Source: Desulfomonile tiedjei
Lineage (GTDB): Bacteria > Desulfobacterota > Desulfomonilia > Desulfomonilales > Desulfomonilaceae
DNA length: 36,967 nt
Direction of reading: 5' to 3'
Assembly (NCBI GenBank): GCA_016212935.1
Contig: JACRDE010000369.1
Span: forward strand, 1 to 36,967
The position numbers and the translations under genes were made by a program. The notes beneath the pieces were generated by a model. That model worked only from the letters and a program-made list of their open reading frames with translations. It searched no databases and was not told where the DNA came from. This document shows, in pieces, positions 1 to 36,967 of this stretch. Positions within the stretch are counted from its first letter, which is position 1. Every line of letters starts with the position of its first letter.

Positions 1-25
1 GATTTGAAGGCGAAATGTATAACTG
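1..25 (-). repeat. edge fragment of dispersed repeat family B
   Basis: The first 25 bases resemble the outer flank of the family B repeat, best seen at 23179-23203, where GATTTGAAAGCGAA is followed by a GTAT motif. Only this flank lies in the window, so the hairpin part, if present, is upstream. Together with the copy at 1753-1814 it would place repeat copies on both sides of the peptidase gene, in opposite orientation. Short and imperfect, so tentative. Confidence 0.35.
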
Positions 26-37
26 TTGCGTCGGACG

Positions 38-1738
38 CTACTGACGAAGCTTCTCAAGCTTCTGTTCCATCAAAGATACTGCAGCACCCAACATGTCGGA
101 ATCAAAAGCAAATCGTGCGCCAGCGGCCTCAAACAAAGAAGGCAGTGCCACTGTCCCACCAAGAGCCAGCGAATCTCGATAGGCCTTCACCGCCGCGGCC
201 TCGTCCTTGAGGGAATTTCGCCAGACCTGGACTGCCCCTAATTGAGCGATACCATATTCTACATAGTAGAACGGCACCACATGAATGTGGAGTTTCCGCT
301 GCCATCCGGTTATGTGTTCCTGCTCCAATCCGGTCCAATCAACCCAAGGCATGAAGCGCTCTGAAAGCATCTTCCACTGGGCGTCGCAATTGGAGGGCAG
401 CGAAGATTCCTCAGGATGTACGTACACCCAGTGCTGAAACGCGTCTACAGCGGCCATGTACGGCCAAAACATTATGCCATGTTCCAAATGCTCCACCAGG
501 GCCCTGGCGGCATCGGCCAGGGAGTAGAACCCTCCCTTTTCCTCAGACAAATATGGCGAAGCCAGCAATTCCATGCCCATAGAAGCGACTTCCGAGAATT
601 CCATCCCCACTGAGTGCTGTTGATGAAACGGCAGATGGCTGCGCTCGAAAACGTGGAATCCATGGCCGGACTCGTGCAGAAGAGTTTGCACGTCATCGTG
701 TATCCCAACTGCGTTCATGAATATGAACGGACGCTTCGCAACGGCAAATTCAGTGCAGTAGCCACCTGGGGCCTTGTTCTTTCGATTATCAAGATCCAGC
801 AGGTCCTCGCGGACCATTGTGTCGAAATAGCGCCCCAGGGTCTCATCAAGGTTGTAGAACATGGAGGCGACTCTGACTTTCAATTCCGACACTTCCCGGA
901 ATGGCGCCAGTGGAGGCCTTCCGAGTGGATCCACATCCATATCCCACGGGCGGAGACTTTCCATCCCGAGAAGTCTCTTGCGTCTCTCGGCCACACGCAT
1001 AGCAGCCGGAACCACTGCTCGCTCAATTGCCTCATGGAATCGGAGGCAGTCATGCGGCGTGTAGTCGAATCGGTGATATTGCTTCCACCGGAAGGATCTG
1101 TAGTCGCTGAAACCCGCGTTCGCTGCCTGTTGTAGCCGAATCTCCATGAACTGCTGCCACAAGTCCCCTATGGCCCCACGGTCAGTCAATTGCCGATCCA
1201 TGGCAAGCCGCCAGGCATTTTCCCTCATCGACCGATCAGTCTTTTGGAAGATGGGTCTCAATTGCACTATAGTGACTTCTTTACCTTCCCATTGGACGGT
1301 CTGCGCGCCGATAATCTTGTCGTATTCTGTGGAGAGTTTGTGCTCACGGACTTGCAGTGGAAGGTTTTCTTCGCGGAAGATCTCTGCATCCGTCCGCATT
1401 CTCATGAGGGGAATCTCAAACCGGGGAGGCTCTGTTCCAAGGTCAAGCAATTTGCTCTTGAGTTTCTGCTCCGCTTCTTCGGACGGTGGAAACACGTTAT
1501 CCAGGAAGGTGTGAAAAAGCTCCTCTGCTTCCTTGTCTGCGGTATTCTTGGTCATCGCAACATGCAGGCGGCTGTATGTTTCCTCAACGGCTTCGCTGAT
1601 ACGAGTCCAATCGGACAAGAAATTCGTGATCTGACCCGATGTGATGTTTCGCTGAACGAGATCCTGGTAATAGGGTTCAAAATCGGCCCAGGTCCAGTGC
1701 TTCAGCACCTCAGGGTCCACGGGTAAGGAATCAAACAT
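38..1738 (-). CDS. M3 family oligoendopeptidase (PepF-like zinc metallopeptidase)
   Basis: A 566-aa cytoplasmic zinc peptidase expected to cleave short peptides. The zinc motif HESGH is at residues 355-359, within a stretch matching the M3 signature (LLHESGHGFH); both histidines would bind zinc and the glutamate is catalytic. No signal peptide is visible. The length fits the oligoendopeptidase F group of family M3 (about 560-600 aa). I start at the ATG at 1738 because an AAGGAG ribosome binding site lies 7 bases upstream; a TTG at 1759 would also extend the frame but has no better site. The gene stands alone, separated from the next gene by about 165 bp containing a family B repeat. The family is clear; the exact substrate is unknown. 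Confidence 0.9.
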   Translation of the reverse strand: MFDSLPVDPEVLKHWTWADFEPYYQDLVQRNITSGQITNFLSDWTRISEAVEETYSRLHVAMTKNTADKEAEELFHTFLDNVFPPSEEAEQKLKSKLLDLGTEPPRFEIPLMRMRTDAEIFREENLPLQVREHKLSTEYDKIIGAQTVQWEGKEVTIVQLRPIFQKTDRSMRENAWRLAMDRQLTDRGAIGDLWQQFMEIRLQQAANAGFSDYRSFRWKQYHRFDYTPHDCLRFHEAIERAVVPAAMRVAERRKRLLGMESLRPWDMDVDPLGRPPLAPFREVSELKVRVASMFYNLDETLGRYFDTMVREDLLDLDNRKNKAPGGYCTEFAVAKRPFIFMNAVGIHDDVQTLLHESGHGFHVFERSHLPFHQQHSVGMEFSEVASMGMELLASPYLSEEKGGFYSLADAARALVEHLEHGIMFWPYMAAVDAFQHWVYVHPEESSLPSNCDAQWKMLSERFMPWVDWTGLEQEHITGWQRKLHIHVVPFYYVEYGIAQLGAVQVWRNSLKDEAAAVKAYRDSLALGGTVALPSLFEAAGARFAFDSDMLGAAVSLMEQKLEKLRQ

Positions 1739-1752
1739 GAAAGTCTCCTTGA

Positions 1753-1814
1753 ATACCAATGGGTTTCCAAATCAGTAAGGTCGAAGGAACCTTCTTGAAA
1801 GAAATTCCTCCCCC
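1753..1814 (+). repeat. dispersed repeat family B, copy 2
   Basis: This copy begins with an ATACCAAT...TTCCAAATCAGTAAGG flank and continues into an imperfect hairpin (GGAACCTTCTT / GAAAGAAATTCC) ending in CCTCCCCC. The same flank-plus-hairpin order recurs at 22980-23067 and, on the other strand, at 23117-23203. It lies immediately upstream of the ribosome binding site of the M3 peptidase, so the hairpin would fall in that gene's 5' untranslated region or promoter. Confidence 0.6.
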
Positions 1815-1905
1815 ATTTTTCCTAGTTTCAATACCGATCGGTGTAGCATGTCCGTTTAATATTCTTTTCGTAATAATGACGCTTCCACCCTGAGTAGGTT
1901 TCAAA

Positions 1906-2889
1906 TTAGCGCGCTTTCACAGAGGCGAGACGAGAGCAATTCAAGCAATTCGGAGGGGTTTGGCTGCGCAATCCGGCAAGCAGATTTTCAGCAGCCATTT
2001 CCCCCATTCTTGTTCTTGTTTCCACAGTTGCGCTCCCCACGTGCGGAAGCAGCACCACGTTTTCAAGATCCACCAGTCCAGGTGTCAATTTCGGCTCATT
2101 CTCGTACACGTCCAGCCCCGCGCCGGCGATCTTGCCAGCCCTGAGAGCCTCCACCAACTCGCGCTCGTTCACAACGGGTCCCCTGGCCGCGTTTATCAGG
2201 TACGCGGATCGCTTCATCAAATTGAGTTCTCGAGCCCCTATCATATGGAGAGTCTTATCGGTCAGAGGTACATGCAATGACACGAAGTCAGATTCCGTCA
2301 GTAGGTCGTCCAGGCCCCTGTGTTCCACCGAGAGTTTCTGCTCTATTGACGCATCCAACCTTGTGCGACTGTAATACAACACCCGCATGTCAAAGCCGGT
2401 CGCTCGCCTGGCAACAGCTTTACCTATTTGCCCGAACCCAATTATCCCGAGAGTTTTTCCCGTGACCTGACGCCCCAAAAACAACAATGGAGCCCAAAAA
2501 CGAAAATGACCTTTTCTAGTGCGTTGGTCTCCTTCAACTACGCGTCTCGCCACAGCCAGAATCAATGCGAACGTCAATTCGGCAGTGGCATCGGTGAGCA
2601 CTCCGGGCGTATTTGACACAAGAATTGCCCTCGCAGTTGCGGCATCCAGGTCTATATGGTCAAAGCCGACCCCATAATTTGCGATCATCTTCAAAAGCGG
2701 CGCGTTGGTGAGCAGTTCCTTGTCTACTCGATCCGAAATCGTGCACAGCAGGCCCTCTTTGTCTCGTACGCGGGCAAGAAGATCAGCGCGGTCCATCGGC
2801 CTCTCGAACTCATTGATCTCAATTTCATGTTCGCTTCGGATCGTGGAGACAATCTCTTCCGGAATCCGAGCTGTTATGAGCACCCTCAT
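1906..2889 (-). CDS. D-2-hydroxyacid dehydrogenase (glyoxylate/hydroxypyruvate reductase-like)
   Basis: A 327-aa NAD(P)-dependent oxidoreductase of the D-isomer-specific 2-hydroxyacid dehydrogenase family. The Rossmann motif GIIGFGQIG sits mid-protein, followed by the catalytic Arg in NAARGPVV, the Glu in YENEP and the His in LLPHVGSAT, the classic R-E-H triad. The sequence style is closest to GyaR-type glyoxylate or hydroxypyruvate reductases, which interconvert glyoxylate/glycolate or hydroxypyruvate/D-glycerate in the cytoplasm. The start is an ATG; the upstream ribosome site is weak. It lies 64 bp downstream of the hybrid kinase gene on the same strand and could be co-transcribed with it. 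Substrate choice among family members cannot be read from the sequence. Confidence 0.88.
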   Translation of the reverse strand: MRVLITARIPEEIVSTIRSEHEIEINEFERPMDRADLLARVRDKEGLLCTISDRVDKELLTNAPLLKMIANYGVGFDHIDLDAATARAILVSNTPGVLTDATAELTFALILAVARRVVEGDQRTRKGHFRFWAPLLFLGRQVTGKTLGIIGFGQIGKAVARRATGFDMRVLYYSRTRLDASIEQKLSVEHRGLDDLLTESDFVSLHVPLTDKTLHMIGARELNLMKRSAYLINAARGPVVNERELVEALRAGKIAGAGLDVYENEPKLTPGLVDLENVVLLPHVGSATVETRTRMGEMAAENLLAGLRSQTPPNCLNCSRLASVKAR

Positions 2890-2953
2890 CGAAAAAAACC
2901 GCCTGTTGAATTACTGGTCGGCAAGGCTCAGCGGCACCATCGTATGTCAAAAA

Positions 2954-5731
2954 TCACGCTGTAACGACCCTGGGGGAATTAGCTCTCACGTGGGCCAGGA
3001 CCTTAGCCAAGACATTGCTGAGTTCTCTCACATTGTACGGTTTGACAACCACCCCGCTGAACCCGTACCGCTCGTACTGGGCCATTACTGGATCATTGCA
3101 GTATCCACTCGACACTATGGCCTTAACATTAGGATCGATTTCCAGGAGGAGCTTAATGGCTTCCGCGCCTCCAAGACCACCCGGAACTGTGAGATCCATG
3201 ATCACCAATGTGAACGGATTCGGTGAATCAAAATGTGAGCGGAACAGCTCCACAGCCTCAGCGCCGTCTTTGGCCATCACCACCTCAAATCCGAGAATGG
3301 CCAGCATTTCACCTGCAAGCTCGAGTATGTTCTCTTCGTCATCCATGAGCAACACCTTTCCGGAGCCGGTGAAAATGTAGTCGGACCCGTCCTGGCTTTC
3401 AAGCTTTGTCTGACCTGAAGCCGGAAGATATAGACTGAACGTTGTTCCTTTTCCCAATCGAGAGTCCACATCTATCATGCCATCGTGCTTCTTTATGATG
3501 GAATAGGATGTGGCTAGACCAAGACCTGTGCCATCGGACTTTGTCGTGAAATATGGGTCAAATATTCGGAGCAAGTGCTCCTTAGGTATTCCCGATCCCT
3601 CGTCCTTTATGGTTATTTTTATGAATTTGCCGGGCTTCCGGCCGGGAGAGCCTTCCGGGATTATCTGATTACTTGCGGTTATCTTGATTTTCCCGCCCAT
3701 GGGCATGGCCTGGCCTGCATTGATTATGAGGTTGTTAATAACCTGACTTATCTGACCCTTGTCTACTTCCGCGTTCCAAAGGTCTTCTGCGAATCGCGCC
3801 TCAAATTTGACATTGGACCCGGTGAGTGCGAACGCGCAGGATTCCTTCACAATGTCTGCGATGGATGCGGTGGCCTTAACCGGAGTTCCCCCTTTGGCGA
3901 AAGTAAGCAGCTGTCTGGTCAAATCCTGGGCGCGCATGACCGCCTTCTCGGCCTCGGACAACCGATAATGGACTTTTTCTCCAGGTTTGCAAAACAGCTT
4001 AGCCAGGGTAACATTGCCCAGGATCACAGTGAGAATATTGTTAAAATCGTGGGCAATTCCGCCTGCAAGAATCCCGACGGACTCCAATTTTTCCATGCGT
4101 ATGAGTTCGTTCTCGATCTTCTGCTTTTCAGTCACGTCTCGAAATACGATGACCACGCCTATAATTTTGCCTTCCTTATCGCGGATAGGCGCCCCGCTGT
4201 CGGCGATGATGCGTTCCGACCCGTCTTTTGACACCAGTATTGTATGGTTAGCGAGCCCGATGACTTTGCCGGTCCGGACTACTTTTTCCACAGGATCCTC
4301 GCAACGCATCCGAGTTTTTTCGTTGATTACCTTGAATACTTGTCTGAGCCGTTTTCCCAACGCCTCTCGATGGGACCAACCCGTGAGGTGCTCAGCCACA
4401 TTGTTTATAAGAGCTACGCGTCCGCCGGTGTCCGTGCTTATCACACCGTCGCCTATGGAACCCAGAGTCACGCGGAGCCGTTCGGTTTCCGCCTCAAGTT
4501 CCAGTTCGAATTTCTTTCGCTCGGTAACGTCTTCTACAATTCCAATGCCCCCCATAAGCGAGCCGTGCTCGGACTCGAGTCTCCTGAAGTAGCATCGCAC
4601 GGGGGTCACCTTATCCGCAGTAACTGACGCGTAATAACCTTCGTACCGACCTTCCTCTCCTCTGAGAGCATTCTTTATCTCAGTTAACATTCGCTTGTCT
4701 TTGAGGTTTCGGAACATGTCCAGGCCTACAAGCACCTCTTTTGAGGAGCCGATGATGCGCACGAAATTCTCGTTGCATGCGGTTATCACTCCTTGCGAAT
4801 CAAAATGAAAAATACCCAGGGGCGAATTCTCGAAGATCAGGCGATACTTCTGTTCTGATTGCCTGAGGGCTTCTTCAGCCCAGTTTCGTCGGGTCACGTC
4901 AAGTACGTTGCCCATGTTGGCGCTTCGCCCGCCATACCTGATGGTTGTCGCAAATACTTCCAAGAGCCTTGTCTCGCCATTCTTGCAAATCGCTCGAAAC
5001 TGGTAGTGCGGCTCCACGGTTTTTCCCATCGACCTTGCAAGACCTCTCTCGCGAACCAATCCGCGGTCTTCCGCGAGAACGAACTCCCAGAATTCCTTGC
5101 CTAACATCTCCTCTGCAGACCGTCCGAGTAGTCTGGCGAGATGGTCATTCACGTAAACAAATTTGCCGTCCTGATGGATGTAGATCCCGATGAGTGCTTC
5201 CTGAGACAGAACCCTGTACCGCTCTTCACTCTCTTTGAGGGCCTCTTCGGCTCCGCTTCTGTCGACAACCTCTGAAAAGGTAGCAACAGTGCCCTTGGAG
5301 GGGTTGGTCGGGTCAGATATTTCAAAACGAATTCTGGCGTGTAGAAGCGAACCATTGTGTCGAACCAATGTTGTTTCGACATCAGAATATTGCCCCGGTC
5401 CCACTCCTCCGTAAAGTATCTTGCCAACGCGTTCGTATTCTTCTTCGGACTCGAAGAATTCACGGATGCTTATTCCCAGATAGTCTTCTTCGTTTTCAAA
5501 CCCTAGGATTCTTCGCGCCGCATCGTTGAGCCACTTGATTTTTCCGCCGTCCAGATGCCCAATTGCAGCGAAACACATTGCACTTAACTCGTTTTGAACC
5601 GAACTGCGTTCCTGCAGTTCTTTCCTAGCTATTTCAAGAGGTTGCTCCTTCGCCGCCAGCTCTGCCAAGAGCTTGCGCGTTTGTTGCAGTTCGGAAAGTA
5701 ATTGGTCCCTGGTTTTTTCGTGGTCGTCCAT
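2954..5731 (-). CDS. multi-PAS hybrid sensor histidine kinase
   Basis: A 925-aa signalling protein without transmembrane segments, so probably a cytoplasmic sensor. A short N-terminal coiled coil (about 1-45) is followed by four PAS/PAC units (about 50-160, 168-285, 290-408 and 420-545; PAC ends such as FRDVTEKQK are visible). The HisKA dimerisation domain carries GGIAHDFNN with phospho-acceptor His561. The ATPase domain shows N-box NLIINAGQA, DEGSGIP and GTGLGLA motifs. A C-terminal receiver domain contains LLMDDEEN, Asp846 in VIMDLTVPGG, and Lys in VVKPY. The HDFNN H-box and ATPase arrangement are typical of NtrB-related kinases, and the attached receiver suggests a phosphorelay. No cognate output regulator is adjacent. 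The stimulus is unknown. Confidence 0.92.
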   Translation of the reverse strand: MDDHEKTRDQLLSELQQTRKLLAELAAKEQPLEIARKELQERSSVQNELSAMCFAAIGHLDGGKIKWLNDAARRILGFENEEDYLGISIREFFESEEEYERVGKILYGGVGPGQYSDVETTLVRHNGSLLHARIRFEISDPTNPSKGTVATFSEVVDRSGAEEALKESEERYRVLSQEALIGIYIHQDGKFVYVNDHLARLLGRSAEEMLGKEFWEFVLAEDRGLVRERGLARSMGKTVEPHYQFRAICKNGETRLLEVFATTIRYGGRSANMGNVLDVTRRNWAEEALRQSEQKYRLIFENSPLGIFHFDSQGVITACNENFVRIIGSSKEVLVGLDMFRNLKDKRMLTEIKNALRGEEGRYEGYYASVTADKVTPVRCYFRRLESEHGSLMGGIGIVEDVTERKKFELELEAETERLRVTLGSIGDGVISTDTGGRVALINNVAEHLTGWSHREALGKRLRQVFKVINEKTRMRCEDPVEKVVRTGKVIGLANHTILVSKDGSERIIADSGAPIRDKEGKIIGVVIVFRDVTEKQKIENELIRMEKLESVGILAGGIAHDFNNILTVILGNVTLAKLFCKPGEKVHYRLSEAEKAVMRAQDLTRQLLTFAKGGTPVKATASIADIVKESCAFALTGSNVKFEARFAEDLWNAEVDKGQISQVINNLIINAGQAMPMGGKIKITASNQIIPEGSPGRKPGKFIKITIKDEGSGIPKEHLLRIFDPYFTTKSDGTGLGLATSYSIIKKHDGMIDVDSRLGKGTTFSLYLPASGQTKLESQDGSDYIFTGSGKVLLMDDEENILELAGEMLAILGFEVVMAKDGAEAVELFRSHFDSPNPFTLVIMDLTVPGGLGGAEAIKLLLEIDPNVKAIVSSGYCNDPVMAQYERYGFSGVVVKPYNVRELSNVLAKVLAHVRANSPRVVTA

Positions 5732-6221
5732 ATGGCATCCTGAAAACTACGCTGGACAGCTATCCGGCATTGCTGCTGATCGCATGTTACAGTAGAGTCC
5801 CGGAACGCTCAATGAAAAGTTGCTGTTTCCAATTGCTACAAATAAGTCATCTTACTTCACTGTTCACAGATTAGCTCTGGATGGACCTATGTCCGCTTCC
5901 GGACTCTACTTGGGTGCTGTTCATCGATCGATTCGGATCAGAGAGATTCTATGCCATTTCTCAAATGTTTTCATGAGACAGTCGTTATTCCTGGACAGTG
6001 AAGCAGGAGGGCCGTCCGTGGAGCAGACTGCCTGCTGTCGGCAACTCCGCTTGGTACCTGCTTCATGGAGGATTGGCATTGGGTTGGTATTGCGTTTGGA
6101 CAATACTGAATCCCTCAATTTTTTCGGGTTCAGTTTAGTCGAGAAGATGGTAGGCACTCAACAGAAATCCGCTCGGTCCAGTAATCATCCACTTGCTCGG
6201 GGCAACCATGCTCCGCTACAT
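5732..6221. other. intergenic region with no recognisable gene
   Basis: About 490 bases between the kinase start and a family A repeat. Short open frames exist on both strands (for example plus 5820-6299 and minus 5921-6157), but their translations look random, carry no motif, and lack convincing ribosome sites. I see no tRNA, clear terminator or operator. Confidence 0.5.
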
Positions 6222-6300
6222 GCCATTGCGAGCGCAGCGAAGCCCTCTCCTGGACTCAATTATTTAGATTGCTTCGGAGGCCTACGCCCCTGGCAATGAC
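6222..6300. repeat. dispersed palindromic repeat family A, copy 1
   Basis: The element starts GCCATTGCGAGCGCAGCGAAG and ends GATTGCTTCGG...GGCAATGAC, so the two ends are imperfect inverted complements around a roughly 30-base centre. The same GAAGCAATCTC / GAGATTGCTTC arms and a terminal CAATGAC-type end appear in copies at 19392, 26491, 29893 and 32345. It lies just downstream of the TPR gene that ends at 6341 on the minus strand. Confidence 0.65.
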
Positions 6301-6340
6301 GGTCTCCCCTGCGCAATTGAAGTCTTGCCGGGTGACACTA

Positions 6341-7885
6341 TCACCAGAATTTTTTCTCGGTGGTCAATGTCTCCGGGTCGGAAGGATGCCCGGATAGCGC
6401 GGACGTACCAGAAGCTGCTCTAAGAAGAGTCTCCGTGTCCCGCAAGAGAGCTCCGACAGTTTTCAGACGAGCGGCCTCTTTTAGAAACGTCAATGCTTTC
6501 CGAAAATCTTCGGCGGCTGGAACAAGTTCGCCTCTTTCTTTTCGCGCCACCCCCCGGTTGGCGTATGCAAGGCCGTTGGATGGCTGCATCTCAATGACCT
6601 TTGAGAAAGCTTCTATAGCTCTCTCAAACTCACCTTTGAGCAGGAGGTTCTTGCCAAGGGCGTACTGCGCGTCCAGTCCGGCCGTCTTGGAATCGAGTTT
6701 AATCGCGGCGGAAAGATCCGCAATAGCTTGGCTATACCTCTTCGTGGCTTCATAGGCCGATGCTCTGCTTAGGAGCGCTCGCACATCGTTTGGATCAGCT
6801 TCAAGCGCGGCGGTCAAATCCGGAATACCCTCATCGCATCGGTTTGCAAGAACTCTGGCCTGGCCTCTCAAGCCCATTATGGACGGAGCATCGGGCATAA
6901 TGCTAAGCGCCCGGCTGAAATCCTTTTCGGCACCCTCATATTTCCCCAGGTCCAGAAGCAGCCTGCCTCGCTCGAAATATATACCTGCGTCATCTTTCTT
7001 GAGAGTCAGAAGTCTAGAATAGTCTGCAACTGCCTCATCCTTGAGTCCCATTCTTATGTATACCTGGGCCCGATTCGACAGAGCCAGCGGTGATTCGGGA
7101 TTGATTTCCAGGCTTCGGGAAAGATCAGACACAGCGTCCTTCAGGCTGTCCATTGAAGCGCGGGCCCATCCGCGATTTGTCAAAGCCTCTGAATTCCCTG
7201 GTTCGAGGGTTATGGTTCGATTGTAGGACTCTATAGCCTGGTCTATTTTGCCCTCTGTGAAAAGCAGGTTACCGCGCTTGAGAAAGGCCTTAGCATTGTT
7301 CGGATCGAGCTCGACCGCCTTGTTGAAATCGGACAAAGCCTTATCCTGAGCTTTTCGTTTTTGATGGGCCATACCGCGCATGAAATAGGCTGCAGAATCG
7401 TCTGGATCCGATTTGAGAGCCTGGCTGAGGTCCAGAATCGCTGAGTCCTCATGACCGAGCGCAAACTCGGCTTCTCCCCGAATCCGACGGGCCCCAGCAT
7501 GGTTCGGTTCCATGTTCAGTACGCGGCTCATGTCCTCCGCGGCCTTATCGTACACTTTCTTGTTGAGGTAGATAGCCCCCCGGCCGTACACCGCATCCAC
7601 CAAATTCGGATCTTTTGACACCGCCTGGTTGAAGTCTGCCAATGCCCGGTCTTCCTGTCCTTTGGCTCTGAACGCGACTCCTCGGTTGAAATATGCGCGT
7701 GCATTGTTGGGGTCATTTGCCAGTGCGCTGGTATAGAGCTGAATCGCCCTGTCCAGGTCCAATTTCCAATGCGCTTCCACACCATCCGAAAAGAGATTTT
7801 TCACGTCCGCAGCAAACACGAGTGGTGGCGCAGTTAAGACTACAATTAGAGCGGTGGTCAAGGCCCGAATTTCAATTACGGTCAT
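6341..7885 (-). CDS. exported TPR-repeat protein
   Basis: A 514-aa protein with an N-terminal signal peptide (hydrophobic ALTTALIVVLTAPPLVFA, cleavage near AFA-like residues 24-26) followed by roughly a dozen tetratricopeptide repeats covering most of the chain. Repeats show the usual 34-residue period with motifs such as AYFNRGVA, ALADFNQAV and DPNNA. It is predicted to be periplasmic or envelope-bound and to act as a protein-interaction scaffold; no catalytic domain is visible. Its ATG overlaps the stop codon of the upstream TPR gene as ATGA, so the two are translationally coupled. The last 70 residues are less repeat-like. The family call is firm; partner and function are unknown. Confidence 0.85.
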   Translation of the reverse strand: MTVIEIRALTTALIVVLTAPPLVFAADVKNLFSDGVEAHWKLDLDRAIQLYTSALANDPNNARAYFNRGVAFRAKGQEDRALADFNQAVSKDPNLVDAVYGRGAIYLNKKVYDKAAEDMSRVLNMEPNHAGARRIRGEAEFALGHEDSAILDLSQALKSDPDDSAAYFMRGMAHQKRKAQDKALSDFNKAVELDPNNAKAFLKRGNLLFTEGKIDQAIESYNRTITLEPGNSEALTNRGWARASMDSLKDAVSDLSRSLEINPESPLALSNRAQVYIRMGLKDEAVADYSRLLTLKKDDAGIYFERGRLLLDLGKYEGAEKDFSRALSIMPDAPSIMGLRGQARVLANRCDEGIPDLTAALEADPNDVRALLSRASAYEATKRYSQAIADLSAAIKLDSKTAGLDAQYALGKNLLLKGEFERAIEAFSKVIEMQPSNGLAYANRGVARKERGELVPAAEDFRKALTFLKEAARLKTVGALLRDTETLLRAASGTSALSGHPSDPETLTTEKKFW

Positions 7886-9363
7886 TTCTCTGATCCGTTT
7901 CCACGGGAAGTTGCGATCGCGTTCAAAACGGCTGCGTTGACCGGCTGCCGCAAAGAAACACCGCCTGGTTCCGGCAGACTCAAGGCCCTTGAAAAGTCCG
8001 CCCTGGAACGTTTAGGGTCTCCAAGGAAATCGTAAGCAATGCCCCTTCGCAAATAGGATTCTCTGTGTTTGGGATCGAGCTGTATTGCCCGGCTGAATTC
8101 TTCGACAGCCGCGGCAATTTGCCCCTTCTTGCCCAGAGCGATACCCAGATTGCAGTGAGACTCCGGATCGTCCGGCCGCTGGCTTGCCAGTCTCTTGAAA
8201 ATGTTCACAGCCTCTTCATAGTCGCCTGAGGCCTCTTTCAGGGTTCCGAGCATAAGGAGGGTTTCCGGATTACCGGGGTCTATGGAGTAGGCCCTCTCAA
8301 GATCCTTGATAGCTTTGTTGGGCTGGTTCATCTGGAGCAGACACTCGGCCCTGAAAGCGTAAAGGGGCGCAGAATTTGGATCAAGCTCCAAAGCTCGGTT
8401 CAAATCCGGGAGCGCGTTAGCGCATTCTCCGACACTCTTGTGTATCCATCCTCTGTTCGCATAAGCTTTTGGCAGATCGGGATTGAGGGTGATCGCCTTT
8501 GAGGTATCTCGAATCGCCTGAACAATGTTGCCCTTCTTGAAGAAAACCCATCCGCGGTTGTTGTAGGCATCGGCATGGGTGGGAGAAATGCGGACGGCCC
8601 GATTATAATCGTTTATCGCCTCATCCAGCTCTCCCTTTTTGACATGTGCGTTGCCTCTTTGGAAATAGGCCAACGCATAGTCCGGGTTAAGCTCTATGGC
8701 TCTCGTGAGATCCTTGACCGCTCCGTTAGCGTCATCCAGCTTGAGCCTGGCATTGCCTCTATTGTAGTATGCAAGAAGGTAGTTCGGATCGAGCTGCAGA
8801 GCTCGGCTGAAATCATCGATAGATTTTTCAACTTCGTTTCTTTGCAGAAGAGCCCATCCTCTGTTGTTGTATGCGTCCCTGTCGCGCGGATCGATCTCTA
8901 TGGATCGAGTAAAGTCAGCGATAGCACGATCGAAGTCACCTTTCCCGTGATAAGCGTTGCCGCGATTGTAATACGCGAGCCCATATGACTGATTGAGTTC
9001 AATCGCTTTTGAGTAGTCTTTTATCGCTTTGTCGTATTCTCCAAGTCTGTAGTATGCGCTCCCACGGTTGTTGAAGGCTGTTTCCATTCGCGGGTCCAGT
9101 TCAAGCGTTTTGGAATAATCTTGTACTGCCTCCTTGAACTTGCCGAGTCTTTCCAGGGAGAGTCCGCGTCTGAAGAAAACGTCCCCGCCCGACGCTCCCT
9201 GACGAACCGCTTTTGAAAAGAGATCTGTCGCCTTTACATGGTCTCCCATTTTTTGAGCAAGCTTGGCCTTTTCCAGGTATTCTTCTGCGGATTCCTCAGC
9301 CATCGCGGTTACAGCCAGAAGCAGTATTCCGAAAACAGCAGCGACGAGCATTTTCAATCGCAT
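7882..9363 (-). CDS. exported TPR-repeat protein (first gene of a coupled pair)
   Basis: A 493-aa protein with a signal peptide (MRLKMLVAAVFGILLLAVTA, cleavage after AMA) and at least eleven tetratricopeptide repeats with recurring AYYNRGNA, DYSKAIEL and NNRGWA segments. The high internal similarity of the repeats suggests recent repeat duplication. I start at the ATG at 9363, preceded by AAAGGAA about ten bases upstream; the GTG at 9384 has no ribosome site and would add seven residues before the signal peptide. It is followed by an ATGA overlap with the second TPR gene, which is similar in plan and may be a diverged tandem paralogue. Likely periplasmic scaffold; partners unknown. Confidence 0.87.
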   Translation of the reverse strand: MRLKMLVAAVFGILLLAVTAMAEESAEEYLEKAKLAQKMGDHVKATDLFSKAVRQGASGGDVFFRRGLSLERLGKFKEAVQDYSKTLELDPRMETAFNNRGSAYYRLGEYDKAIKDYSKAIELNQSYGLAYYNRGNAYHGKGDFDRAIADFTRSIEIDPRDRDAYNNRGWALLQRNEVEKSIDDFSRALQLDPNYLLAYYNRGNARLKLDDANGAVKDLTRAIELNPDYALAYFQRGNAHVKKGELDEAINDYNRAVRISPTHADAYNNRGWVFFKKGNIVQAIRDTSKAITLNPDLPKAYANRGWIHKSVGECANALPDLNRALELDPNSAPLYAFRAECLLQMNQPNKAIKDLERAYSIDPGNPETLLMLGTLKEASGDYEEAVNIFKRLASQRPDDPESHCNLGIALGKKGQIAAAVEEFSRAIQLDPKHRESYLRRGIAYDFLGDPKRSRADFSRALSLPEPGGVSLRQPVNAAVLNAIATSRGNGSEK

Positions 9364-9415
9364 ATTGAAAAATTCCTTTTTCACAGACGACTGCTTAATT
9401 TAATTTTACCATAAC

Positions 9416-9444
9416 ATTAACATGCATGTCTAGCCTTCTGTCAA
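9416..9444 (-). promoter_or_regulatory. sigma70-like promoter for the TPR gene pair
   Basis: Reading the minus strand, a perfect TTGACA (9439-9444) is followed after exactly 17 bases by GTTAAT (9416-9421), which matches four of six bases of the -10 consensus. It lies about 55-80 bases upstream of the chosen start at 9363, in an AT-rich stretch. Predicted from sequence only. Confidence 0.5.
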
Positions 9445-9965
9445 CTTTAGTGTTTTTTACAGGTAATTTTGTCCGGATTGCCGCCAAACAGAAATGTGAG
9501 TCTATCTCACGCGAACGCGGCTTTAAGTGACTACTTGTTCCAGACAGCTTTTCACGGCGGTTGTTCCTCTGTTGCTACACCTGTGGCTTGGAATTATTGT
9601 GCAAGACACGCCACGCGCGTAGTACAATGGTGATCTGAACGCAGTAGCCTTACCGTCAAACGATGTCCCGAATCATTAATTAGTAAGCTTCAGCATGCGC
9701 GCAGGGATGTCAGTAAAGGAATTCCTCAGTTAATCGGCGAGAGCCGACATCCAGGTCTTCTGTCTCGCCTGCACCCCGAGCCTGCCTCTGACCATGAAGC
9801 GGGGTTCGTTGCGATGACGGCTTGGATTGATGGGATTCCCCTAAAGTCAGGAGCATTGACTGCCAGGCTCCTCTTCCCGCGTGAACGAATGATTGCCGAG
9901 GTGCTGAAAACTCAGTTGCGGAAACACATTTCCCTGCAATCACTTTGCAGAGTCTGGAGACTCGG
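9445..9965. other. intergenic region between divergent genes, no gene seen
   Basis: This spacer separates the minus-strand TPR pair from the plus-strand oxidoreductase. The plus-strand frame at 9814-10029 and minus-strand frame at 9710-9985 give motif-free translations and are not supported. It must contain the promoter of the oxidoreductase, but I could not pick a convincing site. No copy of the dispersed repeats was found here. Confidence 0.5.
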
Positions 9966-11972
9966 ATGTCAGAAAATTCCAGCATCCAAGGTACAGGATT
10001 TTGGCGAAGAATCCTGTTTGCGGATTTGAGTTCCGGCTCATTCTCCTTCGAGCAGCCGGACGAAAGCGTCTATCACGATTTCTTGAGCGGTGCGGGGCTC
10101 GGAATAAAAGTGCTCTGGGATCGCATGAAACCAGGAGCGGACCCGTTGGGGCCTGACAACATCCTGGGATTCACCACCGGCCTACTTACCGGAACCGGCT
10201 CATTCTTTACAGGCAGGTTCACTGTTATCGGAAAATCTCCCTTATCCGGAAGCCTCGGTGACGCAAATGCAGGGGGATCGTTTTCTTACGCGCTCAAGAG
10301 ATGCGGTATAGATGCACTGTTCTGCCTCGGAGCCGCCGAGCGGCCGGTTTACCTTTTCATCGACGAGACTTCCGCCCAGATCCTGGACGCGTCGCATTTG
10401 TGGGGTAAGGACACTATTGAAACGGAAGAAGCCCTGAAGAAGGCCCACGGGAAGGAAGTCGAAGTTGCGTGCATAGGGCCGGCGGGCGAAGCATTGAGCC
10501 GCATTTCCGGGATTGCCACGGACGAAGGGCGCATGGCTGCAAGAGGTGGCCTGGGAGCGGTTCTGGGCTCGAAGAAGTTGAAGGCCGTCGTAGCAGCAGG
10601 CAAAGCAAAGATAACTGTCGCTGACAGAAGCAAGATGGCCTCCATAAGCCGTGACTTTCTCAAGAGATTCAAGCGATTGGATTTCCTCAAAGGTGTTTTG
10701 AACGACCGAATACTGGCCATGAGCGGAATCGTAGCCGCCAAGGGTTTCTTTATTCGTCAACCGGCTTTCTTGTGGCGCTTGTTGCTCAAGAAGTTCGGGA
10801 CCCCCGCGCTCACACCAGTTTCAGCTGAGAGCGGCGATAGCCCTTTCAAGAACTGGACCGGCTCGGTAACCCGTGACTTTCCAGCCGGCCGCTACATGAA
10901 ACTCGGGGCAGGAGCGGTCACCAAATACCAAATGAAGAAATACGGCTGCTATTCCTGCCCGTTGCAATGCGGCGGCATCGTTTCCATGACAGACGGGCCT
11001 TGCAAAATCGAAAAGATGCACAAACCGGAATATGAAACCATGTGCGCGTTCGGGGGCCTGTTGCTGAATGACGACATTGCTTCGGTATTCAAGCTGAACG
11101 ATATGGCGAATCGGGCCGGAATTGACACCATCAGCTGCGGAGGAACGATGGCCTTTGCCATTGAGTGTTATTCCAGAGGAATCATAGATTATAGGGACAC
11201 CGGAGGCCTCGATCTTAACTGGGGAAATGCCGAGGCGATTATCCGGCTCATGGAAATGATAGTAAGACGCGAAGGGCTTGGTGATCTGCTTGCAGACGGG
11301 GTCAGGATCGCCGCCCGGAAAATCGGCAAAGGCTCCGAAGAGTGCGCCGTGCACTGCGGGGGAGTGGAAGCGCCCATGCACGATCCGAAATTCGACCCGG
11401 GATTCGGAGTCAGCTTCTATTGCGAGGCAGTGCCAGGCCGACACACTGTGACGTCGTATCAGTACCTCGATCTCCAGTTTCTGGAGAAACAATTCAGCCG
11501 AGCTGCAAAAATTCCGCTGGTGACGACGCGTAGGGAAAAGTACGACTACGAGAATCGAGGCGCCCCTCTGGCAGTTGGCTCGTTTTACAAGATGCTGGTT
11601 GACGCGGCTGGAGCCTGCTTGTTCGGGACTCAGTTGGGAGCGGATTTGCCTCTCTGTGAATGGATGAATGCTGCCACCGGTTGGAGCCTGTCCAACGACG
11701 AATACTTGATAATCGGAGAACGCATCGCGCAGCTGCGGCACGCTTTCAACCTAAGGGAAGGAATCAATCCCATCCATGACTTTCGGCCGCATCCAAGGGT
11801 TTACGGTGATCTTCCTCTCAATTCCGGCCCATTGAAAGGGGTGAGACTCGATCTCGAAAAACTTGCAGCGTCCTTCTATGAGGCTATGCACTGGGACGTA
11901 ACCAACGGCAAGCCGGACGGAGCATACTTGGAATTCCTCGGCCTCTCCGATGTGGCCGAGCAGTTGTCCTGA
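9966..11972 (+). CDS. aldehyde:ferredoxin oxidoreductase family protein (tungsten/molybdenum pterin enzyme)
   Basis: A 668-aa enzyme of the AOR family, which oxidises aldehydes to carboxylates with ferredoxin as acceptor, using a bis-pterin tungsten or molybdenum centre and a [4Fe-4S] cluster. The N-terminus (RILFADLSSG, then GIKVLWDRMKPG) matches the family start. Cluster cysteines are visible as CYSCPLQC (Cys328, 331, 335) with a distant fourth in GACLFGT (Cys551). The GGVEAPMHDPKFDPGFG stretch corresponds to the conserved region near the pterin. It is somewhat longer than classical AORs (about 605 aa). The ATG at 9966 has GGAG eight bases upstream; a TTG at 9945 would add seven residues. 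No MoaD-like or partner subunit is adjacent. The actual substrate is not predictable. Confidence 0.9.
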   Translation: MSENSSIQGTGFWRRILFADLSSGSFSFEQPDESVYHDFLSGAGLGIKVLWDRMKPGADPLGPDNILGFTTGLLTGTGSFFTGRFTVIGKSPLSGSLGDANAGGSFSYALKRCGIDALFCLGAAERPVYLFIDETSAQILDASHLWGKDTIETEEALKKAHGKEVEVACIGPAGEALSRISGIATDEGRMAARGGLGAVLGSKKLKAVVAAGKAKITVADRSKMASISRDFLKRFKRLDFLKGVLNDRILAMSGIVAAKGFFIRQPAFLWRLLLKKFGTPALTPVSAESGDSPFKNWTGSVTRDFPAGRYMKLGAGAVTKYQMKKYGCYSCPLQCGGIVSMTDGPCKIEKMHKPEYETMCAFGGLLLNDDIASVFKLNDMANRAGIDTISCGGTMAFAIECYSRGIIDYRDTGGLDLNWGNAEAIIRLMEMIVRREGLGDLLADGVRIAARKIGKGSEECAVHCGGVEAPMHDPKFDPGFGVSFYCEAVPGRHTVTSYQYLDLQFLEKQFSRAAKIPLVTTRREKYDYENRGAPLAVGSFYKMLVDAAGACLFGTQLGADLPLCEWMNAATGWSLSNDEYLIIGERIAQLRHAFNLREGINPIHDFRPHPRVYGDLPLNSGPLKGVRLDLEKLAASFYEAMHWDVTNGKPDGAYLEFLGLSDVAEQLS

Positions 11973-12196
11973 AATCTCAGGTGCGGCCTGATATCAATGC
12001 CCTATGAAGCAGTTAGCAAGCGGAGTCGCTTTTTTCAGCATGTCTCTGAAGTGAAGTCAGGTTATGCCGATTGTGGCCGCGGAGCTTGCTCGCAAACGGA
12101 CTTGTCTCAAGTTCGGGCATTCCGCGCATGGCGGGGCCCTGGCCTGAACCGATCCGTACGCGTCAGTTTAAGCAAACGTTACAGGGAGCAACAGTC

Positions 12197-12673
12197 TTGA
12201 GATACGAGACAGCGCCCATGTCGCCCGTCATAAAGGTGATTACCACTATAATCGTTGCTTTGACTGCTGTGCTTCTTGCAATATCAATTTTGCGGCCGCC
12301 GGTGTTCATCCCCGCTATGCTGCTGGGTTTAGTGACCCTGGGCTGCTACTTGCGTGCCCCTGTGGCTTATTACGTGTCCGGGGCCGGTTTGACGGTCCGG
12401 TTTCATTGGGGCCGGAAAACCTTCGGCAAAATAGTGAAGGTTTCTAGGATTGAGGGGTCCGTGGGATTCACCCTTCGCCTCTGGGGAAACGGAGGCCTGT
12501 TTGCTGGCACTGGAATTTTCTGGAACCGGACCTGGGGCATATTCAGGGCTTATGTAACGACATCGAATCGATCGAACCTCCTCTTGCTAGAAACTGAAAC
12601 CGGCAACGTACTTATATCACCGGCCAATCCCGGGGATTTCTTGGACCGGCTTGAATTACAACAAAGTGGCTGA
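12197..12673 (+). CDS. small membrane protein with bacterial PH-like domain
   Basis: A 158-aa protein if translation starts at the TTG at 12197, which has AGGGAG nine bases upstream; an ATG at 12218 is an alternative. Two closely spaced hydrophobic segments (about residues 14-32 and 34-50) form a membrane hairpin, followed by a soluble beta-rich domain whose RIEGSVGFTLRLWGNGGL, GIFWNRTWG, YVTTSNRSNLLLLET and ISPANPGDFLDRL segments resemble the bPH_5-type bacterial PH domain. Function is unknown; such domains often sit at the membrane surface. It precedes the roadblock/GTPase cassette by about 170 bp on the same strand, so a functional link is possible but unproven. Confidence 0.7.
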   Translation: MRYETAPMSPVIKVITTIIVALTAVLLAISILRPPVFIPAMLLGLVTLGCYLRAPVAYYVSGAGLTVRFHWGRKTFGKIVKVSRIEGSVGFTLRLWGNGGLFAGTGIFWNRTWGIFRAYVTTSNRSNLLLLETETGNVLISPANPGDFLDRLELQQSG

Positions 12674-12840
12674 AGATCCTACCCAGGCAGTTCGGCAAAT
12701 TTCCTCGAGGCAGCGAGAAAAAAACCTTGAGGACCATTTGACCAACGACGTATATTAGATCAGTATAGGTATAGTTATCACCGGCCCGGCCACCGGGTTC
12801 GACTTGTCATTAACATACGGTGATTCTTGGGGAAAAGGTT

Positions 12841-13323
12841 ATGAAGAGCATCGGTGAAATGATTAAAGGCATGCTGGAGAGTGTCCCCGGCTTGATTGCG
12901 GCAGTGGTGATAGATAGCGACGGCATCCCTATTGCTATGGAAGGCAAGATAGATATGGAACCCGAAGATCTCGGGGCCATGCTTGCCTCAGCGTTTCAAT
13001 GCTATCAGGCGCTCGGGGACGGCTTGGGACAATTCTATTGCGAGCTCGTAACTGCCGAATTCGACGGGATTAATGTCGCACAACAGATGATGCCCAGGGG
13101 ATCGCTGATATTGGTAGCGGAGAAGTCTTCGCCCATGGGTGTTGTTCGGGTGGCTGCCAGGACCGGAAGACAGGCCTTGAACGAGGCGATGGAAACAACA
13201 GCGGAAGCCCGTAAACGGTTCATGGAAGAACACAAACTCCGTCTTCCCAGAATCCCTGGTGACCCTGGCAAACAGCGGCCTGTGAGCCTTCTTACATTCC
13301 TGGAAAAGAAAAAGAAAGGATAA
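12841..13323 (+). CDS. roadblock/LC7 domain protein (MglB-like)
   Basis: A 160-aa roadblock/LC7 protein. The segment LIAAVVIDSDGIPIAMEGK (about residues 20-38) is the family's characteristic strand-turn-strand, followed by the long helix DLGAMLASAFQCYQALGDGLG and the strand pair ending in LILVAEKSSPMGVVRVAARTG. The C-terminal 30 residues are basic and extended (LEKKKKG). In known systems MglB-type roadblock proteins bind MglA-type GTPases and speed GTP hydrolysis at a cell pole. The ATG at 12841 has GGGGA about seven bases upstream; a GTG at 12820 is less likely. Only 6 bases separate it from the GTPase gene, indicating an operon. Confidence 0.85.
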   Translation: MKSIGEMIKGMLESVPGLIAAVVIDSDGIPIAMEGKIDMEPEDLGAMLASAFQCYQALGDGLGQFYCELVTAEFDGINVAQQMMPRGSLILVAEKSSPMGVVRVAARTGRQALNEAMETTAEARKRFMEEHKLRLPRIPGDPGKQRPVSLLTFLEKKKKG

Positions 13324-13329
13324 ATTACA

Positions 13330-13914
13330 TTGAAAATTGTCGGTGACCGAATCTATCTAAAACTAATCTTTTTCGGCACTGCTTTGGCTGGAAAAACCAC
13401 CGCCCTGGAATGGCTTTTCTATCATGCCATTCCAGACGAAATGAAGCTGGTAAAGGAACTCAGGCAGGTTAAGACATCGTTCGGGCAGACTTTGCTTTTC
13501 GATTTTGCACCCATAGAAATCTCTCAAAATATTATAACCCGCATGTTCTCCGCCACAGGCCAGGACTACTACAAAGGTACCAGGACGAAAGTCCTTGCAG
13601 ATTCGGACGGAATCTTCATAGTCGTCGATTCACAAAAGAACCAACTGGAGAACAACCGCCTAATACTCCAGGAGTTGGAAAAATGCCGCAAGGAAATGGA
13701 CGGACTGGCGGAAGCTGACATAGTGGTCATGTATAACAAGAACGATTTAGACGAAACTTTCCCCATGGATTTTCTAAGCCAGAATTTGGGCCTGAAACAG
13801 TGGGAAGGTTTTTCCACTTGCGCGCTTACGGGCGAAAATCTCGAAGATGCTCTTATCAGTATGCTGAGGAAGCTTACAGAGAAGCTCAAGGTACAGGGTT
13901 TCAACGTGGAATGA
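13330..13914 (+). CDS. MglA-like small Ras-family GTPase
   Basis: A 194-aa small GTPase. The G1 loop is FFGTALAGKTT (Gly16-Thr23), parallel to the YYGPGLCGKTT of MglA; the G4 motif is YNKNDL (Asn136-Asp139). The switch II area reads FSATGQDYY where classical MglA has TVPGQ, so the catalytic region is altered although the Gly-Gln pair is kept. TLLFDFAPIE matches the MglA TLFFDFLPL stretch. Translation appears to start at a TTG (13330), with AAGGA about nine bases upstream. It lies between two roadblock-type genes and shares an ATGA overlap with the second, so the three products probably work as one complex. By analogy with MglA it may control polarity or surface organisation; that is inference. 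Confidence 0.85.
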   Translation: MKIVGDRIYLKLIFFGTALAGKTTALEWLFYHAIPDEMKLVKELRQVKTSFGQTLLFDFAPIEISQNIITRMFSATGQDYYKGTRTKVLADSDGIFIVVDSQKNQLENNRLILQELEKCRKEMDGLAEADIVVMYNKNDLDETFPMDFLSQNLGLKQWEGFSTCALTGENLEDALISMLRKLTEKLKVQGFNVE

Positions 13915-14297
13915 TAGTATTCGATAGCAAGATAGAAGAAGCGTTAAATAGCGGGTTAGCGCTGCAAGTGATCATCGCGGATTCGGACGGGTTCGTGCTG
14001 GATAATGGCGGATACGTGTTCGATCCGGATCAGTTGGTCGCCCTTTTCTTGTCTACGCAGCGTCAAATGCAGGAGGGTGCCGTTCGATTTGATTTCGGGC
14101 AGATTTCTGAGTTCAGTTTTTGCCTCACAGGAACTGAGCTCACAGTTGCCTGTCGCCGCGTCTTCTGGCCGGACGGCGGATGCGTGGTTGTAGTAGTTGT
14201 CCCTGAAGGCGCCGCACACAACATAATCATAGCGGACGTCATAAGGGCCTTCGGAAAGTACGTCGAAGACCAACGGGCCGCGCTGCGAAACTCCTGA
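13911..14297 (+). CDS. second roadblock-like regulator of the GTPase
   Basis: A 128-aa protein starting at the ATG of an ATGA overlap with the GTPase gene; the same frame extends upstream inside that gene but the coupled start is the natural choice. The segment LQVIIADSDGFVLDNGGYVF has the roadblock-type strand-turn-strand, followed by a helix (DQLVALFLSTQRQM) and strands ending in GCVVVVVVPEG. It is diverged from the roadblock protein at 12841 and I rate the fold assignment as probable. Position suggests it is a second GAP, exchange factor or dimer partner for the GTPase. Confidence 0.7.
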   Translation: MIVFDSKIEEALNSGLALQVIIADSDGFVLDNGGYVFDPDQLVALFLSTQRQMQEGAVRFDFGQISEFSFCLTGTELTVACRRVFWPDGGCVVVVVVPEGAAHNIIIADVIRAFGKYVEDQRAALRNS

Positions 14298-14350
14298 CAT
14301 TCCGGGGAATGTGACACCCGTCCGAGCAACCGTATCCCACCCCAGATCAA

Positions 14351-14866
14351 CTAGGAAAGTCTCTTGAGAGTGTCTCGGTAGACATTCAGGTCCGAGTCCG
14401 AGAACACCACCAGCAGAACCTTTTCAATTTGCGGAAAGCGTTCTAGCTGGGCCAAGCAGGTTTCTAGTGCAATTTGCGATGCCTCCGCTATGGGATAGCC
14501 GTACGCGCCTGTGCTTATGGAAGGAAAAGCCAAGGACTTCAGTCCGTTTTCTGCCGCGACTTCAAAGCTTCTCCTGTAGCAGCTTTCCAGCAATCTGGCT
14601 TCGCCTGAGGCCCCTCCCCTGTAAACCGGGCCCACAGTGTGAATGACGTTCCTCGCCTTGAGCCTGTACCCCTTGGTGATTTTCGCGTCGCCGGTATCGC
14701 AGCCACCCAAGGAGCGGCACTCTGCCAGGAGTTGGGATCCAGCGGCGCGATGAATGGCTCCGTCTACCCCTCCCCCGCCCAACAGTGAATTGTTTGCTGC
14801 ATTGACAATAGCATCCACGTCCACAGATGTAATGTCACCTTTTGTGAGCTGTATTCTATCCTTCAT
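14351..14866 (-). CDS. macro-domain protein (O-acetyl-ADP-ribose deacetylase-like)
   Basis: A 171-aa single macro domain. The signature region [17 protein letters not shown] followed by [14 protein letters not shown] binds ADP-ribose, and [14 protein letters not shown] forms the distal phosphate loop; both match the YmdB/MacroD group that hydrolyses O-acetyl-ADP-ribose or removes ADP-ribose from proteins. Length and motifs are complete. The ATG has GGGGAGGA seven bases upstream. It converges with the roadblock gene and is not obviously in an operon. Whether the substrate is a small molecule or modified macromolecule is not visible from sequence. Confidence 0.9.
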
Positions 14867-15134
14867 GGCCGTGTCCTCCCCAAGTATCGTGTCCGGACCG
14901 GGGCATCCAATTGAATGATATCACCGCCGGGGTTTGTAGGAAACTTTGATTCGTTTGTGCGGGCGCGGCATGTACTTGTACGAATTCGCAATCAAAGAAG
15001 CGAAATCGGAGAAACCCCTCTTATTAATAACGTTCGATTTCTTGTTTTCTCGAGAAGAAGTTGGATTGCGATCGATGTAACTTACTGCTTCTATGAGAGA
15101 AATCGGACAAAGTTTGGTTGCGGCCGCAGGCCGC
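14867..15134. other. intergenic region, no gene seen
   Basis: Between the macro-domain gene start and the diverged family B repeat I see no supported gene. A short palindrome GCGGCCGCAGGCCGC lies at 15120-15134 and can form a compact hairpin. The frame at 15118-15465 on the plus strand runs into the ferredoxin gene antisense and is not credible. Confidence 0.45.
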
Positions 15135-15188
15135 GTCCTGTAAGAAGTGTTCCACAGATCCTACTGCTTTGAAAGCGCATTGGTATTA
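15135..15188 (-). repeat. dispersed repeat family B, diverged copy 3
   Basis: On the minus strand this reads ATACCAATGCGCTTTCAAA, then GCAGTAGGATC, then a diverged hairpin half GGAACACTTCTTACAGGA. The flank closely matches the copies at 1753 and 23117, while the hairpin has decayed. It lies downstream of the ferredoxin gene. Confidence 0.5.
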
Positions 15189-15383
15189 CACGGCGAGAGA
15201 GCATCCTAATAGTGTTGGCTTAAGCTGCCCGTCCACGAAGCGGAAGCCCTTGGCCTCATGCCGCGAGATCCGGAATCCAGCTTTTCATTATCTTCTCGAA
15301 AGAGAACTTGGAGGATGGAAGCACAACGGAAACTTGATTGCATACTTTTTTGGGGGGGTGACTCAAACAGCGAGTGTCACGTG

Positions 15384-15569
15384 TCACACCTCGTCTATCC
15401 TGATGGCGTCTTGCGGACACACTGCAGTGCATGACTCGCAGCCCGTGCACAGTGACGGATCATAAACGCATATCTCAGAATCTTTGTCCTTGAAAACCAA
15501 TTTTGGACAAATGCGAGCGCACGCCTGGCAGTTGGTGCATTTGTCATCTTTTATTACTGGTATAAACAT
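15384..15569 (-). CDS. 2x[4Fe-4S] ferredoxin
   Basis: A 61-aa low-potential electron carrier. Two cluster motifs are complete: CTNCQACARICP near the N-terminus and CTGCESCTAVCP near the C-terminus, each giving CxxCxxCxxxCP. The start at 15569 (MFIPVI) has GAGGGG about nine bases upstream; an in-frame ATG at 15593 would add eight residues and is preceded by no better site. It stands alone on the minus strand. Ferredoxins of this kind accept electrons from enzymes such as the aldehyde oxidoreductase found 3.4 kb away, but nothing in the sequence ties the two together. Confidence 0.88.
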   Translation of the reverse strand: MFIPVIKDDKCTNCQACARICPKLVFKDKDSEICVYDPSLCTGCESCTAVCPQDAIRIDEV

Positions 15570-15857
15570 ACGACACAGCCCCTCTACAATCATATGCTGC
15601 CCAAAATTTAAACATCAAGCGCGTGCCTGTCCAGCGACGATAACGTGAATCACGGCCTGCCTTACCCCATTTCGCAAATATTCTTACAGGACAGGCGGTG
15701 TGCCTCCCGAGCGAACTCGGATCGTGCCGTCCGCAGCGAATAAGGCATGGCGCCTGACCGCATAAATTGCCTGAATCCTCTTTTTCCCTTGGAAAAAATA
15801 AGTCTTCAGGCAAGTGTTATAGGGGTTGCCAAAAATATCGTCCGGTTGATTTCCGCA

Positions 15858-15932
15858 GGGGGTCGGGGTGTCCCGTTCACTTCGGGCGACGCAAGGCCGT
15901 CGAATCTTCGTTCACGGGACCACCTCGACCCC
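15858..15932. other. long imperfect palindrome with nested inner stem
   Basis: GGGGTCGGGGTGTCCCGTTCAC near 15859-15880 is complementary to the segment ending at 15932 (GTTCACGGGACCACCTCGACCCC), giving about 20 paired positions with a few mismatches or bulges. Between the arms a smaller stem (CGAC...GTCG) can form, so the whole could fold as a branched or long hairpin RNA. It lies between the isochorismatase-like gene and the ferredoxin gene, in a 520-base spacer that otherwise shows no gene. Function unknown; a structured RNA, repeat element or terminator are all possible. Confidence 0.45.
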
Positions 15933-16091
15933 TCAAAAGACGAGCTATTCGGTCAGAACTTTTGGCAACTGCTATAACAGTTTCTTGGAGGTTTCCATGG
16001 CCCAAGAGCGCGCCTTTCACGCAAAAGGGAATCAGCTGCAATCCCCAATGAAGAGCAGTCCGCTAATAGTGCCAGCCTACTGAAGCGATCG

Positions 16092-16841
16092 TCACTTCTT
16101 GCCGGACCCTGCCTCGCTGGCGTGTGGTCCTAACATGGTCTTGGCATATTCTATCCCTTGACCGTAGGCTCCACCGTGCTCTTTGGCAATTCCAGTCACA
16201 GCGTCGTAAGTCTCTTGTCGGGCCCAGTCTCGCTGCCATTCAAGCAGGACCTGGAGCCACGTCACCGGAACGGCGCCTGCTTGCACCATACGCTGGATCG
16301 ACATGTTGTGAGCCTCGGTGCTCACTCCCCCGGAGGCGTCCGTTACGATGTAAACCTCGTATCCGTCATCAAGAGCCGACAAGACTGCCGTAGCAAGACA
16401 GACTTCAGTCCAGAGAGCTGCAATAACAAGTTTCTGACGGCCTTCTTTCTTGACGGCGTCCCTTATTCTCGCGTCCTCCCACGCGTTCATTGTAGTTCTG
16501 TCGATGGGAGCGCGGTCCGGAAATACGGCTTGTAACGTTGGGAAAAGTGGACCGCTAAAACTCTTGGCAGCCACGGTGGTGAGAAGGGTGGGGACTTTGA
16601 ACACTTTAGCCGACTTCGCCAGTCCGGTCACATTGTTGACAAGTAGCTGGCCATCTATGGATCGTGTAGCGAAGGCCATTTGAGGCTGGTGATCGATGAG
16701 AATTACCATAGAATTCTCTGGAGTCAGAAGCCGGGGGCTTGCTCCCTTGTTCTTGCTCGAAGCACCCTCGGCGGCCACAGCAATTTGTGCAGCGGCCAGA
16801 ACCACAATGGTGGCTACTGCAGACAACTGTTTCACATTCAT
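16092..16841 (-). CDS. exported isochorismatase-like (cysteine) hydrolase
   Basis: A 249-aa protein with a signal peptide (MNVKQLSAVATIVVLAAAQIAVAA) followed by an isochorismatase-fold hydrolase domain. The early acid is in VILIDHQPQM, and the nucleophile Cys148 lies in LWTEVCLATAVL with the usual cis-peptide region, followed by YEVYIVTDASGG. The sequence style is that of the YcaC-like group of unknown substrate. The ATG at 16841 has GAGGAGG eight bases upstream; a TTG at 16847 is rejected. It lies 165 bp downstream of the Tat-exported amidohydrolase on the same strand; two exported hydrolases side by side may share a substrate pathway, but that is inference. Confidence 0.85.
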   Translation of the reverse strand: MNVKQLSAVATIVVLAAAQIAVAAEGASSKNKGASPRLLTPENSMVILIDHQPQMAFATRSIDGQLLVNNVTGLAKSAKVFKVPTLLTTVAAKSFSGPLFPTLQAVFPDRAPIDRTTMNAWEDARIRDAVKKEGRQKLVIAALWTEVCLATAVLSALDDGYEVYIVTDASGGVSTEAHNMSIQRMVQAGAVPVTWLQVLLEWQRDWARQETYDAVTGIAKEHGGAYGQGIEYAKTMLGPHASEAGSGKK

Positions 16842-17006
16842 CGTCAATTCCTCCTCTTATCATCTCGGTCGATTGTGTGCTTTCACACTGTTTCCATTAA
16901 TTTCGAAGCGTCTGCGTTCCGCACGAACCCCCTCACTGCCATGATAAGTGAGCTGCAGGCAACGTTCGAGGCTCGTCCTAAGGCAAAGGCAGTTCCACTG
17001 CGATCA

Positions 17007-18938
17007 TCAGAAGGCAAAACAGTCGCACCCAAGTCGCCACAAGCCATAATCGCCTTTCGCCCACTTGTGGGTGTGTGCAATTCCTCCCGTTGTCGCAGCG
17101 GGTGCTCTGAGAAGAGCCGAAGGTCTTCGCGCTTTCATATGTCCCCCGTATACTGCGACCGGTGACCAGTCCGGACTCACTGGCACGAGCGACGGGCCAA
17201 GCGGCTCAAACTCTTTCGCTGCGTAGACCGGTTTTCCTCCAACCACGGTCAATACTGACTCCAGGCCCTTGATATCCTCCTCAGGCACTGAGAAGTAGTC
17301 TTCGGAAAGAATGGCGAAATCCGCGAGTTGGCCTACGCCGATCGCTCCCTTCTTAGTTTCTTCACCGGAGAACCAGCTGCTTCCCTGCGTGAAAAGACGA
17401 AGGGCTTCCATCCTGTCCAGTCGATTTGCCTGCTGGTACAGAGCTGTTCCACCCACAGTCTTGCCGGTGACGAGCCAGTATAGAGAGGTCCACGGGTTAT
17501 AACTGGACACACGGGTAGCGTCCGTACCCGCACCAACAGGAATTCCCATGTGCAGCATCTGCGTAATGGGAGGCGCTACTTCCGCTGCTTTAGGGCCGTA
17601 CCGGTTTATAAAATACTCGCCCTGAAAAGCCATCCGATCTTGGATGGCAATTCCTCCACCCAGTTCCTTGACTCGCTCCATATTTCTAGGAGTAATCATC
17701 TCTGCATGGTCGAAGAACCATCTCAGACCATCAAATGGAACCGCCCTATTCACGTCTTCAAAGACATTAAGAAAGCGGCTTATAGACTCATCGTACGTAG
17801 CGTGGAGACGAAACGGCCAACGACTCTTGACGAGCAGCCTGATGACGGCGTTCAGCTCATCTTCCATGACAGGAACAAGATCGGGCCTTGGCTCAAGGAA
17901 ATCTTCGAAATCCGCCGCTGAATACACCAGCATCTCTCCGGCACCGTTGACCCTGTAGAAGTCGTCTCCGTTGCCGGGGTGCGTGATCTTGACCCATTTT
18001 GCGAAATCTTCTAGTTCGCCTTTGGGGCGCTGAGTAAAAAGATTGTAGGCAATCCGCACAGTCAGCTGACGATTTCGCGCAAGTTCCTCTACTACGGCGT
18101 AGTCGTCAGGATAATTCTGGAATCCTCCGCCGGCGTCGATGGCGCTCGTGACACCCAACCGGTTTAGTTCTCTCATGAACTGCCTGGTTGAATTGAGCTG
18201 ATCTTGATAAGGGAGTTTCGGCCCTTTGGCCAGACTTGCATAGAGGATGAGAGCATTCGGTTTGGCTATGAGCAACCCCGTAGGATTGCCGTGTCGGTCT
18301 CGCTGCATCTCTCCACCAATGGGGTCCGGTGTATCTTTCGAGTATCCGAGCGCTCTCAGCCCGGCTCCATTGACAAACGCGCGGTCATAAAGGTGCAGTA
18401 CGAAAACTGGCGTTTCAGGGGCTACTTCATTTATTTCCTGAAGGGTCGGCATCCTTCGCTCAGCAAACTGAAATTCAGTCCATCCCCCTATGACCCGAAC
18501 CCATTGAGGCGGCGGGGTCCGCCTGGCCTGATCTCGGAGCATCCGGAGAGCGTCGGCCAGCGACGGAACTCCGTCCCATCTGAGTTCCATATTGTAATTC
18601 AGACCGCCCCTGATTACGTGAATGTGGGAATCGTTCAATCCCGGGATGACGGTGCGGCCCTTCGCGTCAATCACCGTCGTTTCCGTGCCTCGGTGGAGCA
18701 TAATGTCCGCATCGGCCCCCATGGCAATGAACCTGTCCCCTTTCACTGCAAAGGCCGACACAAGCGGCTGTTTTTTGTCCAGTGTTGCAATTCTGCCATT
18801 CAATACTATTAAATCGGCTGTCGCGGGAGCGCCGCTCGCTGTCCTCGCAATTCCTGCCCATCCCCCGAGGGTGACTGCGGCGGTAGTGACAGTCCAATTG
18901 AGAAATTCCCGTCTCGAAGGTGTATGTTCATTATCCAT
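17007..18938 (-). CDS. Tat-exported amidohydrolase (YtcJ-like, amidohydrolase 3)
   Basis: A 643-aa metal-dependent hydrolase. The N-terminus has a twin-arginine signal (PSRREFLNW, then a hydrophobic stretch ending near ASGAPA), so the folded, metal-loaded protein is probably exported to the periplasm. The domain begins with LIVLNGRIATLD and shows the metal-binding HxH in GLNDSHIHVIRGG, followed by the long YtcJ-type barrel with WFFDHAEMITPRN, AGTDATRVSSYNPW and the closing VVGGKPVYAA. Members act on amide or ester bonds; the substrate here is unknown. The last ~30 residues (after AVYGGHMKARRP) look like a tail outside the core domain. Upstream of the isochorismatase-like gene on the same strand. 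Confidence 0.88.
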   Translation of the reverse strand: MDNEHTPSRREFLNWTVTTAAVTLGGWAGIARTASGAPATADLIVLNGRIATLDKKQPLVSAFAVKGDRFIAMGADADIMLHRGTETTVIDAKGRTVIPGLNDSHIHVIRGGLNYNMELRWDGVPSLADALRMLRDQARRTPPPQWVRVIGGWTEFQFAERRMPTLQEINEVAPETPVFVLHLYDRAFVNGAGLRALGYSKDTPDPIGGEMQRDRHGNPTGLLIAKPNALILYASLAKGPKLPYQDQLNSTRQFMRELNRLGVTSAIDAGGGFQNYPDDYAVVEELARNRQLTVRIAYNLFTQRPKGELEDFAKWVKITHPGNGDDFYRVNGAGEMLVYSAADFEDFLEPRPDLVPVMEDELNAVIRLLVKSRWPFRLHATYDESISRFLNVFEDVNRAVPFDGLRWFFDHAEMITPRNMERVKELGGGIAIQDRMAFQGEYFINRYGPKAAEVAPPITQMLHMGIPVGAGTDATRVSSYNPWTSLYWLVTGKTVGGTALYQQANRLDRMEALRLFTQGSSWFSGEETKKGAIGVGQLADFAILSEDYFSVPEEDIKGLESVLTVVGGKPVYAAKEFEPLGPSLVPVSPDWSPVAVYGGHMKARRPSALLRAPAATTGGIAHTHKWAKGDYGLWRLGCDCFAF

Positions 18939-19110
18939 CTTGCTGAAACCCCCGACTTTTTCTGTACAATAGGTATCCCTCGCCAGGGCTGCAAATCGCC
19001 CTACAGTAATTGCCGAGAATCGCGGCGGACGGGCTGATGATTCCCGCAGGTATTCCGCAATGGACTAATATAGGGATTCTCAAAAATAATCGCGAAAAAG
19101 AAAAAAATGT

Positions 19111-19169
19111 GGTGGCGACGGGCATCTTGCCCGTCATTCCTGATAGACAGGCTGGAAGCCTGTCCCACC
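19111..19169. repeat. paired-hairpin repeat (family C)
   Basis: Two hairpins in a row: GACGGGCATCTTGCCCGTC and, ten bases on, GACAGGCTGGAAGCCTGTC. The outer ends GGTGG and CCACC are complementary, so the whole 59-base unit is also one imperfect palindrome. Elements of this plan are widespread as dispersed intergenic repeats in many bacterial genomes (general knowledge, not checked here). It lies upstream of the Tat amidohydrolase. Confidence 0.6.
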
Positions 19170-19391
19170 GCTCTGCATCAAGCTCCGATCCGTGTCGGTT
19201 ACGGGCACAGAACTTCTGAGAATTGCTGTATCAATGAGCTTTCAAAGGGGTGGCACTTGAGGATCGAACAGGCAGAGGTTTCGGGCAAGTCCCTTACGCT
19301 GCGAACGGCGCCGCCTGGCTTCGCTTCAGAGACTCCCCTGAAACCACGGTTTGCGATGTCACTTTTTTGACTGCGAAAAGGGCTAACAAAG

Positions 19392-19470
19392 TCGTTGCCA
19401 GGAGTGGAACGACGAAGCAATCTCGGCTTTGGCTAATAGGAGATTGCTTCGAGCCGCGCCCTTGCAAGGA
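19392..19470. repeat. dispersed palindromic repeat family A, copy 2
   Basis: The left arm ends GACGAAGCAATCTC and the right arm starts GAGATTGCTTCGAGC; eleven to thirteen bases pair perfectly around a 14-base centre and pairing continues imperfectly outward to TTGCCAGG / CCTTGCAAGGA. It lies in the spacer downstream of the acyl-CoA ligase gene; the rest of the spacer (18939-19589) shows no supported gene. Confidence 0.7.
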
Positions 19471-19589
19471 CACTCTCTTGGCGTTCCGCGTAGCCAATCC
19501 GCGATTACTTTTGAGAATTCCTATAGATTAAAGTCTTCTTCATTTCGCGTTGGCTGATACAACCTGTCGCCGGATTCCCGTTTCAGGTG

Positions 19590-21284
19590 TTAATTGGCGC
19601 CAGACTTCACCGTGCTCAACGCGCTTTGCACGAGGTGCATTCGTCTCAATTCTTTTCTCAGGATTTTGCCCACTGGGCTCCTTGGCAATTCCTTCAAGAA
19701 TTCAATTTGCTTTGGCACTTTATTGGCAGGCAGATGTCTCTTGCAGTGCTCGATGATTTCGCCGGCCGTAGGGGTCTCCCCTTTCTTCGTCACGACGTAA
19801 GCTTTTACTATTTGCCCTTGAGCGCGGTCCGGCACCCCTATGGCGCAGGCTTCCATTATCTTGGGGTGGGTGAACAGCACTTCATCGACGTCGCGTGGAT
19901 AGATCTTACCATCCACAGTGATTATCATCTCTTTCTTGCGATCCACGATACTAAAATATCCGTCAGAGTCAAAAACAGCTATATCTCCAGTGAGCAGCCA
20001 GCCATCTTTAAGCGTGGCCTCGGTCTGCTCCGGCATGTTCACATATCCCTTCATTACTTGAGGCCCTTTGACGCAGAGCTCGCCGGGCTCCCCAGGTACG
20101 GTGATCTCGATCTGGGGATCATCCACGTCGAGCAGTTTGACGTCAGTATTCGGTAAGGGCAGTCCGATTGTTCCTACTTTTGTTTTTCCGCCGAGAGGAT
20201 TAATAAGGCTCACCGGCGAAGATTCGGTCAGCCCGTAGCCCTCGCATATCTGTGCGCCGGTAAGTTTCTCGAACGACCGTATAGTCTCCAGAGCCAGGGG
20301 AGCACCTCCACAGAAACATCCTCTCAGGGACTTGAGGCTGAATTTTTTCAGGGAAGGCTCGTTCATCATGCCCGTGTAGAATGTGGGAAGAGCAGGGATA
20401 AATGTTGCTTGGTACTGATCGAGTGCTTCGAGGATGTTCTTCGGCTCGGGAAGGGGGACGAGCACGTTGGTGTATCCGTAAAACACACTGATATTTAGGG
20501 CGCACGTGAGCCCAAAAACATGAAAAAACGGCAAGCACCCCACAACGGTTTCCTGACCGTCTCTGAACGAAGGAAACCATGTCCGTACCTGCTGAACATT
20601 CCTCGTCATGTTCGCATGTGTGAGTTCAACGCCTTTGGGTTTCCCAGTTGTCGCACTTGTGAACAGTATGAAGGCCGTATCCTCCATATGCCCTCGGTGC
20701 AGGGATTTTTCAGGCTCGTTTTTTTCCATAAGGTCCGTGAACTCGAGAACTCCTGCGTCTCCGGAGGTGTTCAGGTGGAGCTCTTTCTTAACTAAAGGGA
20801 ATAGCTGTTTTTTCAGGAAAGGCAAATAATCTCTGATGTGACAAGAAATTACTTGTCGCAAGGCAGTGCGACTCTTGAGGTTCAGGATTCTGGGCACCAG
20901 CACATCCAGGCATAGCACTACTTCAGACGCTGCTGTATTTAGCTGATATTCGAGCATCATGTCATCCAGTCGCGGGTTGTGCGTCACAGCGACTGCTCCG
21001 GCCCTCAGAGCGCCGTAGATTCCGACTGCTGTCTGGATCAGATTCGGGAGTATCAAGGACACTTTCTGGCCAGGTTTAACGTGCAGGCGCCTCAGAGCGG
21101 CAGCGAACCTCGACACCATTTGGTCGAACTGCCGAAAGGTTATGTCTGTGCCTTGAAACCCAATGGCCACGCGTTCGCCGAATCTCGCGGCTGTCCGAGT
21201 CAATGCTTCAGGCAGAGTGATGTCTTCGAATCGGATGGAATAGGGTACACCCTTGCCATACGACTTTTGCCAGATCTTTTCCAT
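19590..21284 (-). CDS. long-chain fatty acid--CoA ligase (AMP-forming)
   Basis: A 564-aa adenylate-forming enzyme that would activate a fatty or other carboxylic acid to its CoA thioester via an acyl-AMP. The P-loop is FTSATTGKPKGVELTH (usual TSGTTG has one Gly changed to Ala), followed by the YGLTESSP motif, LTGDIAVFDSDGYFSIVDRKKEMI and the C-terminal catalytic Lys in SPVGKILRKELR. Length and order match FadD-type ligases. The start at 21284 has AAGGAG seven bases upstream; an upstream ATG at 21335 is in frame but lacks a site. The gene is divergent from astB across a 305-bp spacer. In a syntrophic or sulfate-reducing anaerobe it could serve fatty- or aromatic-acid oxidation; that is inference. 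Confidence 0.88.
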   Translation of the reverse strand: MEKIWQKSYGKGVPYSIRFEDITLPEALTRTAARFGERVAIGFQGTDITFRQFDQMVSRFAAALRRLHVKPGQKVSLILPNLIQTAVGIYGALRAGAVAVTHNPRLDDMMLEYQLNTAASEVVLCLDVLVPRILNLKSRTALRQVISCHIRDYLPFLKKQLFPLVKKELHLNTSGDAGVLEFTDLMEKNEPEKSLHRGHMEDTAFILFTSATTGKPKGVELTHANMTRNVQQVRTWFPSFRDGQETVVGCLPFFHVFGLTCALNISVFYGYTNVLVPLPEPKNILEALDQYQATFIPALPTFYTGMMNEPSLKKFSLKSLRGCFCGGAPLALETIRSFEKLTGAQICEGYGLTESSPVSLINPLGGKTKVGTIGLPLPNTDVKLLDVDDPQIEITVPGEPGELCVKGPQVMKGYVNMPEQTEATLKDGWLLTGDIAVFDSDGYFSIVDRKKEMIITVDGKIYPRDVDEVLFTHPKIMEACAIGVPDRAQGQIVKAYVVTKKGETPTAGEIIEHCKRHLPANKVPKQIEFLKELPRSPVGKILRKELRRMHLVQSALSTVKSGAN

Positions 21285-21406
21285 GTGACTCTCCTTTTTG
21301 ATGAGGACTGCCCAGACCCAAATAAAAACCAACAAGAGTGAACACGGCGAGAGACAAACTGCCGGCTCTAGGAGCCGATTGTAGAGAAGGATGTTTTACT
21401 TCGTTA

Positions 21407-21437
21407 TACCACATTCAAACTCGGAAATAACCACATT
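21407..21437. promoter_or_regulatory. pair of direct repeats in the divergent ligase/astB spacer
   Basis: TACCACATT (21407-21415) recurs as AACCACATT (21429-21437), 22 bases apart, about two helical turns. A TATAAC box overlaps the first copy on the minus strand (GGTATAACG) and could be a -10 element for the ligase, though no good -35 is seen. The arrangement would suit a dimeric regulator; no regulator gene is adjacent. Tentative. Confidence 0.3.
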
Positions 21438-21589
21438 TTAGCACTTGGGAAAAATACAATCCTCGTGTTTTCAAGGATTCGAAAATGCGCATTGCTTTTT
21501 TCCTTTGAAAAGCTGGAAACTCCCTTGAAAATCTTGCAGTATTCCCCATGGATAGAAAACTGAAGTTCAAATAGGCCAATGGATGCAAA

Positions 21590-22948
21590 ATGAACAATAC
21601 CACCCTGGAAGTAAACTTTGACGGACTCGTGGGTCCGACTCACAACTACGCCGGTTTGGCGTACGGTAATCCTGCGGCAATGGAGCATGCATACAGCGTC
21701 TCAAATCCACGAGCCGCCGTACTTCAGGGCCTTGAAAAGATGAAAATTCTGATGGATCTCGGACTCATCCAGGGGGTCCTGCCTCCCCAGGAAAGGCCGC
21801 ATCTCAAGACTCTGAGGGGATTGGGATTTAGGGGTTCCGATTCGGAAATCATTCAAGCAGCCGCTCGCGAATCGCCTTCGCTACTATCCGCAGTTTTCAG
21901 CGCTTCGAGCATGTGGGCCGCGAACGCTGCCACTGTTGCGCCCTCCGCTGATACTCAGGACGGCCGGGTTCATTTCACTCCTGCGAATCTCATAACGCAA
22001 TTTCACAGATCCATTGAGTCGGAATTCACGGCGAGGGTCCTCAAACACATTTTTCTTGATGAGGCTGCCTTCGCTCATCACCCGCCGTTGATCCGGGCAC
22101 TCCATTTTTCGGACGAGGGGGCAGCCAACCACTCTCGGTTATGTTCCTCACATAGTAGTAAAGGCCTACAGGCTTTTGTCTACGGAAGGGCCGCATTCGA
22201 TTTTTCTGAGATCCTTCCAAAGGTTTTCCCGGCCAGGCAAACTTTGGAAGCATCTTCAGCCATAGCGCGCTTGCATCTCCTGGACCCCGGAGCGACTGTT
22301 TTCCTTAAACAGAATCCCGAATCAATAGACGCTGGAGTATTTCATAACGATGTCGCTTCTGTGGGAAATCAAAATGTATTCCTGTATCACGAGCAGGCTT
22401 TCACCGATGCCCGTCAGGCAGTACGTGATTTGAAGACCTCATTCTCAAGAATTTCCGAGCAGGATTTGGTTCTGATAGAGGTTTCGTCCAATCGGGTTTC
22501 TCTGCAAGACGCGGTGCAGTCGTACCTGTTCAACAGTCAGCTCGTTACATTGCCCAACGGTGGAATGTCCGTCATAGCTCCTTATGAGAGCGCGGAAAAG
22601 CTCATTACTTCTGACTTGTTGTCTGAAATAACCGCGGATAATTCCAACCCCATCGAGAGCATCCATTATGTCGACATTAGACAGAGCATGAAAAACGGCG
22701 GCGGTCCAGCGTGCCTGAGATTGCGTGTGGTACTTACGGAAAAGGAACGAGCCCTCACGCATCAGGGCGTTTATTTAACTTTAGAACTTTACCGAGAATT
22801 GGTCGGATGGGCGAACAGCTACTACCGCGACAGACTGGAACCTGGCGACCTCCTGGATCCTGAACTGAGGATGGAGTCAAAGTCGGCGCTGGACGCTCTG
22901 ACTGAAATTCTAGGGCTGGGCTCAATATACGAGTTTCAGAGAGAGTAG
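21590..22948 (+). CDS. astB: N-succinylarginine dihydrolase
   Basis: A 452-aa enzyme of the arginine succinyltransferase (AST) pathway that converts N2-succinylarginine to N2-succinylornithine, CO2 and ammonia. The N-terminus NFDGLVGPTHNYAGLAYGN is the strong AstB signature, SSMWAANAATVAPSAD and HFTPANLITQFHRS follow, and the C-terminal NGGGPACLRLRV holds the catalytic cysteine of this amidinotransferase-fold family. Length (E. coli AstB is about 447 aa) and motifs are complete. No astA, astC, astD or astE is adjacent, which is unusual because these genes normally form one operon. The start ATG is clear though the ribosome site is modest. Confidence 0.92.
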   Translation: MNNTTLEVNFDGLVGPTHNYAGLAYGNPAAMEHAYSVSNPRAAVLQGLEKMKILMDLGLIQGVLPPQERPHLKTLRGLGFRGSDSEIIQAAARESPSLLSAVFSASSMWAANAATVAPSADTQDGRVHFTPANLITQFHRSIESEFTARVLKHIFLDEAAFAHHPPLIRALHFSDEGAANHSRLCSSHSSKGLQAFVYGRAAFDFSEILPKVFPARQTLEASSAIARLHLLDPGATVFLKQNPESIDAGVFHNDVASVGNQNVFLYHEQAFTDARQAVRDLKTSFSRISEQDLVLIEVSSNRVSLQDAVQSYLFNSQLVTLPNGGMSVIAPYESAEKLITSDLLSEITADNSNPIESIHYVDIRQSMKNGGGPACLRLRVVLTEKERALTHQGVYLTLELYRELVGWANSYYRDRLEPGDLLDPELRMESKSALDALTEILGLGSIYEFQRE

Positions 22949-22979
22949 ATCGGTTGTGGGACATTCCAAATTACATGTC

Positions 22980-23067
22980 ATACCAGTTCGCGTTCAAACA
23001 AGGAAGAATCGGGGAGGACCTTCTTGAAAGAAGTTCCTCCCCGAACCCCACTTCAAGAACTTCTAGC
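22980..23067 (+). repeat. dispersed repeat family B, copy 4
   Basis: An ATACCAGTTCGCGTTCAAA flank leads into an imperfect hairpin at 23010-23043 (CGGGGAGGACCTTCTT paired with GAAGTTCCTCCCCG), then AACCCCACTTCAAGAACTTCTAGC. It faces copy 5 on the other strand 50 bases away. The hairpin lies about 60 bases after the astB stop and might help end transcription, but there is no U-run. Confidence 0.7.
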
Positions 23068-23071
23068 ATTC

Positions 23072-23112
23072 GCCGGAATCCACATTTCTCAGCGATAAAT
23101 GTGGATTCCGGC
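23072..23112. repeat. perfect 16-bp inverted repeat between two family B copies
   Basis: GCCGGAATCCACATTT (23072-23087) and AAATGTGGATTCCGGC (23097-23112) are exact complements around a 9-base loop. The GGAATCC core is shared with family D ends. It occupies the centre of a larger inverted arrangement formed by the flanking family B copies. Confidence 0.7.
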
Positions 23113-23116
23113 CAGT

Positions 23117-23203
23117 GTTAGAGTTTCTTGGAAGGGGTTTGGGGGAACATTCTTTGCCAAAGAAGGTTCCCCCAATCTTACTGATTTGAAAGCGAATTCG
23201 TAT
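23117..23203 (-). repeat. dispersed repeat family B, copy 5
   Basis: On the minus strand this copy reads ATACGAATTCGCTTTCAAATC, AGTAAGATTG, then the strongest hairpin of the family. At 23139-23175 two 18-base arms (TTGGGGGAACATTCTTTG and its partner) pair with one mismatch around a single base. It matches copy 4 in opposite orientation. Confidence 0.75.
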
Positions 23204-23235
23204 CAAATAATGATGGTTCCGGTGAGCCTCTTGGG

Positions 23236-23430
23236 TCAATCGGGAGGATTGCGTTGTTTCCTCTTTCCTCCCTTTATGATCAGAATCACGGCTATTGCCA
23301 AAAGAAGGCCCCCTACCGCGGCCTCCATGATTTTGCCTTTTGAGTAGAGCGCATACAGACCGCCTCCTGCTATTATCAGTACTAAGCCTGCGACCCAACT
23401 GTTCGTAAGTATTCTGGTGATGAAGTTCAA
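23236..23430 (-). CDS. small two-helix membrane protein
   Basis: A 64-aa protein with two hydrophobic segments (about residues 12-28 and 36-53) and a basic tail (KGGKRKQRNPPD), so it is predicted to be an inner-membrane hairpin. The start is a TTG at 23430 with AGAGG about eight bases upstream. It lies 43 bases downstream of the large TPR gene on the same strand and probably belongs to that operon. No family is recognised. The overlapping 111-aa frame at 23063-23398 is basic, motif-free and runs through repeat DNA, so it is rejected. Confidence 0.6.
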   Translation of the reverse strand: MNFITRILTNSWVAGLVLIIAGGGLYALYSKGKIMEAAVGGLLLAIAVILIIKGGKRKQRNPPD

Positions 23431-23473
23431 CTTGAGAACCTCTGATTTGATCGCGGCAGCCTAGTCAAGGGCT

Positions 23474-26047
23474 CTAATTCCTGAACGTGGCGGCTGGTTG
23501 CTTCGCATTCAACTTCATGTTCACGTATCGCGAGTAATCCAGTTTCTTGAATGCCTCCAGAGCTTGGGCGTACGACTGCTCGGCCAGTTCGCTTTTGCCG
23601 ATTCTTTCATAGACTCGCGCCTTGTCCGTGAGCACGGACGCGCTTGCCCGATCGTAGTAGTTGAGCGCGTCTTGGTGTCTTTCCGCTTTATCGTAAATTT
23701 TAGCGACTGAGTACAGCGCCTGAGTCTCCGATTGATTGTCCCTTGAGGCCCTTGAGCGCCAGAAGCGCTGCAGCGCATCCAGAATCGCCTCCGGGTCCAA
23801 GCCCATCCTTGAGGCGACGGCTCTGGCGGACAGCCAGGCTTTCTTGGTGGCTTTCGACTCCTGAAGAGACAGGACTACCGAGCGTGAATAGTCTTCGAGA
23901 GCGCCCGAGAGATCGCCCATCTTTTCTTTCATGAATCCGCTCTGATACAACACGCCATCGAGGCCGTCTTTTTTCCCGATCTTCTCACGAAAAGCTAATG
24001 AAGCAGCGAGTCCATGCAATGCCTTGTCATACTCTTTATTGTGAGCGTAATTTTCCGATATTCTTTCGAGCACTGCGATCATATTGCCTTCATGACCGGC
24101 CTGTCTTAGTTTTCTCAGTTCCAACAGGTCTTGCCTGATCGATTTCAGCCGGGTCTTTTCGTCGACAGTACTGGTGTCCCCGCTTTTTTGAAACCCGGCG
24201 CCGGATTGGATTGCGGCAGGTTTCTGATTCGAAGCATGCTTTTTCGCTTCTGGGAAGGCTCCCCGATGTGCGTTATCCGAAGGACCCTTCTCGTCGGGTT
24301 GAACCGGATTTTTTAGCCGCAAAGTCAGCCGCTCAGGCTGCCGCCCTCCCGGTCGGTCCGAAGATTCCCCCGGAGCCTTCTTCCCTTCGAGTTGAGGTCG
24401 CACAACCGACTGGTTTTTTTGCGATTGCCCCCATGCAAACGGTCCTTTGCCGACCATTTCCAGTTTTTTGTAATCCTGGCCGGAATTTGACGCCTGAATT
24501 CGGGGGGCTTCCCTGGAAGCTTTTTCCTGGCCAGGTTGGGTCACCTCTGCAGCGTCTGGTGGCGAAACTTTCGGCTGCTCCTTGGACACAGGCTTCATTT
24601 GTTCGGCAGCAGGCTTTCGCTGTTCACTCAGCGCAGGCGTTTTCAGGGGGGCGGCCGAAGCGATCTTGGTTTGCTGATCCTGCTTCGGTTGTTGGTCGGT
24701 TTTGGGCTTTTCCGCGCTTTTGTGTTCCTCTGGTTTAGGAGCCCTGCCCAGAGCCAAATCCTGAAGAGCAGAAGTCAGATTGCTGTAGCCCCTGGAATTA
24801 GACTCTTCTATCGCCCGAGCGTAGTAATGGGAAGCCCTTTCCTTTTGCCCTAAAGCCTTTCTGTTGTTTGCGAGTTCCACCAGTATCAATATTATTTCAT
24901 CGGTAGCCTTATTGTTGGCAAAATACTTCAGTGCCTCTTCCAGAATTCCTGCTGCTTTGAGATGGTCGCCCGATCTTGAGTGGACCCTCCCGAGTTCGTA
25001 AGAATTCCAGGCCACGCCGTAAGGATTCTTGTTCCGTTTCTCCAGTTGAGAACAGTCTTCGAATCTTATCAGGGCCTTCCCAGGATCGGCCTGCTCCATG
25101 AATTGAACCCCTTGGAAGTAGATTTCCCGAGAAGCGGCAGAGAATCTCTCCACTGCTCTTGCACGGCTTTTGCGCACAAGCTCTTGGAGGCTCTCTATTC
25201 TGGGTTCCTGAGCTTTCTGTGGAGCGGGGCTTGATGGAGACGATCCTCTTTTCTGGATACTCGGCTCAGGAACGGGGGAAGGAACGGGACGCGCCAGCTG
25301 AATGCGTCTTGATTGACGAGATTCGGCCGTTTCGATGTGTTTGTTTTCCTCCACACCCGGGACTGGCTTTGGCGCTGGCTTACTCGCCGTTGCCGCGGCA
25401 GGAGCCCCCCCACCCTTTTCCAGTGCGGCTATTCGCTTTTCGATTCCAGCTGTAACCGACGGGTCTGTGCTGGCCGTGCGCGCCCGTTGGTACAGTCTAA
25501 GAGACCTTTCATTGTCGCCCGTTTGTTCTAAAGACTCTGCCAGAAAAAGAAAGGCCCTGGGATCTGTGGGGTGTTGGGCTATAGCTGACTCGAATTCTTT
25601 AACCGCCTTTTGATGTTCCCCCTTGCGGGCGTGCGCCACTCCAAGATTGGTGCGTATGGTAGACTCGAGCCCACCGTATCTAAGTGCTTCCGTGAAATCC
25701 TGGATGGCCTTGTCGTAATTTCCTGTCTGCAGGAACACTACACCGCGGTTGTTCAAGGCATTGGTATAATCGGGCCTTATGTCCAGGGCCCGGGAATAGT
25801 CAGCTTGAGCTTTTTCAAGGTTGCCGGCTTTCTTGTAGGCCACCCCCCTGTCGTTATAGTACCTGTAATTGCCCGGATCGAATTCCAATGCCTTGGAAAA
25901 CATATTGATCGCGGTTTGAGCATCGCCCGATTTGAGCGCCATGAGTCCCTTATTATAGAGAGCGGAATCCGCCATTGCCGAAGCAGCCCCAAATGCCGTC
26001 GCGGCGGTAACAAGCACGAATAACGCGAGTACCGGCGTCTTATTCAT
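23474..26047 (-). CDS. large exported TPR-repeat protein with low-complexity middle
   Basis: An 857-aa protein starting at the ATG at 26047, which has GGGGA six bases upstream; the ATG at 26086 would put 13 polar residues before the signal peptide. The signal peptide (MNKTPVLALFVLVTAATAFGAASAMA) is followed by about six TPR units (roughly 28-200), further helical repeats around 320-450 (SYELGRVHSRSGDHLKAAGILEEAL), a long Pro/Lys/Gln-rich disordered stretch (about 450-640) and a second TPR block to the C-terminus. It is probably a periplasmic scaffold. It is preceded 49 bp upstream by a small exported protein and followed by a small membrane protein, suggesting a three-gene envelope unit. Function unknown. 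Confidence 0.82.
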   Translation of the reverse strand: MNKTPVLALFVLVTAATAFGAASAMADSALYNKGLMALKSGDAQTAINMFSKALEFDPGNYRYYNDRGVAYKKAGNLEKAQADYSRALDIRPDYTNALNNRGVVFLQTGNYDKAIQDFTEALRYGGLESTIRTNLGVAHARKGEHQKAVKEFESAIAQHPTDPRAFLFLAESLEQTGDNERSLRLYQRARTASTDPSVTAGIEKRIAALEKGGGAPAAATASKPAPKPVPGVEENKHIETAESRQSRRIQLARPVPSPVPEPSIQKRGSSPSSPAPQKAQEPRIESLQELVRKSRARAVERFSAASREIYFQGVQFMEQADPGKALIRFEDCSQLEKRNKNPYGVAWNSYELGRVHSRSGDHLKAAGILEEALKYFANNKATDEIILILVELANNRKALGQKERASHYYARAIEESNSRGYSNLTSALQDLALGRAPKPEEHKSAEKPKTDQQPKQDQQTKIASAAPLKTPALSEQRKPAAEQMKPVSKEQPKVSPPDAAEVTQPGQEKASREAPRIQASNSGQDYKKLEMVGKGPFAWGQSQKNQSVVRPQLEGKKAPGESSDRPGGRQPERLTLRLKNPVQPDEKGPSDNAHRGAFPEAKKHASNQKPAAIQSGAGFQKSGDTSTVDEKTRLKSIRQDLLELRKLRQAGHEGNMIAVLERISENYAHNKEYDKALHGLAASLAFREKIGKKDGLDGVLYQSGFMKEKMGDLSGALEDYSRSVVLSLQESKATKKAWLSARAVASRMGLDPEAILDALQRFWRSRASRDNQSETQALYSVAKIYDKAERHQDALNYYDRASASVLTDKARVYERIGKSELAEQSYAQALEAFKKLDYSRYVNMKLNAKQPAATFRN

Positions 26048-26096
26048 TCTTTTCCCCGTGCTCTGCACAGAATCCAATCTTGGCATTCGGCATGAT

Positions 26097-26342
26097 TCAT
26101 GGAGTCTTCTTGTTGATTAAACCGAACTGACTCAAGATGTCTCTGACTACGCCAGCGGTTTCATCAAGCAAGGCAGGGCACTTCTGCATGAAGGAACCAT
26201 TCGCTTTCGCTTCAGTTACAACGGTTTTTGTCTGCTTCTGGTTCTGAGGTATTTCGAGCCGCTCATACCCGACAGCCCACGAGCTTGTTGTTCCGGCTAC
26301 GCTGAGTATTGAAATCAGCACAATCAATCTAAGTCCGCACAT
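26097..26342 (-). CDS. small exported protein of unknown function
   Basis: An 81-aa protein starting at the ATG at 26342, which has GGAGG nine bases upstream; the frame is open to 26387 but the extra residues have no ribosome site. A signal peptide is clear (MCGLRLIVLISILSVAGTTSSWA). The mature part is about 58 residues, polar, with a predicted amphipathic C-terminal helix (CPALLDETAGVVRDILSQFG) and a single cysteine. No family is recognised. It lies 49 bp upstream of the large TPR gene on the same strand and is likely the first gene of that operon. Confidence 0.65.
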   Translation of the reverse strand: MCGLRLIVLISILSVAGTTSSWAVGYERLEIPQNQKQTKTVVTEAKANGSFMQKCPALLDETAGVVRDILSQFGLINKKTP

Positions 26343-26490
26343 AGCAAGAGTCCTCCATAATCGGCTCGCATAAATCGAGTAATACATTATAATTATAACA
26401 TAACATGCTGAAAATTACCAGCCTTGCAAGCTCTTATTTGTAAACGGTCCGTCATGGATCTAGATATGCCTTCCTGAGACATGTAATAGC

Positions 26491-26550
26491 GAACCCGTCG
26501 AAGCAATCTCATCCTTTCGCTGGGGAGATTGTTCCGCTCCTCGCAATGAC
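26491..26550. repeat. dispersed palindromic repeat family A, copy 3
   Basis: The left arm CGTCGAAGCAATCTC (26496-26510) faces GAGATTGTTCCGCTCCTCGC, ending CAATGAC at 26550. This copy keeps the classical CGCTCCTCGCAATGAC end but its left outer arm is shortened. It is in the 390-base spacer between the small exported protein and the gene at 26736, which has no other recognisable gene. Confidence 0.7.
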
Positions 26551-26735
26551 AACCTAGATTAGTCGCTGACCCCGAATGAACGGATACTCACTCTTCCCTC
26601 ATAGAGGTTCTGATTACTGTTCTCAGAAAAAAATTTCTCCTGCTACTCGAATCTTTTTGCAACTTTTCCTCTGCTGAGTGCATCAATGGAAATAGGGCAA
26701 TCGGCAAATTCAGCCAAGTAATCGAGGAGAACACA

Positions 26736-27092
26736 GTGAAAAGCATCGCCGAACTCATGAGAAATAAAGATGTATCGCGTCTTATGGATTGGGACTTGCA
26801 TCCTTTTGATGCTGTCGCAAGATATTTGGAATGGGGTACAAACTGGTCTCGCGGATTGGATCATGCAAAATCTTGCAACGAGGCAAGCGTCTATTTCAAA
26901 ATCAATGCTGTCAAGAAGCCCGCGCGGCTAGTACTTGTCAGGCAGAGTCACCACGATTATGAGATCATTTCGGAAGTTGACGCGCCGCAGGAACTCATTG
27001 ATGAATCCGTGCAATTCTATGCCTGCAAGAATGCCGCATGCGGAATAACCGAAGAACTCAAAGCCTGGCTGAAAAGGGAAGCTAACAGTTAA
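26736..27092 (+). CDS. small cytoplasmic hypothetical protein
   Basis: A 118-aa soluble protein starting at GTG with GAGGAGA six bases upstream, a strong site that supports the gene. The N-terminal half (SRLMDWDLHPFDAVARYLEWG) and the strand-rich middle (ASVYFKINAVKKPARLVLVRQ) suggest a small alpha/beta domain; two cysteines lie close together in YACKNAACGI. It recalls the small DVU0772-type proteins of sulfate reducers in its tryptophan/aspartate-rich start, but I cannot confirm that from memory. No operon partner is obvious. Function unknown. Confidence 0.65.
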   Translation: MKSIAELMRNKDVSRLMDWDLHPFDAVARYLEWGTNWSRGLDHAKSCNEASVYFKINAVKKPARLVLVRQSHHDYEIISEVDAPQELIDESVQFYACKNAACGITEELKAWLKREANS

Positions 27093-27319
27093 TCGTAATT
27101 TTTATGAGTAATACACCAGTCACCGGACTATAGGCTCCTCAACGGAGCGGGGCGGGCGTCAAAAGGCGAGGCTTCAAGGTGTTCAACCCGATGAGACGGT
27201 CCCATACGGCATGGCGGGGTTTTGAAAATGGGGCCGAGATTATCGGACTGGATGCAAAGATAAACAGCACTGAGAACCCCAACATCAGGCTATTTACTCC
27301 CGTTGAACGAGAGGCTGTG

Positions 27320-27489
27320 CCCTATAGGTGCTAACTTGATGAGCTGGCTCTCTTTATTTCAGCTACTTAGCCAAGTTCAACACCGTCACCCCGGCGGCCG
27401 GGGTCCAGGGTCTGTTGAGAAGACTGGATTCCGGCCTTCGCCGGAATGACGGATTAAGAGCCAAACATCCTTAAGTTAGCGCCTATGGG
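27320..27489. mobile_element. MITE-like element with imperfect terminal inverted repeats
   Basis: The left end CCCTATAGGTGCTAACTTGA continues to GGCTCT (27320-27351) and is the imperfect inverted complement of the right end (27457-27489, AGAGCC...AAGTTAGCGCCTATGGG). The arms share about 26 of 32 positions allowing a small gap. The 170-bp interior encodes no transposase and contains a family D palindrome. This is the plan of a non-autonomous transposable element. A clear target-site duplication is not visible. Confidence 0.6.
27385..27450. repeat. dispersed palindromic repeat family D, copy 1
   Basis: GTCACCCCGGCGGCCGGGGT (followed by CCAG) pairs with CTGGATTCCGGCCTTCGCCG (ending GAATGAC), giving a 24-base stem with mismatches around a short loop. 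The same arms occur at 36824-36892. It lies inside the MITE-like element, so one repeat appears nested in another. Confidence 0.7.
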
Positions 27490-27606
27490 TCTCTGCCCCT
27501 CTTCAATAGCGGGAGCACTAGTCAACCGTGTTATTCAAGAATTCCAAGAGGCTATCCGCCTCGTCCCACGCGAATCAGAAGTACCGGCTTAGAGAGGAGC
27601 GATTTA

Positions 27607-29787
27607 ATGGACTGTCACTGCAAGGATCACCTTCCGGGGGAGTGGCATTCTCACGACGACTGCGATTGCAGTCAACATGAATTCCCCGCATACACCTTCG
27701 TCATCACGAAAGTCATGGAGGAAGATCCGGGCGTCGCGACCGTATACATCTCTAAATCCTTTATGGAAACCCTTCAGGTGGAAGACGGCGACCCCGTACA
27801 ACTGATAGGTCCGACAGAGTGTGTGGTTCAAGCAAAAGGCCATCCCAATCCATGGATCGACACGCGCATGGTATCAGTGGACAAACAGACCATGGAAAAA
27901 ACCGGGGTAAGCCTTTTCAGCCAGGTGAAGATCCGCAAGACATTGTGCGGCGAATTGGAAAGCATCACCCTGGAGATCCCGCCCGAAGCGAACATAACCC
28001 GCTTGGGACTGAGAGTAATGTTGGAACAGGCCTATGGAGCAGTGATCAGCGGCAGGGACCATCTGACCCTCAAAGACAAGCGCGGCCGCCAAATCAAATT
28101 CCGAATCGTCGAGGTACAACCAGAGAAGATGTCGGCGATTTCTCGGCGCACACAGGTAAGGCTGGTGAATTCAAACGGAGATGAATACATCACCAAGAAT
28201 GACACCACCTTCAAAGATGTTGGCGGCTTGGAGGAAGCTGTCCGTAAAGTCAGAGAGGTAGTTCAATTGCCCTTGCGTCACCCTGAGATCTTCTATCGGC
28301 TGGGAATGGATCCGCCAAGAGGGGTGCTCTTGCATGGGCCTTCCGGCACAGGAAAGACACTCATTGCCAGGGCTGTTGCGGGCGAGACCGGCTGCTATTT
28401 CAAGGCCATAAGCGGTACGGAAATAATGGACAAGTACTACGGCGAAAGTGAGGCAAAACTCCGGGCCGCGTTTGAAGATGCCTATCAGAATGCTCCTGCG
28501 ATAATCTTTATTGATGAGATCGACGCGCTCGCCCCCCGTCGGGACACAGCTGAAGGCGACGTAGAAAAACGGGTCACTGCTCAGTTGCTTGCCCTAATGG
28601 ACGGAATGGAGGATCGCGGCAACGTGATCATCCTAGCCGCCACTAATCTTCCGAACGTGCTGGACAATGCGCTCAGAAGGCCGGGAAGGTTTGACAGGGA
28701 AATACTCATAGGAGTCCCTGACAGGTCCGGCCGAAGAGGCATTCTGGAAATCCACACCAGAGACATGCCCACGAAAGACATTGATCTGGACGAACTTGCG
28801 GAGAAGACCCACGGATTCGTGGGCGCGGACATAAAAGCATTATGCCAAGAGGCCGGATTCAAGGCCCTGAGAAGAATTCTCCCCGGACTTGAACAAACGG
28901 AAGAAAAGCTTTCCGAAGATTTTCTGGAAGCAATTGCAGTGGAGAAAGAGGACTTCGAGGAAGCTCTCTCCGAAATGAGGCCTTCCGCCGGCCGGAGCTT
29001 CGAGGTGGACCTCAGGGGTTGCGGCTGGGATCGGGTTGCCGGTTACACAGAGGAACTGGAATTCCTCAAGGAAATGATACTGTGGCCGCTGCGCAATGTC
29101 TCTGCCTTGTCCGATCTGGGGGTAAGCCACCCTGAGGGGCTCCTGATCACCGGCCCGTCAGGAGTGGGAAAAACCCTCCTGGCAAGATCTCTAGCTAAGG
29201 AAAGTGGATTCAACGTCATAGAGATCCGCGGCCCCGAACTGTTATCCAAATATATGGGCGAGAGCGAGCGCAATATTCGCGAAGTGTTCCGTCAGGCGCG
29301 ACAAATGGCTCCCACTGTCTTGATACTGGATGGAATCGACTCCATCGCAGTTTCTGGATGGTCTGACTCCAAGGTAATTGACCGCATAGTGAACCAGCTC
29401 GTCATGGAAATGAATACCATAACCAGCGACAAGCCCATACTGGTGGTGGGAGTGGCGGCCAGAAGTGAAGCACTCCCTCCGGCATTGCGCGCTACAGGCA
29501 GATTCGGCTACGAACTCCGCCTGAAACCGCCGGATGCCAGTGACCGAGCTGCCCTGTTCGGGATGTTTCTCAACAAGGACAAGGTGCGGTTTCATGGCGA
29601 CTTCAACGCTGCCACTGATATCTCGGAAAGCCTAACCGGAGGTGACATAGAGGAAGTGTGCCGCAGAGTCATTCTTCAGGCTGCCCATTGCGCACTTGAC
29701 TCGCATTCGGCCCCGCTCTGTGAAGTGGAGATAACCGAAAACGACGTGCTGAAAATGCTGGACCGCTGGAAGCTGTCCGCATCTTGA
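27607..29787 (+). CDS. CDC48/VAT-like double AAA+ ATPase with Cys/His-rich N-terminus and degenerate D2
   Basis: A 726-aa ATPase of the CDC48/p97/VAT family, expected to form hexameric unfolding rings in the cytoplasm. Residues 1-24 are a Cys/His cluster (Cys3, 5, 19, 21; His4, 8, 14, 16, 24). A CDC48-type N domain follows (about 28-190). D1 is complete: Walker A GPSGTGKT (244-251), Walker B FIDEID (Asp303, Glu304), sensor-1 Asn in LAATN and arginine fingers in RRPGRFD. D2 has Walker A GPSGVGKT (516-523) but its Walker B reads LILDGID (Gly576 for Glu) and the sensor-1 position reads GVAARS (Ala618 for Asn), so D2 may bind but not hydrolyse ATP. The ATG has AGAGGAG eight bases upstream. Family certain; client and role unknown. 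Confidence 0.92.
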   Translation: MDCHCKDHLPGEWHSHDDCDCSQHEFPAYTFVITKVMEEDPGVATVYISKSFMETLQVEDGDPVQLIGPTECVVQAKGHPNPWIDTRMVSVDKQTMEKTGVSLFSQVKIRKTLCGELESITLEIPPEANITRLGLRVMLEQAYGAVISGRDHLTLKDKRGRQIKFRIVEVQPEKMSAISRRTQVRLVNSNGDEYITKNDTTFKDVGGLEEAVRKVREVVQLPLRHPEIFYRLGMDPPRGVLLHGPSGTGKTLIARAVAGETGCYFKAISGTEIMDKYYGESEAKLRAAFEDAYQNAPAIIFIDEIDALAPRRDTAEGDVEKRVTAQLLALMDGMEDRGNVIILAATNLPNVLDNALRRPGRFDREILIGVPDRSGRRGILEIHTRDMPTKDIDLDELAEKTHGFVGADIKALCQEAGFKALRRILPGLEQTEEKLSEDFLEAIAVEKEDFEEALSEMRPSAGRSFEVDLRGCGWDRVAGYTEELEFLKEMILWPLRNVSALSDLGVSHPEGLLITGPSGVGKTLLARSLAKESGFNVIEIRGPELLSKYMGESERNIREVFRQARQMAPTVLILDGIDSIAVSGWSDSKVIDRIVNQLVMEMNTITSDKPILVVGVAARSEALPPALRATGRFGYELRLKPPDASDRAALFGMFLNKDKVRFHGDFNAATDISESLTGGDIEEVCRRVILQAAHCALDSHSAPLCEVEITENDVLKMLDRWKLSAS

Positions 29788-29892
29788 TGCCGGGCGTACC
29801 GAAGGTACCATCCGCAGTTGTGCTGTCCCGGCGTACCCGTGCGATTGCTGGGTGCAAATGACATTTTTTGGTAATCTTTTCGCCGGGCGAAG

Positions 29893-29968
29893 ATTCGAGG
29901 CAATTTCAATAATCGACCGCCTGAGTTTGCTTCGCTGCGCTCGCAGCGATGAAATGTCGTGGAGCCTT
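29893..29968. repeat. dispersed palindromic repeat family A, copy 4
   Basis: GAGGCAATTTCAATAATCGA and CCGCCTGAGTTTGCTTCGC mark the centre, followed by a second small palindrome (CTGCGCTCGCAG) and GAAATGTCGTGGAGCC. The centre and tail closely match copy 5 (32345), with which it forms a subtype distinct from copies 1-3. It lies between the AAA+ gene and the ferritin-like gene. Confidence 0.7.
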
Positions 29969-30082
29969 GTTCCCAGCGACAGTGAATGGTCAGGTTCCGG
30001 CCCGACAAGATGTGGCCGTTTGTGAAACTGCGTGCTATGATAGCTTTAGAGCATTTCGAATTAGCGTGAAAGGAGGAACTAC

Positions 30083-30400
30083 ATGCCTGAATTCGGGAAC
30101 ATTTTTTCAGTTAAAGCCAGCGACCGCAAGCTCACTGATTCTGAATTGATCCGGGCCATCCGGCTGACCGTCGCGGCCGAATACGAAGCGGTCCAACTAT
30201 ATGAACAGCTTGCAGAATCCACAGATAATGAGTTGGCTAGAAAAGTGCTCTACGATATCGCAAAGGAAGAAGTGGTTCACGCTGGGGAGTTTCTTCGATT
30301 GCTGAAACAATTGTGTCCTGACGAAGAGTCCTTCTATAAGGAAGGAGCGGAGGAAGTCGAGGAAATGATGGAAGGAATGACGCAAGACTCGAAAAAATAG
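30083..30400 (+). CDS. ferritin-like protein resembling encapsulin cargo (EncFtn type)
   Basis: A 105-aa two-helix ferritin-like protein. Iron ligands are visible as Glu33 in AAEYEAVQLYEQ and Glu63/His66 in KEEVVHAGEF; a single chain has only half a di-iron site, so the active form would be a dimer of such units, as in encapsulated ferritins that oxidise Fe(II) inside encapsulin shells. Spacing and sequence recall the ferritin-like segment fused to the encapsulin of Pyrococcus. The acidic C-terminal tail (KEGAEEVEEMMEG) fits cargo proteins, which carry an extension that docks to the shell. The ATG has AAAGGAGGA six bases upstream. No encapsulin shell gene is in the window: the next gene is queC. 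Confidence 0.78.
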   Translation: MPEFGNIFSVKASDRKLTDSELIRAIRLTVAAEYEAVQLYEQLAESTDNELARKVLYDIAKEEVVHAGEFLRLLKQLCPDEESFYKEGAEEVEEMMEGMTQDSKK

Positions 30401-30635
30401 ATGATGTGCGCTGCGCCTCCCAAGGGTCGCAAAATGAATATGCTGGCTATGCAGCAGTGCTGCCTGGGATTTTTGAGGTGACCCGGATTACGACGTGCAG
30501 AGAGCGAATGGACCATCAAGCGGTCAGTAATTGGCACTTGGAAGAAGGTTCCAACCTTGCTGAAATGACTGAAGCGGTTCCATAGTCTCCTGAGTTCATG
30601 GGCAGACAACAAGCATCCCATGAGTGGCGTTCCGA

Positions 30636-31334
30636 ATGGAAAACTGTGACAAAAAAGCGGTTGTTTTGTTATCCGGCGGGATTGATTCCAGCACTTGCCT
30701 GGCCATCGCCAAGCAACAGGGTCACGAAACCTATGCCTTGAGCTTTCAATATCATCAGAGACATCAAATCGAAATTGCGGCAGCAAGGAGGGTGGCCGAG
30801 GCATTCAAAGTTGAGGCCCACATGATCCTCGAACTGCCCTTAGGGAACATCGGCGGATCGGCCTTGACCGCAGATATTGAGGTGCCGAAAAGCGCTGATG
30901 TCAGTCTTATGCCCAAAGGAATTCCGGTCACTTATGTGCCTGCAAGGAATACCATTTTTTTGTCATTTGCACTTGCATGGGCTGAGGTGCTTTCAGCGGA
31001 AAACGTCTTCATCGGAGTAAATGCGCTTGATTACAGCGGCTATCCTGATTGTAGACCGGAATATATTCACGCATTCGAAACCATGGCTAATCTGGCAACG
31101 AAGAAGACTATCGAAGGCACCATAAGATTTCGGATTCACACCCCACTGATACGGTTAAGCAAGGCTGAAATAATCAAGAAAGGGATTCAGCTCGGGGTAG
31201 ATTACGGCATTACGCACTCGTGTTACGATCCCGACCCCCACGGGAGAGCGTGCGGCCACTGTGACAGTTGCCTCCTTCGACGGAAAGGATTCATAGAAGC
31301 AGGGGAACCCGACCCGACCATCTACGTCAAGTAA
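30636..31334 (+). CDS. queC: 7-cyano-7-deazaguanine synthase
   Basis: A 232-aa ATP-dependent enzyme that converts 7-carboxy-7-deazaguanine to preQ0 in queuosine biosynthesis. The PP-loop is [12 protein letters not shown] near the N-terminus, followed by [10 protein letters not shown] and [17 protein letters not shown]. The zinc site is complete at the C-terminus ([17 protein letters not shown], four cysteines). Length matches the family. I start at the ATG at 30636; a GTG at 30624 is in frame and equally poor in ribosome site. It ends ten bases before the convergent gene at 31345. No other que genes and no preQ1 riboswitch pattern are seen nearby. Confidence 0.93.
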
Positions 31335-31344
31335 CTGTGATTGG

Positions 31345-32142
31345 TCATAAATTCAGGCTTGCGGTATCCACGTTCTTGGAAAGCCGTTGTTTGATCTTTT
31401 CGATGGAATTGCCTACGTACAGGTTGACGGCTGGTGTCGGGGTGTGGAGAGCAGCGAGAAAAGTCTGATTCTTGCAATGCAGTAGCACTAGCCGCGCCGA
31501 CTTGCGACTGCTTTCGGGCCCTAAGTTGGCTGCCATAGCCCGGCGTTCCAGGTAGGCGGCCCACCCGTGCTGCGCTATGAACTCCATGGCCTCTTCCCTC
31601 TTTGATTTCGCAGATGCTTTGATTTCTTCGGGGTCCGGTAGCATTTCGACTGAGCCTCTAAAGAGCAGTTCTTCGACCTCAAAGGCATACTTTCTTCCAT
31701 GCAGGCTGACCTTGAATTTAGCTCCTTTCATCTGCTCTCTTTTCGTGGAGAAAAGCTGCAGTGTCCAGGAATTGTTTTTTTCCGGATCGTGGATGACGTA
31801 AGTCGCTACGTTAATCGGTCGGCCTACGGACTCACCCGAACGCTCCGGCTGGGGCGGCCCGGCGAGTCGGGCGGGAGGAGGAGAAGAAGGAGGAGGGGGA
31901 GTCGCTGACTTTCGTGCTTTCCATGCCCTGAATTCTTCTTTGGTGAACAGCCCTCTCCTGATGAGACCTTTCAGCAAATCCTCGAATTGCGGCATGGTGA
32001 GCCCGTATTTGTACAGGAAGCCTTTTGTGCGCAGCCCTCCATGCAAATCCGCGAGGACTTCTTGAATATCTATCGGCTTGGAATGACTATCGTCCACCTC
32101 GGTGAATTCGTCACTCATGCTTGGTTCATCTGGTAATTTCAT
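31345..32142 (-). CDS. hypothetical protein with proline-rich linker
   Basis: A 265-aa protein with no recognised family. Residues about 24-72 form a compact helical unit (DIQEVLADLHGGLRTKGF...LIRRGLFTKEEFRAWKARK), resembling a small DNA- or protein-binding helical bundle. A proline-rich linker (ATPPPPSSPPPARLAGPPQPE) follows, then a strand-rich C-terminal part (NNSWTLQLFSTKREQ, ALHTPTPAVNLYVG) with a helix between (REEAMEFIAQHGWAAYLERR). No signal peptide or membrane segment. The start at 32142 has a weak site; 32118 is an alternative. The layout suggests two domains joined by a flexible linker. It is convergent with queC and not in an operon. Confidence 0.7.
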   Translation of the reverse strand: MKLPDEPSMSDEFTEVDDSHSKPIDIQEVLADLHGGLRTKGFLYKYGLTMPQFEDLLKGLIRRGLFTKEEFRAWKARKSATPPPPSSPPPARLAGPPQPERSGESVGRPINVATYVIHDPEKNNSWTLQLFSTKREQMKGAKFKVSLHGRKYAFEVEELLFRGSVEMLPDPEEIKASAKSKREEAMEFIAQHGWAAYLERRAMAANLGPESSRKSARLVLLHCKNQTFLAALHTPTPAVNLYVGNSIEKIKQRLSKNVDTASLNL

Positions 32143-32344
32143 TTACCCGTCATATCATATCAGGCCGAAGGATCTCGCCCACCTTCGAGTCCGGGTTGAG
32201 AATCTTGACGTAAGTGCATAATGGTCAACATTTATCATAACACAAAATTGGTGAGCACGGAATATCGAAATGTAGAAGAAAAAAGCATCCCCTCAGTTGC
32301 TGGGAACAACTAAGGAATCTTGGTTGTCGTTGTGAGAGGCGTAG

Positions 32345-32419
32345 ACCCGAAGCAATCTCAATAATGGACCGCCTGAGATTGCTTCCCAGCACTCGTAATC
32401 GCAAGTCGTGGAGCCTCGG
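32345..32419. repeat. dispersed palindromic repeat family A, copy 5
   Basis: CCGAAGCAATCTC and GAGATTGCTTC pair over eleven bases around AATAATGGACCGCCT, followed by CTCGTAATCGCAAGTCGTGG and AGCCT. It shares the centre and tail with copy 4. It is in the 450-base spacer before the gene at 32592; nothing else was recognised there. Confidence 0.7.
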
Positions 32420-32591
32420 AGTACCGAGTAACTGAATTGATTACAGCAAACATTTGTCTCTGTAGAGGAAAGTCCGAATTTGACAGGACCGATCTCGGCG
32501 CATCTCAAGCGAACATTGGTTTTCACTTTACGCTTTCAAGCTATTATGAGAGACTTTGATCTCTTGGTCCGGAAGACGAAGAGGTGGAGCA

Positions 32592-33080
32592 ATGATTGAA
32601 ACGACTCTCGACAAGACCAAGGATGAATTTCTAGAAAGTTTTTTCGAATCCGCCTCCAAGGTGCGTAATGTATGGATGAGACAATTGGGAAATTTGCGTG
32701 CGGTGTTCGGATCCAACGGCCCGGAATGGATGAATCCCGCGGAAGTCACTCAATGGATCAACTTGTCATCGTTTGCCCTGAAATTTCGTGGCGCTGCGAA
32801 CGCTGCTTTTATGGATTTGCCGTTGATTCCTTTGAACAAGTATAATTCTGCGAAAATTCAACAAATCCGAAAGAAATGGGGACATTCGAACGAAGAGTCG
32901 ATCAGGCCGGTGTTCGGCCTGCCTGTTCCCACCGGGAAAGACGTTCCCGAACCGAGCGAATCCGTTGAGACCGTGAAAGAGCAAATCAGGAGTCTTCAGA
33001 AGGAACTGGAGGTCCTCAGAAAAAAAGTTGATGCCCGGGACTCGTCCGACCCTCGCTCATGCGATGTGGAAAGACTCTAA
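32592..33080 (+). CDS. hypothetical protein with C-terminal coiled coil
   Basis: A 162-aa soluble protein starting at the ATG at 32592, with GGTGGAG just upstream; the frame is open to 32556 but without a site. The N-terminal two thirds are helical and rich in aromatic and asparagine residues (FLESFFESASKVRNVWMRQLGN, NLSSFALKFRGAANAAFMD). The C-terminus has heptad-like spacing (VKEQIRSLQKELEVLRKKV), a predicted coiled coil. The overall plan is vaguely like phasins or PHA-synthase helper proteins, but the resemblance is weak and no PHA genes are nearby. It precedes cysteine synthase by about 50 bp on the same strand. Confidence 0.65.
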   Translation: MIETTLDKTKDEFLESFFESASKVRNVWMRQLGNLRAVFGSNGPEWMNPAEVTQWINLSSFALKFRGAANAAFMDLPLIPLNKYNSAKIQQIRKKWGHSNEESIRPVFGLPVPTGKDVPEPSESVETVKEQIRSLQKELEVLRKKVDARDSSDPRSCDVERL

Positions 33081-33128
33081 GGGTACTGGCCTTAAGATCA
33101 GCTTTGCAGAACAGTGAGAGGCACGAAC

Positions 33129-34088
33129 ATGGCAAAATACTTCATGGACAACATTCAGGCTGTCGGTCGAACCCCCCTGGTGAGGTTGACCAAAATACTT
33201 GGAAACACCAAGGCCCTTGTCCTTGCCAAAATAGAGGGCAGGAATCCGGCCTTTTCTGTAAAGGATCGGATCGGGGTTTCCATGATTCAGGACGCGGAGG
33301 AAAAGGGCTGGCTCAAGAAAGGAATTGAAATCATAGAACCCACCAGTGGGAATACTGGTATAGCCCTGGCTTATGTATGCGCCCTCAAAAGGTATCGCCT
33401 TACTCTCACCATGCCGGAAACCATGAGCCTGGAACGACGAAAGGTCCTGAAGATGCTTGGAGCGAACCTCATTCTTACTGACGGCTCAAAGGGCATGAGG
33501 GGAGCGGTGCAAAAGGCCGAGGAGCTGATGGCTGCCAGTCCGGACAAGTACTACATGCCTCAGCAATTCAAGAACCCTGCGAACCCCATGATTCACGAAT
33601 CGACCACCGGGCCCGAGATCTGGGATGATACGGACGGCAATGTGGACGCTCTGGTGTGCGGCGTAGGAACCGGAGGCACCATCACCGGCATATCTCGTTT
33701 CTTCAAAATCGCCAAAGGAAAGAAGTTGCGCTCCCTGGCGGTTGAACCATCAGAAAGCCCGGTCATCACCCAAACGTTGCAGGGAAAGGAACTCATGCCC
33801 GGCCCGCACAAGATTCAGGGAATAGGAGCAGGCTTTGTTCCCGAAAACCTTGACCTAAGTGTGGTGGACGATGTCCTGCTGGTGAGCAGCGAAGAAGCGT
33901 TGGATTATGCACGGCGTCTGGCGCGGGAGGAAGGGATTCTAGGCGGAATATCTTCAGGTGCAGCACTGGCTGCCACGTCAAAATTGGTCCAGAGAGACGA
34001 CCATCAAGGTGGAACCATAGTAGTTATTCTGCCGAGCGCGTCTGAAAGATACCTCAGCTCAGCACTTTTTGAGGGAATCAGCGGCTAG
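33129..34088 (+). CDS. cysK: cysteine synthase (O-acetylserine sulfhydrylase)
   Basis: A 319-aa PLP enzyme that makes cysteine from O-acetylserine and sulfide. Lys45 in [11 protein letters not shown] binds [14 protein letters not shown] contacts the substrate, and [14 protein letters not shown] holds the phosphate. [10 protein letters not shown] is the C-terminal signature of the CysK/CysM group. The ATG at 33129 has GAGAGG seven bases upstream; the GTG at 33114 is rejected. I cannot separate CysK from CysM with certainty. It lies 62 bp upstream of the HIT gene on the same strand. Confidence 0.92.
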
Positions 34089-34150
34089 CTTTTTTTGTTT
34101 AATTGTCCTGCATTTTTTTCGAGAGCCTTAGAGCGGAGGAGGTGGATTGG

Positions 34151-34576
34151 ATGAGAACCAGTAAAGACTGTGTTTTCTGTAAGATCGTTGCGGGTGAGAT
34201 ACCTTGCATAAGAGTGTTCGAAGACGACAAAGTCCTGGCGTTCATGGATATCAGCCCTCTAAACAAAGGGCATCTTCTGGTCATTCCCAAGGAACACTTC
34301 GAGACTATGCTGGAAATAGACTCAAGGCTCTACGGTCACGTGGCAGGGGTTATCTGTGATTTGGCGAAGGCTGCAAACGCCGCATTGAACCCTGAAGGCA
34401 TGAACGTGATGCAACTCAACGGAAAGGCCGGCAATCAGGTTGTACCTCATGTTCACATGCATCTCGTCCCCAGGTGGACAGGAGACGGGCTCAGAATCTG
34501 CGGCTGGGAACCCATTCCTGGCGACAAGAGCGAAATCTTGCAGCACGCGGAAAAAATAAAAGCGGAATTAAAATAG
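34151..34576 (+). CDS. HIT family protein (histidine triad nucleotide hydrolase)
   Basis: A 141-aa HIT-domain protein. The triad HVHMHLVPR gives His100, His102 and His104, the last acting as the nucleophile that attacks AMP-linked substrates. The N-terminal CVFCKIVAGEIP keeps the CxxC pair seen in HinT-type members, and the middle (HLLVIPKEHFETML) fits. The start ATG at 34151 has the strong GGAGGAGGTGG upstream; the ATG at 34103 is in frame but less supported. It is followed 17 bp later by lutA. Likely cytoplasmic; the physiological substrate is unknown. Confidence 0.9.
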   Translation: MRTSKDCVFCKIVAGEIPCIRVFEDDKVLAFMDISPLNKGHLLVIPKEHFETMLEIDSRLYGHVAGVICDLAKAANAALNPEGMNVMQLNGKAGNQVVPHVHMHLVPRWTGDGLRICGWEPIPGDKSEILQHAEKIKAELK

Positions 34577-34593
34577 CGTCGGAACTTAAGCCA

Positions 34594-35316
34594 ATGCGAG
34601 TAAAATTATTAGGAACATGTCTAGTGGATACGTTTTTCCCGGATGCGGGCGAAGCGGTAGTCAAGCTTCTCAGATATTTCGGCGTAGACGTGGTCTATCC
34701 TAAAGACCAGACCTGCTGTGGAAAGCCTCCGAACAGTGCTGGATACGTTGATGAAGCGAGGCATGCGGCGCGGCATTTCATCTCGGTTTTTCAAGGCGAC
34801 GAGCCCATCGTCATCCCTTCAGGCTCCTGCGCGTCAATGGTGAAAATCCATTACCCCGAACTCTTCGAGAACGATCCGGTCATGAAAGAAAAGGCTGAAA
34901 ATACGGCCAGACGAGCGTACGAACTGACGCAGTTCCTTGTGCACGTACTGAAGGCTCATGAATCGGGACTCCGAGCGCAGGGAAGAATCACGTACCATGC
35001 GTCGTGCCAGTTGACCCGGGAGTTGGGCGTCAGAGAGGAGCCTCTCCTGCTGTTGGGATCGCTCCAGGGATCGGAATTTGTGCATCTGGCGCACGCTGAT
35101 CGCTGCTGCGGATTCGGTGGCACCTTCATGGGAAAATTACCGGAAGTCTCGATGGCTATAGCTGACGAAAAAGCAGAGACCATTATCCGCACCAAAGCGG
35201 ATACAGTCACGGGTTGCGATCTAGGTTGTCTCATGAACATCAAGGATGCTCTCAAACGGGCAGGTAGTGAGGTGCAAGTGAAACACATTGCGGAAGTGAT
35301 TGCGGAGGGACTATGA
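34594..35316 (+). CDS. lutA: lactate utilisation iron-sulfur protein LutA-like (CCG domains)
   Basis: A 240-aa protein of the LutA/GlpC CCG-domain family, part of the iron-sulfur LutABC system that oxidises L-lactate to pyruvate. Two CCG units are visible: QTCCGKPPNSAG early and DRCCGFGGTF late, with matching cysteines in SGSCASM, YHASCQLTRELG and CDLGCLMN. Length equals that of classical LutA. The ATG at 34594 follows the HIT stop by 17 bases with a weak site. The stop overlaps the lutB ATG as ATGA, so translation is coupled. Confidence 0.88.
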   Translation: MRVKLLGTCLVDTFFPDAGEAVVKLLRYFGVDVVYPKDQTCCGKPPNSAGYVDEARHAARHFISVFQGDEPIVIPSGSCASMVKIHYPELFENDPVMKEKAENTARRAYELTQFLVHVLKAHESGLRAQGRITYHASCQLTRELGVREEPLLLLGSLQGSEFVHLAHADRCCGFGGTFMGKLPEVSMAIADEKAETIIRTKADTVTGCDLGCLMNIKDALKRAGSEVQVKHIAEVIAEGL

Positions 35317-36674
35317 GCGGCAAGTCCGGTTTGCATTTCAGGGAAAACGCGGCTCAAGCGGTTCAGGACAAATCCCTCCGGGACGCTATGCGGAACTCAA
35401 CAGATACGTTCACAACCAAGCGGACCCTTGGAATGGCTTCCCTCCCCATCGAGGAATGGCGGGACCGCGCTTCCGGTATCCGCATGAAAGTACTGGACAG
35501 TTTACCCGATTACATCGAACGGTTTTCTGCAAGTGCCAAAGCAGCCGGAGCGTCGGTCCACATGGCCGCGGACGCTCAGGCTGCGAGGGAAATAGTCTAC
35601 GGAATACTTCGAGATCGAAGCGTCAAGAATATAGTCAAAGTCAAATCCATGGTCACCGAGGAAATCCACCTGAATCCTTATCTCGAAGAACGAGGCATGA
35701 GCGTGGTGGAAACCGACCTTGGAGAATACATAGTGCAGATCGCGGGTGAACCCCCCTCGCACATACTGGCTCCGGCGATTCACAAGAACCGTAGACAAAT
35801 AGGCCGGTTGTTCACTGAAAAGCTCGGGGTTGATTACTCGGATGACCCCGTTGTCCTGACCGGTATAGCCCGGCGCGTACTCAGGCAAGAATTCCTCAAA
35901 GCGGACGCTGGTATTTCCGGAGCAAACTTCGCCGTAGCGGATTCCGGAAGCATCTGCATATTCACTAACGAGGGCAACGGCCGCATGGCCACCACCCTTC
36001 CCCCGCTTCACATTGCGGTCTTCACGATAGAGAAGATCATTCCTTCTTTGACGGATCTTCCCACTTTTATAAGGCTTCTTCCCCGTTCTGCCACCGGCCA
36101 GCCGCTTTCCAGCTACCTGTCACTAATTCCCGGCACGAGATAACCGGGAGAATCAACTGGAGCCAATGAACTGCACCTGGTGCTTCTTGATAACGGCCGT
36201 ACGCGCATCAATGCCGGTGAATCCCGAGAGATTCTCAAATGCATTCGATGCAGTGCGTGCATGAACGTGTGTCCGGTTTACAGGGTAGTGGGCGGGCATG
36301 CGTACGAATCAACGTACCCCGGACCTATGGGGATCATACTGACCACGCTGCTTGAGGGCATGGAAAGTAAGCATCCTCTAGTGGACGCTACCACCTTGTG
36401 CGGCGCTTGCGCTGAAGTCTGCCCGGTTCGGGTTCCCTTGTTGAAGCTGCTCTACATTGCGAAAGAGCGTAGGATCACGGAGGGATTTGCTCCATCTGCG
36501 GAGAAGGCAGCAATGGCAGCATTCGGAGTAGGCGTGAGAAGTCCGTCTTTGTTTTCTGCGGGTCAGGCCGCTGCGAGGGTATTTTGGCCGCTCATACATA
36601 AGGTGGGGGGTAAAGCGATCATTGAGCGCCTTCCAAAGCCTGCTCTGCGCATGTTCCATCGGAGAATGCCATGA
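35313..36674 (+). pseudogene. lutB: lutB-like iron-sulfur protein interrupted by an in-frame TAA
   Basis: The frame from the ATG at 35313 encodes the LutB LUD domain (residues 1-276, ending YLSLIPGTR) and stops at TAA 36141-36143. The same frame then continues without a shift through ELHLVLLDNGRTRI to the ferredoxin domain, with cluster motifs CIRCSACMNVCP and CGACAEVCP, and ends at 36674. Together they make 453 codons plus the stop, close to the normal LutB length of about 470. The residues on each side of the stop join naturally as in intact LutB proteins. No good ribosome site precedes the second part. Either a nonsense mutation, a sequencing error, or stop readthrough; TAA is not a known recoding codon in bacteria. 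Confidence 0.82.
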
Positions 36675-36781
36675 AGCACGTAAAACCGATTTCCATCCAA
36701 ACCAGTGAGATCCGGGTAAGCTCTTTTGTGAAAAGGATCATTCGCCCAACTCCTGTTCAACTCCAAATAGAGGACTATTAG
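36671..36781 (+). CDS. possible 36-residue protein overlapping the lutB end
   Basis: An ATG overlaps the lutB stop (ATGA) and opens a 36-codon frame ending at TAG 36779-36781, with text such as VKPISIQTSEIRVSSFVKR. In lut operons lutC normally comes next, but this does not resemble a LutC start. It may be a remnant or a chance frame. Confidence 0.25.
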   Translation: MKHVKPISIQTSEIRVSSFVKRIIRPTPVQLQIEDY

Positions 36782-36823
36782 CCGCAGTATCGTAGCCTTG
36801 AGGAGAATCTCATGGGCCACGTC

Positions 36824-36892
36824 GTCACTCCAGGGAAAGTCGGAGTCCAGACCATATGGAAAAGCCTGGATTCCAGCTTCCATGGGAATGAC
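36824..36892. repeat. dispersed palindromic repeat family D, copy 2
   Basis: GTCACTCCAGGGAAAGTCGG (continuing AGTCCAG) is the imperfect inverted complement of CTGGATTCCAGCTTCCATGG (ending GAATGAC). The ends match the copy at 27385-27450, with a longer centre. No gene is seen after 36781 in the window. Confidence 0.65.
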
Positions 36893-36910
36893 TGAACCTT
36901 GGGCTCAACT

Positions 36911-36953
36911 CAGGTATCTTGCCTGGGACACTGGAGCGCGGCAAGGATACCTG
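36911..36953. repeat. hairpin near the window end
   Basis: CAGGTATCTTGCC (36911-36923) pairs with GGCAAGGATACCTG (36940-36953), with one bulged base, around a 16-base loop. It resembles the paired-hairpin style of the element at 19111 but is not an obvious copy. Confidence 0.5.
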
Positions 36954-36967
36954 ACCGAACTTGAGAA

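Follow-up and report, generated by a model that had tools for sequence, protein, structure and literature searches.

A gene cassette encoding an MglA-family GTPase without arginine finger, a roadblock protein and a probable second roadblock protein in Desulfomonile tiedjei and relatives, and its association with chemosensory genes

The window, i.e., the whole stretch of 36,967 nucleotides of Desulfomonile tiedjei DNA that was analyzed, is contig C239 of the assembly referred to here as G000 (647 contigs). Its nearest relative among the genomes compared, G001, belongs to the same genus and consists of 6.5 Mb in two contigs. The following features of the window are relevant here:

12197 (or ATG at 12218) to 12673, + strand: PH-like (bPH_5) protein with a hydrophobic N-terminus; a neighbor and not a cassette member
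12727 to 12756, + strand: promoter-like TTGAGG-18-TATATT in the gap between the PH-like gene and RB1; weak, with 1 found and 2.4 expected by chance
12841 to 13323, + strand: RB1, roadblock/LC7 protein of 160 aa whose C-terminal tail is rich in Lys
13315 to 13320, + strand: Shine-Dalgarno-like AAAGGA in the 3' end of RB1, preceding the TTG start of the GTPase gene
13330 to 13914, + strand: MglA-family small GTPase of 194 aa, TTG start; Pfam Arf, 4e-9
13486 to 13488, + strand: codon of Gln53, which alignments place where MglA has its intrinsic arginine finger (Arg53)
13549 to 13563, + strand: switch II SATGQ (TVPGQ in MglA), in all four cassette GTPases
13911 to 14297, + strand: RB2, probable divergent second roadblock protein of 128 aa

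Whole-genome searches confirmed a three-gene cassette, RB1-GTPase-RB2 (all on the + strand of the window), which is present in four of the 18 Desulfomonilaceae genomes (G000, G001, G009, and G011). The gene order, the 6-nt gap between RB1 and the GTPase gene, the 4-nt overlap (ATGA) of the GTPase gene with RB2, and the TTG start of the GTPase gene are identical in all four carriers, which bears out the coupling of three genes that a preliminary description had proposed. Identities to the window proteins in the other three carriers amount to 74-93% for RB1, 79-90% for the GTPase, and 64-88% for RB2. Between cassette genomes dN ranges from 0.04 to 0.24 while synonymous sites are saturated or nearly saturated, indicating that all three genes are under strong purifying selection. 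Close relatives of the cassette were not found outside the Desulfomonilaceae in 395 genomes of the phylum, nor in other phyla as covered by a peptide-pattern scan only. Among these 395 genomes, GTPase identity falls from 79% to about 35%, the remainder being ordinary MglA-type matches, and RB2 gave just marginal matches beyond the family (E 0.001-0.009). The peptide-pattern scan of genome contigs, a method that detects close relatives only, returned two loci, belonging to one Desulfomonile sp. and one Desulfomonilaceae metagenome-assembled genome.

In G000 and G001 the cassette is flanked by TPR genes upstream and a macrodomain gene downstream, both in antisense orientation. The former are two adjacent genes with tandem TPR repeats (6341 to 9384, - strand) that are syntenic in G001; the macrodomain protein (14351 to 14866, - strand) is also encoded downstream in G001, and a small two-cluster ferredoxin (15384 to 15593, - strand) is encoded downstream of the cassette in the window.

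The preliminary description had placed a membrane-anchored PH-like protein at the head of a four-gene unit. Such a gene with a hydrophobic N-terminus is indeed present, and its product passes the Pfam bPH_5 cut-off (E=2.9e-11, 43.8 bits versus 22.5). The four-gene order, however, occurs in G000 only, and the PH-like gene is missing from the cassette locus in G001, G009, and G011. In G001 the TPR and macrodomain genes also border the cassette, but neither the aldehyde-oxidoreductase gene nor the PH gene is present between them; both are likewise missing at the cassette in G009 and G011. An aldehyde ferredoxin oxidoreductase gene (9945 to 11972) and the PH gene thus constitute an insertion or deletion difference between the window and G001. 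The single other PH homolog among 60 relatives (44% identity) is located on contig C302 of G009, unlinked to the cassette and among other neighbors. Moreover, a 167-nt gap separates the PH-like gene from RB1 in G000, and the TTGAGG and TATATT elements within it also align, weakly, upstream of RB1 in G001, the one genome for which alignment of upstream DNA with the window was informative. On basis of its absence from the locus elsewhere, the unlinked homolog in G009, and the promoter-like site in the gap, the PH-like protein is considered a neighbor, and its candidacy as a module member, including the proposed role as membrane anchor, was rejected on conservation.

The GTPase belongs to the MglA family in the broad sense. 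It is Ras-like; among PDB entries, the MglA proteins of Thermus and Myxococcus resemble it best in sequence (3t12, E=4e-17), and its predicted model superimposes on MglA structures with TM scores of 0.81-0.88. Besides, it contains the G1 motif GTALAGKTT and the G4 motif NKND, and it is preceded at 6 nt by a gene, RB1, of the Robl_LC7 family. Within the classification of Wuichet and Sogaard-Andersen (PMC4316618), Group 1 is characterized by Arg and TVPGQ, and Groups 2-5 by Thr and GTPGQ. The cassette GTPase fits neither: it carries Gln instead of the arginine finger next to the G2 Thr as well as instead of the Thr of Groups 2-5, and SATGQ instead of TVPGQ or GTPGQ. The altered switch II noted in the preliminary description is real, and the alteration goes further than was described, since the arginine finger is also gone. 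Among 59 distinct GTPases of the phylum, 47 combine RT with TVPGQ, eight combine KT with TVPGQ, and the four with QT and SATGQ are the cassette proteins only. These four retain the catalytic Gln, the G2 Thr, the P-loop, and NKxD, and they are positioned on a very long stem branch in the phylogenetic tree. In Myxococcus xanthus MglA, substitution T78S at the first motif position is tolerated, while P80A abolishes function (PMC3000849). MglB is known to shift the arginine of MglA towards the active site, inserting nothing of its own (PMC6876712), and loss of this arginine should consequently alter the control of hydrolysis. Judging from the motifs, the GTPase could be permanently on, or entirely non-catalytic.

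The eight GTPases with Lys at the arginine-finger position form a canonical-looking MglA clade from eight genomes of the family (L060, L064, L066, L071, L075, L089, L090, and L100), and the members that were checked adjoin a protein of roughly at least 280 aa with a C-terminal roadblock domain.

Of the two different roadblock proteins proposed to flank the GTPase, RB1 is supported by a Pfam Robl_LC7 match above the cut-off (E=8.1e-6), by profile-profile comparison with a roadblock profile (hhalign p=1.3e-7), and by a predicted topology, a-b-b-a-b-b-b-a, that matches the roadblock order; its top PDB sequence match is MglB, at a non-significant E=0.29. RB1 and the GTPase were modeled as a read-through chain with an alignment derived from GTPase rows only, and the model contained both folds, with low confidence for the switches and the RB1 tail, and is used here for the folds only. 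For RB2 the assignment is likely and not proven, as no match was found in Pfam, NCBIfam, or PDB sequences. Its AlphaFold model, of moderate confidence (pLDDT 63), has the element order of a roadblock, a-b-(b)-a-b-b-b-a with a weak second strand. The best Foldseek matches are Ragulator (LAMTOR) roadblocks (prob 0.87-0.90, E 0.045-0.051, TM about 0.37), followed by dynein-arm chains, a Streptomyces roadblock, and MglB, none of them significant. Comparison with the roadblock profile was weakly positive (hhalign p=0.0019), with a score exceeding those of 100 out of 100 column shuffles and of the reversed profile. Profile comparison of RB1 with RB2 gave no significant alignment. Both proteins contain DSDG, whereas roadblocks encoded directly beside Arg- or Lys-type MglA in these genomes have AG or EG at this turn. 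An Asp-Gly (DG) pair is described in the roadblock partners of MglA groups lacking the arginine (PMC4316618). Taking topology, the weak profile match, and the DG motif together, RB2 is probably a roadblock protein.

A stand-alone homolog of RB2 (L038; G002 C277:453-809; 40% identity) is located near a contig end, and no GTPase gene was seen beside it. Two roadblock genes near one MglA gene were also observed at three other loci in the family, on C428 (L057, L079) and C114 (L059, L094) of G000 and on C8 of G006 (L095, L086), where receiver and PATAN-like proteins are encoded nearby and the turn is EG in one roadblock and DG in the other.

In two of the four carriers the cassette is physically linked to chemosensory genes, in different arrangements. 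This cluster, which cannot be seen from the window itself, gives the strongest hint of function. In G011 the order is MCP-RB1-GTPase-RB2-CheW-CheR-CheW-MCP-CheA, in which the neighboring MCP, CheW, CheR, and CheW were confirmed by Pfam, and in G009 it is CheA-CheB-RR-PATAN-MglA-HK/PATAN-RB1-GTPase-RB2 on one strand. In the remaining two carriers, G000 and G001, this che cluster is likewise present, including its MglA gene, and the cassette is located elsewhere; according to Pfam the cluster of G001 encodes CheA, CheB, a receiver-PAS protein, a receiver-DUF4388 (PATAN) protein, a Ras-type GTPase, and a PAS-kinase-receiver-DUF4388 protein. The che-linked, canonical MglA proteins form a single clade (support 98/91) whose distribution over the 18 genomes coincides exactly with that of the cassette; they are missing in the remaining 14 family genomes, including G004, G006, and G008, which are 96-100% complete. 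By a simple count that ignores relatedness, the chance of such an exact four-in-18 match is 1 in 3060. In the RpoB tree the four carriers are not shown as a clade, and the sister of G011 is G002, an 82% complete genome without the cassette. With only four carrier genomes the co-occurrence has little power. Beside the che-linked MglA genes no roadblock gene was detectable by Pfam, with the exception of RB1 itself at a distance of approximately 3 kb in G009.

Frz/Pil-like che clusters were more generally observed in the Desulfomonilaceae (G001 C1:38000-57900, L129; L068, L107, and L130-L133), MglA and PATAN being optional components; G008, for example, has che genes without MglA.

Several features of the cassette have precedents. 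It shares with the Group 1 MglA/MglB systems of Myxococcus and Thermus the GTPase fold, the G1 and G4 motifs, an upstream roadblock gene, and a chemosensory link (Frz in M. xanthus), and it differs from them by R53 to Q, TVPGQ to SATGQ, the second roadblock gene, and the second, che-linked MglA; unlike the che-linked cassette, M. xanthus mglA is distant from the genes of its signaling partners (PMC4316618). The use of two very dissimilar roadblocks in one GTPase system is reminiscent of MglB and MglC of M. xanthus, which share less than 9% identity (PMC7949163), but here both roadblock genes flank the GTPase gene in one operon, and the likeness to MglC carries no claim of orthology. A GTPase gene coupled to two roadblock genes is also found in the 1:2 MglA:MglB systems of Group 3 (beta/gamma-Proteobacteria) and a subset of Group 1 (PMC4316618), although Group 3 has a receiver/wHTH-like partner, Thr for Arg, and GTPGQ, and the cassette motifs fit neither set. 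The actinobacterial conservons (CvnA-D) likewise pair a roadblock protein with a GTPase of the MglA type that lacks the arginine, but the gene neighborhoods of the cassette contain no conserved CvnA-type kinase or CvnC, and the motifs differ as well. Finally, the RB2 model best matches the LAMTOR roadblocks of the eukaryotic Rag/Ragulator system, and two GTPases and two roadblocks may share a pathway in both cases, but the cassette provides no evidence for heterodimers of either GTPases or roadblocks. The 1:2 MglA:MglB systems, PATAN neighbors, and the Frz-MglA link have already been published (PMC4316618). As far as checked, the combination of motifs, the operon in which roadblock genes enclose the GTPase gene, and the physical linkage to a che cluster with a second MglA are new, and a search of the accessible literature yielded no paper naming both Desulfomonile and MglA.

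The order of the genes, the motifs, the degree of conservation, the co-occurrence, and, in two genomes, the linkage were observed; from these we infer the biochemistry, the partners, and the output of the system as follows. The cassette would encode an MglA-family switch whose GTPase has lost its arginine finger and acquired a changed switch II, and which would be regulated by RB1 and RB2, made in step with it. RB1 may be an MglB-like partner of the GAP/GEF type, and RB2 may modify RB1, as proposed for MglC with respect to MglB, or form a mixed dimer with it. As the arginine is lacking, unaided hydrolysis is expected to be slow, and the switch would lean more on its partners. The cassette would share a pathway with the Frz/Pil-like cluster, comprising MCP, two CheW, CheR, CheA, CheB, and receiver-PATAN proteins, and RB1 or RB2 may additionally serve the canonical MglA encoded by this cluster, for which no separate roadblock gene was detected. 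A putative role of the cassette as a polarity module is possible. The Desulfomonile strains known so far are described as non-motile and as having a collar-like invagination of the cell wall (PMC7773648), which makes gliding unlikely as an output; candidate outputs are the control of gene expression, of pili, of a polar structure or, speculatively, of the collar.

This explanation has to be weighed against other readings of the same data. The cassette could be a stand-alone MglA-type module with two roadblocks, of the published 1:2 kind, with an accidental che neighborhood, for which its unlinked position in G000 and G001 can be advanced, together with the precedent of 1:2 systems (PMC4316618) and the apparent presence of two more such loci in G000 (C428 and C114). 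Linkage in two genomes with two differing arrangements, and the finding of che-linked MglA in the same four genomes, argue against accident, and we regard a stand-alone module as unlikely. An appreciably smaller chance is given to a pseudo-GTPase, which would bind nucleotide with little or no hydrolysis and would act as a scaffold or as a tethered partner of the che-linked MglA. Retention of the catalytic Gln, the G2 Thr, the P-loop, and NKxD speaks against it, as do the arginine-less Groups 2-5, of which the Group 2 member CvnD9 has GTPase activity (PMC4316618), even though the Gln at the arginine-finger position, the very long stem branch, and a Thr in SATGQ in place of the Pro that is essential in M. 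xanthus (P80A; PMC3000849) would be in agreement with such a protein.

A four-gene membrane-anchored module that includes the PH protein could draw on the PH gene being the nearest upstream gene on the same strand, and is very improbable in view of the absence of this gene from the locus in three other genomes, the 167-nt gap with a promoter-like site that has a counterpart in G001, and the unlinked homolog in G009. An MglA-type switch without arginine finger, regulated by two roadblock proteins and working with a chemosensory pathway and the MglA of that pathway, is the reading towards which we lean, by a narrow measure. Its more elaborate version, a switch of two GTPases and two roadblocks in which the cassette GTPase and the che-linked MglA would pair functionally and RB1/RB2 would provide a mixed platform for both in a Rag/Ragulator-like manner, driven by the chemosensory kinase, is suggested by analogy and appears improbable.

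With a GTPase outside both published motif sets and two roadblock proteins in one operon, the cassette constitutes a compact natural test of roadblock regulation in the absence of an arginine finger, in a genus of which D. tiedjei is a cultured species. Since known Desulfomonile strains are described as non-motile and collared, an MglA-type switch that is linked to chemosensory functions may serve a purpose other than motility in these bacteria.
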